A stretch of DNA of 64,000 nucleotides, from NCBI RefSeq assembly GCF_027925245.1, contig NZ_BSDP01000001.1:1612001-1676000 (forward strand), written 5' to 3'. This DNA comes from Agromyces rhizosphaerae. GTDB taxonomy: Bacteria; Actinomycetota; Actinomycetes; Actinomycetales; Microbacteriaceae. Position numbers and translations under genes: made by a program. Within the stretch, counting starts at the first letter, position 1. The number at the start of each line of letters is the position of its first letter. Under the pieces are notes generated by a model. It was not told where the DNA came from, did no database searches, and saw only the letters and a list, made by a program, of their open reading frames with translations. Of the stretch, positions 1 through 64,000 are shown in pieces.

Positions 1-276
1 GAGCTGCACTCGCTCGAGGACGCGCAGGCCCTCAAGGCCTCGCTCGAGTCGACCAAGGTGAAGCTGGCCGTCAAGGCCGGCAACGGTGGTCGTCTGTTCG
101 GCTCCGTGAAGTCCGCCGACGTCGCTGCCGCCGTGTCGGCTGCCGGCCTCGGCGAGGTCGACAAGCGCAAGGTCACGCTCCCGACGATCAAGTCGATCGG
201 CGAGTACGAGGCCAGCGTGAAGCTGCGCGACGAGGTCTTCGCGACCGTCACCCTCCAGGTGATCGCCGCGAAGTAG
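1..276 (+). CDS. rplI: 50S ribosomal protein L9, C-terminal part
   Basis: The window opens inside this gene; 91 codons remain, ending at TAG 274-276. The protein binds 23S rRNA at the base of the L1 stalk. The visible part is the C-terminal domain, with the recognisable stretch [17 protein letters not shown] and a closing segment typical of L9 ([16 protein letters not shown]). Full-length L9 is about 150 residues, so roughly 60 N-terminal residues lie upstream. Its neighbour dnaB is in the usual actinobacterial order (rpsF-ssb-rpsR-rplI-dnaB). A strong hairpin terminator follows, so dnaB is probably transcribed separately. Confidence 0.95.
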
Positions 277-294
277 CGCGAACGCACGATACGA

Positions 295-333
295 ACGAGG
301 CGGCGGGCCGGGTGATCCGGCTCGCCGCCTCGT
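295..333 (+). terminator. rho-independent-type terminator after rplI
   Basis: Arms ACGAGGCGGCG and CGCCGCCTCGT pair perfectly (11 bp), and an inner GCCGG/CCGGC pairing extends the stem. It begins 19 nt after the rplI stop. There is no long T tract, as is common in high-G+C actinobacteria. Confidence 0.8.
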
Positions 334-337
334 CGTC

Positions 338-365
338 TGCGCGCGCGTGCGCGCACGTGCGCGCG
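338..365. other. 28-bp alternating pyrimidine-purine tract (Z-DNA-prone)
   Basis: Every base from 338 to 365 alternates pyrimidine and purine, mostly CG with a few TG/CA steps. Such tracts can adopt the Z form under negative supercoiling. It lies between the rplI terminator and the DnaA-like boxes, in non-coding DNA. Confidence 0.6.
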
Positions 366-432
366 GTGGTCGATACGGGCCCGGTATCGAGGCGGTGCGG
401 GCGCGCGAAGGTCGTCATACCTACACCTCGAA

Positions 433-671
433 AGCGCTCTCCACAAGAGCGCTCGGACGTATTCGCGCGCGCATTTGTGCACAGCCCACCAACAGTTCGT
501 AACCCTCAAGTCACAGTCCAGACATTTCTTCTCCACACAGGTGTGGGAAATCAAAAGCGCTGGTCAAGGCAGATTTAGTCGCCCAAATTTTCTCGTTCTC
601 CACAGGTTTCCCCACACCCTTTGCACACGACGCCCGGCGTTTCGCCCAAGTTCTCCCCAGCGTTATCCACA
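433..671 (+). promoter_or_regulatory. cluster of DnaA-like boxes upstream of dnaB
   Basis: Non-coding stretch with four 9-mers matching TTNTNCACA on the + strand: TTGTGCACA 475-483, TTCTCCACA 529-537, TTCTCCACA 596-604 and TTATCCACA 663-671. The last three start exactly 67 bp apart; the final one is the classical DnaA consensus. Further near-matches are CTCTCCACA 437-445 and TTCCCCACA 608-616. Two inverted repeats lie inside: 433-440/446-453 (8 bp, loop CCACA) and CCACAC/GTGTGG at 533-546. The segment 490-610 is visibly richer in A+T than its surroundings. DnaA binding is inferred from the motif only. Confidence 0.6.
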
Positions 672-837
672 GGGCGGCTTGTGGCCGGCGTGAGTGCGTC
701 CCTAGGGTGAATCTCCGTCGCCGGATGGGGGACCGGCCGCACTGCTTGGCCCCCTATGTCGGCGGTCGCCGCTACCACTGGAAGTGACGCATCACCCGCG
801 TCACCCGGACACAACACGACATCGAGGAGGGCCGGGA

Positions 838-2214
838 GTGACGATCGCTCACCTGGACATCGCCGAACCCCGTGATCAGGGTGCGGCCCGTCCGGCTCCC
901 GAGCGCACTCCCCCGCACGACCTCCTCGCCGAGCAGAGCGCGCTCGGCGGCATGATGCTCTCGAAGGACGCGGTCGCCGACGTCATCGAGACCCTCCGCG
1001 GCCCCGACTTCTACGTGCCGAAGCACGAGGTCGTCTTCGACGCGATCCTCTCGCTCTACTCGCACGGCGAGCCGACCGACGTCATCGCGGTCACCGACGA
1101 GCTCACCAAGACGGGCGAGCTCGGCCGCGCCGGCGGCGCCGAGTACCTCCACACCCTCACCAGCCTCGTGCCGACCGCCGCGAACGCCGGCTTCTACGCC
1201 GAGATCGTCGCCGAGCGCGCGATGCTGCGCCGTCTCGTCGAGGCCGGCACCCGAATCGTGCAGATGGGCTACGCCGGCGAGGGCGAGGTCACCGATCTGG
1301 TGAACGTCGCCCAGTCGGAGATCTACTCGGTCACCGGCAGCGTCGAGAGCGAGGACTACGTGCCGCTCACGGAGGCGGTCACGGTCGCGATCGACGAGAT
1401 CGAGGCGGCCAAGCACACCGACGGCAAGATGACCGGCGTGCCCACCGGCTTCGCCGACCTCGACGACCTGACGAACGGCTTCCACCCCGGCCAGATGATC
1501 ATCGTCGCCGCGCGTCCCGCGCTCGGCAAGTCGACGCTCGCGCTCGACTTCGCCCGGTCGGCATCGATCCACAACGACCTGCCCACGATCTTCTTCTCAC
1601 TCGAGATGGGCAAGTCGGAGATCGCCATGCGACTGCTCTCGGCCGAGGCATCCGTGCCCCTGCAGTCCATGCGCAAGGGCACCGTCGACAGCCGCGACTG
1701 GACCACCATCGCCTCGACCCGCGGCCGCATCAACGACGCGCCGCTCTACATCGACGACTCCCCCAACATGACGCTGGTCGAGATCCGCGCGAAGTGCCGG
1801 CGCCTGAAGCAGCGCGTCGGCCTCAAGATGGTCGTGATCGACTACCTGCAGCTCATGACGAGCGGCAAGCGCGTCGAGAGCCGCCAGCAGGAGGTCTCGG
1901 AGTTCTCGCGCGCGCTGAAGCTGCTCGCCAAGGAGCTCCAGGTGCCCGTCATCGCGCTCTCGCAGCTCAACCGTGGTCCCGAGCAGCGCGCCGACAAGCT
2001 GCCGGCGCTGAGCGACCTGCGCGAGTCGGGCTCGATCGAGCAGGACGCCGACATGGTGATCCTGCTCCACCGCGAGAGCGCCTACGAGCGCGACAACCCT
2101 CGCGCCGGCGAGGCCGACCTCATCGTCGCCAAGCACCGCAACGGTCCGACCCGCACCGTGACCGTGGCCTTCCACGGCCACTTCTCGCGCTTCGCGGACA
2201 TGGTGCAGGCGTAG
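838..2214 (+). CDS. dnaB: Replicative DNA helicase DnaB
   Basis: Hexameric helicase that unwinds DNA at the replication fork. The GTG at 838 is chosen because GAGGAGG (824-830) sits 7 nt upstream; an in-frame GTG at 784 lacks such a site and would add an unconserved leader. The 458-residue product has the DnaB N-terminal domain (APHDLLAEQSALGGMML-type start, about residues 25-130), then the RecA-like domain with Walker A ARPALGKST (Lys231), Walker B VVIDYLQLM and the C-terminal SDLRESGSIEQDADMV segment. Length is normal and no intein interrupts it, unlike many mycobacterial DnaB genes. The upstream region carries DnaA-like boxes, which could tie expression to replication initiation (inference). 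Confidence 0.96.
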   Translation: MTIAHLDIAEPRDQGAARPAPERTPPHDLLAEQSALGGMMLSKDAVADVIETLRGPDFYVPKHEVVFDAILSLYSHGEPTDVIAVTDELTKTGELGRAGGAEYLHTLTSLVPTAANAGFYAEIVAERAMLRRLVEAGTRIVQMGYAGEGEVTDLVNVAQSEIYSVTGSVESEDYVPLTEAVTVAIDEIEAAKHTDGKMTGVPTGFADLDDLTNGFHPGQMIIVAARPALGKSTLALDFARSASIHNDLPTIFFSLEMGKSEIAMRLLSAEASVPLQSMRKGTVDSRDWTTIASTRGRINDAPLYIDDSPNMTLVEIRAKCRRLKQRVGLKMVVIDYLQLMTSGKRVESRQQEVSEFSRALKLLAKELQVPVIALSQLNRGPEQRADKLPALSDLRESGSIEQDADMVILLHRESAYERDNPRAGEADLIVAKHRNGPTRTVTVAFHGHFSRFADMVQA

Positions 2215-2308
2215 CGCGGTACGGGTCGTCCGATGCTGTGGAATCGCGGCATGCCCAGTCATCCTCCGTGGGAAGCTTCAGTACTCACGAGCGAAATCGG
2301 AGGACCTG

Positions 2309-2749
2309 ATGACGGAGTACGAAGGCCTACCGCCGGCAGCCCCGGCGTTCGCGGCTCACTTCACGGACCCGATCTACGACGACCCCGCCGGTGAATTCGC
2401 TCCCTTCGGAACCGACGAGGGCTGGGACCTCCTCGCCGAGTGGGCCGAGCGACGCGGTGAACTCGACACCGGCACCACCCTCGCCGACCTGGCAGAGCAG
2501 AGCGGCTTCGCAGACATCGTCGCCGAGCTCGATGCCGAAGCGCGGCCGGGCATCCCTGAACCTGGAGGACCGATTGACGCAGCGACGATCGTCGTCGGCG
2601 CCGGCTTCACCGTCCTGCGCCTGACCGGCAACATCGACGAGGCGGGTCGCCGGCAGACCCTGCGAGCCCTCGAGGTCCTCATTCACGAGTACGGATCGCG
2701 CCGTGAACTGCTCCGCCAGCGGGAAGACCTCGAGTCGTGGGCCGGATGA
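2309..2749 (+). CDS. Hypothetical protein, 146 aa
   Basis: I do not recognise the family. ATG 2309 follows GGAGGA with good spacing, and the product is acidic (many Asp/Glu). It has a proline-rich start, a middle segment (EWAERRGELDTG) and a C-terminal part predicted helical (RQTLRALEVLIHEYGSRRELL). No signal peptide or membrane segment is seen. It stands alone between dnaB and a convergent PAP2 phosphatase, whose stop lies 16 bp downstream. Codon use matches its neighbours, supporting a real gene. Confidence 0.65.
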   Translation: MTEYEGLPPAAPAFAAHFTDPIYDDPAGEFAPFGTDEGWDLLAEWAERRGELDTGTTLADLAEQSGFADIVAELDAEARPGIPEPGGPIDAATIVVGAGFTVLRLTGNIDEAGRRQTLRALEVLIHEYGSRRELLRQREDLESWAG

Positions 2750-2765
2750 CGCGCACCACGACCGT

Positions 2766-3446
2766 TTAGGAGGAGAGCAGCGCCCGCCGCACCACGGCGG
2801 CGCTCCACCGCCCCAGCACGGCACCCGCCACCGTGTCCGAGATGTGGTGCTGGCCGCGGTAGACCCGCGAGAACGCGATCGCTCCGGGAATGACGTACCG
2901 GAGGAGCGGCCCGAAAAGCCGCGCGCCACAGATGCCGTGGCGATCGAGCAGGTCGGCGAGCGTGCCGTGGAGCGCGAAGGCCGCCGCCGTATGGCCCGAC
3001 GGGAACGACGACGTCGCGTGCGGCTGCTCCGGGCGCCACACCCCCTCGGGTCGCGGCCGTCCCACGAGCGCAGCGGATGCGACGAAGCACGCGGTCTCGA
3101 GGGCGAGCACCGCCGCCGGGGCCACCGCGGAGCGCCGGTCGCGCGTCGCCAACCAGGTGACGCCGCACCACATCAACCCGTTCGTGATGGTCTGTGGCAC
3201 GCCGGAGTACCACGAGAGCGGCGCGGTGACCCGGTCGATCGGCTCGCTTGACTCAGTCGGGCCGGCGGCGTCGGTCACGGCGGCAGCGCCGTCGTCCGGC
3301 CGGTGGCCGAGCGCGTCCTGGAGCGCACGCACGACCCGGTCCTCACGCGGGTCGTCGCCGTCGAGCATCCGCACCGCCCGCCCCGCTACGGCGAGACCGG
3401 CGATCGCGCCGAGCCCCGGCAGCACGACGGTTCGGAGCAACGCCAT
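2766..3446 (-). CDS. PAP2-superfamily membrane phosphatase
   Basis: Lipid phosphatase-type enzyme, 226 aa, probably acting on a phospholipid or prenyl diphosphate at the outer membrane face. The three PAP2 signatures are present in order: a weak K/R-x6-RP equivalent in VGRPRPEG, SFPSGHT with the catalytic-site histidine, and SRVYRGQHHISD with the nucleophile histidine. Hydrophobic segments flank these motifs. It is monocistronic, converging on the 146-aa gene. A -10 box TAGGCT ends 6 nt before the ATG, suggesting a leaderless transcript. The physiological substrate cannot be told. Confidence 0.85.
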   Translation of the reverse strand: MALLRTVVLPGLGAIAGLAVAGRAVRMLDGDDPREDRVVRALQDALGHRPDDGAAAVTDAAGPTESSEPIDRVTAPLSWYSGVPQTITNGLMWCGVTWLATRDRRSAVAPAAVLALETACFVASAALVGRPRPEGVWRPEQPHATSSFPSGHTAAAFALHGTLADLLDRHGICGARLFGPLLRYVIPGAIAFSRVYRGQHHISDTVAGAVLGRWSAAVVRRALLSS

Positions 3447-3452
3447 GCCCGG

Positions 3453-3458
3453 AGCCTA
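3453..3458 (-). promoter_or_regulatory. -10 box TAGGCT, leaderless PAP2 promoter
   Basis: Reads TAGGCT on the minus strand, six nucleotides before the ATG at 3446, so transcription would start at or next to the start codon. Confidence 0.55.
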
Positions 3459-3537
3459 GTCGTGCAGCGGCCGAGCACCCGAGGCGATTCGTGGACGGGG
3501 CGACAAGCACCGTGCGGCAGCGATACAGTCGGGCGCC

Positions 3538-4350
3538 ATGGAGGACAGAAGCATCCCGTCGTGGATCGGTGCGTCGACCATCGTCATCGCGGTGCTCGTG
3601 GTGGCGTCCAGTCTGCTCGGGCTGCTCCTGCCGTCCGTCTACGCGCGGGAGGTCGAGGACTGGAGGCTGCAGGCGTGGGGGCAGGACGTCGGGAACCTGG
3701 CATCCGTCGTCGTCCTGATCGTCGGGATGCGCCTGCTGAAGACGCGCCGTTCGATCGGCGTGCCGCTCTGGCTCGGCGCGCTGTTCTACGTGCTGTACGC
3801 GTTCGTCATCTACGTCTTCGGCGTCCACTTCAACGAACTCTTCCTGCTCTACACGGCGATTCTCGGGCTCTCCGTCTTCACGGTCGTGTTCGCGATCCCC
3901 GTACTTCGGAATCAACCGAAAGTCCCGAAGGGTCCCCGCGTGCTCGCAGGCTGGGCGCTCGTCACTCTCGGCATCCTGTTCGCGCTGCTGTGGCTCGGCG
4001 AGATCGTGCCCGCACTGCTGTCGGGACAGACGCCGGCGAGCATCACCGACGCGGGCCTGATCAGCAACCCCGTCCATGTCATCGACCTCGCGGTGGTGCT
4101 GCCCGCACTCACCGCGACGGGGTGGTTGACGCTCAAGGACCGCTCGTGGGGGCTCTTCCTCGCCGGGCCATGGCTCGTCTTCGCGGTGCTGATGGCAGCG
4201 AGCGTCGTCGCGGGCTCGCTGTTCCTCCTCGCAGACGGAGCGACCGAGGCCGTCGTGCCCGCCGTGGCGCTGTCAGTCGTCGCGATCGCGGGCGCCGTGG
4301 TAGCAGTACGCCTGATCCGAGCCCTCGACCGGTCAGCCCGTTCGGCATAG
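3538..4350 (+). CDS. Polytopic membrane protein, unknown function
   Basis: 270 residues with about seven strongly hydrophobic helices spread over the whole length (for example IVIAVLVVASSLLGLLLP and LFYVLYAFVIYVF). I see no catalytic or transport signature. TACAGT at 3524-3529 lies 8 nt before ATG 3538, so it may be leaderless. Monocistronic; the PAP2 gene diverges upstream and dodecin follows. A transporter or a membrane-bound DUF protein are both possible. Confidence 0.75.
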   Translation: MEDRSIPSWIGASTIVIAVLVVASSLLGLLLPSVYAREVEDWRLQAWGQDVGNLASVVVLIVGMRLLKTRRSIGVPLWLGALFYVLYAFVIYVFGVHFNELFLLYTAILGLSVFTVVFAIPVLRNQPKVPKGPRVLAGWALVTLGILFALLWLGEIVPALLSGQTPASITDAGLISNPVHVIDLAVVLPALTATGWLTLKDRSWGLFLAGPWLVFAVLMAASVVAGSLFLLADGATEAVVPAVALSVVAIAGAVVAVRLIRALDRSARSA

Positions 4351-4429
4351 CTGCCGGCGACCGCCCTTCCATTCACGCCGACAGGCGATCACACTGGAGG
4401 AGTCATCATCGAGTGACGAGGGGGTCACG

Positions 4430-4636
4430 ATGAGCGTCTATCGAGTGATCGATGTCGTCGGCACGAGCGCGACGTCATGGGAGGAAGCGGCCAGGGAGGC
4501 CATCACCACCGCCGAAGGATCGCTGCACGATCTGCGCGTGGCGGAGGTGGCGAAGCAGGATGTGGTGATCGGCGAGGACGGCACGCTGGTGTTCCGCACG
4601 CGGATCCAGCTGTCCTTCAAGTACACGCCGGAGTAG
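4430..4636 (+). CDS. Dodecin (flavin-binding protein)
   Basis: 68 residues, the standard dodecin size. These proteins form hollow dodecamers that store or buffer FMN/riboflavin in the cytosol. The sequence matches the family end to end: VYRVIDVVGTS, SWEEAAREAI, LRDLRV-like HDLRVAEV and the closing LSFKYTPE. ATG 4430 follows a GAGGGGG ribosome site. It is monocistronic and is followed after 59 bp by a tiny zinc-ribbon gene with its own promoter. Confidence 0.92.
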   Translation: MSVYRVIDVVGTSATSWEEAAREAITTAEGSLHDLRVAEVAKQDVVIGEDGTLVFRTRIQLSFKYTPE

Positions 4637-4672
4637 GCCGACCCGGGTTCGCCGGCCGAGGGTTCGGTGACG

Positions 4673-4695
4673 GCGCTCAGTCGTAGGCTGAGCGC
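4673..4695 (+). promoter_or_regulatory. Perfect inverted repeat containing the -10 of the zinc-ribbon gene
   Basis: Arms GCGCTCAG (4673-4680) and CTGAGCGC (4688-4695) pair perfectly around a 7-nt loop and abut the ATG at 4696. The -10 box TAGGCT (4684-4689) lies in the loop and right arm, so the repeat could be an operator for a leaderless transcript, or an upstream terminator for dodecin. Confidence 0.55.
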
Positions 4696-4836
4696 ATGAT
4701 GGCGCGCGCGGCGGACATGCGAGCGTGCCCGACGTGCGGCGACCCACTGCGATTCGAGATCCTCGACGACGAGCGATTCCTCGTCCCCTGGTCGTGCGTG
4801 CACTGCGGGCTGATCCGCACGACAGAACCGGCGTAG
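4696..4836 (+). CDS. Small zinc-ribbon protein, 46 aa
   Basis: A short frame from ATG 4696 to TAG 4836. The product carries two CxxC pairs, CPTC (residues 11-14) and CVHC (residues 34-37), about 20 residues apart, the arrangement of a minimal zinc ribbon that could bind nucleic acid or a protein partner. Its -10 box TAGGCT sits six nucleotides before the ATG inside an inverted repeat. No function can be assigned. It is too short for routine gene callers, so it may be unannotated elsewhere. Confidence 0.65.
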   Translation: MMARAADMRACPTCGDPLRFEILDDERFLVPWSCVHCGLIRTTEPA

Positions 4837-5006
4837 CGGGCTGCGAACTCCGGCAGCGTCCGGGCGCCGGAGCAACTCGGAGCGCCCTTCGGCACAGATG
4901 CCCCCTGTTCAGGGGACCCCTCGATGGAGTACGTTCAGGCCCAAGTGCAACATCCGAACCGAGGGGTCCGTAGCCGCAATGGAGCGGCGTAGGAGGGGAA
5001 GCACCG

Positions 5007-8000
5007 ATGAGCACGCGTTCGCGGGTAAAGGTTCTTGCAGTCGCAGCAGTCGCAGTACTGGGCCTGGCGGTGGTGCCGACCAGTGCATTCGCCGATCCGC
5101 CGGAGTCGTCGCCGCCCGAGCAGTCGCAGGCGGGTGGCCGCCTCGACCTCTACGAGTTCGACGCTCCCCCGGAGGTCGTCGCAGCGCTCATCGCGGACGG
5201 CTACGACATCGTCGGCACCGAGCCGAACGAGGATGACACGCTGCATGTCGAGGCGGTCATGTCCCGGTCCGAGGCCAACAAGGCGCACAAGGCCTACGAC
5301 CTCGACATCGACCTGACCCGCAACAAGGACGGCGTGCCCACGGTGGATGCCGCTTTCGAGGAGGCCGACGACGGCTTCGACGTCTTCCGCAAGTGGTCCA
5401 GCCCGGGTGGCCACAAGGCCGAGATGGAGTACCTCGCCGATCAGTACGACGACCTGACGGAACTCATCACCATCGGTCAGTCGGTGGAGGGCCAGGACAT
5501 CTACGCCATGCGCGTGACCGAGAAGGCCGACACCAAGAAGGCGGGCTCGCGCCCGGCAGTGCTCTACATCTCCACCCAGCACGCACGCGAGTGGATCGCG
5601 CCCGAGGTGAACAGCCGCCTGCTGAAGCACGTCCTGTCGAACTACGGCAGCGACCCACAGATCACCGAGATCGTCGACACGAGGGAGCTGTGGTTCGTGA
5701 TCGTGGCGAACCCCGACGGCTACGACTGGACGTTCGAGGAGGGCCAGCGCCTGTGGCGCAAGAACCTCGCCGACAACAACGGCGACGGCGAGATCACGAC
5801 GATCGACGGCGTGGACCTCAACCGCAACTTCGCCACGAACTGGGGCTACGACAACGAGGGGTCGAGCGACAACCCGAGCGGCCAGACGTACCGCGGCACG
5901 GCGCCGCAGTCCGAGCCCGAGACGCAGGCGATGGACGCCCTGATGGGTTCAATCGACTTCGCATTCATGGTCAACTACCACTCCGCTGCCGAGCTGATCC
6001 TCTACGGCACCGGCTGGCAGGTCGACAGCCCGAGCCCGGACGACATCGTGAACATCGCCCTCGCGGGCGACGACGCGAACCCGGCGATCGAGGGCTACGA
6101 CCCGGACCTCTCGGCCGAGCTCTACATCACGAACGGCGACACCACTGATCACGCAGGTGATGCGCACGGGATCATGGCGTACACGCCCGAGCTGGCGACC
6201 TGCCAGACCGCGCTGAGCTACCCCGAGAGCACGCTCCCGAGCGACTACTGCGACGGTCGCTCGCAGTTCGAGTTCCCCGACGACGAGACCCTCGTGCAGG
6301 TCGAGTTCGAGCACAACCTTGACTACGCGCTCTCGCTCGCCGAGTCGGCCGCCGACCCGGCGAACCCGGTCTCGTCGCTCGGCCTCGAGGCCGCGGACTT
6401 CGAGGTGCAGGAGTTCGAGGAGAGCTGGGGCGACTCGCAGGAGGTCGCGGTCTGGGCCAAGCGCGAGTTCAAGCAGCTGCGCATGCACAGCTCCGTCAAC
6501 GGCGGACCCGTGGCCACGAAGGCGGCCGGCGAATGGGCCGGCGGCGAGGTCTACGGCGACGAGGGCAACCTCTGGTACGGCGAGTATCGCGCAACGGTGA
6601 CGGGGCTCTCAGCGGGCGATTCCGTCGAGGTGTGGTTCAGCGCCCTGGACACGCCGTCCGGCGGCGGCGCCGCGAATGCGAGCAAGGTCGAGAGCGACCA
6701 CTTCACGTTCGACGTCTCGGCTGAAGCGACCGGTGCCGACGTGCTGATTGTCTCCGACAACAGCCCGGGCACCGGTCTGGGCGGCGGCGCACCGCTCCAG
6801 TACCTCGACTACTACACCGACGCGCTCGACGCCAACGGCGTGAGCTACGACGTGTACGACGTGGGGGTCACCGGTCCGGCGCCGAGTGCCATGGGCATCC
6901 TCAACCACTACGACGCGGTGATCTGGTACGAGGGTGACAAGCTCGTCACCGACTACCAGGGCGCGACCGACACCACCCTCCTCGCGCACGAGATGAACAT
7001 GGTCATGCGCGCCTACCTGAACGAGGGCGGCAAGGTGCTCGCCACCGGCAAGAACCACGGGTTCGAGGAGTTCTTCCCGCTGGACTACGGCACCAACGGC
7101 GCACCCGACCAGGTGTGCCACGGCGGTGACTGCCTCGTGCTGACCGACGACGTCTACCAGTACTGGTTCGGCGCGAACAGCCGGGCACGACGAGGAGGTC
7201 TCGCGGCCGACGGCTCGGCGCTCGACGTCAGCGGCAACGGCGGAGTGTTCGACGGCTACACGTTCGGGCTCGACGGCGGCGACAGCGCCGACAACCAGGG
7301 CGCTCCGGGCGCCGCCTCCACCGGCACGGCGTCGTTCATCGTCACCTCGAGCGTGCTCCCCGAGAGCGAGTTCCCGCAGTTCGCCTCCGAGCGGTTCGCC
7401 AGCTGGGACGTCGGGGGCCTCACCCCGTACGAACCGGTCACCGGCGACTGGCAGATGGCGACGGATCATGCGGATGCCGCGTACAAGCGACTCGCACGCA
7501 CGATCGATCTCACGGCAGCGTCCGCCGCGACCCTCGAGTTCTCGACGTCCTACGGCATCGAGGCGAACTGGGACTACATGTTCGTCGAGGTCCACACCGT
7601 GGGCCAGGACGACTGGACCACGCTGCCCGATTTGAACGGCCACACCGGCACCGGAACCGGCGACTCGTGCGACTCGGGTTGGGCCACCGAGCTGCATCCG
7701 TTCCTGTTCCACTACCAGGACCTCGCCTGCAACCCGGTCGGCACGACCGGCGAGTGGAACGCGGCGACCGGCGCCTCCGACGGCGTCGAAACCTGGTCGA
7801 TCGACCTGTCCGCCTACGCGGGCAGCGAGATCGAGGTGTCGATCAGCTACGCGACCGACTGGGCAACGGGCGACCTCGGTGTCTTCGTCGACGACGTGGT
7901 CGTGGACATCGACGGCAGCCCGACGACCGAGAGCTTCGAGACCGATCTGGGTGCATGGTCGGTTCCCGGGGCGCCCGACGGCAGCGCCGGCAACGCGAAC

Positions 8001-8150
8001 GACTGGGAGCGCGTGGGCGTCCTCTTCGAGGTCGCCGCGATCGTCGCCACGGAGGACACGCTGCTGTTCGGCTTCGGCTTCGAGGGCATCTCGACCGAGG
8101 CGGAGCGCAACGAGGTGATGTCCCGCTCGCTGGACCACCTGCTCGGCTGA
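5007..8150 (+). CDS. Secreted M14-family zinc carboxypeptidase, 1047 aa
   Basis: Extracellular metallo-carboxypeptidase. A Sec signal peptide (residues 1 to about 29, ending SAFA) precedes a pro-region. The M14 domain shows zinc ligands HARE (His192, Glu195) and NYHS (His325), substrate-binding NPDGYDW and LNRNF, and the likely catalytic Glu395 in AYTPEL. After about residue 450 come beta-rich accessory segments, including an immune-inhibitor-A/MAM-like part near 810-960 (DYMFVEVHTVG, DLGVFVDDVVVDI). The length is typical of actinobacterial secreted members rather than of the 300-residue digestive enzymes. GGAGGGG precedes ATG 5007. Monocistronic, ending at a shared bidirectional terminator. 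Likely role is extracellular protein scavenging. Confidence 0.9.
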   Translation: MSTRSRVKVLAVAAVAVLGLAVVPTSAFADPPESSPPEQSQAGGRLDLYEFDAPPEVVAALIADGYDIVGTEPNEDDTLHVEAVMSRSEANKAHKAYDLDIDLTRNKDGVPTVDAAFEEADDGFDVFRKWSSPGGHKAEMEYLADQYDDLTELITIGQSVEGQDIYAMRVTEKADTKKAGSRPAVLYISTQHAREWIAPEVNSRLLKHVLSNYGSDPQITEIVDTRELWFVIVANPDGYDWTFEEGQRLWRKNLADNNGDGEITTIDGVDLNRNFATNWGYDNEGSSDNPSGQTYRGTAPQSEPETQAMDALMGSIDFAFMVNYHSAAELILYGTGWQVDSPSPDDIVNIALAGDDANPAIEGYDPDLSAELYITNGDTTDHAGDAHGIMAYTPELATCQTALSYPESTLPSDYCDGRSQFEFPDDETLVQVEFEHNLDYALSLAESAADPANPVSSLGLEAADFEVQEFEESWGDSQEVAVWAKREFKQLRMHSSVNGGPVATKAAGEWAGGEVYGDEGNLWYGEYRATVTGLSAGDSVEVWFSALDTPSGGGAANASKVESDHFTFDVSAEATGADVLIVSDNSPGTGLGGGAPLQYLDYYTDALDANGVSYDVYDVGVTGPAPSAMGILNHYDAVIWYEGDKLVTDYQGATDTTLLAHEMNMVMRAYLNEGGKVLATGKNHGFEEFFPLDYGTNGAPDQVCHGGDCLVLTDDVYQYWFGANSRARRGGLAADGSALDVSGNGGVFDGYTFGLDGGDSADNQGAPGAASTGTASFIVTSSVLPESEFPQFASERFASWDVGGLTPYEPVTGDWQMATDHADAAYKRLARTIDLTAASAATLEFSTSYGIEANWDYMFVEVHTVGQDDWTTLPDLNGHTGTGTGDSCDSGWATELHPFLFHYQDLACNPVGTTGEWNAATGASDGVETWSIDLSAYAGSEIEVSISYATDWATGDLGVFVDDVVVDIDGSPTTESFETDLGAWSVPGAPDGSAGNANDWERVGVLFEVAAIVATEDTLLFGFGFEGISTEAERNEVMSRSLDHLLG

Positions 8151-8166
8151 GGGTCGACCATCGCCT

Positions 8167-8211
8167 GATCGGGCGGATCCATCTCGGACTCCGAGTGGAT
8201 CCGCCCCGATC
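8167..8211. terminator. Bidirectional terminator between convergent genes
   Basis: GATCGGGCGGATCCA (8167-8181) pairs with TGGATCCGCCCCGATC with one bulge, closed by an inner CTCGG/CCGAG stem. It lies between the carboxypeptidase and the convergent oxidoreductase. Confidence 0.8.
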
Positions 8212-8228
8212 GGCCGTCGGCGCGTGAT

Positions 8229-9842
8229 TCAGTCGTCGTCGGTCACGGTGACGAGCGTGCGCTGCCATCCGGTCGACCCGTCGGGCGCGATGGCGGCGGG
8301 TTCCTCGATCTGGAGCCGGCCGGCGCGGTCGGTGGCGCGCACGGTGAGGTAGTGCGTGCCGGGCTCGGCGTCCCACTCGAGCACCCACTGCACCCAGGTG
8401 TCGGCGTTGATCGCCTCGGCGAGCCTGGCCTCCTGCCACGCGCCGTCGTCGATGCGCACCTCCACGCGCTCGATGCCGACCGTCTGCGCCCAGGCGACCC
8501 CGGCGATCGGTACGCGGCCGGCCGGCACGCTGGTGCCGAGCTTCGGGGTGTCGACCCGCGAGGAGAACTTGATCGGTGCGCGGGCGCTGTAGCCGCGCGG
8601 CGTCCAGTATGCCTCGTCGTCGGCGAACGTGGTGACGCGCAGCTCGGTGAGCCACTTCGTCGCGGAGACGTAGCCATAGAGGCCGGGGACGACCATGCGC
8701 ACGGGGAAGCCATGCTCGAGCGGCAGCGGCTCGCCGTTCATGCCGACGGCGAGGATCGCGTCGAGCCCATCGTCGGTCAGCGACGAGAGCGGGGTGCTCG
8801 CGGTGAACCCGTCCACGCTGCGGGAGAGGACCATGTCGGCACTCGCGCGCGGACGCGCGAGACGGAGCACGTCGCGCACCGGCACGCCGAGCCAGACGGC
8901 GTTGCCGACGAGGTCGCCGCCGACCTCGTTCGAGACGCAGGTGAGCGTGATCGCGTACTCGTCGAGCCCCATCGCCACGAGGTCGTCGAAGCCGAGCTCC
9001 ATCCGCTCCTCGACGAGGCCGTCGATCGACAGGCGCCAGGTCGACGGGTCGACCGTCGGCACGGAGAGTGCGGTGTCGACGCGGTAGAAGTCGGCGTTGG
9101 GCGTGATGACGGGGCTCAGGCCCGGGATACCGAGCTCGGCTGCCGCCGGAACGGCGACGCGCGACCGCGGCGACGGGAGTAGCAACGCTTCGCGAACCGC
9201 GCCGATCGTGCTCGTCCCTGCACGGACCACCGCGGCGCCGGCGCCGGCGAGCACCGCCCCGACCGAGGCGATCGCGGCAACCCGGAAGAAGGAGCGTCGC
9301 GCCATCGACTGCGGTGCATCCGATGCGATAGACGGGCGGTCGGATGCCGCGGCCGGCGCCGCATCCGTCGCGGGCCCCCGCCCCTCGTGCCGCGCCCAGC
9401 CGCGGAGCCGACTCGTGAGCAGCACGAGCACCCCAGCTCCCGCGACCCCGCCAGCGACCGGCGGAATCCAGGCGAGGGCGCCGGTGCCGGAACGGGTGAG
9501 CACCGCCGCCGTCGCCACCACGGTGGCCGCGGCGAACACGAGCACCCCGAGGCCGCGTCGACGGATTTCGAGGATGCCCGCCACCGCGGCCACCACGAGC
9601 GCGGCGACCGCGAGCCCGCCGAGCAGCACTGGCTTGTCGGCCTCGCCGAACGCGGAGATCGCGAACTCCTTGATCGGCCGCGGCACGACGTCGACGACGA
9701 ACGAACCGACTGCCAGGAGCGGCGTCGAGGCCCGCGCGAACAGCACCGCGAGCAGCTCGCTCACCGCGAGGAACGCGGCGGCGGCGACAACGCCCGACGC
9801 TGCGGGCCAGATGATGCGCCCGCTCGGGGCATCCGTGCTCAT
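8229..9842 (-). CDS. Membrane-anchored molybdopterin-dependent oxidoreductase
   Basis: Sulfite-oxidase-superfamily enzyme, 537 aa. The first 150 residues hold four hydrophobic helices; then RRSFFRVAAIASVGAVLAGA gives a twin-arginine-like segment and further helix. The catalytic domain (about 220-400) has the molybdenum cysteine in TLTCVSNEVGG and the GYVSATKWLTEL segment; the last 100 residues are the Mo-co dimerisation domain (GVAWAQTVGIERVEVRIDDG). The active site should face outside. It is followed 82 bp downstream in the opposite sense of the map (upstream in transcription) by a fasciclin lipoprotein on the same strand, probably co-transcribed. Natural substrate unknown; sulfite or methionine-sulfoxide-like compounds are possible. 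Confidence 0.88.
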   Translation of the reverse strand: MSTDAPSGRIIWPAASGVVAAAAFLAVSELLAVLFARASTPLLAVGSFVVDVVPRPIKEFAISAFGEADKPVLLGGLAVAALVVAAVAGILEIRRRGLGVLVFAAATVVATAAVLTRSGTGALAWIPPVAGGVAGAGVLVLLTSRLRGWARHEGRGPATDAAPAAASDRPSIASDAPQSMARRSFFRVAAIASVGAVLAGAGAAVVRAGTSTIGAVREALLLPSPRSRVAVPAAAELGIPGLSPVITPNADFYRVDTALSVPTVDPSTWRLSIDGLVEERMELGFDDLVAMGLDEYAITLTCVSNEVGGDLVGNAVWLGVPVRDVLRLARPRASADMVLSRSVDGFTASTPLSSLTDDGLDAILAVGMNGEPLPLEHGFPVRMVVPGLYGYVSATKWLTELRVTTFADDEAYWTPRGYSARAPIKFSSRVDTPKLGTSVPAGRVPIAGVAWAQTVGIERVEVRIDDGAWQEARLAEAINADTWVQWVLEWDAEPGTHYLTVRATDRAGRLQIEEPAAIAPDGSTGWQRTLVTVTDDD

Positions 9843-9924
9843 GACGGTCTCCTCGGAGTACTCGACGGGCGACCGCCGTGCCGTGTCGGCGCGACGGTCG
9901 CCCGTGTGGTGCGGCGTACGCGAC

Positions 9925-10581
9925 TCAGGAGGTCGGCAGCAGCACCTGGTCGATGAGGTAGACCGTCGCGTTGGCGGTCTGGACGCCGCCGCAGATGACG
10001 GTCGCGTCGTTCACCATGAGGTCGTCGCCCCCGCCGGTGACCTCGACGTCGGAGCCCTGGACCGTCGTCTGCGTGCCGACGATCTCATCGGGCGTGATCT
10101 GTCCGGCGACCACGTGGTACGTCAGGATCGACGTCAGCAGGTCGGAGTCGGTCTGCAGGGTCGCGAGCGTGTCGTCGTCGATCATGGCGAACGCGTCGTC
10201 GACCGGTGCGAAGACCGTGAACTCATCGCCGTTAAGCGTGTCGACGAGGTCGACGTCGGGGTTGAGCTGGCCGCTGACCGCCGCGACGAGCGTCGTGAGC
10301 AGCGGGTTGTTGGATGCGGCCGTCGCGACCGGGTCCTGCGCCATGCCGGCGACCGAGCCGTCGCCGTCGGGCACGGCCTCCGCGTACGCGGCGCAACCGG
10401 GGCCGACCAGGTTCGCCGCCGGGTCCATCTCCTCCATGGTGGGCTCGCTCGACTCCATCGTGTCGTCGGTGCCCTCCTCCATGGAGTCGGAGCTCGAGTC
10501 CATGGAACAGCCCGTCAGTGCGAGCAGCGAGATCGTCAGGGCGGCGAGGCCGCCGGTGATGGTGCGCGTGGTGCTGGGCAT
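9925..10581 (-). CDS. Fasciclin-domain lipoprotein
   Basis: 218 residues. Signal peptide with lipobox LALTGC, then an acidic Ser/Met/Glu-rich linker and one FAS1 domain ([12 protein letters not shown] ... [15 protein letters not shown] ... [11 protein letters not shown] ... [10 protein letters not shown]). It resembles mycobacterial MPT70/MPT83. ATG 10581 follows GGAGG; longer upstream frames lack a site. It lies directly before the molybdenum oxidoreductase on the same strand, a recurrent pairing in actinobacteria, though the SigK/RskA pair often found with such genes is absent here. Probably a cell-surface adhesion or redox-partner lipoprotein. Confidence 0.88.
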
Positions 10582-10817
10582 GATGTCCTCCGAGGTCTCG
10601 AGCGCGAAGCTCTGCCGTGTCCGCCGCCGGTTCGGGGCGGTTGCGCTCTGTGCGCTGGAGGGGGTTCGGTGCGGTCCTCGATCCGGATTGGCGGGTGCGC
10701 CTGTCGGCCTCAGCCGCGCGTCCCGTCCGCCTCGAGCAACGCCGCACTGCTGACGATCGCGTGCGTGTCGGCGATGCGCGCGCTGTGAGTTCGACCGCGT
10801 CAGCGGCGGTCGCACAC

Positions 10818-10823
10818 TACGGT
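10818..10823 (+). promoter_or_regulatory. -10 box TACGGT, leaderless 2H phosphoesterase promoter
   Basis: TACGGT ends six nucleotides before ATG 10830. The rest of the 248-bp divergent gap (10582-10829) shows no further recognisable site. Confidence 0.5.
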
Positions 10824-10829
10824 GAGCGG

Positions 10830-11519
10830 ATGCCTCCTGCCGAACCGCTCACCGCACTGCATCGACGCATCCACGAGTCGGCAGCAGAGGCAGTGCGTGC
10901 GGGGCGGCCCGCGGTGGACCCCGTCCCCGTCGACGGCGACGCGCGGTGGGGGCTGAGCCTGGTCGCGCTGCCCGACGCGGACACGCGCGCCGCGCTGCAG
11001 GCGGCGGCAGCGGGCCTGGCGTCGACCACGGCCAACCCGCACGTCGCGTACGACGCCGGCGACCTGCACATGACCGTCCGCAGCCTGGAGGGCTTCGCCG
11101 ACGAGGTGCCCGAGGCCGTGATCGACCGGTACTGCGAGCGGCTGACGAGCGCCCTCCGCGGGGTGGGTCCGCTCACGGTCCGGTTCGAGGGGATGTTCCT
11201 CACCTCGACGGGCGTCGTCGCCTGCGGTCACCCCGATCCCGTGCTCCCGCTGGCCCGGGAACGCCTCGCCGCCGACGCCGCCGCGCACGGCTGGAATCAG
11301 GTGCGGGGCGGCGATGCCGCACGCATCCGCGACACCGCGCACGTGTCGCTCATGGTGTTCCGCGACGCGGCAGCACGGGACGACCGACTGGTCGACCACG
11401 TCGAGGCGTCGCACGGCACCGCGCTGGGCACCATGACCGTCGATCGCCTCGCGTTGGTCACGTACACGGTGTCGGGCGACGGCGTGAAGCTGCACCGGCG
11501 AGGATGGGTGCCGTTGTGA
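10830..11519 (+). CDS. 2H phosphoesterase-superfamily protein
   Basis: 229 residues with the two defining HxT/S motifs, HMTV (about residue 80) and HVSL (about residue 170), each with flanking hydrophobic residues, as in 2'-5' RNA ligases and cyclic phosphodiesterases. Such enzymes open 2',3'-cyclic phosphates or 2'-5' linkages in RNA or nucleotides. Start chosen at ATG 10830, six nucleotides after TACGGT; a longer frame from 10617 overlaps promoter-like DNA and lacks a ribosome site. Divergent from the fasciclin gene and convergent with a TetR gene. Actual substrate unknown. Confidence 0.75.
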
Positions 11520-11630
11520 GCGAGCCGCCCGCGCTGCCACCGTCCGACACCCGCAGCAACCGGGCCGTTGCCTTGGTGCAGCGCCACGAACCGGAGGTCG
11601 CCGCGATCTCGGATCCACCCTGCCCGCAGG

Positions 11631-12305
11631 TCAGGTCGACGGAGAGCCGTCCCCCCGGTCGAGCAGCGCCGCCGCGAGCGTGTCGGCGAGCCAGGTCTCG
11701 TAGTCGGAGTCGCTCCAGCCGCACTCGCGCGTGAACGCGTCGTAGTTCGCGAGGCCGCAGACGGTGAACACGATGTCGCCTGCGCGATCCGGGGTGAGGC
11801 CTGCCCGAAGCACTCCGCGCGCATCGAGCATGCGGCCGAGGCCGTTGCGCAGCCCGTCGAGGCGTTCGGCGGCGAGGCGGTCGCGGAGTTGCTGCAGGGC
11901 GTCGTCGCTCGTCGCCGCGGCGTCGAGCACCCGCAGGAGCGGGCCCACGCGCGACCAGATTCCCGGTTGCGTCGCGGCGTAGAGCGCGAGCGCGCGCACC
12001 GGGTCGGGCTCTTCGCGGATGCGGCGGATCGCCGGCCGCTCGGCGACGGCGACGTCGGCGCGCTCGACCCCACCGGCGACGGCAGAGCGCACCGCGTCGG
12101 CGAGGAGGCCCGCCTTGCCGCTCGCCGACCGGTAGACGGTCTCGACCGCGACATCGGCGGCGGCGGCGATCGCCGGGATGGTGGTGCCCGCGTACCCGCG
12201 CTCGACGAAGAGGGCCTGTGCGGCCTCGATGATGCGCACCCGCGTGCGCGCCGCCTGGGCGCGCCGGCGGGACGAATCGTACGTACGTCTTGTGTTTTCG
12301 GACAT
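11631..12305 (-). CDS. TetR-family transcriptional regulator
   Basis: 224 residues. The N-terminal helix-turn-helix reads RIIEAAQALFVERGYAGTTIPAIAAAADVAVETVYR, the standard TetR pattern (about residues 24-60); the rest is a helical ligand-binding domain without recognisable specificity. It diverges from an SRPBCC gene with a 66-bp gap, the classic arrangement for a repressor and its target. A 10-bp palindrome CGTACGTACG lies at 12278-12287 just inside its coding start and might be an operator, but that is weak. Confidence 0.88.
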   Translation of the reverse strand: MSENTRRTYDSSRRRAQAARTRVRIIEAAQALFVERGYAGTTIPAIAAAADVAVETVYRSASGKAGLLADAVRSAVAGGVERADVAVAERPAIRRIREEPDPVRALALYAATQPGIWSRVGPLLRVLDAAATSDDALQQLRDRLAAERLDGLRNGLGRMLDARGVLRAGLTPDRAGDIVFTVCGLANYDAFTRECGWSDSDYETWLADTLAAALLDRGDGSPST

Positions 12306-12371
12306 TCAGGAGAATGATACTGGCATGAAATAGGGGACGGCACCGACACGCCGGTGCCGAAGGGGGTTGTC

Positions 12372-12812
12372 ATGAACGTCATCACATCGGACACGACCAT
12401 CACTCGCCCACCCGACCAGGTGTTCGAGTACCTCGCCGACGCGAGCCGGTTGCCGGAGTGGCAACCGTCCGTGGAGGAGGCATCCGCCGAGCCGGCGGGA
12501 GTGTTCGAGGTCGGGGTCAAGGGAAGCGAGCGTCGGCGGACGCCCGGAGGGGTGCAGACCATCCACTGGGAGGTCACCGAGTGCGAGCCCGGCGCGCTCT
12601 GGGCGGTGCAGGGCACCGACGGACCCGTGCGTGCGCACACCGCGATCGCGCTCACCGCCGTCGACGGCGGCACCCGTGTCGACTACCGCATCTGGTTCGA
12701 GGGCCGCGGCATCGGCAAGGTCATCGCGAAGCTCGCGACCCGGGGGGCGCGCACCGAGGTTCCCGAGAGCCTCGCGCTGCTGAAGCAGCACCTGGAGGTC
12801 GCGGGCGGATAA
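12372..12812 (+). CDS. SRPBCC-family protein
   Basis: 146 residues with the START/Bet v1-like fold pattern: TITRPPDQVFEYLADASRLPEWQP at the front and a long C-terminal helix (VPESLALLKQHLEV). Such proteins bind hydrophobic ligands or act as polyketide-type cyclases. ATG 12372 is preceded by AAGGGGG; the upstream in-frame GTG at 12354 has no site. Probably controlled by the divergent TetR repressor. Ligand unknown. Confidence 0.8.
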   Translation: MNVITSDTTITRPPDQVFEYLADASRLPEWQPSVEEASAEPAGVFEVGVKGSERRRTPGGVQTIHWEVTECEPGALWAVQGTDGPVRAHTAIALTAVDGGTRVDYRIWFEGRGIGKVIAKLATRGARTEVPESLALLKQHLEVAGG

Positions 12813-12849
12813 GGACTGCGTCGACGAGCAACAGGTTCGGGAGGTGATC

Positions 12850-13464
12850 GTGGACGGCGTGGCGGGCACGTTCGGAGCCATCGCGACGGTCATGTTCGCG
12901 ACGAGCCACGTGCCCATGGTGGCCAAGGCGGTGCGCACGCGCGACGTGCGCTCGTACAGCCTCCCGAACCTGCTGCTCGTCAACGCGGGGAACGCGCTCT
13001 GGACCTTCTACGTGCTCGCGTTGCCGATCGGCCCCATCTGGGCGCTGCACAGCGTGTACCTCGTGGCCGGCGCCATCATGCTGGCGCTCGCACTGCGGCA
13101 GCGCACTCGCGACGCGCGAGTGCGGCGTCAGTCGCCCACGGTCTCCGACCAGAGTGGAGACCGGGCGGCGATGATCGCGGCGGCCACGAAGGCGAGCACG
13201 ACCGCCAGGAGCACCGGCCACTCGCCGACGAGGCCTGCGGCGAGGCCCGCGAGCACGGCGCCGCCGGCGGCCGCGGTGCGGTTGACCGAGCGCCTGGTGG
13301 CATTCGTGCGGCCGAGCAACTCGTCGGGGGTGAGCGCCTGCCAGAACCCCATCTCGTTGGCGTTCTCGATGCCCACGGCCAGCCCGAGCAGCGCGAGCGC
13401 GACGAAGACGAGGGCGTCGCCGGCGGCCGGCGCGCCGAGCACGATCAGCCACGCGGCCGGGTAG
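12850..13464 (+). CDS. PQ-loop/SemiSWEET-like small membrane protein with an antisense-overlapping tail
   Basis: The first 85 residues form three membrane helices with a PQ-loop-like turn (FATSHVPMVAKAVRTRDVRS, then LPNLLLVNAGNALWTFYVLA), like bacterial SemiSWEET-type half transporters of about 90 residues. GTG 12850 is chosen for the GGGAGG site 5 nt upstream. The open frame does not stop at the expected place: it runs to TGA 13462-13464 and overlaps the convergent MFS gene by 337 bp, adding a Ser/Thr/Ala-rich tail of about 120 residues. A hairpin at 13103-13123 marks where the gene would normally end. Lost stop, frameshift or sequencing error are all possible. Confidence 0.6.
   Translation: MDGVAGTFGAIATVMFATSHVPMVAKAVRTRDVRSYSLPNLLLVNAGNALWTFYVLALPIGPIWALHSVYLVAGAIMLALALRQRTRDARVRRQSPTVSDQSGDRAAMIAAATKASTTARSTGHSPTRPAARPASTAPPAAAVRLTERLVAFVRPSNSSGVSACQNPISLAFSMPTASPSSASATKTRASPAAGAPSTISHAAG
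13103..13123. terminator. Hairpin between PQ-loop gene and MFS gene
   Basis: Perfect 9-bp stem, GCACTCGCG/CGCGAGTGC, with a 3-nt loop. It lies 4 nt beyond the MFS stop (minus strand) and inside the extended frame of the plus-strand gene. Looks like a shared terminator. Confidence 0.65.
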
Positions 13465-14348
13465 GCGGCGCGGGCGAGCACGACGGTGCGCCCCGACCCG
13501 AGTCGGGCACCCACGCGCGGCGCGAGCGTCGCGCCGAGGAGGCTCGTCACGCCGAAGACGGCGAGCAGTACGCCGAACCAGAACGCCGGGAACCCGAGCG
13601 AGCGCAGCGCGATGAGCGAGAGCAGCGTCATCGCGGCGCCGTTGGCGAGGAACCAGACGTGGGTCGACCACGCCATGGGGCCGAGGGTCGGATGCCGGTA
13701 GGTCCAGCGCAGACCGCCGCGGATCTCCGCCCGGAGATCGCGTGGACGCGGTTCGGATCGAGGCTCGTCGACCGGGATGCTCGCCGACAGCGCGGCCTCG
13801 ACGAGGTAGCTCACCGCGTCGACCGCGATCGCCACGGGCGCGCCGAGGAGGCCGACCAGCCCGCCGCCGGCCGCGGGGCCGAGCGTCTGCGCTGCGGCAT
13901 CCGTCTGGTCGAGCCGGGCGTTCGCGTGCACCAGGCGCGTGCGCGGCACGAGACGCGGCAGCAGGGACTGGGTCGCGGCGAAGCCGAACACGGCGAACGT
14001 GCCGAAGGCGAGCAGCGCGATGACGAGCATCCAGATCTCGAGCGCGCCGAGCAGCCAGAGCACCACGATCGCGCCCAGCGAGACCGCGCGGCCGACGCTC
14101 GCCCAGACGAGCAGCGGTTTGCGCCGCCAGCGGTCGGCGTAGACGCCGGCGATCAGCCCGACGATCGCGTACGGCACGAACTGGGCGGCGTTCACGATGC
14201 CGACCTCGAAGGGCGTCGCGCCGAGCACCTGAACGACGAGCACGGGCATGGCGACCGCGGTCACCGCCGTGCCGAACGAGCTGATCGCGGCAGCGCCCCA
14301 GAATCGGGCGAACGCCCCGCGCCCGGGTGGAGTCGGGCCGTCCGTCAT
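13128..14348 (-). CDS. MFS transporter (drug efflux-type)
   Basis: 406 residues with about twelve hydrophobic helices. The loop between helices 2 and 3 carries the MFS motif-A-like GVYADRWRRKPLL. Overall it resembles the macrolide/multidrug exporter group that starts FARFWGAAAISSFGTAVTAVAMP. ATG 14348 follows GGGGAGGG. It is monocistronic and diverges from a methyltransferase. Substrate unknown; an export role against toxic compounds is likely. Confidence 0.87.
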   Translation of the reverse strand: MTDGPTPPGRGAFARFWGAAAISSFGTAVTAVAMPVLVVQVLGATPFEVGIVNAAQFVPYAIVGLIAGVYADRWRRKPLLVWASVGRAVSLGAIVVLWLLGALEIWMLVIALLAFGTFAVFGFAATQSLLPRLVPRTRLVHANARLDQTDAAAQTLGPAAGGGLVGLLGAPVAIAVDAVSYLVEAALSASIPVDEPRSEPRPRDLRAEIRGGLRWTYRHPTLGPMAWSTHVWFLANGAAMTLLSLIALRSLGFPAFWFGVLLAVFGVTSLLGATLAPRVGARLGSGRTVVLARAAYPAAWLIVLGAPAAGDALVFVALALLGLAVGIENANEMGFWQALTPDELLGRTNATRRSVNRTAAAGGAVLAGLAAGLVGEWPVLLAVVLAFVAAAIIAARSPLWSETVGD

Positions 14349-14443
14349 CCGCCCTCCCCGGTCGCTGCACTCGACAGTAGTGGGCAGCCACGACGCCGAA
14401 CGGGCCGGTGCACAGGACGCGCCGGACGGACGCCTCGCCGGGC

Positions 14444-14449
14444 TAGCCT
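14444..14449 (+). promoter_or_regulatory. -10 box TAGCCT, leaderless methyltransferase promoter
   Basis: TAGCCT ends six nucleotides before ATG 14456. Confidence 0.55.
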
Positions 14450-14455
14450 CGAGCG

Positions 14456-15178
14456 ATGGCCGACTACGACCCGCGACTCGTCGAGCTCTACGACGAGGAC
14501 AACCCCGACGGGCCGGACCACGACTTCTACCGGGCGCTCGCCGACTCGGTAGGGGCGCGCTCGGTGCTCGACATCGGATGCGGCACGGGCATGCTCACCG
14601 TCACGCTGGCGCGCCCCGGGCGGAGCGTCGTCGGCGTCGACCCGTCGGCGCACATGCTCGAGTTCGCGCGTGCGCGCAGCGGGGCATCCGATGTCGCGTG
14701 GGTGCTCGGCGACAGCCGCGCCGCGCCCGCCGGGCCGCACGACTACGTCGTGATGACGGGCAACGTCGCCCAGCACATCGGCGACGCGGAGTGGGTGCGC
14801 ACGCTCGCCGACATCCGATCGCGCATGCGGCCCGGCGGCGTGCTCGCGTTCGAGAGCCGCAACCCGGCGGTGCGTGCGTGGGAGGAGTGGGCGTCTGCGC
14901 CGACGAGCACCCGCGAGACGCGACACGGGCCGCTCACCGAGTGGATGGACGTCGCTGAGCACTCCCCCGGCGTCGTCGAACTCGTCGCGCACAACCGGTT
15001 CGAACGCAGCGGCGAAACCGTCGTCGAGCGGCTGGTGCTGCACTTCCGCGACCGCGCCGAGCTCGAGCGGCAGCTGGATGCCGCGGGGTTCGACGTCGAG
15101 GCGGTCCACGGCGACTGGTCCGGCGAGGCGCTCGCCGAGGGATCTCGCGTCATGGTGTTCGTCGCACGCGCGCGCTGA
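14456..15178 (+). CDS. Class I SAM-dependent methyltransferase
   Basis: 240 residues. Motif I is SVLDIGCGTGML (about residues 39-50) and the acidic end of strand 2 is VVGVDPS, both binding S-adenosylmethionine. The order of strands fits the Rossmann-like type 11/25 group. No signal or membrane segments. It stands alone behind a leaderless promoter, between a divergent efflux pump and a convergent Lrp regulator. Methyl acceptor unknown. Confidence 0.85.
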   Translation: MADYDPRLVELYDEDNPDGPDHDFYRALADSVGARSVLDIGCGTGMLTVTLARPGRSVVGVDPSAHMLEFARARSGASDVAWVLGDSRAAPAGPHDYVVMTGNVAQHIGDAEWVRTLADIRSRMRPGGVLAFESRNPAVRAWEEWASAPTSTRETRHGPLTEWMDVAEHSPGVVELVAHNRFERSGETVVERLVLHFRDRAELERQLDAAGFDVEAVHGDWSGEALAEGSRVMVFVARAR

Positions 15179-15200
15179 CGGCACGGTGATTGCAGCCGCG

Positions 15201-16175
15201 CTACCGGTCAACGGTGCCGTCGGTCCGGAGGCGACGGCCGGTGTGCTTCAGCGGCAGGAGCACGAGTGATCGGTCGGCGATGCGCGAGCGGCTGAAGGCT
15301 GCGCTCAGTGCGCTCTCGAAGCGGTTGATGTCGGTGATCGAGCGCAGGCTCGCAGCGAGCACGAGGTTGGTACGCCCGGTCGACGTGAAGGCGAAGCGGA
15401 CCTCCCTGACCGAGCGGATGCCGGTGCGCAGCGCGTCGATCTCACGGGCATCCGCTTCGATGAAGTACCAGGTGTGCACTGGCCAGCGCGAGTACGGGGC
15501 CGCGAGGTCGGTGCGCATCACGATGGCGCCCTCATCGCGGAGGCGTGCGATCGCATCGGTGACGGTCTGGGCGCTCACGCCGGCTTGCTCGGCGATCGCG
15601 CCGACGGGTGCGCGGCCGTCCTTCCAGAGCTCCTGCTCGACGACCGCGCGGACCGCGGGTGACACGGTGCGGGCGGCACGGGGACGCGGGCGCGGAACGG
15701 CGGGGAGGAGTGCGATCTCGGCGTCGGTCAGCACACCGAGTCGCCAGCGCGTCGCCTCGGTCAGGCCGTCGGTGAGCACGTGAACCCGGGTGCGGCGCAC
15801 GCCCGGCACCGCGCCGAGGCCGGCGACGAGGTAGCGGGTGAGCTCCGCCTGGTCGGCGGCGGAGACGAACGCGACGAGGTCGCGGTCGCCCGCGGTGCGC
15901 TCGAGGGTGCGCACGGCCGGGTCCCGGATCAGGTGCTCGGCGACGAGCGCCGACTCGGAGGGCGCCGACTCGATCTCGATGAGCGCGTGGCTGCCGGTCG
16001 TCGGCGCACCGGTGACCCAGGCGAGGCCCTCGGAGTGCAGGCGATCCCAGCGGCGCGCGAGCGTGACGGCACTCGCGCCGAGCGCCGGGGCGAGGTGCTC
16101 CCAGCGCGCTCGCGGGTCGAACTGCAGGGCGTTGACGATGCGGAGATCGAGCGCGTCGAGTCTCGAATCCGACAT
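15201..16175 (-). CDS. Lrp/AsnC-family regulator with two tandem DNA-binding domains
   Basis: 324 residues, twice the size of ordinary Lrp. The first HTH reads LDALDLRIVNALQFDPRARWEHLAPALGASAVTLARR, then a RAM-like domain (about 65-140); a second HTH follows at about 185-225 (VGAIAEQAGVSAQTVTDAIARLRDEG) and a second RAM domain. Tandem Lrp proteins are common in actinobacteria. The start at 16175 has AGGAGG upstream. It diverges from an M20 amidohydrolase with a 121-bp gap carrying repeated GGAAAC half-sites, so it probably controls that gene in response to an amino-acid-like ligand. Confidence 0.87.
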   Translation of the reverse strand: MSDSRLDALDLRIVNALQFDPRARWEHLAPALGASAVTLARRWDRLHSEGLAWVTGAPTTGSHALIEIESAPSESALVAEHLIRDPAVRTLERTAGDRDLVAFVSAADQAELTRYLVAGLGAVPGVRRTRVHVLTDGLTEATRWRLGVLTDAEIALLPAVPRPRPRAARTVSPAVRAVVEQELWKDGRAPVGAIAEQAGVSAQTVTDAIARLRDEGAIVMRTDLAAPYSRWPVHTWYFIEADAREIDALRTGIRSVREVRFAFTSTGRTNLVLAASLRSITDINRFESALSAAFSRSRIADRSLVLLPLKHTGRRLRTDGTVDR

Positions 16176-16194
16176 CGGGCGCCTCCTGTCGCAG

Positions 16195-16267
16195 GTTTCC
16201 TTCAACTTCACCGCTCGGAAACAATCATCGCGCATGCTCGCTCCACGCACCCGCGGACCCCGGAAAC
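16195..16267. promoter_or_regulatory. Putative Lrp operator: three GGAAAC half-sites
   Basis: GTTTCC at 16195-16200 is inverted relative to GGAAAC at 16217-16222 and 16262-16267. They lie between the divergent Lrp and M20 genes. Binding is inferred from location and symmetry only. Confidence 0.4.
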
Positions 16268-16296
16268 ACCGTGTCCCCCACCCCTGGAGCACTCGC

Positions 16297-17565
16297 ATGC
16301 AGACGCAGACCATCGACGCCGAGCAGGTCGACCGCACGACCGATCCGAACATCGACGATCTCAAGTCGCGTGCCGGTGCCGGCATCGCCGCCGCCGAGGG
16401 CACGATCCTCGACCTGAGCCACCGCATCCACGCGCACCCGGAGGTCGCCTGGGAGGAGCACTACGCCGCCGCGAGCGTCGCCGACGTGCTCGAGGCCGCG
16501 GGCTTCCGCACCACCCGCGGGGCATACGGCGTCGAGACCGCGGTGGAGGCCATCGCGGGCTCGGGCGACCTCGTGATCGCGATCTGCTCCGAGTACGACG
16601 CCCTGCCCGGCATCGGGCACGCGTGCGGGCACAACATCATCGCGAGCTCCGGCGTCGGGGCGGCCCTCGCCCTCGCCCCCTTGGCGGACGAGCTCGGAAT
16701 CACCGTCAAGCTCCTCGGCACGCCGGCCGAGGAGACCGGTGGCGGCAAGGTCGAGCTGCTGAAGGCCGGCGCGTTCGAGGGGGTCGGGGCGATGCTCATC
16801 ATGCATCCGTCATCGGGCCCCGACCTGGGCTCCGCCGGCATCTCCACCACCGCCATCGGGCGGTTCGAGGTCGTGTTCACCGGAGTCGAGGGCCACGCCG
16901 GCGGCGGCCCGCAGCACTCCCGCAACGCACTCTCGGCGGCGACCGTCATGCTCACCGCGGTCGGGATGCTCCGACAGCACCTGCCCACCGGCGCCACCGT
17001 CAACGCGATCGTCACCGAGGGTGGCACCGTCAGCAACGTGGTCCCCGCCCGCGCAGTCGTGCAGGTGGAAGCGCGCGCCTATGACCTCGCCGAGTGGCGC
17101 GACCTCGTGCAGCGAGTGCTGAAGTGCGCCGAGGGCGCCGCGATCGCGACCGGATGCGGCTGGGCGCACGAGCTCGTCGGCAACCCGTACGCGCCGTACA
17201 ACCCCGACACCGACCTGTGCGCCCGCTCCGACGCGAACCTCGCCCGCACCGGTCGCCAGCCGATGCAGGTGAAGTTCCCCGGCGGCGGGTCGAGCGACCT
17301 CGGCAACGTGTCGCAGGTCATCCCCACGACGAACGTGCTGGTGAGCGTGCTCGACACGCCCGGCATGGCGCATCACCCGGAGTGGACCGAGCACACTGCC
17401 GGGGCGCAGGCCGACCGCACCACCCTCGACGCCGCGAAGGTGCTCGCGTGGACGGCGATCGACGCCGCTGCGGACCCGGAGCTGCGCGCGCGGCTCGTCG
17501 CCGAGGCCGAGCAGCGCGAGCCGGGTGCCACCCGCGCCGCCACCCTCGACCCCACCGCGGAGTAG
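16297..17565 (+). CDS. M20-family metal-dependent amidohydrolase
   Basis: 422 residues. The M20D pattern is clear: HRIHAHPEVAWEE near residue 50, the metal site HACGHN near 110, PAEETGGGK near 150 and a lid domain containing VEGHAGGGPQHSRNA. Relatives hydrolyse N-acyl or p-aminobenzoyl-glutamate amino acids. ATG 16297 follows TGGAGC. Divergent from the tandem Lrp regulator, suggesting induction by an amino-acid derivative. Ends before a GC-rich hairpin at 17583-17612. Confidence 0.9.
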   Translation: MQTQTIDAEQVDRTTDPNIDDLKSRAGAGIAAAEGTILDLSHRIHAHPEVAWEEHYAAASVADVLEAAGFRTTRGAYGVETAVEAIAGSGDLVIAICSEYDALPGIGHACGHNIIASSGVGAALALAPLADELGITVKLLGTPAEETGGGKVELLKAGAFEGVGAMLIMHPSSGPDLGSAGISTTAIGRFEVVFTGVEGHAGGGPQHSRNALSAATVMLTAVGMLRQHLPTGATVNAIVTEGGTVSNVVPARAVVQVEARAYDLAEWRDLVQRVLKCAEGAAIATGCGWAHELVGNPYAPYNPDTDLCARSDANLARTGRQPMQVKFPGGGSSDLGNVSQVIPTTNVLVSVLDTPGMAHHPEWTEHTAGAQADRTTLDAAKVLAWTAIDAAADPELRARLVAEAEQREPGATRAATLDPTAE

Positions 17566-17582
17566 GGCGCCCACTGTCGGCC

Positions 17583-17612
17583 GGCCCGCCCGGTCCCCCT
17601 CCGGGGCGGGTC
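17583..17612 (+). terminator. Terminator after M20 gene
   Basis: CCCGCCC (17585-17591) pairs with GGGCGGG (17604-17610), extended by two further pairs; 18 nt after the stop and upstream of the next leaderless promoter. Confidence 0.6.
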
Positions 17613-17635
17613 GGCCGCCGGCGTACCTGCGCGGC

Positions 17636-17641
17636 TATCGT
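17636..17641 (+). promoter_or_regulatory. -10 box TATCGT, leaderless yigZ promoter
   Basis: TATCGT ends six nucleotides before GTG 17648 and helps fix that start. Confidence 0.55.
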
Positions 17642-17647
17642 CGAGTG

Positions 17648-18295
17648 GTGAGCACGTCGTACCCCGGCACCATCGCGGCCGCCGTGGAGCGCGAACTGGT
17701 CGTGCGGAAGTCGCGCTTCATCGCGCGCGTCGAGCCCGTGGCATCCGTCGCCGAAGCCGACGCCGTCATCGCGGCGGTGCGCAAGCGATACTGGGACGCC
17801 GGCCACAACTGCACCGCGATGGTCACCGGGCTGCGCGCCGACCAGGCGCGCTCGTCGGACGACGGCGAGCCGTCGGGCACGGCCGGCGTCCCGATGCTCG
17901 AGGTGCTGCGCCGCCGAGGACTCACCGACCTCGTCGCCGTCGTGACGCGCTACTTCGGCGGCGTGAAGCTCGGGGCCGGCGGCTTGGTGCGCGCGTACTC
18001 GACGGCCGTGTCCGGCGCGCTCGACGAGGCCCGACTGGTGCGGCGCCTGGCGCTGACGCAGGTGCGCGTCGCGGTGCCGCACGCAGATGCCGGCCGTTTC
18101 GACCACCTGCTGCGCGACCTGGCGCAGCGCACCGGCGCGAGGCTCGGCGAGACGACGTACTCGGCGGAGGCCACGCTCGAGCTCTGGGTGCCGGCCGAGT
18201 CGCTGGCGCGCGTGCGCGACGAGGTCGCCTCCGCATCCGGCGGTGCGATCGAGGCGGTCATCGGCCGGGAGCGTGTCGTCGACGTGACCGACTGA
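17648..18295 (+). CDS. YigZ/IMPACT-family protein
   Basis: 215 residues. Family hallmarks are RKSRFIARVEP, HNCTAMV, the DDGEPSGTAG motif, and VTRYFGGVKLGAGGLVRAY. The N-terminal UPF0029 (Impact) domain is followed by a C-terminal DUF1949 ferredoxin-like domain. Bacterial members are linked to ribosome or translation-stress functions without a settled activity. GTG 17648 chosen because a -10 box sits six nucleotides upstream; an in-frame ATG at 17525 lies within the preceding gene. Confidence 0.9.
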   Translation: MSTSYPGTIAAAVERELVVRKSRFIARVEPVASVAEADAVIAAVRKRYWDAGHNCTAMVTGLRADQARSSDDGEPSGTAGVPMLEVLRRRGLTDLVAVVTRYFGGVKLGAGGLVRAYSTAVSGALDEARLVRRLALTQVRVAVPHADAGRFDHLLRDLAQRTGARLGETTYSAEATLELWVPAESLARVRDEVASASGGAIEAVIGRERVVDVTD

Positions 18296-18313
18296 GCGCG
18301 CACCCGCCTCCGC

Positions 18314-18823
18314 TCAGCTCGCGATCGGCGCGACCACCAGCTCGTCCCACTCGAACAGGGTGAGGTGCCAGAGGCCCGGCTGCCTGCGCGACGGATCGAT
18401 CAGCCCGTGGGCACCGAGCTCGACCAGGCGATCGCGCACGCCCCAGGACGACGGGGTGCCGCCCGCGGCGACGATCTCCTGCCACGGTGCCGCCGCGTCG
18501 GCCGGGTCGATGCCGAGGTCGGCGAGCAGGGTGCGGTCGCGCAGATCGATGATGTGCGTCGCCGTCACCCGGAACGCGAGCACTTCGAGTTCCGCAGACC
18601 GGGCCGAACGGTGCGCGATCATCGCGGCGGCGACCCCCTCGGGCGAGGAGCTGAGGTAGAGCGTGCGAACCCCGGGTGGTGAGAACCGACCCGCAGCGCG
18701 CGAGCCGTCGAGCGCGGCAGCGCGGTGGCGGGGGTCGACGGCGCGGTAGCAGGTGCCGGTCACCGTGCTGAACGGGAACTCGCTCCGGGCGACGAGCGGC
18801 AACGAGGCATCCGTCATCGACAT
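18314..18823 (-). CDS. RES-domain protein (NAD+-degrading toxin family)
   Basis: 169 residues. The RES pattern is visible: YRAVDPRH near the start, GRFSPPGVRTLYLSSSPEGVAAAMIAH and a terminal LFEWDEL. RES proteins normally are toxins that phosphorolyse or hydrolyse NAD+, encoded after an Xre-type antitoxin. Here there is no antitoxin gene on either side: upstream is a divergent glyoxalase-like gene and downstream a convergent yigZ. TATCGT ends seven nucleotides before ATG 18823. It may be a solitary toxin, a remnant, or a housekeeping NAD enzyme. Confidence 0.78.
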   Translation of the reverse strand: MSMTDASLPLVARSEFPFSTVTGTCYRAVDPRHRAAALDGSRAAGRFSPPGVRTLYLSSSPEGVAAAMIAHRSARSAELEVLAFRVTATHIIDLRDRTLLADLGIDPADAAAPWQEIVAAGGTPSSWGVRDRLVELGAHGLIDPSRRQPGLWHLTLFEWDELVVAPIAS

Positions 18824-18830
18824 GAACCGG

Positions 18831-18836
18831 ACGATA
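18831..18836 (-). promoter_or_regulatory. -10 box TATCGT, leaderless RES-gene promoter
   Basis: Minus-strand TATCGT, seven nucleotides before ATG 18823. Confidence 0.5.
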
Positions 18837-18917
18837 GCAGCAGGCTCTCCCCAGCCCGCGACGAGCGTGGACGGCTCGTGGAAGAATCTCGACGTCGAGA
18901 CATCTCGGGAGGGTGGA

Positions 18918-19310
18918 ATGCGACTGCATCACGTGCAGGTGTCGATGCCGCGGGGCGAGGAGGAGGTCGCGCGGCGGTTCTACGCGGACGCGCTCGGACT
19001 CGTCGAGGTCGACAAGCCCGCGGAGCTCGCAGGGCGGGGCGGATGCTGGTTCCGGGCGTTCGACGGGGAGACCGTCGTCGCCGAGATCCACCTCGGCGTC
19101 GACGACCCGTTCATCGCGGCGAAGAAGGCGCACCCGGCGCTCGTGCTGGACTCTGTGGGTGAGCTCGAGGCGCTCGGCGAGCGGGTGGCGCGCATGGGGT
19201 TCGAGGTCTCGTGGTCCGAACGCACGACCTTCGGCGGGTACGAGCGCTTCCACGCGAGGGACGGCTTCGGCAACCGCGTCGAGGTGCTGACGCCGCTGGC
19301 TTCAGCGTAA
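18918..19310 (+). CDS. VOC-family (glyoxalase-like) protein
   Basis: 130 residues with two beta-alpha-beta-beta-beta modules. Metal-site candidates are His4/His5 in LHHVQVSMP, the Glu in [10 protein letters not shown] and the final Glu in GNRVEVLTP. The ending [11 protein letters not shown] is typical of glyoxalase/bleomycin-resistance/dioxygenase members. ATG 18918 follows GGAGGGTGG. Stands alone just before the vapBC pair. Substrate unknown. Confidence 0.82.
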
Positions 19311-19314
19311 GGTG

Positions 19315-19320
19315 TATCCT
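19315..19320 (+). promoter_or_regulatory. -10 box TATCCT, leaderless vapBC promoter
   Basis: TATCCT starts 2 nt after the stop of the preceding gene and ends six nucleotides before ATG 19327. Confidence 0.55.
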
Positions 19321-19326
19321 TGGTGT

Positions 19327-19542
19327 ATGACGCGCACAAATATCGACATCGATGATGAGCTCATCGCCGAAGCGATGAATCGGTTCGATCTGTCGACGAA
19401 GCGAGAAGCCGTCGACTTCGCGCTGCGCCGACTGGTCGGGGTGCAGCTCACCCCGGAGGCGCTGCTGGGGTTGCGTGGGAGCGGCTGGGGCGGGGACGTC
19501 GACGAGATCCGCGACGACAACGACCCCTGGCGCGAGCAGTGA
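19327..19542 (+). CDS. vapB: VapB-type antitoxin
   Basis: 71 residues. The N-terminal part ([18 protein letters not shown]) is a ribbon-helix-helix DNA-binding domain of the VapB type; the C-terminal tail ([16 protein letters not shown]) is the usual toxin-binding strand. It overlaps vapC by 4 nt (GTGA), ensuring coupled translation. Start at ATG 19327 rather than GTG 19312, because the -10 box TATCCT lies six nucleotides before it. Expected to autoregulate with VapC. Confidence 0.9.
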
Positions 19543-19937
19543 TCCTCGTCGACACGTCGGCTTGGATCGAGTTCCTTCGCGATACCGACGACCCTGTCGT
19601 CGCGGAGCTCGCCGAAGCGATCGGGTCCGGTACCGAGGTGGCGATCACCGAGCCGATCGTCATGGAGTTGCTCGCCGGCGCGACCTCGCCGCAATTGGAA
19701 CGGAGCATCGGGGCGCTCGTGAACGGCCTGCCGGTCGTGCCGGTGGACGGTCCGCTCGACTACCGTGCGGCGGCGCAGCTCTCCGTCGCCTCGCGCCGGA
19801 ACGGCCATCCGATTCGAAGCCTCGTCGACTGCCTCATCGCGGCGGTTGCGCTCCGTCGAGGGTTGACTGTGCTGCACCGGGACCGCGACTTCGAGTTCCT
19901 TGCCCAGATCAGCCCATTGCGCACGCGAACTGCGTGA
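19539..19937 (+). CDS. vapC: VapC-type PIN-domain ribonuclease toxin
   Basis: 132 residues, normal PIN-toxin length. The four acidic active-site residues are in place: Asp5 ([10 protein letters not shown]), Glu43 (PIVMELLAG), Asp97 (SLVDCLIA) and Asp115 (LHRDRDF). VapC toxins cleave tRNA or rRNA in a Mg2+-dependent manner; the exact target cannot be predicted. GTG start overlaps the vapB stop. All catalytic residues are intact, so the module looks functional. Confidence 0.93.
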
Positions 19938-20007
19938 ATGAGCATTCACTTATCGCCGATCCGGTGTTAGCGTCGAACGTGCCACGACGCCACCGGAGGG
20001 CGACCTG

Positions 20008-20877
20008 ATGACGATCGAAGACACGAACGCGCCGACACGGCGCGCCGAGCGCGAGTGGCTCGACGCACTCCCCACGCCGACGCTGCAGAAGGCGGCGACG
20101 CCGTTCATCGCCGTCGGCAGCGCGGCGAACATCATCATGCAGCTGTCGTGGCCGGCGGTCGGGTACGGCGTGAAGGACAGCAAGGTCGAGTCCGCCCTCT
20201 TCCGCGACCCCGAGCGGCGGCGGCGCACGACCGTCGGGTTGCTCGCGGTCGCGGTGTTCGGCAACGCCGAGGAGCGCGCCGCGTTCCGCCGCGCGACGAA
20301 CCGCTCGCACGCCCAGGTGCGCTCCCCCGAGGGCGCCGAGCCCGCCTACAACGCCTTCGACCCCGAACTGCAGCGCTGGGTCGCCGCGTGCCTCTACATC
20401 GGATTCGAGGACGCCTACGAGGCCGTGTGGGGCGGGCTCGACGACGCCACCCGCGCCGCGATGTACGCCGAGAGCGTGGTGCTCGGCGGCATGCTGCAGA
20501 TGCCCGCCGAGATGTGGCCCGACGACCGAGCGGCCTTCCAGAATTACTGGGAGGACGGCCTCGAGCGCGCGCACATCGACGACTCGGTGCGCGCCTACCT
20601 CACCAGCGTGATGCGCCTGGAGTACCTGCCGAAGCCGCCGCGGCGCGCGATCGTGCGGTTGCGCGAGCTGATCACGGCCGGAAGCCTCCCCCCGCAGCTC
20701 CGCGAGCAGATGCACCTGCCCTGGACCGAGAAGCACGCCCGGAAGTTCCGCCGCTTCTCGCGCACGGTCGCCTGGGTGATCCGACGGATGCCCGAGCGGC
20801 GACGCGCCGCCCTGTTCACCAACGTGCTCGACGACGTGAGGCTCCGCATGGCCGAAGGGCGCCCGCTCTTCGAGTGA
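20008..20877 (+). CDS. MpaB-like oxygenase family (DUF2236) protein
   Basis: 289 residues. Family hallmarks are an N-terminal region with IAVGSAANIIMQLSWPAVG, a central NRSHAQVRS...AYNAFDPELQRWVAACLY block with histidine and tryptophan, and YWEDGLERAH. Members include latex-clearing Lcp-like and MpaB oxygenases that bind haem b. No signal peptide; likely cytosolic or membrane-associated. It stands alone, followed by a small hairpin (20904-20918). Substrate unknown. Confidence 0.8.
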   Translation: MTIEDTNAPTRRAEREWLDALPTPTLQKAATPFIAVGSAANIIMQLSWPAVGYGVKDSKVESALFRDPERRRRTTVGLLAVAVFGNAEERAAFRRATNRSHAQVRSPEGAEPAYNAFDPELQRWVAACLYIGFEDAYEAVWGGLDDATRAAMYAESVVLGGMLQMPAEMWPDDRAAFQNYWEDGLERAHIDDSVRAYLTSVMRLEYLPKPPRRAIVRLRELITAGSLPPQLREQMHLPWTEKHARKFRRFSRTVAWVIRRMPERRRAALFTNVLDDVRLRMAEGRPLFE

Positions 20878-20903
20878 CCCGTCAACGCCGCCCGACGCCG
20901 GCG

Positions 20904-20918
20904 GAGCGGCATCCGCTC
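20904..20918 (+). terminator. Short GAGCGG/CCGCTC hairpin with GGCATCC core
   Basis: Perfect 6-bp stem around CAT, 26 nt after the upstream stop. It contains the GGCATCCGCTC word seen after other genes in this window. Confidence 0.45.
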
Positions 20919-21029
20919 ACTCGAGATTTCTCGCAACTGATGCGTCAACCCTGTCCATCTGGTCGACTGGTGTTCGTCATGTGGGTGAGGGGTCGCAACA
21001 GGCGAGCCCACGAGGGGAAGGACACTCCC

Positions 21030-21392
21030 ATGCAGTACATGCTCCTGCTCACCAGCGCTCCCGACGCCGGCCCGCAGCCCGGCAGCCCCGAGGAGGCGGC
21101 CGAGATGGGCGAGTGGTTCGCCTATGACGACATGCTCAAGGAGGCCGGCGTCTACGTCGGCGGCGAGGCGCTGCAGCCGGTCGACACCGCGACCACCGTG
21201 CGCGTGCGCGACGGCGGCACGGTCGTGACCGACGGCCCGTTCGCCGAGACGAAGGAGTACCTGGGCGGGTACTACGTGATCGACGTCGACGACCTCGACG
21301 CCGCCATCTCGTACGCCGAGAAGGTGCCGAACATCGGGTACGGGTCGGTCGAGATCCGCGCGATCTTCGACGTGACGGCGTTCGCCGGCTAA
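21030..21392 (+). CDS. YCII/DGPF-family protein
   Basis: 120 residues with the diagnostic VTDGPFAETKEYLGGYYVI block. DGPF proteins are small ferredoxin-fold proteins that accompany group ECF42 sigma factors; their biochemical role is unsettled. ATG 21030 follows AGGGGAAGG. Its stop is only 2 nt from the start of the sigma factor gene, so the two are translated together. Confidence 0.92.
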   Translation: MQYMLLLTSAPDAGPQPGSPEEAAEMGEWFAYDDMLKEAGVYVGGEALQPVDTATTVRVRDGGTVVTDGPFAETKEYLGGYYVIDVDDLDAAISYAEKVPNIGYGSVEIRAIFDVTAFAG

Positions 21393-21394
21393 CG

Positions 21395-22615
21395 GTGCCC
21401 GCCGACGTCGCCGAGGTGTTCGGCACGCAGTGGCCGCGCCTGGTCGCGACCCTGCGTGCCGACCTCGGCGACCTCGACCTCGCGGAGGACGCGGCGCAGC
21501 ACGCGTTCGCCATGGCCACCGAGCGCTGGCCGGTCGACGGCACGCCCGACTCCCCCGGCGCGTGGCTCGTGACGGTCGCCCGCCGCTGGGCGATCGACCA
21601 GGCGCGCCGCGACCTGCGCTGGGCCCGCAGGGTCGACGACGTGCGCGCGGCGCTCGAGCTGCCGCAACGCGAGCGCGGCGCGATCACCGACGACCTGCTC
21701 GCGATGATCTTCGGATGCTGCCATCGGGCGCTCGACGAGCCCGCGCGCGTCGCGCTGACCCTGCGCTACGTGGTCGGCCTGCCGACGGCCGACATCGCGA
21801 GGTCGTTCCTCGTGGCCGAGGCGACCATGGCGAAGCGCCTGGTGCGCGCGAAGAAGAAGATCGCGGCCGCGAAGATCCCGTTCGAGGTGCCCGAGCGCGA
21901 GCACCTCGCCGATTCGCTGCACGACGTGCTGAAGGTCGTCTACGTCGTGTTCACGCAGGGGCACGCCTCGCCGACCGGCGAGCTGATCCGCGGCGACCTG
22001 TGCGACGAGGCCCGCTGGCTCGCCGGCACGCTCTGCGACCTCATGCCCGACGAACCCGAGACCTGGGGGCTCGCCGCCCTGCTCGCGTTCACCGACGCGC
22101 GCCGGCCCGCACGGCTCGACGCCGACGGCGAGATCGTGCTGCTCAGCGACCAGGACCGGTCGCTGTGGAGCGCCGACGCCCTCGACGAGGGGCGGCGTCT
22201 GTTCCAGCGCGCGCTGCGGTCGCGCCGGGTCGGACCGTACGCCCTCCAGGCGGCCATCGCCGCCGCGCACGCGGAAGCGCCCACCTTCGAGGACACCGAC
22301 TGGGCGACCATCCGCAGGTTGTATGCCGTGCTCGGCACGCTCGAGCCGTCACCGGTCGTGACGCTCAACGAGGCGGTCGCCGCATTCCTCGCCGAGGGCG
22401 GCGATGCGGGGCTCGAGATGCTCGAGCCCGTGGCATCCGACCTCGAGCAGTACCACTACTTCCACCTGGCCCGCGCCGACATGCTCGCGCAGACTGGGCG
22501 AGCGGATGCCGCGCGCGAGGCGTTCGACCGCGCACTCGAGACCTGCGACAGCGAGGCCGAACGACGCGCGATCCGGCGCGTCGCCGCCGAGCGGCTCGCG
22601 GGCCCGAGCGCCTAA
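21395..22615 (+). CDS. ECF42-type RNA polymerase sigma factor
   Basis: 406 residues. Sigma region 2 (LDLAEDAAQHAFAMATERWP, then ARRWAIDQARRD) and region 4 (ALTLRYVVGLPTADIARSFLVAEATMAKRLVRAKKKI) occupy the first 175 residues. The long C-terminal extension is the conserved ECF42 domain with helical repeats (LTLNEAVAAFL-like, YHYFHLARADML) and the LSDQDRSLWS motif. These sigma factors work without an anti-sigma gene and typically activate their own DGPF neighbour. GTG 21395 has no ribosome site of its own; translation is coupled to the DGPF gene. Overlaps the convergent gene by 4 nt at its end. Confidence 0.92.
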   Translation: MPADVAEVFGTQWPRLVATLRADLGDLDLAEDAAQHAFAMATERWPVDGTPDSPGAWLVTVARRWAIDQARRDLRWARRVDDVRAALELPQRERGAITDDLLAMIFGCCHRALDEPARVALTLRYVVGLPTADIARSFLVAEATMAKRLVRAKKKIAAAKIPFEVPEREHLADSLHDVLKVVYVVFTQGHASPTGELIRGDLCDEARWLAGTLCDLMPDEPETWGLAALLAFTDARRPARLDADGEIVLLSDQDRSLWSADALDEGRRLFQRALRSRRVGPYALQAAIAAAHAEAPTFEDTDWATIRRLYAVLGTLEPSPVVTLNEAVAAFLAEGGDAGLEMLEPVASDLEQYHYFHLARADMLAQTGRADAAREAFDRALETCDSEAERRAIRRVAAERLAGPSA

Positions 22616-23583
22616 GGGGTTGCCGCGTCCCACCAGTCGAGCACGCGCGTGCCGATGAGCGTGAGCCACTTCGAGGGCTCGCCCTCGGGCACGTCGATGT
22701 CGAACCACGTGCGACCCGCCAGGCGCTTGGCCTGCAGCCACGTGCCGTCGGGCTGCCGGGCGGCGCGCACCGAGTCGATGGCATCCGACATGCGCGGGTC
22801 GGGTGCCCGCCCCTGCAGCTCGGCGGCATCGCGGAAGTAGTCGAGCGCGGCCAGCGCGCTGTACCGCCACCGGTTCGGGTACAGGAACTCGGTGACGAAC
22901 GGCGCGACCTGCTCGCCCGTGGACTCGCGGAACATCAGCCGCCGGGTCAGCAGGTACTCCTCGCCGCCGTGCCGCGCCTCGCGCGTCGACGCGTCGCCGG
23001 TGATGCGCTCGTACGCGAGCATGCCGCGCAGGGCATTCAACGTGGAGTGGAACGACGAGCGCACCGAGTCGCCCTCCTCCGCCTGGCAGTTCCAGCCGCC
23101 GTCGGCGAGGCGGTGGTCGACGAACCAGCGAGCGAGCGCAGACATGTCGACGCCCAGCCAGGCGCCGTTCGCGAGCGTGAAGGAGTTGATGCACACGTCG
23201 ACCTCGCCGCCCCAGTACGGCAGGTCCTCGTACTCCCACCGGCTGTTCGCCGCGAGCCGCTCGGCGGTGCCGTCGAGCAGCGACGCGTCGACGCCGAACT
23301 CGCGCAGGTCCTTCAGCGACCAGGTGGTCGCGACCCACGGCTGCCCCGGCTCGTCGGCCTCCGGGCTGCCGAAGAAGCCGGCGGGGAAGTACGCGCCGCC
23401 GGCCCACTGACCATCGAGGTCCTGGTGGCCCAGCAGCTCTGCCCCGAACCCCTCGGTCGCCACCCTCGCCCGCGTCGCCTCCCACACCTCGGGGGGCGCG
23501 CCCGCGAGATCGCGCTCGACCCGCCAGCGTAGGGCGGGGTCGGAGTCGAGGAGCCAGTCGAGCAGGGCCGCATCCGTCGCCAT
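22612..23583 (-). CDS. Prenyltransferase/squalene-cyclase-like alpha/alpha-toroid protein
   Basis: 323 residues. Repeated helical hairpins with QW-type motifs (HQDLDGQWAGGAYFP, DGGWNCQAEEGDSVRSSFHST, RQPDGTWLQAK) resemble terpene cyclases and squalene oxidase repeats. It is about half the length of a true squalene-hopene cyclase and I see no DXDD catalytic motif, so cyclase activity is doubtful. TAGTGT ends six nucleotides before ATG 23583. Convergent with the sigma factor gene. Confidence 0.7.
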   Translation of the reverse strand: MATDAALLDWLLDSDPALRWRVERDLAGAPPEVWEATRARVATEGFGAELLGHQDLDGQWAGGAYFPAGFFGSPEADEPGQPWVATTWSLKDLREFGVDASLLDGTAERLAANSRWEYEDLPYWGGEVDVCINSFTLANGAWLGVDMSALARWFVDHRLADGGWNCQAEEGDSVRSSFHSTLNALRGMLAYERITGDASTREARHGGEEYLLTRRLMFRESTGEQVAPFVTEFLYPNRWRYSALAALDYFRDAAELQGRAPDPRMSDAIDSVRAARQPDGTWLQAKRLAGRTWFDIDVPEGEPSKWLTLIGTRVLDWWDAATP

Positions 23584-23589
23584 GCGCGC

Positions 23590-23595
23590 ACACTA
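23590..23595 (-). promoter_or_regulatory. -10 box TAGTGT, leaderless promoter
   Basis: Minus-strand TAGTGT, six nucleotides before the ATG at 23583. Confidence 0.5.
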
Positions 23596-23731
23596 CTCCC
23601 GCCCGGCGACGCCCGACCCGTACACACGAAGCCCACACGAGAGTGTGCGCGAGCTGTGCGGTGACCGCCACGTCGATGAAACATCCCGCGCCTACGCTGG
23701 CCCCTTCTCGAACGAACAGAAGGAGGGCCCC

Positions 23732-24955
23732 GTGCTCGATTGGGAACCTTGGCTCGGCTTCGGGCTGTCCATCGTCGTCGCGCTGATCATCGCGCTCGCG
23801 GCCATCGTCGTCGTGGCGGTGGTGGCCCGTGGAATCGCCGCGCGCAATCCGGCCGCGGGGGCGCTCATCAGGGGCATCCGCCACCCGTTCCGCGTACTCG
23901 TCGTCATCGTCGCGCTCTGGATCGCGACGGTCGTCGTGCGCATCCCCGAGGTCGACTGGCGGCAGGGGCTCTGGCACCTCATGCTCATCGCCACGATCGC
24001 GGCGGGCGCGTGGTTCGTGAACGCGCTGCTGTCGTTCGCGTTCGAGCGCGTGATCGGCCGCTACGACATCGACGTGGCCGACAACCGGCTCGCCCGCCGG
24101 GTGCGCACGCAGCTCACGATCGTGCGGCGCCTGCTCTACGTGCTCGTCTGGGTGATCGCGGTCGCGTCGATCCTGCTCACCTTCGACGGCGTCCGCGCCG
24201 TGGGCGCGAGCCTGCTCGCATCCGCCGGCCTCGCCTCGATCGTCGCCGGCCTCGCCGCCCAGTCGACGCTCGCGAACATCTTCGCCGGCGTGCAGCTCGC
24301 CTTCACCGATGCGATCCGCGTCGACGACGTGGTCATCGTCGAGGGCGAGTGGGGCAAGATCGAGGAGATCACGCTGACCTATGTGGTCGTGCACATCTGG
24401 GACGACCGCCGGCTGGTGCTGCCGTCGACGTACTTCACGACCACCCCGTTCGAGAACTGGACGAGGCGGTCGAGCGAGCTGCTCGGCGCCATCGAGTTCG
24501 ACCTCGACTGGAGGGTCTCCCCCGGCGAGATGCGGCGGCACCTCGACGACGTGCTCGGTCGCACCGAACTCTGGGACGGCCGCGCGTCGGTGCTGCAGGT
24601 GACGGATGCCGTGAACGGCTACGTGCGCATCCGCATCCTGGTCACCGCGGTCGACGCCCCGACGCTCTACGACCTGCGGTGCTTCGTGCGCGAGGAGATG
24701 GTCGAGTGGTTCCTCGCCCGCGATGTGGCCGCGCTGCCGGTCACGCGCGTGCAGATGGTGGAGGAACCGATGCGCGCCGACCGCGAGCACCGCGCGAACG
24801 AGACCGGGCATCTCTTCTCGGGCTCGCCCGAGGCGGAGGAGCGGGCGCACCAGATGACCGGCGCGGTGACGCTGCCGAGCGCCGAGCAGTCAGGGCACGG
24901 CACGGATGCCCCGGAAGGCGCCGTCTACGTCGACGGGGAGCGCGTCGAGCGCTGA
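23732..24955 (+). CDS. MscS-family mechanosensitive channel
   Basis: 407 residues. Four N-terminal hydrophobic helices are followed by the pore-lining MscS helix ASAGLASIVAGLAAQSTLANIFAG and the beta domain (VDDVVIVEGEWGKIEEITLTYVVVHIWDDRRLVLPS). A charged C-terminal tail of about 60 residues follows. Opens under membrane tension to release solutes in hypo-osmotic shock. GTG 23732 follows AGGAGG (23721-23726); a TACGCT -10 box lies about 35 nt upstream. Monocistronic. Confidence 0.93.
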   Translation: MLDWEPWLGFGLSIVVALIIALAAIVVVAVVARGIAARNPAAGALIRGIRHPFRVLVVIVALWIATVVVRIPEVDWRQGLWHLMLIATIAAGAWFVNALLSFAFERVIGRYDIDVADNRLARRVRTQLTIVRRLLYVLVWVIAVASILLTFDGVRAVGASLLASAGLASIVAGLAAQSTLANIFAGVQLAFTDAIRVDDVVIVEGEWGKIEEITLTYVVVHIWDDRRLVLPSTYFTTTPFENWTRRSSELLGAIEFDLDWRVSPGEMRRHLDDVLGRTELWDGRASVLQVTDAVNGYVRIRILVTAVDAPTLYDLRCFVREEMVEWFLARDVAALPVTRVQMVEEPMRADREHRANETGHLFSGSPEAEERAHQMTGAVTLPSAEQSGHGTDAPEGAVYVDGERVER

Positions 24956-24965
24956 CCTGGCCGCG

Positions 24966-25748
24966 TCAGGCCCGGTCGAGCAGCTCCTCGAGCACCCGCG
25001 CCACGCCCTCCTCGCGGCACGGCGGCGCCACCCGGTCGGCTGCAGCGAGCACGCTCTCGTGCGCGTCGGCGACGGCGACGGCAGTGCCCGCCCAGCCGAG
25101 CATCGCCAGGTCGTTGGGCATGTCGCCGAACGCGGTGACGTCGGCCGCGGGCACGCCGAGTCGCTCGCAGAGCGTGGCGAGGGCGCTCGCCTTGGTGACC
25201 CCGGCGGCGCTGATCTCGACGAGGCCCGAGACCGACCAGGTCACGGTCGCGCGCTCGCCGACGGCATCCGACACCCGCTCCTGCAGTTCGACGGGCTCCA
25301 CCTCCGGATGCCGCACGAGCAGCTTCACCGCCGTGCGATCCCACACCTCGGGCAGGGGGCCGCGCGGCACCGGGCCGGACGTGTAGGTCTGCACGTAGTC
25401 GGGGTCGAGCCGCACGCCGTCGTCGCATTCGACCGCGAACCACGAGCCGGGAACGGCGGCGGCGATGTCGTCGACGAGCGCGAGGCCCGGGGCCGGCTCG
25501 ATGCCCGACAGCGACACGATGCGACGCTCGGCAACGTCGAACGTGACCGCACCGTTCGACACGACCGCGAGCCCGTGCGCGCCGACGTGCGGCCAGAATC
25601 CGTCCATGCGGCGCAGCGGCCGCCCGGTCACGAACACCACCGGGATGCCGGCCTCGTCGAACCGACGCAGCACGCCCGCCGTGTAGTCGGGAACGACGTC
25701 GCCGGCGTCCGGCACCAGGGTGCCGTCGAGGTCGGTCGCTACGAGCAT
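24966..25748 (-). CDS. HAD-superfamily Cof-type phosphatase
   Basis: 260 residues. HAD motif I is DLDGTLVPD near the N-terminus (Asp6 nucleophile, Asp8), motif II the VFVTGRP, motif III a Lys in VTKASAL, and motif IV FGDMPNDLAML. The insertion cap is of type IIB, as in Cof/YbjI sugar-phosphate phosphatases. Cytosolic. Its -10 box TAAGAT ends six nucleotides before ATG 25748. Natural substrate unknown. Confidence 0.9.
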   Translation of the reverse strand: MLVATDLDGTLVPDAGDVVPDYTAGVLRRFDEAGIPVVFVTGRPLRRMDGFWPHVGAHGLAVVSNGAVTFDVAERRIVSLSGIEPAPGLALVDDIAAAVPGSWFAVECDDGVRLDPDYVQTYTSGPVPRGPLPEVWDRTAVKLLVRHPEVEPVELQERVSDAVGERATVTWSVSGLVEISAAGVTKASALATLCERLGVPAADVTAFGDMPNDLAMLGWAGTAVAVADAHESVLAAADRVAPPCREEGVARVLEELLDRA

Positions 25749-25754
25749 CCCCGT

Positions 25755-25760
25755 ATCTTA
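25755..25760 (-). promoter_or_regulatory. -10 box TAAGAT, leaderless HAD promoter
   Basis: Minus-strand TAAGAT, six nucleotides before the ATG at 25748. Confidence 0.5.
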
Positions 25761-25912
25761 GGCACTGTCGGTGATCACCTCATCCGCGACGTCGGCGCCG
25801 CGTTCCGCACCGCGGTGGCGGGCCCGCTCGAGATGGGCTGCACCGGCGGCTCCGGTCCCAGGCGAAGTGCACGCGGGCGGAGTGTGGACCTCGCGAGCGA
25901 GGGACCACGCGG

Positions 25913-25938
25913 CCACGCTAGCGTGGGCGCGATACGCT
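25913..25938 (+). promoter_or_regulatory. 14-bp perfect palindrome plus -10 box upstream of SRPBCC gene
   Basis: CCACGCTAGCGTGG (25913-25926) is a perfect palindrome lying 6 nt before TACGCT (25933-25938), i.e. over the -35 region. The palindrome looks like an operator. The remaining part of the gap 25749-25998 shows no gene or other structure. Confidence 0.45.
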
Positions 25939-25998
25939 GCCCCGTCGAGTCCGGGCCGTGTCGATGCCCCGCGCCGCAGGTTGACGACAGGAGCCCAC

Positions 25999-26418
25999 AT
26001 GACGATCGCCTTCGAATCGACGAGACGCATCGCCGTCTCACCGTCCGAGGTGTGGGCGATGCTCACCGACTGGTCGCGCGCGCACGAGTGGATGCCGGGC
26101 ATCGACGAACTCGTGCCCGACCGGCCGACCGAGGTCGGGACCGTGCTGTCGTTCACCGCGCAGGAGCGGGAGCGCTCCTCGACCATCACGACGCTGCAGG
26201 AGAACCGACGCCTCGTGCTGCACAGCGAGGCGTCGGTCGTGATCGCCGACTACGAGTACACGCTCGTGCCCATCGGCGACGTGGCGACCGAGATCACGCT
26301 CGTCGCGCGCGTCGAGGTGCGCGGTGCCATGCGGCCGTTCGCGAAGCGCATCCGCACGTCGATCGCGGAGGCCGACCGGGTGCAGCTCGACCGCCTCGCC
26401 ACGCTGATCACCGACTGA
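25999..26418 (+). CDS. SRPBCC-family protein
   Basis: 139 residues with the START-like pattern: FESTRRIAVSPSEVWAMLTDWSRAHEWMPGI at the start and a C-terminal helix (FAKRIRTSIAEADRVQLDRLATL). Likely binds a small hydrophobic ligand. ATG 25999 follows ACAGGAG. The promoter region has a 14-bp palindrome suggesting repressor control. Monocistronic, ends at a long bidirectional hairpin. Not closely similar to the SRPBCC protein at 12372. Confidence 0.78.
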   Translation: MTIAFESTRRIAVSPSEVWAMLTDWSRAHEWMPGIDELVPDRPTEVGTVLSFTAQERERSSTITTLQENRRLVLHSEASVVIADYEYTLVPIGDVATEITLVARVEVRGAMRPFAKRIRTSIAEADRVQLDRLATLITD

Positions 26419-26431
26419 CCCCCGTCAGGTT

Positions 26432-26491
26432 CGAGACCCGTCAGAAAGCTGCGCTCTCGCGCCCGAGAGCGCAGTCTTTCGACGGGTCTCG
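26432..26491. terminator. Long imperfect palindrome between convergent genes
   Basis: Two 28-nt arms (26432-26459 and 26464-26491) around a 4-nt loop. The outer 11 bp (CGAGACCCGTC/GACGGGTCTCG) and inner 11 bp (CTGCGCTCTCG/CGAGAGCGCAG) match perfectly; the middle 6 nt are shifted by one base. It serves both converging genes and is longer than an ordinary terminator, so it might also be a dispersed repeat. Confidence 0.7.
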
Positions 26492-26505
26492 GCCGGGTGC
26501 ACCGC

Positions 26506-27678
26506 TCAGCGGGGCTTCACCGGCAGCGGCGCGCCGGCGCGCTTGAGGTTCGCCAGCATTGCGAGGAGCAGGAACACCGCGAGGGCGACGAAGGCGAACT
26601 CCCCGTTGCTGTCCTCGAGCGACTGCCCCACGATCGGGATCACGATGACGGGCAGCACCAGCGAGACGAGGGTGAGCAGGGCGAGCGGCTCGCTCGGGGC
26701 ATCCGGGAACAGATCCTCCGCCTCCGAGAGCGCTGCGGCATAGGGGATGCCGACACCCGAGCCGAGGAGCACGACGCCGCCGAACGCGACGGCGGTCGTC
26801 GGGTCGAAGGCGATCGCGCCGAGTCCGACGGCGGCCAGCAGCAGTGCGCCCGTGAGCCAGGCGTGCCGGACGCCGCGTTGCAGCAGTGCGCCGCCGACGA
26901 CGCGCAGGGTGGCGGAGAGCCCGAACAGCAGGAACGAGATGGCGCCGGCGATCGCGGCGCGCACGTCGCCGTCGGTGGTCAGGTACTCGATGAGCCACGA
27001 CCCGAGGATCAGCGGCACCCCGAACAGCGCGGTGAACAGCAGCGCGAGCCGATAGACCCGGAGGTGGCGCACCGCCGTGCCCAGGAAGCCCTTCACGCGC
27101 GGGGGTCGTGCCACGCGCGTGCCGTGCCGGCCCGGAACGGTCAGTGCGCCCGCGACCGCGAGCAGCGCGGCGACGACGAAGCCCACGCGCCAGTCGATGC
27201 CGAGGTCGTTCAGCCCGCTGCCCAGCAGCAGCGCGCCCGCGATGCCGAGCTGGATCGCCCCGCCGAACACCCCGAGGATGCGCGCGCCGCCGACCTGGCG
27301 CGCCCAGACCGCGCCGAGCGTGTTGACCACTGCGAAACCGAGGCCGGGCAGCACGCGACCGACGGCGAGTCCGGCGAAGATCGGCGTGACCGCGAAGACG
27401 AGGTTGCCCGCGGCGATGGCCCAGCAGCCGATCTGGATGCCGCGGGTGACGCCGACGCGCTCCCCGATGCGCGCGGCGAACAGCAGGCCGACGATCATCG
27501 ACCCGAGGAACAGGGTGCCCGAGAGCACGCCGACCGCGGCGAGCGAGACGTCGAAGTCCTTCGCCAGCACGGATGCCACGGGGCCGACGTTGCCCGCATT
27601 CCACGCTCCGCAGAATCCGACCAGCGCGACCGCGATGACGAGGCGCGCGGAGCGGGGCCGTCCTTCGGTCGAGGTCAT
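26506..27678 (-). CDS. MFS transporter
   Basis: 390 residues and about twelve hydrophobic helices. The loop after helix 2 (AARIGERVGVTRGIQIG) matches MFS motif A loosely. The family is not one I can name; substrates could be small anions or drugs. Minus-strand -10 box TAGGCT (27714-27719) with a GGGGGGAG ribosome site before ATG 27678. Divergent from a UvrA-like ATPase across 74 bp, a pairing that recalls antibiotic self-protection loci. Confidence 0.85.
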   Translation of the reverse strand: MTSTEGRPRSARLVIAVALVGFCGAWNAGNVGPVASVLAKDFDVSLAAVGVLSGTLFLGSMIVGLLFAARIGERVGVTRGIQIGCWAIAAGNLVFAVTPIFAGLAVGRVLPGLGFAVVNTLGAVWARQVGGARILGVFGGAIQLGIAGALLLGSGLNDLGIDWRVGFVVAALLAVAGALTVPGRHGTRVARPPRVKGFLGTAVRHLRVYRLALLFTALFGVPLILGSWLIEYLTTDGDVRAAIAGAISFLLFGLSATLRVVGGALLQRGVRHAWLTGALLLAAVGLGAIAFDPTTAVAFGGVVLLGSGVGIPYAAALSEAEDLFPDAPSEPLALLTLVSLVLPVIVIPIVGQSLEDSNGEFAFVALAVFLLLAMLANLKRAGAPLPVKPR

Positions 27679-27713
27679 CGCTCCCCCCAGAGCTCGAGCC
27701 AGCCGACGCGCAC

Positions 27714-27746
27714 AGCCTACCGAGGGTCGGATGCGGGGGCTACCGT
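27714..27746. promoter_or_regulatory. Divergent promoters for MFS and uvrA2-like gene
   Basis: Minus-strand TAGGCT at 27714-27719 serves the MFS gene (leader about 30 nt). Plus-strand TACCGT at 27741-27746 ends six nucleotides before ATG 27753 (leaderless). The two promoters face away from each other only 21 bp apart. Confidence 0.5.
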
Positions 27747-27752
27747 TGGCCC

Positions 27753-30104
<2,352 letters not shown>

Positions 30105-30108
30105 GCGA

Positions 30109-30132
30109 AGCGGATGCGACGCGGCATCCGCT
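30109..30132 (+). terminator. AGCGGATGC/GCATCCGCT hairpin after uvrA2
   Basis: Perfect 9-bp stem with loop GACGCG beginning 4 nt after the stop. Its right arm starts the 14-mer GGCATCCGCTCGCC seen after several genes. Confidence 0.6.
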
Positions 30133-30250
30133 CGCCTCCCGACCCGCGAACGGGGCGATCGGGTCGCGAACCGTTGACCCGCGATGCTCGGGTTGCCATG
30201 CTGGCGAGCGTCGCCGGGTACCCGGAGCCGGGCGGAGGGAGTCGATCGCC

Positions 30251-31423
30251 ATGGCCCTGTCGAACCGCGCGAGGCGCGCCCGCGACGCCTCCGAGCCGAT
30301 GATGACCTTCTTCACCCGGGTGGCGAACGCTGCCGGGCCCGACGCGGTCGACCTCACCTTCGGCAACCCCCACGAGATGGCGCTGCCGGGCCTCGTCGAC
30401 GCGATCCGCGAGCAGGTCGAGCCCCGCACGGTCGACTGGTTCGCCTACCAGAACAGCCGGCCCGAGGCGCAGGAGGCGATCGCCGACGGGCTGCGCGCGG
30501 AGCTCGGGCTCGACTTCGAGCCCGCCGACATCGCGATGACCCAGGGTGCGTTCGGCGCGATCGAGCTGGCGTTCGCGGCGCTGGCGGATGCGGGCGACGA
30601 GGTGGTCATCCCGCTGCCGGGCTGGTTCTGCTACGCGCCCATGCTGCGCGCCACCGATCTCGTGCCCGTCGAGGCGCCGCTCGATCCCGAGACGTTCGAC
30701 CTCGACATCGAGGCGATCGCGCGGGCGATCACGCCGCGCACGCGCATCGTCGTCGTGAACTCCCCTGCCAACCCGACGGGCCGCGTGTACCCGAAGGCGA
30801 CGTGGGACGCGCTCGCCGAGGTGCTCGACACGGCGTCGGCCGCGCACGGGCGCCGCATCTGGCTGCTGTCGGACGAGCCCTACCGCCGCATCCGCTTCGA
30901 CGGCATCGGCTTCGCGAGCCCCGCGGGTTCGTACCCCTGGACCCTCATCGACTACAGCTACGGCAAGGTGCTGCTCGCACCCGGCCAGCGGCTCGGGTAC
31001 CTCGCCGTCGCACCGCTCGTGCCGGCCGTCGAGCGGGCCGAGCTGCGCGAGTCGCTCGGATCGCTCCAGCTCGCGATCGGCTGGGGGTGGCCCGATTCGA
31101 TCATGCAGCGCGCGGTGCCGGCGCTCGAGCAGGTGTCGATCGACATGACCGAACTCACCCGGCGCCGCGACCGCGTGTACGGCGCCCTCACCGACGCCGG
31201 GTACACGATCACCCGGCCCGAGGGCACGTTCTATCTCTGGGGGCGCGCGCCCGGCGGCGACGGCGACGCGTTCTTCGACGCGCTCGTCGAGCGAGGGGTG
31301 TACGTCTTCCCCGGGTCGCAGTTCGACCAGCCGCACCACTTCCGCATCACGCTCACCGCGACGATGGACATGCTCGAGCGGGCGATCCCGCACTTCGTCG
31401 AGCTCGCGCAGCCCGAGGGCTAG
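30251..31423 (+). CDS. Class I/II pyridoxal-phosphate aminotransferase
   Basis: 390 residues. Recognisable segments are VDLTFGNPHE, MTQGAFGAIELAF, VVNSPANPTGRVYP, the LLSDEPYRRIRF strand and the PLP-lysine region DYSYGKVLLAPGQRLGYLA with the catalytic Lys. Transfers amino groups between amino and keto acids; substrate not deducible. ATG 30251 follows GGAGGGAG. Monocistronic. Confidence 0.88.
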   Translation: MALSNRARRARDASEPMMTFFTRVANAAGPDAVDLTFGNPHEMALPGLVDAIREQVEPRTVDWFAYQNSRPEAQEAIADGLRAELGLDFEPADIAMTQGAFGAIELAFAALADAGDEVVIPLPGWFCYAPMLRATDLVPVEAPLDPETFDLDIEAIARAITPRTRIVVVNSPANPTGRVYPKATWDALAEVLDTASAAHGRRIWLLSDEPYRRIRFDGIGFASPAGSYPWTLIDYSYGKVLLAPGQRLGYLAVAPLVPAVERAELRESLGSLQLAIGWGWPDSIMQRAVPALEQVSIDMTELTRRRDRVYGALTDAGYTITRPEGTFYLWGRAPGGDGDAFFDALVERGVYVFPGSQFDQPHHFRITLTATMDMLERAIPHFVELAQPEG

Positions 31424-31465
31424 GCGCGTCCCGTCACGGATGCGCCGCCCGGGCGGTTCCTCGGG

Positions 31466-31837
31466 TCAGTCCGGCAGGCGGAACTTGGACGCCGCGACGA
31501 TCATCGCGATGCCCGCGCCGATCGCCGAGACCAGCGGCACCGCGGCGATCGCCATCGCGATCGCGTTGGGCCGGAACTGCAGGCCGTCGGGGCCGCCGAT
31601 GTACGCGCCGAGCGGCACCGAGTATCCGCCGCCTCCCCCGCCGCTGCCTTCTCCCGTGCCGGCGGGGGACGTGCCGCCCTCGGGCATGGAGCCGGACCCC
31701 TCGCCGCCGCCGAACCCGAAGGCGACCAGCGCGACGGGGATGATCTCCTGCCCGTCGACGGTCGTCTTCTCGCCGTATGCCACCTTGGCGCCCCACGCAG
31801 GCACCGATTCCGCCAGGTTCTCGATGAGCTTCGCCAT
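31466..31837 (-). CDS. GerW/YtfJ-family protein
   Basis: 123 residues. The family core is KVAYGEKTTVDGQEIIPVALVAFGFGGG followed by a Gly-rich loop and a hydrophobic C-terminal helix. In Bacillus, YtfJ/GerW is needed for spore germination; non-sporulating actinobacteria carry it with unknown function. TAGCGT ends seven nucleotides before ATG 31837. Monocistronic. Confidence 0.85.
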   Translation of the reverse strand: MAKLIENLAESVPAWGAKVAYGEKTTVDGQEIIPVALVAFGFGGGEGSGSMPEGGTSPAGTGEGSGGGGGGYSVPLGAYIGGPDGLQFRPNAIAMAIAAVPLVSAIGAGIAMIVAASKFRLPD

Positions 31838-31844
31838 GGGGCGA

Positions 31845-31850
31845 ACGCTA
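31845..31850 (-). promoter_or_regulatory. -10 box TAGCGT, leaderless gerW-like promoter
   Basis: Minus-strand TAGCGT, seven nucleotides before ATG 31837. Confidence 0.45.
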
Positions 31851-32064
31851 CGCCCGTTCGCGGCCGACGGCTAGGGCTGTCACACAGGGTTCACCCGGTC
31901 GTTCCTCCACACCACCGGCGTCGCATGGCGGCCGGCGCATGCGGCGGGCCCTAGCCTGAGTGCGGGCGGCACCGGCGCATCCCCTTTCGAGCGCGCCTCG
32001 ATCACACGCCCGGGAGGAGTGGCGAGGTGCGACGAATGGCGAGTCCGAGGTTCGGGGGGTCGAC

Positions 32065-33285
32065 ATGGTGACCGTGGGCGTGAGGCGAGAGCAGCTGCCC
32101 GGCGAGCGCCGCGTCGCGGCGACACCCGAGACCGTGCGGCGACTCGTCGGACTCGGACTCGAGGTCCTCATCGAGGCCGGCGCCGGCGCCCAGGCGGGCT
32201 ACCCCGACGCGGCGTACGCCGAGGCCGGTGCGCGGGTGGAGCAGACGGCGGATGCCGCGGACATCGACGTGCTCGCGCACGTGCGTCCGCTCGATCCGGC
32301 CTCCGCTGCGGCGCTGCGACCCGGCACGGTGACCATCGGGTTCGCCTCACCCGCCGCGGAGACGGCCACGGTCACCGCCCTCCGCGACGCCGGGGTCACC
32401 GCCTTCGCGCTCGAGCTCATCCCCCGCATCTCGCGCGCGCAGTCGATGGACGCGCTGACCAGCCAGGCGCTCGTCGCCGGCTACCGGTCGGTGCTCGAGG
32501 CCGCGATGCGCCTGCCCCGCTTCTTCCCGCTCTACATGACGGCCGCCGGCACCGTGCCGCCGGCCCGCGTGCTCGTGCTCGGTGCGGGCGTCGCGGGCCT
32601 CCAGGCGATCGGCACCGCGAAGCGCCTCGGCGCGCGGGTCTCGGCCAACGACATCCGGCCGTCGTCGGCCGACGAGGTCGCGTCGATGGGCGGCACGTTC
32701 ATCGCCCTCGACGTCGAGGGCGCTGCCGCCGGCGGCTACGCGCGCGAACTCGGCGAGGACCGCGCCGAGCTGCAGCGGCGCCTCCTCGCCCCGCACGTGG
32801 CCGACGCCGACGTGCTCATCACCACGGCCGCCGTGCCCGGTCGCCCCGCGCCGCGGCTCGTGACCGCGCCGATGGTGGCGGCGATGAAGGCCGGGTCGGT
32901 CGTGATCGACCTCGCCGCCGAGTCGGGCGGCAACGTCGAGGGCACCGTGCCCGGCGTCGACACGGCCGTGCCGACCGCAGCGGGCGACGGCACGATCACG
33001 GTGGTCGGGCTGACGGATGCCCCCTCGGCGATGCCGTACGACGCCTCGCGCCTCTACGCGGCGAACGTCGCCAACCTGCTCGCGCTGCTGGTCGACGAGG
33101 GGAACCTCGCGCCGGACTTCGACGATGAGGTCGTCGCGGGGTCGTGCCTCACCCACGCGGGCGAGGTGCGGCACGCGCCGACCGCCGAGGCGCTGGCCGC
33201 GGCGGGGATGGCACCGCCCGAGGCGTCCGACCGCCCCGAACCCACCGAACCCACCGAACCGACCGAACCCGAGGGAGGCCGCTGA
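32065..33285 (+). CDS. pntA: NAD(P) transhydrogenase subunit alpha, N-terminal part
   Basis: 406 residues, the NAD(H)-binding domain I of proton-translocating transhydrogenase. Hallmarks: PGERRVAATPETVRRL at the start, the VLVLGAGVAGLQAIGTAKRLGARV dinucleotide fold, SQALVAGYRSVLEAA, and PYDASRLYAANVANLLALL. Couples proton entry to hydride transfer from NADH to NADP+. ATG 32065 follows GGGGGG. The C-terminus ends in a short repeated Pro-Thr-Glu linker. First gene of a three-gene operon, overlapping the next by 1 nt (TGATG). A -10 candidate TAGCCT lies at 31952-31957. Confidence 0.95.
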   Translation: MVTVGVRREQLPGERRVAATPETVRRLVGLGLEVLIEAGAGAQAGYPDAAYAEAGARVEQTADAADIDVLAHVRPLDPASAAALRPGTVTIGFASPAAETATVTALRDAGVTAFALELIPRISRAQSMDALTSQALVAGYRSVLEAAMRLPRFFPLYMTAAGTVPPARVLVLGAGVAGLQAIGTAKRLGARVSANDIRPSSADEVASMGGTFIALDVEGAAAGGYARELGEDRAELQRRLLAPHVADADVLITTAAVPGRPAPRLVTAPMVAAMKAGSVVIDLAAESGGNVEGTVPGVDTAVPTAAGDGTITVVGLTDAPSAMPYDASRLYAANVANLLALLVDEGNLAPDFDDEVVAGSCLTHAGEVRHAPTAEALAAAGMAPPEASDRPEPTEPTEPTEPEGGR

Positions 33286-33599
33286 TGGACGGCGTCGCAC
33301 TGCTCACCATCACCGTGCTCGCGGTGTTCGTCGGCTTCGAGGTGGTCTCGAAGGTCACGAGCACGCTGCACACGCCGCTCATGTCGGGCGCGAACGCGAT
33401 CCACGGCATCATCCTGATCGGCGCGATCATCGTCGCCGGCCAGGCGGAGGACACCGTGACCCTGGTGGTCGCGCTCGTCGCGGTGGTGCTCGCCACAGCC
33501 AACCTCGTCGGCGGGTTCGTCGTGACCGACCGGATGCTCGAGATGTTCCGCGGCCGCAGGAAGGCGCCCGCCGGTGTCGGCGAGGAGGGCGAGCGATGA
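33285..33599 (+). CDS. pntAB: NAD(P) transhydrogenase membrane subunit (PntAB)
   Basis: 104 residues with three hydrophobic helices, matching the C-terminal membrane part of alpha subunit that is split off in many actinobacteria. Conserved stretch: SGANAIHGIILIGAI. The ATG overlaps the pntA stop by 1 nt and its stop overlaps pntB by 4 nt (ATGA). Forms domain II helices of the proton channel with PntB. Confidence 0.93.
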   Translation: MDGVALLTITVLAVFVGFEVVSKVTSTLHTPLMSGANAIHGIILIGAIIVAGQAEDTVTLVVALVAVVLATANLVGGFVVTDRMLEMFRGRRKAPAGVGEEGER

Positions 33600-34969
33600 T
33601 CCTCCTCGACCCCACCTGGACCGCGGTGCTCTACCTCATCGCCGCCGTCTGCTTCATCCTCGCCCTGAAGGGGCTCAGCTCCCCGAAGACCGCCCGGCGA
33701 GGCAACCTCATCGGTGCGGCGGGTGCGCTGCTCGCGGTCGTGACCGTGTTCCTGTCGTCGAAGCTCGAGAACATCCCGTGGATCCTCGCGGCGATCGCCG
33801 TCGGCTCCGCGATCGCGGCACCGGTCGCGCGCCGCGTGCAGATGACGCAGATGCCGCAGCTCGTCGCCATGTTCAACGGCGTCGGCGGCGGCGCGGCCGC
33901 ACTCGTCGCCCTGCTCGAGCTGCCGCACGCGGGCGATGCGTGGGTGCGTCTCGCGATCGCGTTCACGCTCTTCATCGGCGCGGTGTCGTTCGCCGGGTCG
34001 ATGGTGACGTTCGCGAAGCTGCAGGAGCTCATGACGACTCGGCCGATCGTGTTCCCCGGCCTCGCGGTGCTGACGGTGCTCGTGGCGACGCTGGCGCTCG
34101 CCGCGGGTGCCGTGGTGGTCGTGGCGGGGCCGGCCTGGGCGGCGATCGCGCTCGCCGTGATCGGCCTGGCCTCGGGCATCCTGCTGGTCCTGCCCGTCGG
34201 CGGCGCCGACGTGCCGATCGTCATCTCGCTGCTGAACGCCTTCACCGGCCTCGCGGTCGCCGCGTCCGGCCTCGTGCTCGGCAACGTGCTGCTCGTCGTC
34301 GCGGGCACCCTCGTCGGCGCGTCGGGCACGATCCTCACCCGGGCGATGGCCGCGGCGATGGGGCGGAGCGTGCAGGGCATCCTGTTCGGCGCGTTCCGCG
34401 GCGGGTCGACGGCGGGGTCCACCGTGGCATCCGATCGACCCGTGCGCTCGTCGAGCGCCGCCGACATCGCGGTGCTGCTCGGCTACGCGCAGAAGGTCGT
34501 GCTCGTGCCCGGGTACGGGCTCGCGGTCGCGCAGGGCCAGCACACGATCGCCGAGCTGCAGGCAGCGCTCGAGGAGCGCGGCATCGAGGTCAGCTACGCC
34601 ATCCACCCCGTCGCTGGGCGCATGCCCGGACACATGAACGTGCTGCTCGCCGAGGCGGACGTGCCGTACGAGTCGCTCGTCGAGATGGATCGCGCCAACC
34701 CGGGGTTCCGCACGACCGACGTGGCGCTCGTCGTGGGCGCGAACGACGTCGTGAACCCCGCGGCGAAGACCACGCCGGGCTCGCCGATCCACGGCATGCC
34801 CATCCTCGAGGTGGGCGATGCGAGGCAGGTCGTCTTCCTGAAGCGCTCGATGCGCCCCGGCTTCGCGGGCATCGAGAACGAGCTGCTCTTCGACCCGAAG
34901 ACCACGCTGCTGTTCGGGGACGCGAAGGCGTCGCTCACCGAGCTGCTGGCCGCGGTGAAGGGGCTCTGA
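33596..34969 (+). CDS. pntB: NAD(P) transhydrogenase subunit beta
   Basis: 457 residues. About nine membrane helices of domain II, then domain III binding NADP(H) with the family blocks VVLVPGYGLAVAQGQH, YAIHPVAGRMPGHMNVLLAEA, LVVGANDVVNPAA and KRSMRPGFAGIEN. Completes the operon. Product regenerates NADPH for biosynthesis using the proton gradient. A hairpin (34972-35016) follows. Confidence 0.96.
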   Translation: MILLDPTWTAVLYLIAAVCFILALKGLSSPKTARRGNLIGAAGALLAVVTVFLSSKLENIPWILAAIAVGSAIAAPVARRVQMTQMPQLVAMFNGVGGGAAALVALLELPHAGDAWVRLAIAFTLFIGAVSFAGSMVTFAKLQELMTTRPIVFPGLAVLTVLVATLALAAGAVVVVAGPAWAAIALAVIGLASGILLVLPVGGADVPIVISLLNAFTGLAVAASGLVLGNVLLVVAGTLVGASGTILTRAMAAAMGRSVQGILFGAFRGGSTAGSTVASDRPVRSSSAADIAVLLGYAQKVVLVPGYGLAVAQGQHTIAELQAALEERGIEVSYAIHPVAGRMPGHMNVLLAEADVPYESLVEMDRANPGFRTTDVALVVGANDVVNPAAKTTPGSPIHGMPILEVGDARQVVFLKRSMRPGFAGIENELLFDPKTTLLFGDAKASLTELLAAVKGL

Positions 34970-34971
34970 GT

Positions 34972-35016
34972 CGAGCGGATGCCTCGGGCGGCATGCGTCC
35001 CCGTGGCATCCGCTCG
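34972..35016. terminator. CGAGCGGATGCC/GGCATCCGCTCG hairpin after pntB
   Basis: Perfect 12-bp stem with a 21-nt loop, located 2 nt after the pntB stop and 23 bp before the end of the convergent rimK-like gene. Contains both words GAGCGGATGCCTC and GGCATCCGCTCGCC. Confidence 0.75.
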
Positions 35017-35039
35017 CCCCAATGCGTCGGGGGCGGCGC

Positions 35040-36230
35040 TCAGCTCTCGGGGATCGGCTGCTTCGGGAGCTTCCGCACCTTCGCGCGGCGGCGACGGCGC
35101 TCGGGGATCATCGAGCGCATCTCCTCGAGCTTGCCGAAGCAGAGCAGCCGGTCGCCCGGCTCGAGCACGGTGCTGCGGCGCGGGTTCGGCACGACGTTCG
35201 AGCCGCGGTGAAGGGTCAGCACCGTGATGTCGCGCTCGGAGAGGCCCGACTCGGCGACCGTGTGGCCGACGATGTCGGCGCCCGCGTTCACGACGAGCTC
35301 GGCCACGCCGTAGCCGGTCGAGACCGTGAGGCGCTGGCGCACGTCGATCTCGGGGAACGCGACCTGGTTCGCCATGTAGTCGATGATCGCGCCCGCCACG
35401 TCGAGCTTCGTCGCGGTCTCGACGCCCTCGAGGCCGGGCGACGAGTTCACCTCCATGACGAGCGGACCGTCGTTGCCCTCGAGCATGTCGACGCCCGCGA
35501 CGCGCAGGCCCATGATCTGCGCCGACCGCACGGCCGCCTGCTCGTAGTCGGGGTCGAGTTCGACCGGCTCCACGGTGCCGCCGCGGTGCACGTTCGAGCG
35601 GAACTCGTCGCCCGACGCGACCCGCCGCATCGCCGCGACCACGCGGTCGCCGACGACGAGCGCGCGGATGTCGCGGCCCCGGCTCTCCGACGCGAAGCGC
35701 TGGATGAGCACGTTCTGCTTCGTCGAGTGCAGGGTCTCGATGATCGCCTCGGCGACCTTGACCTCCGGGGCGAGGATCACGCCGATGCCCTGCGTGCCCT
35801 CGAGCAGCTTGATGACGACCGGGGCGCCGCCGACGCGCTCGATCGCGGGCCGCACGTCGGCGCGATTGCGCACGAACGTCGTCTCGGGCATGCCGATGCC
35901 GTGGCGGGAGAGGATCTGGCTCGCGCGCAGCTTGTCGCGCGAGTTCGTGATGCCGTTGGCCGTGTTCGGCGTGTAGACGTCCATCTGCTCGAACTGGCGC
36001 ACCACGGCGGTGCCGAAGTACGTGATCGAGTTGCCGATGCGCGGCAGGATCGCGTCGTAGTCGCTCAGGCGCTTGCCGCGGAACTGCAGGTCGGGTTCGT
36101 CGCCCGAGAGGTCGATCGCGAACCGCAGCGTGTTCAGCACCTTCACGTTGTGGCCCCGTTGCTGGGCCGCGGCCCGCAGCCGCTGGGTGGAGTACGAGTG
36201 GGGGGCGCGCGACAGGATGGCCAGCTTCAT
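35040..36230 (-). CDS. RimK-type glutamate ligase fused to an RCK_C domain
   Basis: 396 residues. Residues 1-300 are the ATP-grasp RimK family (LPRIGNSITYFGTAVVRQFE, VVIKLLEGTQGIGV, LVVGDRVVAAMRR, VAGVDMLEG, VMEVNSSPGLEG), which ligate glutamates to protein or cofactor ends; E. coli RimK modifies ribosomal S6. The last 95 residues form a TrkA-C/RCK_C ligand-binding domain (TGYGVAELVVNAGADIVGHTV ... VLEPGDRLLCFGK). The basic tail has many Arg/Lys. Divergent from a RimB-like protease with only 27 bp between start codons, so the pair is co-regulated. Target substrate unknown. Confidence 0.9.
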   Translation of the reverse strand: MKLAILSRAPHSYSTQRLRAAAQQRGHNVKVLNTLRFAIDLSGDEPDLQFRGKRLSDYDAILPRIGNSITYFGTAVVRQFEQMDVYTPNTANGITNSRDKLRASQILSRHGIGMPETTFVRNRADVRPAIERVGGAPVVIKLLEGTQGIGVILAPEVKVAEAIIETLHSTKQNVLIQRFASESRGRDIRALVVGDRVVAAMRRVASGDEFRSNVHRGGTVEPVELDPDYEQAAVRSAQIMGLRVAGVDMLEGNDGPLVMEVNSSPGLEGVETATKLDVAGAIIDYMANQVAFPEIDVRQRLTVSTGYGVAELVVNAGADIVGHTVAESGLSERDITVLTLHRGSNVVPNPRRSTVLEPGDRLLCFGKLEEMRSMIPERRRRRAKVRKLPKQPIPES

Positions 36231-36257
36231 AGGGGGAGCACCTGAAAGGATAGGACG

Positions 36258-36734
36258 ATGGGCGAACCACCTCATTCAAGCACCATCGCCGGCTGGCGCG
36301 AATGGGTTGCGCTCCCCGGTATCGGCGTGCCATGGATGAAGGCGAAGCTCGACACCGGCGCGCGCACCTCGGCTCTCCACGCGTTCGACGTGGAGGAGTT
36401 CACGCGCGACGGCGAGGAGCAGGTCCGCTTCGGCGTGCACCCCTGGCAGGAGTCCGACTCCGACGCCGTGATCGTCGAGCTGCCGGTGCACGACCGGCGC
36501 TCCGTGCGCAGCTCGTCGGGCCACGTCGACGAGCGCGTCGTCGTGCTCCTCGACCTCGTGCTCATGGACCACACCATGCGGGCGGAGGTCACCCTGACCA
36601 ACCGCGACCAGATGGGGTTCCGGATGCTGGTGGGCCGCGAGGCCCTGCGCCAGGGGTTCCTCGTCGACTCCGATGCCTCGTTCCTCGGCGGCCGCGCGCC
36701 GCGCGCGGCGCGACGCCGCAACCGCGGGCGCTGA
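36258..36734 (+). CDS. RimB-type ATP-independent aspartic/zinc protease
   Basis: 158 residues. The family block KLDTGARTSALHAFDV contains the retropepsin-like Asp-Thr-Gly motif; MGFRMLVGREAL is the second conserved part. In Pseudomonas RimB removes glutamates added by RimK. Here it diverges from the RimK-like gene, matching that role. The C-terminus is very Arg/Ala-rich. Followed by the GGCATCCGCTCGCC word 5 nt after the stop. Confidence 0.85.
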   Translation: MGEPPHSSTIAGWREWVALPGIGVPWMKAKLDTGARTSALHAFDVEEFTRDGEEQVRFGVHPWQESDSDAVIVELPVHDRRSVRSSSGHVDERVVVLLDLVLMDHTMRAEVTLTNRDQMGFRMLVGREALRQGFLVDSDASFLGGRAPRAARRRNRGR

Positions 36735-36850
36735 CCCGAGGCATCCGCTCGCCCCGCCCTGCCCGACCGGCACCCAGCGGATCGTCAGGACCGGGGGGCG
36801 GCCGCCGGTAGACTCGAGCGGTCGGGAAGCAACAGGGACGGAGCACGCGA

Positions 36851-37465
36851 GTGACGGATGCCGCCGGGGACGCGCGCGGCGCGGACCGCTCGTGGATCGC
36901 ACCCCTCGTCCGGTCGGGCCTCGCGCTCGCCGCGGCCGTGGTCATCACGTTCTCGCAGGATCACTCGACGACCTTCGGCCTGCTCGTCTTCGGCGCCTGG
37001 GCGCTCGCGACCGGCCTCGTCGTCGGCGCGCTGCAGCTGCGCCTCGAGGCCGATCGCTCCACGCGCACGCTCCTGACCGTGGCATCCGTCGTCACGGTCG
37101 TCTCGGGCATCCTGGCGCTCACCGTGCCCGCGGTGCTGCCGATGCTCTATTACGTGATCAGCGTGTGGGCGGCCGTGACCGGCTTCATCGAGCTGTTCGC
37201 GGGCCTGCGCACGCGCGGCCGGCACCCCGCGTCGCGCGACCGGGTCGCGGTCGGCGCGTTCACCGCGGTGCTCGCGATCGTGTTCCTGCTGCTGCCGCCC
37301 GACAACCCCGTGGTCGCCGTCGGCCTGTTCGGCGCGTACCTCGCCATGATCGGCGTGTTCCTCGGCATCGCCGCGTTCTCGATCCGGTGGGCCGCGCTCG
37401 AGCGCGAGTCCGCACCCGAGGCTGCGAACGACGCCTCCCCCGAAGCCCTGAAGGACGACGAATGA
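36851..37465 (+). CDS. HdeD/DUF308-like membrane protein
   Basis: 204 residues with six hydrophobic helices in three pairs, like HdeD of E. coli. Conserved helix pairs include LLVFGAWALATGLVVGA and GFIELFAGLR. Acid-resistance relatives are known but this function is only an analogy. GTG 36851 start; no strong ribosome site. Overlaps the next gene by 4 nt (ATGA), so they form an operon. Confidence 0.75.
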   Translation: MTDAAGDARGADRSWIAPLVRSGLALAAAVVITFSQDHSTTFGLLVFGAWALATGLVVGALQLRLEADRSTRTLLTVASVVTVVSGILALTVPAVLPMLYYVISVWAAVTGFIELFAGLRTRGRHPASRDRVAVGAFTAVLAIVFLLLPPDNPVVAVGLFGAYLAMIGVFLGIAAFSIRWAALERESAPEAANDASPEALKDDE

Positions 37466-37746
37466 GCACCACCGGACCCGACGACGACCAGCCCACCCCG
37501 CCCAGCCGGCGCGATGTGCTGCGCCCGGTCGAGCTGGTCGGCGGCTCGGCGCTCGCCGCAGTCTTCGTGGGCGTGATCGTGCTGATGACGACGCGCGAGT
37601 GGCAGCTCACCGCGATCTCGGCCGGCGTCGTCTTCATCGTCGTGCTCGTCGCGCTCGCGATGTTCGCGCTGACGTTCAAGGACGACGACGCGATCGACCC
37701 CCGCGACGAGGGCCCCGACCCCGAGGCGGAGCCCCCCGCCCACTGA
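37462..37746 (+). CDS. Small two-helix membrane protein, unknown function
   Basis: 94 residues with two hydrophobic helices (ELVGGSALAAVFVGVIVLM and ISAGVVFIVVLVALAMFAL) and acidic Pro-rich ends. Family unknown to me. Co-translated with the preceding HdeD-like gene through a 4-nt overlap. Downstream lies an unusual inverted-repeat cluster before purB. Confidence 0.72.
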   Translation: MSTTGPDDDQPTPPSRRDVLRPVELVGGSALAAVFVGVIVLMTTREWQLTAISAGVVFIVVLVALAMFALTFKDDDAIDPRDEGPDPEAEPPAH

Positions 37747-37767
37747 CCCGCGCGTCGCAGTCGTCGT

Positions 37768-37935
37768 CACTTTTCAGGAAGACGCCGTGCGTGGGTCGTG
37801 CGCTTTTCAGGAAGCCACCGGCGGCACTCAAGCCTTCAGGCTTGAATGCGCGACAAACTAGCGGGAATCGGACAGGATTCCGGCCTGCACTCCTGAAAAG
37901 TGCGAGACACCGAGTCGGGGCGTTCCTGAAAAGCG
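37768..37935. repeat. Four-copy inverted-repeat element with core TTTTCAGGA
   Basis: Non-coding between convergent genes. Copy R1 CACTTTTCAGGA (37768-37779) is exactly complementary to R1' (37891-37902), and R2 CGCTTTTCAGGAA (37801-37813) exactly complementary to R2' (37923-37935). The order R1-R2-R1'-R2' is crossing, so a pseudoknot or two alternative nested pairings are possible. Between them lie two further hairpins: TCAAGCC/GGCTTGA with loop TTCA (37828-37845) and GGAATC/GATTCC (37764... internal, 37864-37881). No open frame of note. Confidence 0.7.
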
Positions 37936-37956
37936 ATGCCGCCGCCGCGGAGGGCG

Positions 37957-39336
37957 TCAGATGCGGTCGACGAGGTCGCCCGCGAGGCCCGTGTAGCCGC
38001 CGGGCGTGAGCGCGAGCAGGCGCTGCTTCGCCTCGTCGCCGATGTCCAGGCCCGACACGAACTCGGCCAGCTCGGCGGCGCCGACGCGGCGGCCCCGCGT
38101 GAGCTCCTTGAGCATCGCGTAGGGGTCGCTGATCGACGAGCGCCCCGCGACGACCTCGGCCCGCACGACGGTCTGGATCGCCTCGCCGAGGATCTCCCAG
38201 TTCGCGTCGAGGTCGGCGGCGAGCGCGTCCCGGTCGAGGTCGATCTCGCCGAGCCCGCGGCGGATGTTGTCGAGCGCGAGCATCGAGTGCCCGAGCCCCA
38301 GCCCGATGTTGCGCTGCGCCGACGAGTCGGTGAGGTCGCGCTGCAGGCGCGAGGTCACGAGCGTCGCGGCGAGCGAGTCGAGCACGGCCGACGAGAGCTC
38401 GAGGTTCGCCTCGGCGTTCTCGAAGCGGATCGGGTTGATCTTGTGCGGCATGGTCGACGACCCGGTCGCGCCGGCCTGCGGGATCTGCCGGAAGTACCCG
38501 AGCGAGATGTAGGTCCAGATGTCGGTCGCGAGGTTGTGCAGCACCCGGTTCGCGTGCGAGATGCGCGCGTAGAGCTCGGCCTGCCAGTCGTGCGACTCGA
38601 TCTGCGTGGTGAGCGGGTTCCAGGTCAGCCCGAGCGACTCGACGAACTCGCGCGAGATGTCCGGCCACGAGGCATCCGGTGCCGCCACGAGGTGGGCCGC
38701 GAACGTGCCGGTCGCGCCCGAGAACTTGCCCAGGTACTCGGTGTCGATCACCTGCGAGCGGATGCGACGGAGCCGGTGCACGAACACCGCGAGCTCCTTG
38801 CCCATGGTCGACGGGGTCGCCGGCTGACCGTGTGTGCGCGAGAGCATCGCGTCGTCGCGGTGGGCGCGGGCGAGGTCGGCCAGCGCGTCGATGACCGCGT
38901 CGAACTTCGGCAGCCAGGCATCCGCCACCGCATCGCGCACGGTGACCGCGTAGGAGAGGTTGTTGATGTCCTCGCTCGTGCAGGCGAAGTGGGTGAGCTC
39001 GGCGATCGCGTCGAGCCCGAGCGACGAGAGGCGACGGCGCACGTAGTACTCGACGGCCTTCACGTCGTGGCGGGTGGTGGCCTCGAGCTCGGCGAGCTCG
39101 TCGATGTCGGCCTGCGCGAAGTCGGTGACGACGGCTCGCAGCGCGGCCTTCTGGTCGTCGGTGAGGGCGGATGCCCCGAAGAAGCCGCGGTCGGTCTGGG
39201 CGATCAGCCACTCGACCTCGACGTGCACGCGCGCCCGGTTGAGCCCCGCCTCGGAGAGGTGCTCCCCCAGTTCGACGACCGCCGACCGGTACCGGCCGTC
39301 GAGCGGGCTGAGGGGCTGCGGGGGGAGGTTGCTCAT
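37957..39336 (-). CDS. purB: Adenylosuccinate lyase
   Basis: 459 residues. Fumarase-superfamily enzyme that splits adenylosuccinate to AMP and SAICAR to AICAR in purine synthesis. Signature GSSTMPHKINPIRFE with catalytic Ser is present; other conserved blocks: LSPLDGRYRSAV, ELTHFACTSEDINNLSY and MLSRTHGQPATPSTMG. Start 39336 follows AGGGAA. It overlaps the preceding phosphatase by 4 nt, so both are in one operon. Confidence 0.96.
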   Translation of the reverse strand: MSNLPPQPLSPLDGRYRSAVVELGEHLSEAGLNRARVHVEVEWLIAQTDRGFFGASALTDDQKAALRAVVTDFAQADIDELAELEATTRHDVKAVEYYVRRRLSSLGLDAIAELTHFACTSEDINNLSYAVTVRDAVADAWLPKFDAVIDALADLARAHRDDAMLSRTHGQPATPSTMGKELAVFVHRLRRIRSQVIDTEYLGKFSGATGTFAAHLVAAPDASWPDISREFVESLGLTWNPLTTQIESHDWQAELYARISHANRVLHNLATDIWTYISLGYFRQIPQAGATGSSTMPHKINPIRFENAEANLELSSAVLDSLAATLVTSRLQRDLTDSSAQRNIGLGLGHSMLALDNIRRGLGEIDLDRDALAADLDANWEILGEAIQTVVRAEVVAGRSSISDPYAMLKELTRGRRVGAAELAEFVSGLDIGDEAKQRLLALTPGGYTGLAGDLVDRI

Positions 39337-39854
39337 CGGGTTCCCTGTCTGAGTGCTGGAGCGAGCTGGCGGAACAGGGCCAGCGACGACCGCTCTATCA
39401 TCCCAAGAACCCGGTCGAACATCGCATCGTCGGAGTAGTAGGGGTCGGGCACGTCCTGCAGCGGCGCCAGTTCGGGGTCGAAGCTGAGCATCATCCGCAC
39501 CTTCGCGTGGTCGCGCTCGGTGGGCGCCCAGTTGCGCAGGATGCGGGCCTGCGACCGGTCGAACGCGACCACGAGGTCGAGCTCGCCGAAGCCCGACGCG
39601 TCGAACTGCTGCGCGCGGTGCTGCGTGCCGTCGTAGCCGTGCCGCTCGAGGGCGGCGATGGTGCGGAGGTCGGCCTGCTCGCCGACGTGCCAGTCGCCGG
39701 TCGCGGCCGAGTCGATGTCGAGACGGTCGCCGAGTCCCGCTCGATCCGCGAGGCTCTTCAGCACGACTTCGGCCATGGGCGACCGGCAGATGTTGCCGGT
39801 GCAGACGAAGCAGATGCGGAAGCGCGGCGGGTTGCCCGGCTCCGATTGCAACAT
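39333..39854 (-). CDS. Low-molecular-weight protein-tyrosine phosphatase
   Basis: 173 residues. The N-terminal P-loop FVCTGNICRSPMAE (C-x5-R) is the active site and VPDPYYSDD holds the catalytic Asp. Normal length for LMW-PTP. Start placed at 39854 after GGGAG; ATG 39863 is an alternative. Its stop overlaps the purB start (ATGA), an unusual coupling of signalling and purine genes. Target tyrosine phosphoproteins unknown. Confidence 0.93.
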   Translation of the reverse strand: MLQSEPGNPPRFRICFVCTGNICRSPMAEVVLKSLADRAGLGDRLDIDSAATGDWHVGEQADLRTIAALERHGYDGTQHRAQQFDASGFGELDLVVAFDRSQARILRNWAPTERDHAKVRMMLSFDPELAPLQDVPDPYYSDDAMFDRVLGMIERSSLALFRQLAPALRQGTR

Positions 39855-39967
39855 GGCTCCCATTCTGGCGCGGATTCGGCTCCTCCACACGGCCGGTTCG
39901 GGTGAAGACGGCGCGGATTCCCGGTGACCGGGGCCCGACGCGGGCGAGCGGGCGCGATCGTCGTCGC

Positions 39968-40324
39968 ATGACGAGCGAATCGGATGCCACGGGTCGGCGC
40001 CTGGCGGCGCTGCGCGCGCAGTCCGCGGGCATCGCGGGGCTCGCCGCACAGGTCGCCGCCGCGCCGTCGCTGCTGCCCGCCCCCGGGGCGGCCTGCTGGG
40101 CGTCGGAGGCGCGCAACCGGTACGAGGAGCGACTCGTGGCCGTGCTGCACCGGCTGAACGCGGTGCGCGTGGTGCTCGACGACGGGGCGGCTGCCTCTGC
40201 GGCGCTCGCCGCACGCCTGGAGGAGGAGCGTGCGCACCTGTCGGCCGCGGAGGCGACCACCGCCGAGGCGCTGGCGGCCTTCGGCCTCGGATCCGCTGCC
40301 GTGCATGCGGGGGCATGGCCGTGA
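39968..40324 (+). CDS. WXG100-like helical protein
   Basis: 118 residues, almost all alpha-helical and Ala-rich. A tryptophan followed two residues later by Ser (CWASEARNRYEERLVAVL, around residues 43-60) sits in the position of the WXG turn between two helices, suggesting a distant ESX/WXG100 relative. No signal peptide or Cys pair. It overlaps the next gene by 10 nt. Assignment is tentative; other helical-hairpin proteins are possible. Confidence 0.55.
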   Translation: MTSESDATGRRLAALRAQSAGIAGLAAQVAAAPSLLPAPGAACWASEARNRYEERLVAVLHRLNAVRVVLDDGAAASAALAARLEEERAHLSAAEATTAEALAAFGLGSAAVHAGAWP

Positions 40325-41772
40325 GCGGGCTGGCGATCTCGGGCGGGGGCACGATCGCGGTCTCGACGGGAGACCTGCTCGCGGACGCGGCCCTCCTCGG
40401 GCACGCGGAGCGCGTGCTCGGCGACTGGCAGGTCGAGGCGGCGCGACTGCGGCACCTCGACCCGGTGTGGGCGGCGCCGCTCGCCGACGCGGGCGCGGGC
40501 TGGGCGCTGGTGGAGGCCGAGCGCATGCTCGGCGCGGTCGTCGCCGACGTCGTGGAGCTGCGGGCGGCGCTCGTCGAGGCCGCCGAGCGGTACGGCGTCG
40601 CCGAGCGCGCGATCGCGGCGAGCTGGGAGGCGGGCGGGCGCCTCGCGGCGTGGACGGTCGGGCGGGCGCTCCCGGCCGCAGGTGCGATCGCCGCGCTGCA
40701 CGCGCCGGGGATCGCGGTCGCGACGGGACTCGCCGCGATGCTCGGGCTCGACCCCGCCGCTCCCCTGCACGAGCTCGTCGCCGCGATCGGCCGGCACCCC
40801 GAGTGGATCTCGGATCCGCGGTTCGTCGCACTCGTGCGCACCGCGGTGGGGTCGGCCGACGAGCTCGCGGTCGCCGCGCTCGGCGGCGTGCCGGTCGTCG
40901 ATGCCGGGGTCGCCCCCACGGCGGCCGCCGTGCTCACGGTGTTCGCGCTCACGCGCGGCTTCGGCACCGGTGCGCTCGTCGAGACGCCGGTGCGCATCGA
41001 GCGGATGCCTCCCCCGCAGGGCGGACTCGTCGCAGGCGGCCGCGCGCCCGACCCCCGGCTCGGGGAGGCCCCGGCCGGCCCGCCGGCGCCCACCGCTCCC
41101 ATCGGCATCGCCGGCCTCGCCGAACGCGTACCGGCCGACGCCGACGGCGCGCGCATCCGGGTGGAGCGCTACGGCGCGGAGACCGACCCGCGCTGGGTCG
41201 TCTACATCGGCGGCACGGTCGACACGGGTCTCGTGCCCGGCGCCGAGCCGTTCGACATGACGTCGAACCTGCACGCCGTGGCGGAGCGCGAGTCGGCGAG
41301 CGAGCGGGCGGTGCGGGCCGCGCTCGCCGAGGCGGGCGCGGCGCCCGGCGACCCGGTGGTGCCGGTCGGCTACTCGCAGGGCGGCATCGTCGCGGCCCGG
41401 CTCGCGGCGTCGGGCGACCTCGCGGTGCCCGCGGTCGTGAGCCTCGGCGGCCCGATCGGCCAGGTCGACCTGCCCGACGGAGTGCGCGTGCTGTCGCTCG
41501 AGCACGACGACGACCTCGTGCCGGCCCTCGGCGGTCCCGCCCGCGACGAGCCGAACCGGGTCACGGTCTCACGTGACGCGTTCGACCCCGGCACCGACGT
41601 CGTGCACGCGCCGGGGTCGCTGCCCGCGCACGACCTGGACGCCTATCGGCGAACGGCGGAGCTGGTCGACGTCGACCGCGACCCGAGGCTCGCGGAGTTC
41701 ACGGCGTGGATGGACGCCTACGTCGGCCGGCAGCCGCCGGAGTCGAGCGTGTGGCGCGCGACGCGCGAGTGA
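40315..41772 (+). CDS. Helical-domain alpha/beta hydrolase
   Basis: 485 residues. Residues 1 to about 120 form a helical domain with a tryptophan-containing turn, similar in style to type VII secretion effectors. The last 200 residues are an alpha/beta hydrolase with nucleophile elbow GYSQGG (Ser in VPVGYSQGGIVAARLA), preceded by WVVYIGGTVDTG; plausible acid DDDLVPALGG and His in PAHDLDAYRR. A low-complexity linker (near 220-250) joins them. Starts within the preceding WXG100-like gene. Likely a secreted or surface lipase/esterase, but export is inferred only. Confidence 0.7.
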   Translation: MAVSGLAISGGGTIAVSTGDLLADAALLGHAERVLGDWQVEAARLRHLDPVWAAPLADAGAGWALVEAERMLGAVVADVVELRAALVEAAERYGVAERAIAASWEAGGRLAAWTVGRALPAAGAIAALHAPGIAVATGLAAMLGLDPAAPLHELVAAIGRHPEWISDPRFVALVRTAVGSADELAVAALGGVPVVDAGVAPTAAAVLTVFALTRGFGTGALVETPVRIERMPPPQGGLVAGGRAPDPRLGEAPAGPPAPTAPIGIAGLAERVPADADGARIRVERYGAETDPRWVVYIGGTVDTGLVPGAEPFDMTSNLHAVAERESASERAVRAALAEAGAAPGDPVVPVGYSQGGIVAARLAASGDLAVPAVVSLGGPIGQVDLPDGVRVLSLEHDDDLVPALGGPARDEPNRVTVSRDAFDPGTDVVHAPGSLPAHDLDAYRRTAELVDVDRDPRLAEFTAWMDAYVGRQPPESSVWRATRE

Positions 41773-41804
41773 TGCCGGGGGTCGGCCCCGGGGCATCCGC
41801 TCGC

Positions 41805-42191
41805 CTACTTGCTCGTGACCGGCCTCAGGATCAGACCGAGGATCCAGGCGATGATCGCGACGACGATCGCGCCGAGCACGCCCCACCAGAACCCGTCGAC
41901 CACGAGCCCGAAGCCCATCAGGCTGCTGATCCAGCCGACGAGCAGGAAGAGCAGGCCGTTCACGATCAGCGCGAGCAGCCCGAGCGTCAGCACGTACAGC
42001 GGGAACGCGATGATGTGCAGCACCGTGCCGATGATCCCGTTCACGAGACCGAAGATCAGGGCGACGAGGAGGTACGTGAGCACCACCGCCAGCGTCGTGT
42101 TCTCGTAGGGCTCGACGCTCACGCCGGCGACGATGAGCGTGGTGAGCCACAGGGCGACGGCGTTGACGATGATCTTCAGCAGGAAGCGCAT
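41805..42191 (-). CDS. Phage-holin-4/YvlD-like membrane protein
   Basis: 128 residues with four hydrophobic helices ([78 protein letters not shown]). This is the PF04020-type family found widely in bacterial chromosomes; the holin name is historical. CATAGT ends six nucleotides before ATG 42191. No phage genes nearby. Function unknown. Confidence 0.82.
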
Positions 42192-42268
42192 GCCCCCACT
42201 ATGGCACCGCACCGCCCGCCGCGGCGGGGGTGTTGACAGGCGCGTCGTCGCGCGCGACACGCGGGAGG

Positions 42269-42274
42269 TACCGT
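42269..42274 (+). promoter_or_regulatory. -10 box TACCGT, leaderless transaminase promoter
   Basis: TACCGT ends six nucleotides before GTG 42281 and supports that start. Confidence 0.55.
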
Positions 42275-42280
42275 TGGTGC

Positions 42281-43381
42281 GTGAGCGATGCCCCCGTCCC
42301 CGCCGCACCCGTCCGGCTCCGCCCCGAGATCGCCGCGCTCCCCGCGTACCGCCAGGGACGCCCGGCGCCGGCAGCCGGCTACAAGCTGTCGAGCAACGAG
42401 AACCCGTTCGACCCGCTGCCCGGCGTGGTCGGCGCCGTCACCGCCGCGGCGGAGTTCAACCGCTACCCCGACGCCACCGCGCTCGCCCTGCGCGAGGCGC
42501 TCGCCGCGCGCTTCGGCCGGTCGGTCGACGAGGTGCACGTCGGTGCCGGCTCGGTCGCCCTGCTCAGCCAGCTGATCCTCGCGACCTCCGGCCCGGGCGA
42601 CGAGGTCGTCTACTCGTGGCGGTCGTTCGAGGCGTACCCGGGGCTCGTGACCGTTGCGGGCGCGACGAGCCGCATGGTGCCCAACCGCGCCGACGCCGGG
42701 CACGACATCGACGCGCTCATCGCCGCGGTGACGGATGCCACGCGGATGCTCATCGTCTGCTCCCCCAACAACCCCACCGGCACGATCGTCACGGCCGACG
42801 AGTTCGAACGCCTGATGGCCGCCGTGCCGAGCGACCTGCTCGTCGTGCTCGACGAGGCGTACGCCGAGTTCGTGACCGACCCCGACGCGGTCACCGGGCT
42901 GCCGCTGCTCGACCGCTACCCGAACCTCGTGGTGCTGCGCACCTTCTCCAAGGCGTACGGGCTCGCGGGCCTGCGGGTCGGCTACGCCCTCGGCGGGGCA
43001 TCCGTGCTCGACGCCGCCCGCTCCACCGCGATCCCGCTCTCGGTCACAGGCCAGTCGGTCGCCGGCGCGCTCGCCTCGCTCGAGGCCGAGGAGGCGCTGC
43101 TCGAGCGGGTGCGTCACATCGCCGTGCGCCGCGATGCGCTCCGGGCCGCGCTCCTGGCCCAGGGCTGGCAGGTTCCGGTCGCGCAGGGCAACTTCGTCTG
43201 GCTGCCCACGGGCGAGCGGACGGCCGAGGTCGCGGAGCGCCTGTTCGATGCCGGACTGGTCACCCGGGCGTTCCCGCCCGAGGGCATCCGCGTGTCGATC
43301 GGCGAGGAGGAGAGTGTCGACAAGCTCCTAGCGGTTCTCGATGAGCTTGTGGGGATGCCACAAGAGGGGCCCTCCACCTAG
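42281..43381 (+). CDS. Histidinol-phosphate aminotransferase-like (HisC/Pat family)
   Basis: 366 residues, PLP enzyme. Conserved blocks: [31 protein letters not shown] and the PLP-lysine region [19 protein letters not shown]. Relatives make histidine or transaminate aromatic amino acids. No other his gene is nearby; it precedes a 2-oxoacid dehydrogenase operon by 16 bp, so an aromatic or branched-chain keto-acid role is more likely. Leaderless GTG start. Confidence 0.85.
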
Positions 43382-43385
43382 CGGG

Positions 43386-43391
43386 TAGCTT
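43386..43391 (+). promoter_or_regulatory. -10 box TAGCTT, leaderless E1-alpha promoter
   Basis: TAGCTT ends six nucleotides before GTG 43398. Confidence 0.5.
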
Positions 43392-43397
43392 GGAACG

Positions 43398-44531
43398 GTG
43401 GCAGCCCCCGAGACCGACCCCACTGCACCGATGGTGCAGATCCTCACGCCCGACGGCGTGATCGCCCCGAGCGCGGAGGCGGAGCCGTACGCGGAGCTCG
43501 TCGAGGGACTCGACGATTCGACGCTGGAGACGTTCTACCGCGACATGGTGCGCTCGCGGCGCCTCGACATCATGGGCGCGAACCTGCAGCGCCAGGGTCA
43601 GCTCGCACTCTGGGTGCCGAGCCACGGCCAGGAGGCGGCCCAGGTCGGATCGGCTCGCGCCGCGCGCACGCAGGACCACATCTTCCCCTCCTATCGCGAA
43701 CACGTCGTCGGCATGATCCGCGGCCTCGACCCCGTGCGCATCATGGCGTTGCTGCGCGGCGCGACGCTCGGCGGGTGGGACCCGGCCGAGACCGGCAACT
43801 TCCACCTCTACACGCTGGTGCTCGCGTCGCAGACGCTGCACGCGACCGGGTACGCGATGGGCCTCCGGTTCGACGGGCTGGTCGGCACGGGCGACCCGGA
43901 GACCGACACCGCCGTGCTGGTCTACTACGGCGACGGCTCCACGTCGCAGGGCGACGCGAGCGAGGCGCTCGTGTTCGGTTCGAGCTTCCAGACGCCGCAG
44001 GTCTACTTCATCCAGAACAACCAGTGGGCGATCTCGGTGCCGGTCCAGCGACAGTCGCGAGTGCCGCTCGCGCAACGAGGACCCGGATTCGGCATGCCCG
44101 GCATCCGCATCGACGGCAACGACGTGCTCGCCAGCTACGCGGTCACGCGCACCGCCATGGAGCAGGCCCGTGCCGGCGAGGGCCCCAGCCTGATCGAGGC
44201 GCTCACGTACCGCATGGGCGCCCACACGACCGCCGACGACCCGACCAAGTACCGCCCCGAGGGCGAGCTCGAGTCGTGGATCGCGCGCGACCCGATCTCG
44301 CGGTACCGCACCTGGCTCGAGGGCCGGGGTGCGTCGGAGGCGTTCTTCGACCAGGCCGACGCCGACGCAGACGACTACGCGGCCGACGTGCGCCGCCGCA
44401 CGCTCGAGCTGCAGGCGCCGTCACGCCCGGCGATCTTCGAGCACGTGTACTCCGAGCCGCATCCGCTCATGGCCCAGCAGGCCGAGTGGCTCGAGCGCTA
44501 CGAGGCCGGCTTCGAGGGAGGCGCCGCATGA
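43398..44531 (+). CDS. Branched-chain 2-oxoacid dehydrogenase E1 alpha subunit
   Basis: 377 residues. Thiamine-pyrophosphate motif GDGSTSQGDASEALVFG and the neighbouring FIQNNQWAISVPVQRQ identify E1 alpha; MGAHTTADDPTKYR is typical of the branched-chain/pyruvate type. Decarboxylates the keto acid with E1 beta. GTG 43398 follows its own -10 box. Overlaps the E1 beta gene by 4 nt. Pyruvate specificity cannot be excluded. Confidence 0.9.
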   Translation: MAAPETDPTAPMVQILTPDGVIAPSAEAEPYAELVEGLDDSTLETFYRDMVRSRRLDIMGANLQRQGQLALWVPSHGQEAAQVGSARAARTQDHIFPSYREHVVGMIRGLDPVRIMALLRGATLGGWDPAETGNFHLYTLVLASQTLHATGYAMGLRFDGLVGTGDPETDTAVLVYYGDGSTSQGDASEALVFGSSFQTPQVYFIQNNQWAISVPVQRQSRVPLAQRGPGFGMPGIRIDGNDVLASYAVTRTAMEQARAGEGPSLIEALTYRMGAHTTADDPTKYRPEGELESWIARDPISRYRTWLEGRGASEAFFDQADADADDYAADVRRRTLELQAPSRPAIFEHVYSEPHPLMAQQAEWLERYEAGFEGGAA

Positions 44532-45658
44532 CCCGCGAGGTACGTGAACGCGACCAGGTCGACGAGGTGCCCCCGGTGGTCGCCGCGCCGCCCGCTCCCC
44601 CGGCCCCGGGCACCCCGGGCGAGAGCCGAGCGGATGCCTCCGAGGCGGCCGAGGCCGACGCGCCTGCGCCCGAGCTGCTCGGGGTGCAGTCGATGCCCAT
44701 GGGCAAGGCGATCAACGCCGGGCTCCGCAAGGCGCTCGCCGACGACCCGAAGGTGCTCCTCATGGGCGAGGACATCGGACCGCTCGGCGGCGTCTTCCGC
44801 GTGACCGAGGGGCTCCACGCCGAGTTCGGCGGCGACCGCGTGATCGACTCGCCGCTCGCCGAGTCGGGCATCGTCGGCACGGCCATCGGCCTCGCGATGC
44901 GCGGCTACCGCCCGGTGCTCGAGATCCAGTTCGACGGGTTCGTCTTCCCCGCATTCGACCAGATCACCACGCAGCTCGGCCGCCAGAACCTGCGCCACGA
45001 CGGCCGCATGCCGATGCCGGTCGTCATCCGTATCCCCTACGGCGGTCACATCGGCTCGATCGAGCACCACCAGGAGAGCCCCGAGGCGTACTTCACGCAC
45101 ACCCCCGGCATCCGGGTCGTGAGCCCCTCGTCGCCGCACGACGCGTACTGGATGATCCAGGAGGCCATCGCCTCGAACGACCCCGTGATCTTCTTCGAGC
45201 CCAAGAGCCGCTACTGGCCGAAGGGCCCGGTCGACCTCGACCACGCGGGCATCGCACTGCATTCCTCACGGGTCATGCGTCGCGGCACGGACGTCACGGT
45301 GGTCGGCCACGGCGCCATGGTCGCCACGCTGCTGCAGGCCGCCGACATCGCCGAGCAGGAGGGGCGCAGCCTCGAGGTCGTCGACCTCCGGTCGCTCTCC
45401 CCCATCGACTACGGCCCGCTCGTCGACTCGGTGCAGCGCACCGGGCGCCTCGTGGTCGCCCAGGAGGCGGTCGGCTTCACGAGCCTCGGCTCCGAGGTCG
45501 CCGCGACCATCGCCGAGCGCTGCTTCTACTCGCTCGAGGCACCCGTGCTGCGGGTCTCGAGCTTCGACACGCCCTTCCCGCCCGCCGCGCTCGAGGCGGA
45601 CTACCTGCCGAGCCCCGACCGCGTGCTCGAAGCCGTCGACCGCGCGCTCGCCTACTGA
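44528..45658 (+). CDS. 2-oxoacid dehydrogenase E1 beta subunit with extended N-terminus
   Basis: 376 residues. The catalytic part starts near residue 53 ([16 protein letters not shown]) and shows [25 protein letters not shown], and [24 protein letters not shown]. Before it is a Pro/Ala/Glu-rich extension of about 50 residues absent from ordinary E1 beta. The ATG is well supported by GAGGGAGG and the 4-nt overlap with E1 alpha. The E2 gene follows 32 bp downstream. Confidence 0.9.
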
Positions 45659-45690
45659 GTGCCACGCACCGAAGCGCACCGAGGAGCACG

Positions 45691-47061
45691 ATGACCGAGA
45701 TGCAGTTCCCCCTCCCCGACGTCGGCGAGGGACTGACCGAGGCCGAGATCGTCTCGTGGCGCGTCGCGCCGGGCGACCGCATCGAGCTCGACCAGGTGTT
45801 CGTCGAGATCGAGACCGCGAAGTCGCTCGTCGAGCTGCCGAGCCCCACCGAGGGCGTCGTGAGCAAGCTGCTCGTCGAGGTCGGGCAGACGGTCGACGTG
45901 GGCACCCCGATCGTGGCGGTGCAGACGGATGCCGCGGGCGGCATGGATTCCCCGAGCGAGGCGCCGGCACCGTCGGAGGCGGCCCAGGTCGCCGCGGACA
46001 CCGCGTCGACCGTCGCGTCGGAGCCCGAGCCCGAGGCATCCGGTGCCGTGCTCGTCGGCCACGGCAGCTCCGGGCCCGCCTCGAGCCGCCGCAAGCGCCA
46101 CCCCGCTCCCCCGGTCGCGCACGAGCACTTCGCCGAGCCGGCTCCCGCGCCGTCGGCCGGCGTGCCGACCAAGGTGGCGGGCGCGCGCACCGAGTCGGAC
46201 GTGCCGGTGATCGCGAAGCCGCCGATCCGCAAGCTCGCGAAGGACCTCGGGGTCGACCTCAACCGGGTCACCGCGACCGGTCCGATCGGCGAGATCACGC
46301 GCGACGACGTGATCCGCGAGGCCTCGCAGGCCAGCGTGTTCCGCAACATCCAGACGCCCGAGACGCCGTCGGACCGCGAGCACCGCGTGCCGGTGAAGGG
46401 CGTGCGCAAGGCGATCGCCGCGGCGATGGTCGAGAGCGCATACTCCGCGCCGCATGTGAGCGTGTTCGTCGACGTGGACGCCACCCGCACGATGGAGTAC
46501 GTGAAGCGCCTGAAGGCCTCCCCCGACTTCGCGGGCGTGAAGGTCTCGCCGCTGCTGATCATGGCCAAGGCGATGATCTGGGCGGTGCGGCGCAACCCGA
46601 CCGCGAACGCGCAGTGGACCGACCGCGAGATCGTGGTCAAGCACTACGTGAACCTCGGCGTGGCGGCGGCGACGCCGCGCGGTCTGATCGTGCCGAACGT
46701 GAAGGAGGCGCAGGCCATGAGCATGGTCGAGCTCGCCACGGCGCTCGAGCAGCTCACCCTGACCGCGCGTGAGGGCAAGACGCAGCCGGCCGAGATGCAG
46801 GGCGGCACGATCACCATCACGAACATCGGGGTCTTCGGCATGGACACCGGCACGCCGATCCTGAACCCCGGCGAGGTCGCGATCGTGGCGCTCGGCACGA
46901 TCAAGCAGAAGCCGTGGGTGGTCGACGGCGAGGTCCGCCCGCGGTTCGTGACCACGATCGGTGCGTCGTTCGACCACCGCGTGGTCGACGGCGACGTGGC
47001 GTCGCGGTTCCTCGCCGACGTGGCGGCGATCATCGAGGAACCCGCGCTGCTGCTGGAGTAG
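45691..47061 (+). CDS. Dihydrolipoamide acyltransferase (E2)
   Basis: 456 residues. One lipoyl domain with Lys44 in [11 protein letters not shown], a Pro/Ala-rich linker, a peripheral subunit-binding domain ([31 protein letters not shown], near 175-210) and the catalytic domain ending in [17 protein letters not shown]. Transfers the acyl group to CoA. No E3 (lipoamide dehydrogenase) gene follows, so E3 must come from elsewhere. Likely co-transcribed with E1 genes. Confidence 0.93.
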
Positions 47062-47085
47062 CGCGGCCGCTCCGGCGGGACTCCC

Positions 47086-47670
47086 CTACTCGGCCTGCGG
47101 CTGCTCGGGGTGGTCGGCTGCGGGACCGGTGGCCGGGGTCTCGGCGACGATCGCCTGCAGCGCACCGGTCGTCGGCAGGTGCCGCTCGTACCGGCGCATG
47201 TTCGCGTCGCGCGCGATCTCGTGCATGCCCGCCGCGCGCATCGCGCGCGTGGCCGGCACGTTGGTCGCCTCCGCGTCGGCTCGGGCGCGCGCCGCACCGT
47301 TGGCGGCGGCGACGCCCAGGGCGAGCTTCACGGCCTCGGTGGCGAGGCCCTGCCCGCGCACCGCCGGGACGAGGGCGAAGGCGAACTCGACCGTGCCGGT
47401 GGCATCCGGGGGGCCGTAGAAGATGACAGCGCCGACCGCGGCGCCGGTGCCGCCGCGGCGCACCAGGTACGGACCGAACGGGGCGGGGTCGCCCTCCTTC
47501 TCGACGATGTCGAGGAATGCGCGCACGAGTTCGATCTCGTCGGCGAAGGCGTATCCGCCCTCCCACCCCTCACCGGGTGCGCGATCGCCGTCCAGGACGC
47601 GGTGGGCTTCGGCGACGGTGAACGGGTGCAGCGTGAGCTGGGTGGTCGTCGTCGTATCCACGTCATTCAC
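47086..47670 (-). CDS. GNAT-family N-acetyltransferase
   Basis: 194 residues. Acetyl-CoA-binding motif A appears as VEFAFALVPAVRGQGLATEAVKLALGVAAANGA; the following NVPATRAMRAAGMHEIAR fits motif B. Resembles RimJ-type acetyltransferases. GTG 47670 chosen; a nearby GTG at 47661 is possible. Convergent with the E2 gene, divergent from znuA. Substrate unknown. Confidence 0.82.
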   Translation of the reverse strand: MNDVDTTTTTQLTLHPFTVAEAHRVLDGDRAPGEGWEGGYAFADEIELVRAFLDIVEKEGDPAPFGPYLVRRGGTGAAVGAVIFYGPPDATGTVEFAFALVPAVRGQGLATEAVKLALGVAAANGAARARADAEATNVPATRAMRAAGMHEIARDANMRRYERHLPTTGALQAIVAETPATGPAADHPEQPQAE

Positions 47671-47766
47671 TCTTTCACGCCACGACGGCGACACGCCAGA
47701 ACGTTCCACAATGCGTCACTCCTCGTGCACTCGACGGACACACCACCGTAGGCACAACGCATGAGT

Positions 47767-47795
47767 TTGACAATCATTATCAATAAGCCTACGCT
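47767..47795 (+). promoter_or_regulatory. Zur box overlapping the znu promoter
   Basis: TTGACAATCATTATCAA (47767-47783) is a near-perfect palindrome matching the actinobacterial Zur operator. It overlaps a consensus -35 TTGACA (47767-47772); the -10 TACGCT (47790-47795) follows at 17 bp, and ends seven nucleotides before ATG 47803. Zinc-bound Zur would block RNA polymerase directly. Confidence 0.85.
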
Positions 47796-47802
47796 CGCTG
47801 TC

Positions 47803-48885
47803 ATGCGCCCCGTCACGCTTCCATTCCTCGCTGCCCTCGCGACCGGTGCGGTCGTCCTCTCCGGCTGCTCGGCCGCATCGACCGACACCGCCGGCTCGAC
47901 GCCCTCCGTCGTCGCCACGACCACCCAGGTCGCCGACTTCACCCGCGAGCTCGCGGGGGAGCAGGTGGAGCTCACGCAGCTCGTCAGCCCGAACCAGAGC
48001 GCGCACGACTTCGACCCGTCGGCCGCGCAGCTGCTCGCGCTCACGAACGCCGATGCGCTCGTCATCAACGGAGGAGGCCTGGAGACCTGGCTCGACGACG
48101 CGATCGACGCCTCGGGCTTCGACGGCGTCGTGATCGACGCGAGCACCGGCATCGAGCTCGTCGCGGGCGGTCACGACCACGACCACGATGACGAGGACCA
48201 CGCGGACGAGGACGAGCACTCGGACGACGAGGAGCACGCCGAGGACGAGCACTCCGACGAGGAGCACGCCGACGACGAGCACACGGACGAGGACGAGCAC
48301 GCCCACGAGGAGGGCAACCCGCACATCTGGACCGATCCCGTGCTCGCCGCCGAGATGGTGGAGAACATCGCGGCCGGCCTCGCCGACCTGGACGCCATCG
48401 ACTCGGGCGCGCTCGACGCCTCGGAGGCCGAGTACCTCGCCGAGCTCGATGCGCTCGACGCCTGGATCCACGACAGCGTCGACCAGGTGCCCGCGGAGGA
48501 GCGCCTGCTCGTCACCAACCACGACGCCTTCACCTACTTCGTCGCCGCGTACGACATCACCTACGTCGGCAGCGTCATCCCCGGATTCGACGACAACGCC
48601 GAGCCGAGCGCGGCGGAGCTCGACGAGCTGATCGCCGCGATCATCGAGACCGGCGTGCAGGCCGTCTTCTCGGAGCAGTCGATCGCGCCCGATGCGGCCG
48701 AGACGATCGCCCGGGAGGCCGGCGTGGAGGTGTACACCGGCGACGACGCGCTGTACGGCGACTCCCTCGGCGTCGCGGGGAGCGACGGCGAGACCTACCT
48801 CGGCAGCCAGGTGCACAACGTGCGACTGATCGTGAGCTCGTGGGGCGTCGAGGCGGCCGACCTGCCGTCGATCCTGCAAGACTGA
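47803..48885 (+). CDS. znuA: Zinc ABC transporter substrate-binding lipoprotein
   Basis: 360 residues. Signal peptide with lipobox VLSGC, then the ZnuA/TroA fold: SPNQSAHDFDPSAAQ provides the first histidine, NPHIWTDPV the second, LLVTNHDAF the third. A His/Asp/Glu-rich loop of about 50 residues (from GGHDHDHDDED to EHAHEEG, near 125-180) captures Zn2+, longer than in most homologs. ATG 47803 chosen because it follows the -10 box; an upstream in-frame ATG at 47761 overlaps the Zur box. First gene of the zinc uptake operon. Confidence 0.95.
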   Translation: MRPVTLPFLAALATGAVVLSGCSAASTDTAGSTPSVVATTTQVADFTRELAGEQVELTQLVSPNQSAHDFDPSAAQLLALTNADALVINGGGLETWLDDAIDASGFDGVVIDASTGIELVAGGHDHDHDDEDHADEDEHSDDEEHAEDEHSDEEHADDEHTDEDEHAHEEGNPHIWTDPVLAAEMVENIAAGLADLDAIDSGALDASEAEYLAELDALDAWIHDSVDQVPAEERLLVTNHDAFTYFVAAYDITYVGSVIPGFDDNAEPSAAELDELIAAIIETGVQAVFSEQSIAPDAAETIAREAGVEVYTGDDALYGDSLGVAGSDGETYLGSQVHNVRLIVSSWGVEAADLPSILQD

Positions 48886-48889
48886 TCGC

Positions 48890-49633
48890 ATGAACGCTCC
48901 CGTCCTGCACCTCGACCGGGCCGCCTTCGCGTACGGCGCCACGGTCGGGGTGCAGGGCGTCACGATCGACGTGGCACCGGGCGAGGCGGTCGCGCTCATC
49001 GGCCCGAACGGTGCGGGCAAGTCCACGGTGCTGAAGGGCATCCTCGGGCTCGTGCCCCTCACTGCGGGTGATATGCAGCGCGCGGCATCCGTCGCCTCGC
49101 TGCCGCAGTCCGCCGAGCTCGACCCCGAGTTCCCCATCACGCTCCGCCAGGTCGTGATGCAGGGCCGCTACCGCTCGATGGGGTGGCTGCGGATGCCGGG
49201 CGGGCGCGATCGCGCGGCCGTCGCGGCGGCCCTCGAGGCCGTCGGGCTCGCGGACCGCGCAGGCACCCGCTTCGGCGACCTCTCCGGCGGGCAGCGACAG
49301 CGCGGACTCCTCGCACGCGCACTCGCATCCGAGCCCGGGCTGCTGCTGCTCGACGAGCCCTTCAACGGCCTCGACCAGCCCAATCGCGACGCCCTGCTCC
49401 AGACCGTGCACGACCTGAAGTCCCGCGGCATCGCGGTGCTCATCTCGACGCACGATCTCGACCTGGCCCGTGAGACCTGCGACACCGCGCTGTTCCTGAA
49501 CCGATCGCAGCTCGCCTGCGGACCCGTCGCCGAGACCCTCACCCTCGAGACCGTGCAGGAGTGCTTCGGCGACGTCGGCGTCGAGGTCGACGAGCACACG
49601 CTCGTCGTGCCCGACCACGAGGGGCGCGAGTGA
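48890..49633 (+). CDS. znuC: Zinc ABC transporter ATPase
   Basis: 247 residues. Walker [16 protein letters not shown], signature LSGGQRQRG, Walker [13 protein letters not shown] and H-loop STHDLDLA. Powers zinc import with the two permeases downstream. 4 nt after the znuA stop. Part of the Zur-controlled operon. Confidence 0.94.
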
Positions 49634-49667
49634 CCGTGCGCCACCGCGCACGGCGGGGGAGTGGCGC

Positions 49668-50606
49668 ATGACGCTCGACCAGATGCTGTTCGGGGCATAT
49701 GCGCTGCCGTTCATGTCGCGAGCGCTCATCGCGATGCTCGCGCTCGCGATCGTGGCGGGCCTCATCGGCGTGCTCGTGAACCTCCGCGGGCTCGAGTTCA
49801 TCAGCGACGGCCTCACCCACGCGGTCTTCCCCGGGCTCGCGATCGGCTTCATCGCCGGCGGTGAGCCGGGCCTCGTGATCGGCGCCACGATCGCCGCCGT
49901 CGCCGCGGCGGTCGTGCTGACGCTCGTCTCGCGCGCCGGGGTGGCCTCCGACTCCGCCATCGCCATCGTGCTGACCGGTGCGTTCAGCGTCGGCGTGATC
50001 GCGGTGTCGGGCGGGTCGGACTTCGCCGGGCAGCTGGAGACGCTGCTCTTCGGGCGCCTGCTCACCATCGATGCGGCGACCGTGCCGCTGCTGCTCGTGG
50101 TGTGCGGCATCGCGCTGGCGCTCACGTGGGGAACGCGTTCGCGCCAGCTGTTCCGTGCCTTCGACCCGGTCGGCAGCGAGGCGGCGGGCGTGCGTCCGCT
50201 CGCGACCGACCTCGTGCTCAACACGTCGATCGCTCTGGTGGTCGTCGCGGCCTCGAGCACGGTGGGCAGCCTGCTCGTGCTCGCCGTGCTGATCGTGCCG
50301 GGCGCCGTCGCGCGGCTCGTGACGACGAGCCTGCTCGCGCTCTTCCCCGTGGCCGGTGCGTTCGCCGCGCTCGCGTCGTGGCTCGGGCTCTCGATCGGGT
50401 TCGGCGTCTCCGTCGGCGCGGGCATCGACCTGCCGGGCGGTTCCACCGTGGTGGCCGTGTTCGTGGCGGGCTACGCACTCGTGCTCGTCGCACGGCTGCT
50501 CGTCGACCGCGTCCGCGCTCGGGGACGAGGGCGCGCGGGCGCGCCGTCCGGCACCGCCGACCGGGCCGGGGGAGTGGCGGAGCAGGCCGGGGGAGTGGTC
50601 GCATGA
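49668..50606 (+). CDS. znuB: Zinc ABC transporter permease, first copy
   Basis: 312 residues with about eight hydrophobic helices and the metal-permease block [20 protein letters not shown]. The C-terminal tail has duplicated [12 protein letters not shown]. Overlaps the next permease by 4 nt, implying a heterodimeric channel. Zur operon. Confidence 0.92.
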
Positions 50607-51445
50607 GCTACTTCGAGCGCGCACTCGTCGCGGCGATCGTGATCGGCGCGGTCTGCGGCCTGGTCGGTTCGCTGGTCGTGCTGCGCCGGCGCGTGTTCTT
50701 CGCGCAGGCGCTCACGCACGGCACCTTCCCCGGTGCGGTGGCCGCCGCGGCGCTCGGCGTCGCCGTGCCGATCGGCGCCGCCGTGGCATCCGTCGTGCTC
50801 GTCGGCGTGATGCTGCTGGTCTCGCGCGTGCGCTCCCAGGGCGCGCAGGTGGCTGCCGGCATCGTCCTGACCGGCGGCTTCGCCCTCGGCGCGATGCTGC
50901 AGGCGGTGCTCCCCGACCTGCCGATCCGTGCGGAGTCCTTCCTCATCGGCTCGATCCTCACCGTCACCGAGGCCGACCTGCTGGTCTCGGGCGGGGTGCT
51001 GCTCGTGGCGGTCGTCGTGTTCGCCGCGTTCGGCAAGGAGTTCGTCTTCTCGACGTTCGACCCCGGCGGGTACCGTGCGGCCGGGTACCGTGGATGGCCC
51101 ATGGAGACCCTCGTGCTCGCCCTCATCGCGGCCGCGGTCGTGTCGTCGCTGCCCGCGGTCGGGGCGATCCTCGCGATCGCGCTCATCGCCGCGCCCGCCG
51201 CCGCAGCCCGGCTGCTCATGCCCACCGTCGGCTGGATCGTGGCGACCGCGCCGCTCATCGGTGCCGCGTCCGGGGTCGTCGGCCTGCTGATCTCGCGCGA
51301 GCTGGGCGTCGCCGCCGGCCCGGCGATCGCCCTCGTGGCCTGCGGGTTCTTCCTGGTCGCGCTCGCGGCGCGCGGCATCCGCCGCCGCTCCCCGCGCCCG
51401 CTGCACGTGCCGGTCGAGACCGCCGAGGAGGCGATCGCGCGATGA
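50603..51445 (+). CDS. Zinc ABC transporter permease, second copy
   Basis: 280 residues, eight hydrophobic helices, with the related block [19 protein letters not shown]. It pairs with the preceding permease. Overlaps zur by 4 nt. Having two ABC-3 type permeases in one operon suits a heterodimer as in Mn/Zn systems. Confidence 0.92.
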
Positions 51446-51849
51446 AGCGGCAGACCTGGCAGCGCGAGGCGGTGCGCGACGCACTCGATCGCACCGAGGG
51501 GTTCATCAGCGCGCAGGCGCTGCACGCCGCGCTGCACGAGGGCGGCTCGCCCATCGGCCTCGCCACGGTGTATCGGGCGCTCGCCGACCTCGCGACGACC
51601 GGCGACGCCGACTCGCTGCAGTCGCCCGAGGGCGAGGCGCTCTACCGCGCGTGCTCGACGACCGGCCACCACCACCACCTCATCTGCCGGTCGTGCGGGC
51701 GCACCGTGGAGATCGCCGCCGACGAGGTCGAGCAGTGGGCGAAGCAGGTCGCGGCGCAGCACGGCTTCACCGACGCCGCCCACGTCGTCGACGTGTTCGG
51801 GCTCTGTGCCGAGTGCACGCGCCGCGCGGCGGGCGACTCCCCCGGATAA
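51442..51849 (+). CDS. zur: Zinc uptake regulator Zur (Fur family)
   Basis: 135 residues. HTH in the N-terminal half (AQALHAALHEGGSPIGLATVYRALADL), metal site HHHHLICRSCG and C-terminal CAEC pair for structural zinc. Last gene of the operon it is predicted to repress through the 47767 box, giving autoregulation. ATG overlaps the preceding stop. Confidence 0.93.
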   Translation: MKRQTWQREAVRDALDRTEGFISAQALHAALHEGGSPIGLATVYRALADLATTGDADSLQSPEGEALYRACSTTGHHHHLICRSCGRTVEIAADEVEQWAKQVAAQHGFTDAAHVVDVFGLCAECTRRAAGDSPG

Positions 51850-51926
51850 CGAAACGATAACGACCCATGATCCGCATGCTGGCGGGGATGGCGTGAGCCG
51901 GCGACCCGTCCAGACGGACGTGAGCG

Positions 51927-51941
51927 GCCGCCTGAGGCGGC
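51927..51941 (+). terminator. GCCGCC/GGCGGC hairpin between zur and the betaine operon
   Basis: 6-bp stem with loop TGA, 78 nt after zur and 8 nt before the next -35 box. Confidence 0.45.
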
Positions 51942-51948
51942 ATCCGAC

Positions 51949-51976
51949 TTGCCCTCGACCGCGTGATCGCTAGGGT
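51949..51976 (+). promoter_or_regulatory. Promoter of the betaine transporter operon
   Basis: -35 TTGCCC (51949-51954), 16-bp spacer, -10 TAGGGT (51971-51976). Transcription would begin near 51983, leaving a leader of about 250 nt. Confidence 0.5.
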
Positions 51977-52233
51977 TGGTGCGGCCCTCCGGGGCCACCC
52001 GCCCAGCCCACGGCCCCGAGCGAGAGCGAGGGGACGAGGTCGAGCAGCGTTCCGCGCCCCAGATGGTCGCGGGTCGCGATCTCGGATGACTCGCGAGCAT
52101 CTCGGAGCACAGGTCTGCGTTCCACTCGCTCGAGTCGAGAGATCGTGCACGCCGTCGACCCCGGGCGCAAGCAATGACGCGTGCCCTCCAGCCACGAGCA
52201 TCACCGGCGTCGGGGCGCGCACGGAGACGCAAC
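51977..52233 (+). other. Long 5' leader of the betaine operon
   Basis: About 250 nt between the -10 and the start codon, with several GC-rich hairpins (for example GGCCC/GGGCC near 51983) and no convincing coding frame. I do not recognise a known riboswitch; c-di-AMP (ydaO) hallmarks are absent. It may hold an unrecognised RNA regulator. Confidence 0.4.
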
Positions 52234-53649
52234 GTGACGCACACCCCTGCAGCGAACGCCCCCATCCCCACCACCGAACCCCCCGCACTCGAGGTGCGGA
52301 ACCTCTTCAAGTTCTTCGGCCGCCGCGCCGGCGAGGCGGTCTCCCGCCTCCGCGCCGGCGCCACCCGCGACGAGCTCGCCGGCCTCGGCACCGCCGCGGT
52401 CATCGACGCCGACTTCGACGTGCGCCGCGGCGAGATCTTCGTCGTCATGGGGCTCTCGGGCTCCGGCAAGTCCACGCTCATCCGCACGCTCAACGGGCTG
52501 CTCGAGCCGACCAGCGGCACGATCACCGTCGCGGGGGAGCGCATCAGCGGCATCTCGCCCAAGCGCCTGCGCGACGTGCGCCGTCGCCGCATCTCGATGG
52601 TGTTCCAGCACTTCGCGCTGCTGCCCCACCGCACGGTGCTCGACAACGCCGCTTACGCGCTCGAGGTGCAGGGCGTGCCACTCGCCGAACGCACCGAGCG
52701 CGCCCGCACCGTGCTCGAGCGCGTCGGCCTCGCCGGCTGGGAGGACAAGCTCCCCGACGAACTCTCCGGCGGCATGAAGCAGCGCGTCGGCCTCGCCCGT
52801 GCGCTCGCCGCCGACACCGACATCCTGCTCATGGACGAGGCGTTCTCGGCGCTCGACCCGCTCATCCGCCGCGAGATGCAGGAGCAGCTCATCGAGCTGC
52901 AGCAGGAGCTCGGCAAGACCATCGTCTTCATCACCCACGACCTCAACGAGGCGATGTTCCTCGGCGACCGCATCGCGGTCATGCGCGACGGGCGCATCGT
53001 GCAGCTCGGCACCGCCGAGGAGATCCTCACCGACCCGGCCGACGACTACGTCGCCCAGTTCGTGCAGGACGTCGACCGCGCCCGCGTGCTCACCGCATCG
53101 AACGTCGTCGAGCAGGCGCGCGCCGTCATGAGCGCCTCGGCCGGCCCGCGCGCCGCGCTGCGCATCATGCGCGACCTGCAGACCTCGGTCGTCTACGTCG
53201 TCGGCGGCGGCCGGCGCCTCCTCGGCGTCGTGCGCGACCGCGACGTGCTGAAGCTCGTGCGCAACGGCGTCACGACGCTCGACTCCGCGATCGGCGACGA
53301 CCACCCCGTCGTCGGTCCCGACGAGCTGCTCTCCGACCTGCTCGGCACCTCGGTCGAGTCCGACCTGCCGATCGCGGTCGTCGACGACCAGCAGCGCCTG
53401 CTCGGCGTCGTGCCGCGCGTCACCCTGCTCGCCGCCCTCGGCAACGTCTCGACCGACACCGGCGGGCAGCCCGTGATCGAGCTGCCGCACACGACGATCC
53501 CGATGGACGTCTTCACCGAGACCCTGCACTCGACCGCGGACGGCGACGCGGAGTCGTCGGCCGGGCACGAGGCATCCGTCACCGTCCCCGCCACCGGCGC
53601 CGCCGAACTCGACGAAGCGGATGCCACGAGCGAGAGGAGCCACGCATGA
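52234..53649 (+). CDS. Glycine betaine/proline ABC transporter ATPase
   Basis: 471 residues. ProV/OpuAA type: Walker A GLSGSGKSTLIRT, Q-loop MVFQHFALLPHRT, signature LSGGMKQRVGLARAL, Walker B LLMDEAFSALD, followed by two C-terminal CBS-like segments (VVYVVGGGRRLLGVVRDRDVLK and VVDDQQRLLGVVPRVTLL) that sense ionic strength in OpuA. GTG 52234 follows GGAG. Overlaps the permease by 4 nt. Confidence 0.93.
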   Translation: MTHTPAANAPIPTTEPPALEVRNLFKFFGRRAGEAVSRLRAGATRDELAGLGTAAVIDADFDVRRGEIFVVMGLSGSGKSTLIRTLNGLLEPTSGTITVAGERISGISPKRLRDVRRRRISMVFQHFALLPHRTVLDNAAYALEVQGVPLAERTERARTVLERVGLAGWEDKLPDELSGGMKQRVGLARALAADTDILLMDEAFSALDPLIRREMQEQLIELQQELGKTIVFITHDLNEAMFLGDRIAVMRDGRIVQLGTAEEILTDPADDYVAQFVQDVDRARVLTASNVVEQARAVMSASAGPRAALRIMRDLQTSVVYVVGGGRRLLGVVRDRDVLKLVRNGVTTLDSAIGDDHPVVGPDELLSDLLGTSVESDLPIAVVDDQQRLLGVVPRVTLLAALGNVSTDTGGQPVIELPHTTIPMDVFTETLHSTADGDAESSAGHEASVTVPATGAAELDEADATSERSHA

Positions 53650-54545
53650 CCGAGTTCCGCCTGCCCCTCGGCCAGTGGGTCGAGGACTTCATCGACGTGC
53701 TGACCGAGGTGCTCTCCGGCTTCTTCGCCGTGGTGCGCGCCGTCTTCCTCGGCTTCTACGACGGCGTCGACTGGGTGCTCTCCACCCCGCCGTTCTGGCT
53801 GATCATCGTGCTCGTCGCCGCGCTCGCCTGGTGGGCCCGCGGCTGGAAGCTCGCGCTCGGCTCGGTCGTCGGACTCCTGGTGATCCTCGGCGTCGACCAG
53901 TGGGACAACGCCATGGACACCCTGGCGCTCGTGCTGGTCGCGTCGACGATCGCGGTCGTCATCGCGATCCCGCTCGGCATCCTCGCCGCGCGCAGCGACC
54001 TGGCGTCGAAGATCATCAAGCCGATCCTCGACTTCATGCAGACGATGCCGGCGTTCGTCTACCTGATCCCCGCGCTCATCCTGTTCCGCGTCGGCGTCGT
54101 GCCCGGCATCGTCGCGACCATCGTGTTCGCGATGGCGCCCGGCGTGCGGCTCACCGAGCTCGGTATCCGCGGCGTCGACAAGGAGGTCGTCGAGGCCGGC
54201 CAGGCGTTCGGCTCGTCCCCCGGCCGCATCCTCCGGCAGATCCAGCTGCCGCTCGCGATGCCGTCGATCATGGCGGGCGTCAACCAGGTGATCATGCTGT
54301 CGCTCTCGATGGTCGTGATCGCCGGAATGGTCGGCGCGGGCGGACTCGGCGGCGACGTCGTGGCGAGCCTCAACCGCATCGACGTCGCGCTCGGCTTCGA
54401 GGCCGGCCTGTCGGTCGTGATCCTCGCGGTCATCCTCGACCGCATCACGGGCGCGTTCGGCGGCGGGCTGCGCAAGCGCCCGCCCGTGCGGGCGAAGCAG
54501 ACGGCGAAGGCGGATGCCGCCGAGCCGGCGCCCGTCGCCGCCTGA
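53646..54545 (+). CDS. Glycine betaine/proline ABC transporter permease
   Basis: 299 residues. ProW/OpuAB-type permease with six or seven helices and the ATPase-contact EAA-like loop IRGVDKEVVEAGQAFGSSPGRILRQIQLPLAMPSI. 4-nt overlap with the ATPase gene. Its C-terminal tail is Lys/Ala-rich. Confidence 0.93.
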   Translation: MTEFRLPLGQWVEDFIDVLTEVLSGFFAVVRAVFLGFYDGVDWVLSTPPFWLIIVLVAALAWWARGWKLALGSVVGLLVILGVDQWDNAMDTLALVLVASTIAVVIAIPLGILAARSDLASKIIKPILDFMQTMPAFVYLIPALILFRVGVVPGIVATIVFAMAPGVRLTELGIRGVDKEVVEAGQAFGSSPGRILRQIQLPLAMPSIMAGVNQVIMLSLSMVVIAGMVGAGGLGGDVVASLNRIDVALGFEAGLSVVILAVILDRITGAFGGGLRKRPPVRAKQTAKADAAEPAPVAA

Positions 54546-54718
54546 GCCGCATCCGGACACCACCACCCCCAAGACCACCGGCCGGACCCCCGGCCGGATC
54601 GGACGGGGCGAGCTGGTGCGCGCGCTCTGCGCCGCATCCGCCCGCCCATCATCCGTGCGCACCCGCGCGGACCCCCAACACCCGTGACGCGACCGCGGCG
54701 CGGGAGGAAAGGAACACC

Positions 54719-55609
54719 ATGCAGAAGCGACACCTCACCGGAGCCCTCGCGCTCGGTGCCGCCGGCGCCCTCGCGCTCACCGGCTGCGCCACGGCCGGCG
54801 ACGCCGGCTCGGCCGACGAGGCGAACAACGAGATCACCATCGCCGTGTTCAACGGCTGGGACGAGGGCATCGCGGCCAGCGAGCTCTGGAACGCGATCCT
54901 CACCGAGCAGGGCTACGACGTGACCCTCGAGTACGCCGACGTCGCTCCCGTCTTCTCGGGCCTGTCGACCGGCGACTACGACGCCACGTTCGACGTGTGG
55001 CTGCCGCAGACCCACGCCTCGTACCTCGAGGAGTACGGCGACGACATCGCCGACCTGGGCGCCTGGAACGAGGAGGCCGCCCTCACCATCGCGGTGAACG
55101 AGGACGCCCCGATCGACTCGCTCGCCGACCTCGCCGACAACGCGGACGCGTTCGGCAACCGCATCGTCGGCATCGAGCCGGGCGCCGGCCTCACCGGCGC
55201 CGTCGAGGACTCGGTCATCCCGACCTACGGCCTGGAGGACATGGAGTTCCTCACCTCGTCGACCCCGGCCATGCTCGCCGAGCTGACCGCGGCCACCGAC
55301 GCGGGCGAGAACGTCATCGTCACCCTGTGGCGTCCGCACTGGGCCTACGACGCGTTCCCGATCAAGGACCTCGAGGACCCCGAGGGCACCCTGGGCACCG
55401 CCGAGGGCATCCACACCTACGCCAAGGCGTCGTTCGAGGACGAGTTCCCCGAGGTCGCCGAGTGGTTCTCGAACTTCCAGATGGACAGCGAGCTGCTGTA
55501 CTCGCTCGAGAACGCCATGTTCAACGAGAACGACACCGACGACTACCAGCCCATCGTGGCCGAGTGGATCGCCGACAACCAGGAGTGGGTCGACTCGCTC
55601 ACCCAGTGA
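54719..55609 (+). CDS. Glycine betaine-binding lipoprotein
   Basis: 296 residues. Lipobox LALTGC at residues 18-23; then the OpuAC-type fold with ligand-contacting tryptophans (FNGWDEGIAASELW, VWLPQTHASYL, LWRPHWAYDAFP). ATG 54719 follows GGGAGGAAAGG. Separated from the permease by 173 bp with a small ccggccgg hairpin, so it may be expressed at a higher level. Delivers betaine or choline to the transporter. Confidence 0.92.
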   Translation: MQKRHLTGALALGAAGALALTGCATAGDAGSADEANNEITIAVFNGWDEGIAASELWNAILTEQGYDVTLEYADVAPVFSGLSTGDYDATFDVWLPQTHASYLEEYGDDIADLGAWNEEAALTIAVNEDAPIDSLADLADNADAFGNRIVGIEPGAGLTGAVEDSVIPTYGLEDMEFLTSSTPAMLAELTAATDAGENVIVTLWRPHWAYDAFPIKDLEDPEGTLGTAEGIHTYAKASFEDEFPEVAEWFSNFQMDSELLYSLENAMFNENDTDDYQPIVAEWIADNQEWVDSLTQ

Positions 55610-55628
55610 GACTCGGCTGACACCTGAA

Positions 55629-55666
55629 CGGATGCCGCGGGCGGCGAGTGCCACCCGCGGCATCCG
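55629..55666 (+). terminator. Terminator after the betaine operon
   Basis: CGGATGCCGCGGG (55629-55641) pairs perfectly with CCCGCGGCATCCG (55654-55666), loop 12 nt, 19 nt after the stop. The rest of the gap to 55851 holds two small direct repeats (GATTCCGGCGGG at 55742 and 55761). Confidence 0.8.
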
Positions 55667-55851
55667 CGCGTCCGGGCCGCTTGCCTACCCGTACCGGCAC
55701 GTGCCGTTCGCACGGGCCCGCGCTGCAGCACGTGCCGCTGTGATTCCGGCGGGCCGCTTTGATTCCGGCGGGGGGTGCGCACGCGCGACGCACGGGAGTA
55801 GGGTCGGCGGCGGGAGCCGGGGCGGGGGCCCGGGCCGGAGGGGGAACTCCG

Positions 55852-57243
55852 ATGACCGACCAGCGCACCGACCGGGATGACGATTCCGGCCTGATGGAAC
55901 CGCGGTTCCTCAGGCCCGGCGAGTCGACGCTCTCCGACCACGACGTCTTCCCCGAGCACGAGGAACTCCCGCAGACGGCGTACCAGATCGTGCACGACGA
56001 GATCATGCTCGACGGCAACGCGCGGCTGAACCTCGCGACCTTCGTCGGCACGTGGATGAACGACGAGTCGAAGAAGCTGGTCGTCGACGCCGCCGACAAG
56101 AACATGGTCGACAAGGACGAGTACCCGCGCACCGCGGCCATCGAGGAGCACTGCTGGAAGATGCTCGCCGGGCTGTGGAACGCGCCCGACCCGAAGCACA
56201 CGATCGGCACGTCGACCATCGGCTCGTCCGAGGGCGCGATGCTCGGCGGCCTGGCGCTGAAGCGCCGCTGGCAGCAGGCCCGCCGCGCGGCCGGGAAGTC
56301 GACCGAGCAGCCGAACCTCGTCATGTCGAGCGCCGTGCAGGTGTGCTGGGAGAAGTTCTGCAACTACTTCGAGGTCGAGATGCGGCTGGTGCCCATCAGC
56401 GAGGAGCATCCGTGCCTCGACGGCAGCCAGGTCGCCGACTACGTGGACGAGCACACGATCGGCGTCGTGGCCATCATGGGGGTGACGTACACGGGCGCCT
56501 ACGAGCCCGTGCAGGAGATCGCCGAGGCGCTCGACGCGCTGCAGGCCGAGACCGGCCTCGACGTGCCGATCCACGTCGACGGCGCCTCGGGCGGCATGGT
56601 CGCGCCGTTCATCCAGCCCGACATCGTCTGGGACTTCCGCCTCGAGCGCGTGCACTCGATCAACACGTCGGGCCACAAGTACGGGCTCGTCTACCCCGGC
56701 GTCGGCTGGGTCGTCTGGCGCAGCCGCGACCTGCTGCCCGACGACCTCATCTTCGAGGTCAGCTACCTCGGCGGCTCGATGCCCACGCTCGCGCTGAACT
56801 TCTCGCGGCCGGGTGCGCCCATCCTGCTGCAGTACTTCATGTTCCTGCGGCTCGGCCGCGAGGGGTACCGCGCCGTGCAGCAGGACTCGCAGGACGTGGC
56901 CAAGTACCTCTCGGCGGGCATCGCGGCGCTCGGGCCGTTCGAGCTGTGGAACGACGGCAGCGACATCCCGGTCTTCGCCTGGCGCCTGAAGGACGCGGAC
57001 TCGCACAACTGGACGCTCTACGACCTGCAGGACCGCCTGCGCATGAAGGGGTGGCTGGTGCCGGCCTATCCGATGCCCGACGACCTCGCGGACGTGACGG
57101 TGCAGCGCATCGTCGTGCGCAACGGGCTCACGATGGACCTCGCCGACGAGCTCCTCGACGACATCCGCACGGCCACCGAGTACCTCGAGCAGCTGCAGAC
57201 GCCGATGCCCGACACCGGCAACCGCGCCGCCTTCCACCACTGA
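55852..57243 (+). CDS. gadB: Glutamate decarboxylase
   Basis: 463 residues, same length class as E. coli GadB. PLP lysine Lys276 lies in NTSGHKYGLVYPG; IHVDGASGGMVAPF and TIGSSEGAMLGGLA are other signatures. Converts glutamate to GABA with proton consumption, giving acid tolerance. GGGGGAACTCCG-type region precedes ATG 55852. No gadC antiporter is adjacent, so GABA may be further metabolised. Confidence 0.96.
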   Translation: MTDQRTDRDDDSGLMEPRFLRPGESTLSDHDVFPEHEELPQTAYQIVHDEIMLDGNARLNLATFVGTWMNDESKKLVVDAADKNMVDKDEYPRTAAIEEHCWKMLAGLWNAPDPKHTIGTSTIGSSEGAMLGGLALKRRWQQARRAAGKSTEQPNLVMSSAVQVCWEKFCNYFEVEMRLVPISEEHPCLDGSQVADYVDEHTIGVVAIMGVTYTGAYEPVQEIAEALDALQAETGLDVPIHVDGASGGMVAPFIQPDIVWDFRLERVHSINTSGHKYGLVYPGVGWVVWRSRDLLPDDLIFEVSYLGGSMPTLALNFSRPGAPILLQYFMFLRLGREGYRAVQQDSQDVAKYLSAGIAALGPFELWNDGSDIPVFAWRLKDADSHNWTLYDLQDRLRMKGWLVPAYPMPDDLADVTVQRIVVRNGLTMDLADELLDDIRTATEYLEQLQTPMPDTGNRAAFHH

Positions 57244-57301
57244 ACGGGCGGATGACTCGGGCCTGCGCCCGCGCCGATTCGGTCGTGACCGGCCGGTCTG
57301 G

Positions 57302-57307
57302 TATTCT
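57302..57307 (+). promoter_or_regulatory. -10 box TATTCT of the rpmB-rpmG-rpsN operon
   Basis: TATTCT in the 210-bp gap; leader about 140 nt. No Zur-type AT-rich palindrome is visible in 57244-57453. Confidence 0.45.
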
Positions 57308-57416
57308 GGCTCGTTGGCTGGGTACTTCCACTGCCCAGGCCGCGACAATCCCCCTCGAATCCATGCGATCCGTCGTGTGCGTTCGGTGGGGTGCGTCAGC
57401 AGACAAGAGACCTTGG

Positions 57417-57434
57417 GAGGGGCATCCGCCCCTC
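57417..57434 (+). promoter_or_regulatory. Hairpin in the rpmB leader
   Basis: GAGGGGC/GCCCCTC stem with loop ATCC, 8 nt upstream of the GGAGGAAAG ribosome site. Could modulate translation or mark an RNA-protein site. Confidence 0.45.
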
Positions 57435-57453
57435 GGTATTGGAGGAAAGACCA

Positions 57454-57690
57454 ATGGCAGCAGTGTGCCAGGTGACCGGAGCCGTTCCCGGCTTCGGCCA
57501 CAACATCTCGCACTCGCACCGCCGGACGAAGCGCCGCTTCGACCCGAACGTGCAGAAGAAGACGTACTACGTGCCGTCGCTGCGTCGTAACGTCACCCTG
57601 AACGTGTCCGCCAAGGGCATCAAGGTGATCGACGCTCGTGGCATTGAGGCCGTCGTCAAGGACATCCAGGCTCGTGGGGTGAAGCTCTAA
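57454..57690 (+). CDS. rpmB: 50S ribosomal protein L28, zinc-free type
   Basis: 78 residues. [20 protein letters not shown] and [12 protein letters not shown] are standard L28. Only one cysteine is present, so it is the C-minus form that needs no zinc, unlike the four-cysteine paralog of many actinobacteria. ATG 57454 follows GGAGGAAAG. Overlaps rpmG by 1 nt (TAATG). Confidence 0.96.
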
Positions 57691-57857
57691 TGGCGAAGCA
57701 GCAGGACATCCGCCCGATCATCAAGCTTCGGTCGACCGCGGGCACCGGGTACACCTACGTGACCCGCAAGAACCGTCGCAACAACCCCGACCGCCTCGTG
57801 CTCAAGAAGTACGACCCCGTGGTGCGCAAGCACGTCGACTTCCGAGAGGAGCGCTAG
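57690..57857 (+). CDS. rpmG: 50S ribosomal protein L33, zinc-free type
   Basis: 55 residues from ATG 57690 to TAG 57857. The sequence ([37 protein letters not shown]) is L33; the two CxxC pairs of zinc-binding L33 are entirely missing. Middle gene of the L28-L33-S14 operon, starting on the last base of rpmB. Confidence 0.96.
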
Positions 57858-57860
57858 ACA

Positions 57861-58166
57861 ATGGCCAAGAAGAGCAAGATCGCGCGCAACGAGCAGCGCA
57901 AGGTGATCGTCGACCGGTACGCCGAGAAGCGCGCCGAGCTGAAGAAGACCCTCGTCGACCCGAACGCGACCGACGAGGCCCGTGAGGCCGCTCGCGTCGG
58001 CCTGCAGAAGCTCCCGCGCAACGCCTCGCCGGTGCGCGTGCGCTCGCGTGACGCCATCGACGGCCGCCCCCGCGGCGTGCTGACGAAGTTCGGCATCTCG
58101 CGTGTGCGCTTCCGCGACATGGCGCACCGTGGCGAGCTGCCCGGCATCACCAAGTCGAGCTGGTAG
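57861..58166 (+). CDS. rpsN: 30S ribosomal protein S14, zinc-free type
   Basis: 101 residues, the long C-minus S14 form without any cysteine (the usual zinc motif region reads [15 protein letters not shown]). Binds 16S rRNA in the head of the small subunit. Starts 3 nt after rpmG. Ends at a strong terminator. Confidence 0.96.
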
Positions 58167-58181
58167 CCACTCCACGCATCC

Positions 58182-58217
58182 ACGAAGGGCCGTCCCGATC
58201 TCGGGGCGGCCCTTCGT
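58182..58217 (+). terminator. Strong terminator after rpsN
   Basis: ACGAAGGGCCG pairs with CGGCCCTTCGT, and the inner TCCCGA/TCGGGG continues the stem. 15 nt after the stop. Confidence 0.88.
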
Positions 58218-58278
58218 CGTCCCCGCGCCCGAGCGTTCCTCCTCTGCTCGCCACGCCGTGTGGAATTCTCGCGAACCC

Positions 58279-58318
58279 CCGGAAATCCGCGTGTTTCCGG
58301 GGATCTCTGTTACATTCG
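58279..58318 (+). promoter_or_regulatory. Inverted repeat and -10 box of the HU gene
   Basis: CCCCGGAAA (58279-58287) is inverted at TTTCCGGGG (58296-58304), 8-bp spacer, just ahead of -10 TACATT (58313-58318). The repeat covers the -35 region, as an operator would. Confidence 0.55.
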
Positions 58319-58415
58319 AGGCGGCCGATCGGCCACGGGGGATACCCATTCAGGGCGCCTCCGACACAACTGAAACAGCTGTACCGAAACAGTGAAGGTC
58401 CGAGGAGGACATCCA

Positions 58416-58703
58416 ATGGCTGACAAGTCGCTGAACAAGACCGACCTCGTCGCGAAGATCGCGGCGGACACGGACTTGAGCCAGGCCGCCGTCGACAAGG
58501 TGCTCGGCAGCCTCTTCGACGTGATCGCGGAGTCGGTCGCATCCGACACCAAGGTCTCGATCCCCGGCTGGCTCGCCGTCGAGCGCACGCACCGTGCGGC
58601 GCGCACCGGCCGCAACCCGCAGACCGGCGCCGAGATCACCATCCCCGCCGGCTACTCCGTCAAGGTGAGCGCGGGCTCGAAGCTGAAGGCCGCCGCCAAG
58701 TAG
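58416..58703 (+). CDS. HU-family DNA-binding protein
   Basis: 95 residues. The HU/IHF fold is clear: LNKTDLVAKIAADTDLSQAAVDKVLGSLFDVI and the arm region RAARTGRNPQTGAEITIPAGYSVKVSAG. Compacts DNA and assists repair and transcription. Short form without the Lys-rich tail of mycobacterial HupB. ATG 58416 follows GAGGAGG. Confidence 0.95.
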   Translation: MADKSLNKTDLVAKIAADTDLSQAAVDKVLGSLFDVIAESVASDTKVSIPGWLAVERTHRAARTGRNPQTGAEITIPAGYSVKVSAGSKLKAAAK

Positions 58704-58800
58704 GCGACACGCGACCTCGAGGGAGGGCGTCGGCTCCGGCCGGCGCCCTCCCTTCCGCATTCGGGCGGATGCGGCGGAAATCCGCGCCCTGTCCAGCGCT

Positions 58801-58806
58801 TAGGCT
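58801..58806 (+). promoter_or_regulatory. -10 box TAGGCT, leaderless copD-ctaG promoter
   Basis: TAGGCT ends six nucleotides before GTG 58813. Confidence 0.55.
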
Positions 58807-58812
58807 GGTCTG

Positions 58813-60807
58813 GTGCCCCGCTCCGCCCGCGTGTTCGGCCCCGCCGTACTGCTGACCGTCGCCGTCCTGGCGACGCTCGCGGGCCTCGTCGTCGGCGGCG
58901 GCGCCGAGCCGCTCCCCCTCCAGGACGCCGGCCCCGTGGTGCGCTGGGGCCTCCCGATCGCGAAGCTCTTCGTCAACCTCGGCGTCGCGGGCACGCTCGG
59001 CGGGCTCATCATGGCCGTCTGGGCGCTGACGCCGAAGCAGCGCGAGTTCGGCGCCGCGCTCGACGTCGCGGCAGCATCGGCGGCGGTCTTCACCGTGGCG
59101 GCCGCGACCACCACCCTCTTCACGTTCCTCAGCGTGAGCGGCGCCGCGCTCACCTTCGACGACCGCTTCGGCGCGGCGCTCGGGCAGTTCCTCACGACCA
59201 TCGAGCTCGGCCAGGCGTGGCTCACCACGACGCTGGTCGCCGCCGCGGTGACCGTGCTCTGCTTCGCGGTGCGCAACCACACCGCACTGGTGTTCGTCAC
59301 CGCGCTCGCGCTCGTCTCGCTGCTGCCGATGGCCGAGCAGGGGCACGCCGCGGGCACGTCGGGCCACGACCAGGCCGTCACCGGGCTCGGCCTGCACCTG
59401 GTCTTCGCCGGCGTCTGGCTCGGCGGGCTCCTCGTGATCGTGCTGCTGCGGGGCATCATCGAGCCGGGCCGCCTCCCGGTCGTCGTCGCACGCTACTCCA
59501 CCGTCGCGCTCATCTCGTTCATCGTCGTCGCGTTCTCGGGGTACGTCAGCGCCGCGCTCCGGGTCGGCACGCTCGACCAGCTCGCGACGCCCTACGGGCT
59601 GCTCATCGTCGTGAAGCTCGTCGCGCTGCTCGCACTCGGCGGCTTCGGCGCCCTGCAGCGGCGCTGGCTGATCGGGCGGATGCAGCGGGCCGGCGCTTCC
59701 GGCACCGGCTCCGCCCGCACTCCCGGCGCGTTCTGGTGGCTCGTCGTCGGCGAGCTCGCCTTCATGGGCCTCGCCTCGGGCGCCGCAGCCGCCCTCGCAC
59801 GCACCGCGACGCCCGTCGAGCAGGTGCCCGCGACCGACCTCGCGCAGCCGACCCCGGCCGAACTGCTCACCGGCGAGCCGCTGCCGCCGCCCCCGTCGAT
59901 CGAGAACTACCTGACGCTCTGGAACTTCGACCCGCTCTGGGTGCTCGCCTGCGGATTCGGCATCTTCTTCTACGTCGCGGGCGTCGTGCGCCTCCGCCGT
60001 CGCGGCGACCGCTGGCCGATCTACCGCGCCGTGCTCTGGGTGGCCGGCATGCTGCTGCTCTTCTGGGTGACCAACGGCGGCGTGAACGCCTACCAGGAGA
60101 CCCTGTTCTCGGCGCACATGCTCGCGCACATGCTGCTGACGATGGCGGTGCCGGTCATGCTCGTGCCGGGCGCCCCGGTCACGCTCGCCGCGCGCGCGAT
60201 CCACGCCCGCAAGGACGGCAGCCGCGGCGGCCGCGAGTGGATCCTGCTCGCGGTGCACTCGCGGTTCGCCGGCGTCATCGCCAACCCGATCGTCGCCGCG
60301 GTGCTCTTCGCCGGGTCGCTCTGGGTCTTCTACTACTCGGGCCTGCTGCGCTGGGCGATGGAGGACCACATCGGCCACGAGTGGATGATCGTCCACTTCC
60401 TCATCACCGGCTACCTCTTCGCGCAGTCGCTCATCGGCATCGACCCGGTGCCGTACCGCCTGCCGTACCCGTTCCGGCTGCTGCTGCTGCTCGCCACGAT
60501 GGCGTTCCACGCGTTCTTCGGCGTCGCGCTCATGATGGGCACGGGCCTGCTGGCCGCGGACTGGTACGGCGCGATGGGGTGGGGCACGGATGCCCTCGCC
60601 GACCAGGTGCTCGGCGGCGGCATCGCGTGGTCGATCGGCGAGATCCCGACGCTCGCGCTGGCGATCACCGTCGCGGTCCAGTGGTCGCGCAGCGACGAGC
60701 GCGAGTCGCGCCGCCGCGACCGGCACGCCGACCGCACGGGCGACGCCGAGCTCGAGGAGTACAACGCGCGGCTCGCGGCCATCGCCGAGCGCGACGCGCG
60801 CCGCTGA
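58813..60807 (+). CDS. CopD-CtaG fusion membrane protein (copper/cytochrome oxidase assembly)
   Basis: 664 residues. The N-terminal half has the CopD-type helices (VAAAVTVLCFAVRN, LGLHLVFAGVWLGGLLVI, LISFIVVAFSGYVSAAL); the C-terminal half is CtaG (AHMLAHMLLTMAVPVMLVPGAP, EWMIVHFLITGYLFAQSLIGIDP) with several histidines that bind copper. Supplies copper to cytochrome c oxidase or exports it. Leaderless GTG start. Highly charged C-terminal tail. Ends at a hairpin shared with the convergent gene. Confidence 0.9.
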   Translation: MPRSARVFGPAVLLTVAVLATLAGLVVGGGAEPLPLQDAGPVVRWGLPIAKLFVNLGVAGTLGGLIMAVWALTPKQREFGAALDVAAASAAVFTVAAATTTLFTFLSVSGAALTFDDRFGAALGQFLTTIELGQAWLTTTLVAAAVTVLCFAVRNHTALVFVTALALVSLLPMAEQGHAAGTSGHDQAVTGLGLHLVFAGVWLGGLLVIVLLRGIIEPGRLPVVVARYSTVALISFIVVAFSGYVSAALRVGTLDQLATPYGLLIVVKLVALLALGGFGALQRRWLIGRMQRAGASGTGSARTPGAFWWLVVGELAFMGLASGAAAALARTATPVEQVPATDLAQPTPAELLTGEPLPPPPSIENYLTLWNFDPLWVLACGFGIFFYVAGVVRLRRRGDRWPIYRAVLWVAGMLLLFWVTNGGVNAYQETLFSAHMLAHMLLTMAVPVMLVPGAPVTLAARAIHARKDGSRGGREWILLAVHSRFAGVIANPIVAAVLFAGSLWVFYYSGLLRWAMEDHIGHEWMIVHFLITGYLFAQSLIGIDPVPYRLPYPFRLLLLLATMAFHAFFGVALMMGTGLLAADWYGAMGWGTDALADQVLGGGIAWSIGEIPTLALAITVAVQWSRSDERESRRRDRHADRTGDAELEEYNARLAAIAERDARR

Positions 60808-60812
60808 CGGAA

Positions 60813-60844
60813 GCGCCTCGCAGCACGGATGCCGAGGGAGGCGC
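60813..60844. terminator. GCGCCTC/GAGGCGC hairpin between convergent genes
   Basis: 7-bp stem, 5 nt after the CopD-CtaG stop and 7 nt before the end of the convergent gene. Confidence 0.55.
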
Positions 60845-60850
60845 CAGGCC

Positions 60851-61900
60851 TCAGCGCAGCTCGATGGCGAGCGACCCGTCGGGCTTGATCCAGGTGGTGA
60901 GCGAGAGCACGATCGGCCGGTCCTCCTCGAGCTGCGAGAAGCTGCCGTCGAACAGCGACTGCACCTCGACCGAGATGTGCGCGGTGCCCTCGGTGCGCGG
61001 CATCTCGAAGGCGTCCTCTCCGGGCGTCAGCGTCACGACCGGGTACTCGACGATCGACCACTGCGGGGACGAGACGACGCGGTCGTCGATCACGATGCCG
61101 AAGGGGCATCCGCTCGGCTGCAGCACCGGCTGGGTCGCACAGGTCTCGGAGAGGTACTCGTCGACCTCCTCCTGCACGCGCTGCACGAACACGTCGGTCG
61201 GCGCGGTCACGACCACGACCTCGTTCTCGCCGTCGCGCACCACGGGCAGCTCGACCGGGGGCGCCGTGAGCAGCTGCGAGTCGTAGGCGAATTCGTACGC
61301 CGCCGGCGCCACGGTCAGGTACGGCGCCGACTGCGTGAACGCGGCGAGGTCGTCGCCGCTCTTGCCCACGCGCGTGTCGAGGGTGAGCGAGCCGACCTGG
61401 AAGAGGGCGCCGTTCTCGACGGTGACGTCGATCACCGCGAGCGGGCTCTCGGCGAACTCCCACCGGTTGAGCACGCCGTACAGCGGCTCGAGCGGGCGCA
61501 CCACGTACGCCGACTCGCTGATCACGGTGCCGATGCGGTAGCTCGCGGTCACGACGTGCACGCCGTCGTCGCCCTCCACGTCGCTCAGGATCCGCACGTC
61601 CTCGGGGCCGTGGTCGATCACGCCCGAGCGCAGCAGCGCGGTCGACGTCGACGGGTCGATGCCGCGCTCCTCGAGCTCGGCGCTCGACAGCTCGACGCCC
61701 GGGGTGGCCATGACCTGCGAGATGTCGTCGTCGGCGATCGCCTGCAGGTAGCGCTCGACGAACGTCGACGAGCCGTACACGGTGCGGTTCAGCCCGCCCA
61801 CGGCGGCCACGAACGCCACCACGAGCAGCACGGCGAGCAGCGACCAGCCGAGTACCGCCCAGACCGACACGCCGGGGGGTCGGTCGGTCTCGGTCGCCAT
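60851..61900 (-). CDS. Membrane-anchored hypothetical protein, 349 aa
   Basis: A single N-terminal hydrophobic helix (VSVWAVLGWSLLAVLLVVAFVAAV) anchors a large extracytoplasmic part with beta-rich pattern. Two cysteines (CATQPVLQPSGC, near 280) may form a disulfide. I do not recognise a domain. TAGACT ends six nucleotides before ATG 61900. Next to an ion channel gene on the same strand, 9 bp apart. Confidence 0.75.
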   Translation of the reverse strand: MATETDRPPGVSVWAVLGWSLLAVLLVVAFVAAVGGLNRTVYGSSTFVERYLQAIADDDISQVMATPGVELSSAELEERGIDPSTSTALLRSGVIDHGPEDVRILSDVEGDDGVHVVTASYRIGTVISESAYVVRPLEPLYGVLNRWEFAESPLAVIDVTVENGALFQVGSLTLDTRVGKSGDDLAAFTQSAPYLTVAPAAYEFAYDSQLLTAPPVELPVVRDGENEVVVVTAPTDVFVQRVQEEVDEYLSETCATQPVLQPSGCPFGIVIDDRVVSSPQWSIVEYPVVTLTPGEDAFEMPRTEGTAHISVEVQSLFDGSFSQLEEDRPIVLSLTTWIKPDGSLAIELR

Positions 61901-61906
61901 CGCCCC

Positions 61907-61912
61907 AGTCTA
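61907..61912 (-). promoter_or_regulatory. -10 box TAGACT, leaderless promoter
   Basis: Minus-strand TAGACT, six nucleotides before ATG 61900; it lies just at the end of the upstream channel gene. Confidence 0.5.
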
Positions 61913-62638
61913 GGGAGACGTGGTCACGCGATCCTGAGTGCCCGCGCGCGCCAGCTCGACGCGCAGCGCACGCACCTCGCGCGTCAGCTCGTCGACCTGG
62001 GCGCGCGTCGCGGCCTGCTCCGAGGCGTCGTGCTGGGCCACCCGGTCGACGATCCAGGAGGCGAACGACGCGGTGACCACCCCGAGCAGCGCGATGCCCG
62101 CGAACATGACGGCCGCGGCGACGAGCTGCCCGGTGGTCGTGACCGGCGTCATGTCGCCGTAGCCGACGGTCGTGATGGTGACGAGCGCCCACCAGAGCCC
62201 CTCGCCGAGGGTGTCGATGTCTCCGTGCCCCCGCTCGGCGTCGACCATCGCGAGCGCGCCGAGGTAGACGATGAGCACCGATGCGCCGATGGCGTACTGC
62301 ACCACGCGCCCGCGGAACGCGCCGCCCGTCGTGCGCTGGAGGATCGCGAACAGCGCGACGAGCCGGATGAGCCGCAGCGGCCGGAGGAAGGGCAGCAGCA
62401 CGATCGCGAGGTCGGGCAGGTGCGCACGGAACCACGGCCACCGCGGCGAGGCGAGCGAGAGGCGGACCACGTAGTCGACGAGGAAGGCGACCCAGATCAC
62501 CGCCATGACCGACTCCGCGGCGGCGCGCTCGGTGCCCCGCAGGTCGGCGAGCACCTCCCACGAGTACGCGACGAGGAACACGACCGCGCACGCGAGCAGG
62601 GGCCAGTCGGTCAGCTTCCGCCAGCGCGCTTCGTCCAC
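61910..62638 (-). CDS. Voltage-gated-type potassium channel
   Basis: 242 residues. Six helices with the selectivity filter TITTVGYGDMTP near residue 165 and an S4-like arginine-bearing helix (LRPLRLIRLVALFAIL). A coiled-coil tail (QAATRAQVDELTREVRALRVELA) follows. GTG 62638 chosen: TACACT ends six nucleotides before it, and the longer frame has no ribosome site. Confidence 0.92.
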   Translation of the reverse strand: MDEARWRKLTDWPLLACAVVFLVAYSWEVLADLRGTERAAAESVMAVIWVAFLVDYVVRLSLASPRWPWFRAHLPDLAIVLLPFLRPLRLIRLVALFAILQRTTGGAFRGRVVQYAIGASVLIVYLGALAMVDAERGHGDIDTLGEGLWWALVTITTVGYGDMTPVTTTGQLVAAAVMFAGIALLGVVTASFASWIVDRVAQHDASEQAATRAQVDELTREVRALRVELARAGTQDRVTTSP

Positions 62639-62644
62639 CGGGCG

Positions 62645-62650
62645 AGTGTA
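62645..62650 (-). promoter_or_regulatory. -10 box TACACT, leaderless K+ channel promoter
   Basis: Minus-strand TACACT, six nucleotides before GTG 62638. Confidence 0.55.
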
Positions 62651-62798
62651 GCCACGCCCCGGCGCCGGCCGGCACCGCGTGCGGCGCGGGCCTGTGGAGA
62701 AGGCGGGGGCGGATGCCACGGGGCGCCCGCGGGCCCGGGGCCGCGAGACGCGGTTACAGTGGGGGCGTCCGTCACCAGTCGCCGGGAGCCGTCAGCTC

Positions 62799-64000
62799 GT
62801 GTCATCCGTCACCCTCACCCGCGAGCAGCAGGCCGTGTTCGCGATGATCGAGGGCACCCGCGACCACGTGTTCGTCACCGGGCGCGCGGGCACGGGCAAG
62901 TCGACCCTGCTGAACCACCTGAACTGGCACACCTCGAAGCAGATCGTGATCTGCGCGCCGACCGGGGTGGCGGCGCTGAACGTCGGCGGGCAGACGATCC
63001 ACTCGCTGTTCCGCCTGCCGATCGGGGTCATCGCCGACCACGAGATCGAGCAGAACGACACGGTGCGCAAGCTCCTGAACGCGATGGACACGCTCGTGAT
63101 CGACGAGGTGTCGATGGTCAACGCCGACCTCATGGACGCGATGGACCGGTCGCTGCGGCAGGCCAGGCAGCGGCCGCACGAGCCGTTCGGCGGGGTGCAG
63201 GTGGTGCTCTTCGGCGACCCGTACCAGCTCGCGCCGGTGCCGGGCGGCGACCGCGACGAGCGGTCGTACTTCGCCGACACGTACCGCTCGATCTGGTTCT
63301 TCGACGCGAAGGTGTGGCGCGAGGCCGACCTGCGCATCGTCGAGCTCGGCGAGATCCACCGCCAGCACGACGACGAGTTCAAGCACATGCTGAACGCGGT
63401 GCGGCACGGCATGGTCACCGCCGAGATCGCCGGCGTGCTGAACGACGTGGGCGCCCGCCGGCCGCTGCCGGAGGACGGGGCGATCACGCTCGCGACCCGA
63501 AACGACACGGTCAATCGGATCAACGCGGCGCGGCTGCACCGGCTGCCGGGCACGTCGAAGGGCAACCCGGCCGAGGTGAACGGCGACTTCGGCGGGCGGG
63601 CCTACCCCGCCGACGAGCTGCTCGAGCTGAAGGTCGGCGCGCAGGTCATGTTCCTGCGCAACGACGTGTCGATGGCGGGCGAGCCGCCGCGGTGGGTGAA
63701 CGGCACCATCGGCACGGTCACCAACCTGAAGCGCGAACTGCGCGTCGAGATCGACGGCGACGAGGTCGAGGTCGAGCCGGCCACCTGGGAGAAGTTCAAG
63801 TACACGTGGGATCCGGTGCGCAAGCGCCTCGAGAAGGACATCGTGGCGGAGTTCACGCAGTTCCCGCTGCGGCTCGCGTGGGCCGTGACGATCCACAAGT
63901 CGCAGGGCGCGAGCTACGACACCGCGATCGTCGACCTCGGGCAGCGCGCGTTCAGCCCGGGGCAGACGTACGTGGCGCTCAGCCGGCTCACCGCGCTCGA
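62799..64000 (+). CDS. PIF1-like/RecD-type DNA helicase (truncated by window end)
   Basis: 400 codons visible; no stop before 64000. Walker A TGRAGTGKSTLLNHL near residue 29, motif Ia ICAPTGVAALNVGGQTIHSLF, DEVSMV (Walker B), GDPYQLAPV, and C-terminal UvrD-type VTIHKSQGASYDTAIVDL with VALSRLTAL at the edge. 5'-3' helicase of the PIF1/RRM3 class. GTG 62799 has GGGAG upstream; a -10 box TACAGT lies at 62755-62760, giving a short leader. Confidence 0.92.
   Translation, partial: MSSVTLTREQQAVFAMIEGTRDHVFVTGRAGTGKSTLLNHLNWHTSKQIVICAPTGVAALNVGGQTIHSLFRLPIGVIADHEIEQNDTVRKLLNAMDTLVIDEVSMVNADLMDAMDRSLRQARQRPHEPFGGVQVVLFGDPYQLAPVPGGDRDERSYFADTYRSIWFFDAKVWREADLRIVELGEIHRQHDDEFKHMLNAVRHGMVTAEIAGVLNDVGARRPLPEDGAITLATRNDTVNRINAARLHRLPGTSKGNPAEVNGDFGGRAYPADELLELKVGAQVMFLRNDVSMAGEPPRWVNGTIGTVTNLKRELRVEIDGDEVEVEPATWEKFKYTWDPVRKRLEKDIVAEFTQFPLRLAWAVTIHKSQGASYDTAIVDLGQRAFSPGQTYVALSRLTAL

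Follow-up and report, generated by a model that had tools for sequence, protein, structure and literature searches.

A four-box intergenic locus of Agromyces rhizosphaerae as a possible variant of a dispersed, two-ended repeat family

Mycobacteriophage L5 stoperators are reportedly short asymmetric boxes that lie in intergenic gaps and are oriented with transcription. REPINs are described in excerpts of PMC3116915 as intergenic, with two conserved 16-bp ends in inverted orientation and a spacer that is less conserved and fixed in length. CGTC-tagged REPs are palindromic extragenic repeats, apparently without a dedicated transposase, and form units of 20–40 bp with an 8–9 bp stem beside the tag; five other phyla are given for them, and the main text of the source contains no word beginning ‘actinobacter’ (excerpts of PMC3733652). 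ERIC is a 127-bp intergenic sequence whose inverted ends carry TA and which shows target duplications (excerpts of PMC2229807). Among the literature matches listed, none concerned such a repeat in the group studied here. The locus described below, at positions 37768–37935 of a 64-kb window (the whole stretch of Agromyces rhizosphaerae DNA that was analysed), is tentatively read as a variant, with four boxes, of a REPIN-like, two-ended repeat that is dispersed in Agromyces and whose boxes may be bound by a putative protein; this is our best explanation, and we give it somewhat less than an even chance.

The locus occupies a gap of 210 bp between converging genes, leaving 21 bp on either side. 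It consists of four boxes and two palindromes:

37462..37746, + strand: left neighbour, a 94-aa ORF, 3′ end towards the element
37768..37779, + strand: box R1, outer left, CACTTTTCAGGA; core same as the genome-wide box
37801..37813, + strand: box R2, inner left, CGCTTTTCAGGAA
37824..37849, no strand: palindrome or hairpin 1, 12-bp arms, 92% complementary
about 37861..37884, no strand: palindrome or hairpin 2, GGAATC...GATTCC
37891..37902, − strand: box R1′, inner right, TCCTGAAAAGTG
37923..37935, − strand: box R2′, outer right, TTCCTGAAAAGCG
37957..39393, − strand: right neighbour purB (adenylosuccinate lyase), 3′ end towards the element

R1 and R1′ match exactly over 12 bp, and R2 and R2′ exactly over 13 bp. 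The initial annotation had recorded two exact crossing pairs of these lengths with a common core and two separate hairpins between the boxes; coordinates, lengths and both hairpins agree with our analysis, but the core is 10 bp (CTTTTCAGGA), not 9. All four boxes have it, in the orientations +, +, −, − and at spacings of 33/88/33, and the ‘crossing’ arrangement depends solely on the 1–3 bases that flank the core. The boxes can be taken as two crossing 131-bp pairs or as a 98-bp pair within a 164-bp pair. With up to one mismatch allowed, CTTTTCAGGA has four matches in the window, all exact and all at this locus, against a shuffle mean of 0.39; four matches were reached in 0 of 100 shuffles. A Pfam search with the 94-aa ORF gave 0 matches, and a similar ORF end is found at the same place in three relatives (L122–L124, read by eye). 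A small Phage_holin_4_2 (PF04020) protein is encoded further along the window, at 41805–42140 on the minus strand.

The four-box region folds at −95.9 kcal/mol on the + strand (shuffles −67.7 ± 4.9; 0 of 200 equal it) and at −85 kcal/mol on the − strand (shuffles −64.7 ± 4.5; 1 of 200 equals it). In the lowest-energy + strand fold the boxes pair nested, outer with outer and inner with inner, because all four have the 10-bp core in common. The exact matches thus cross as had been claimed, but the best fold does not. Rfam at gathering scores gave 0 matches in the whole window, and a search for a consensus intrinsic terminator at the four-box site found none.

A genome search for other copies, set beforehand as a test, revealed a family. 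The genome that contains the window (G000; a single contig of 3.6 Mb) carries 43 exact copies of CTTTTCAGGA, against 0.95 expected from base composition and 0 for the reversed control. Exact inward pairs account for 38 of the 43 boxes, and three further boxes are paired with a copy that carries one or two mismatches. The remaining two lie in a tandem array (L005, G000:C1:about 2069904–2070084) whose units of ∼75 bp each contain two box-like sites at a distance of 21 bp; these sites carry 0–2 mismatches and present the box in a satellite-like setting. The genome holds 18 exact inward pairs of span 112–142 bp (control 0), two of which are the four-box locus, and apart from this locus and one composite the exact pairs span 127–129 bp. 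Across 60 Agromyces genomes exact pairs are found in four (G000 18, G001 14, G006 11, G016 6; all controls 0). A sequence profile built from 32 of the 52 elements collected by then matches seven of the 60 genomes, with 40 matches in G000, 54 in G016, 36 in G001 and 24 in G006, both strands being counted and elements numbering about half, and with weak matches in G015 (22), G004 (4) and G035 (1). In G015 and G004 the weak matches share the core box but not the geometry, and the single one of G035 has TTCAGGAG ends only. Four G015 loci (L156, L169, L174, L179) show a longer end, about CTTTTCAGGAGGGGGTGTGG, with a span of 88–89 bp in three; L169 is longer than the other G015 loci and has long runs of G and C between its ends.

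Outside the genus the signal is sparse: CTTTTCAGGAG is present in 80 of 249 Microbacteriaceae genomes, 5 of the 80 being Agromyces, and it exceeds its reversed control clearly only in Agromyces G000 (26 vs 0) and G004 (12 vs 0), the next counts being 4. Pattern matches in genome_contigs beyond the set comprise 52 stretches, of which the Agromyces MAG CAJXGN supplies 12, and those in IMG/VR number 5; the other 40 genome_contigs stretches and the 5 from IMG/VR were assessed by profile score alone (45 loci and the window). With the four-box element's own DNA as query, two of the 60 genomes match: the element's own genome, and G023 over 25 bases of the flank. Plasmid and phage collections gave no match to element-like DNA, and spread by plasmid or phage was accordingly rejected. 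No gene common to the element neighbourhoods was seen; families recur at two or three loci each at most, and those that recur look like housekeeping genes (judged by eye).

Besides the four-box copy, 73 elements were collected from four species (G016 27, G000 19, G001 16, G006 11), by a search that required TCAGGA in the core, allowed up to two mismatches and covered spans of 122–141 bp. They show that the unit is an inward-facing pair, sometimes two pairs, of a single asymmetric box whose consensus is G[GT]C[AG]CTTTTCAGGA[AG]. The span is 128 bp in 51 elements, 127 in 11, 129 in five and 137 in three, with one element each at 135, 138 and 139; 67 of the 73 thus lie at 127–129 bp and 6 at 135–139 bp, so for this clade the distance is shown to be fixed at 128 ± 1 bp, with a minor class of longer elements. 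The box ends are nearly constant, partly by choice, the elements of G000, G001 and G006 having been picked by exact boxes or profile. In G016, whose arms were selected as the best matches to the box, the CTTT part varies, and the C at −2 and TCAGGA are constant in 42 of 42 arms.

Between the boxes, copies differ almost as shuffled sequence does. Interior identity within a genome has a median of 59% (55% for shuffled sequence) and a maximum of 73%, and between species it reaches 92%. Elements at loci shared between species keep their length; at one such locus a four-box composite of 216 bp is kept in three species, with a very different interior in G001. A+T-rich palindromic spots occur near +33, the centre and +94, and with the arms folded together A+T-rich spots appear near +33, +53 and +63. 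The palindrome next to a box is centred ∼28.5 bp inward of the box centre, and the box overlaps no palindrome. A covariation test on 35 dissimilar elements of 128 bp is positive for the central palindrome, which scores 5.87 where the 12 column-permuted nulls do not exceed 4.56; the left one equals the top null and the right one (3.6) falls inside the null range. Complementarity between the arms in the interior shows no excess (anti-diagonal z at most 2.1), and an interior arm-to-arm stem was rejected.

By its own letters the four-box copy is the odd one out of its family. Its inner span of 98 bp is 30 bp below 128, and an extra outer box lies 33 bp outside each inner one. The centres of hairpin 1 and the inner left box are 29 bp apart, close to the 28.5 bp of the +33 palindrome in the 128-bp elements, and hairpin 2 does not fit the position of their palindromes. 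The family model gives the copy 30.9 bits; since box pairs in unrelated sequence score nearly as high (29.6 for L075, 27.5 for L222), this score derives from the boxes. Its probable membership would therefore rest on the boxes, the C at −2 (4 of 4 boxes) and the place, the interior being dissimilar. The nearest parallel to the 33/88/33 arrangement is the ladder of G004, where 11 of 13 loci read have tandem boxes 30–31 bp apart and an opposite box 46–47 bp from the inner one, and the remaining two carry a 67-bp pair. Inward boxes in other Agromyces stand 46, 67 and 79 bp apart. The spacing classes fit a helical period of ∼10 bp weakly (p about 0.03, post hoc), a fit carried by inverted distances; direct distances do not fit (R about 0.2).

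The units are shown to sit behind genes. Of 42 classified elements, 24 lie between two genes that both end there, as compared with 54 of 201 ordinary gaps (Fisher p 0.0002). This statistic counts orthologues from the four species separately, although they are not independent, and its baseline gaps were restricted to 600 bp whereas element neighbours were unrestricted; in G000 alone the count is 12 of 17 (p 0.0004). One neighbour ends at the element in 15 of the 42 and none in 3. Neighbouring genes were called by a codon-score heuristic, which left 10 of 52 elements unclassified and missed the left gene of the four-box copy, taking the gene further left instead. A stop codon lies 4–39 bp from the box at 35 of 52 elements. 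Boxes also occur in the gap before a cystathionine synthase-like gene (named by eye) in G000, G006 and G028 (L014, L119, L151), with a different box geometry in the more distant G028.

Relatives differ in which loci are occupied. The initial annotation had proposed looking for decay in close strains; in the three nearest relatives the four-box locus is a short gap with no box, the element missing entirely with no decayed remnant. Compared with G006, 6 of 20 G000 elements have a counterpart, 11 have none and three (L017, L022, L032) are unplaced; at 3 of the 11 (L010 with two elements, and L041) more than the element is missing. The 10 corresponding element-free gaps of G006 hold 1–62 bp of unrelated filler; TCAGGA does not occur within 60 bp, and any match to the box has at least three mismatches. 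No target-site duplication is visible there by eye, the filler making the element borders inexact. As far as seen, these loci are all-or-none, as would be expected if whole units are gained or lost. The purB gap of five other Agromyces loci (L125, L136, L137, L142, L148) contains other inverted or direct repeats (GTTCGGGAGGAG..., CTGCAGGAGAT..., by eye), among them a ∼90-bp direct repeat in L148 (by eye) and box-like sites 19 and 27 bp apart in L142 (G013). In G080 two purB matches of identical score and opposite orientation (C9:30817–32238 and 45369–46790) represent an inverted duplication or an assembly artefact.

Whether DNA or RNA is recognized bears on several readings. Among the 73 elements, 46 have two perfect box arms, 23 have one arm changed, three have both changed differently and one has both changed alike. 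The 37 changed positions comprise 2 that keep a Watson-Crick pair, 17 that are G-U on one strand and 18 that are mismatched on both strands. Because the changes lack compensation, it is the sequence of each box that appears to be kept, not pairing between boxes, and this points to recognition of double-stranded DNA. Variable positions beside the box are alike in both arms about as often as expected, position −3 being higher (0.60 vs 0.44). The pseudoknot or switch between alternative folds proposed for the crossing pairs was rejected on these grounds: the common core lets the boxes pair equally well nested, so no pseudoknot is needed, and the arm pairing is not maintained. A structured RNA, riboswitch-like or a pseudoknotted switch, would draw on the very stable folds of both strands of the four-box region and on the covarying central palindrome, but the window contains no Rfam family, the arm stem is uncompensated and the interiors lack complementarity between arms; we consider it highly improbable. 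The covariation check suggested at the outset was thus negative in the box arms and positive in the central palindrome. Paired intrinsic terminators, in which each arm forms a weak hairpin followed by CRCTTTT, is placed behind one of the converging genes and is read inwards, with the middle as a spacer, have better prospects. The placement at two gene ends and the nearby stop codons fit, and stems of at least four pairs with the last base at −3 occur in 48.6% of 146 arms and in 27.5% of shuffles. Moving the stem end onwards by one to three bases gave no excess, however, and eleven end points were tried. The T-run follows three unpaired bases and has just four T; TCAGGA, the part that varies least, lies beyond the run; and the fixed 128-bp distance and the elements at one gene end stay unexplained. 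The earlier suggestion of a bidirectional terminator fits by place, but the four-box site has no consensus terminator and the arms are weak as stem plus T-run. We regard paired terminators as rather unlikely, with roughly one chance in four.

The length raises a different possibility, an architectural site: a nucleoid protein or topoisomerase would wrap or loop ∼128 bp of DNA, anchored at the two boxes, where genes converge. A length that is fixed while the sequence is free would suit it, as would the smaller length class being about one helical turn longer, the A+T-rich spots in the folded arms and the agreement of the spacing classes with the helical period. That test is post hoc and weak, however, and the inward-box distances of other Agromyces are quite different. 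Strong base specificity, as in the boxes, is atypical of gyrase or HU-like wrapping and also counts against such a site, which we judge unlikely. An old, decaying MITE of the ordinary kind, bounded by terminal inverted repeats, is still less probable. Inverted ends, size and intergenic place are those of ERIC-type repeats (excerpts of PMC2229807), and orthologous sites differ by presence and absence. Against it, near-identical copies are absent from all four genomes, lengths are constant while interiors drift, no target duplication was seen at the G006 gaps, plasmids and phages hold no similar DNA, and the flanks of the loci showed no autonomous element with these ends. Of the three identities suggested by the initial annotation, a small transposable repeat came nearest: the dispersed intergenic family exists, but recent copies are missing from each of the four genomes and target-site duplications were not seen.

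We therefore return to the REPIN-like repeat. One putative sequence-specific protein would bind each box on double-stranded DNA, and the same protein may join both ends across the fixed distance; by this joining the unit would be recognized and kept as a whole, and now and then gained or lost whole via its ends, as REPINs are. In its present position the four-box copy, should it act at all, would most likely affect where the transcripts of the two converging genes end, as a terminator or roadblock. A bolder version, doubtful to about the same degree as paired terminators, is a clade-specific punctuation in which one putative protein joins inward boxes over a 128-bp ruler of arbitrary sequence and the resulting small loop or wrap insulates converging genes, the same box being used with rulers of 128, ∼88 (G015) and 30/31–46 bp (G004) in different clades. 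Repeats that preserve their ends and length but not their middle, and do so without the usual transposase, raise the question of what keeps them; if one protein reads the boxes, this would be either a novel means of marking the ends of genes or an end-recognition system that has been domesticated.

Compared with the known systems, L5 stoperators differ in being phage-borne single sites, which are not known to have a fixed pair distance. CGTC-tagged REPs, as far as excerpts describe them, are likewise palindromic extragenic repeats apparently without a dedicated transposase, but the Agromyces boxes have no adjoining stem. ERIC sequences are similar along their whole length. Size, intergenic place and inverted ends of the Agromyces elements resemble ERIC/IRU and other MITEs as excerpted, whereas ERIC has TA ends and target duplications and in the Agromyces family the ends alone are alike. 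The closest likeness is to the REPINs of Pseudomonas and others, since the Agromyces element also has invariant inverted ends and a free spacer of fixed length (excerpts of PMC3116915). This architecture is found across the family at 127–129 bp in 67 of 73 elements, with 98/131/164 bp in the four-box copy. Unlike REPINs, the Agromyces elements are longer (128 bp), have no recent copies, have no palindrome directly beside the box and are not accompanied by a RAYT/Y1 transposase (PF01797), which was found in 0 of 14 Agromyces genomes by a search whose control was positive in 5 of 14 known genomes. Because RAYT is absent and the box overlaps no palindrome, we do not call the family REPIN; we call it REPIN-like, for the recognition by its ends that it would share with them.
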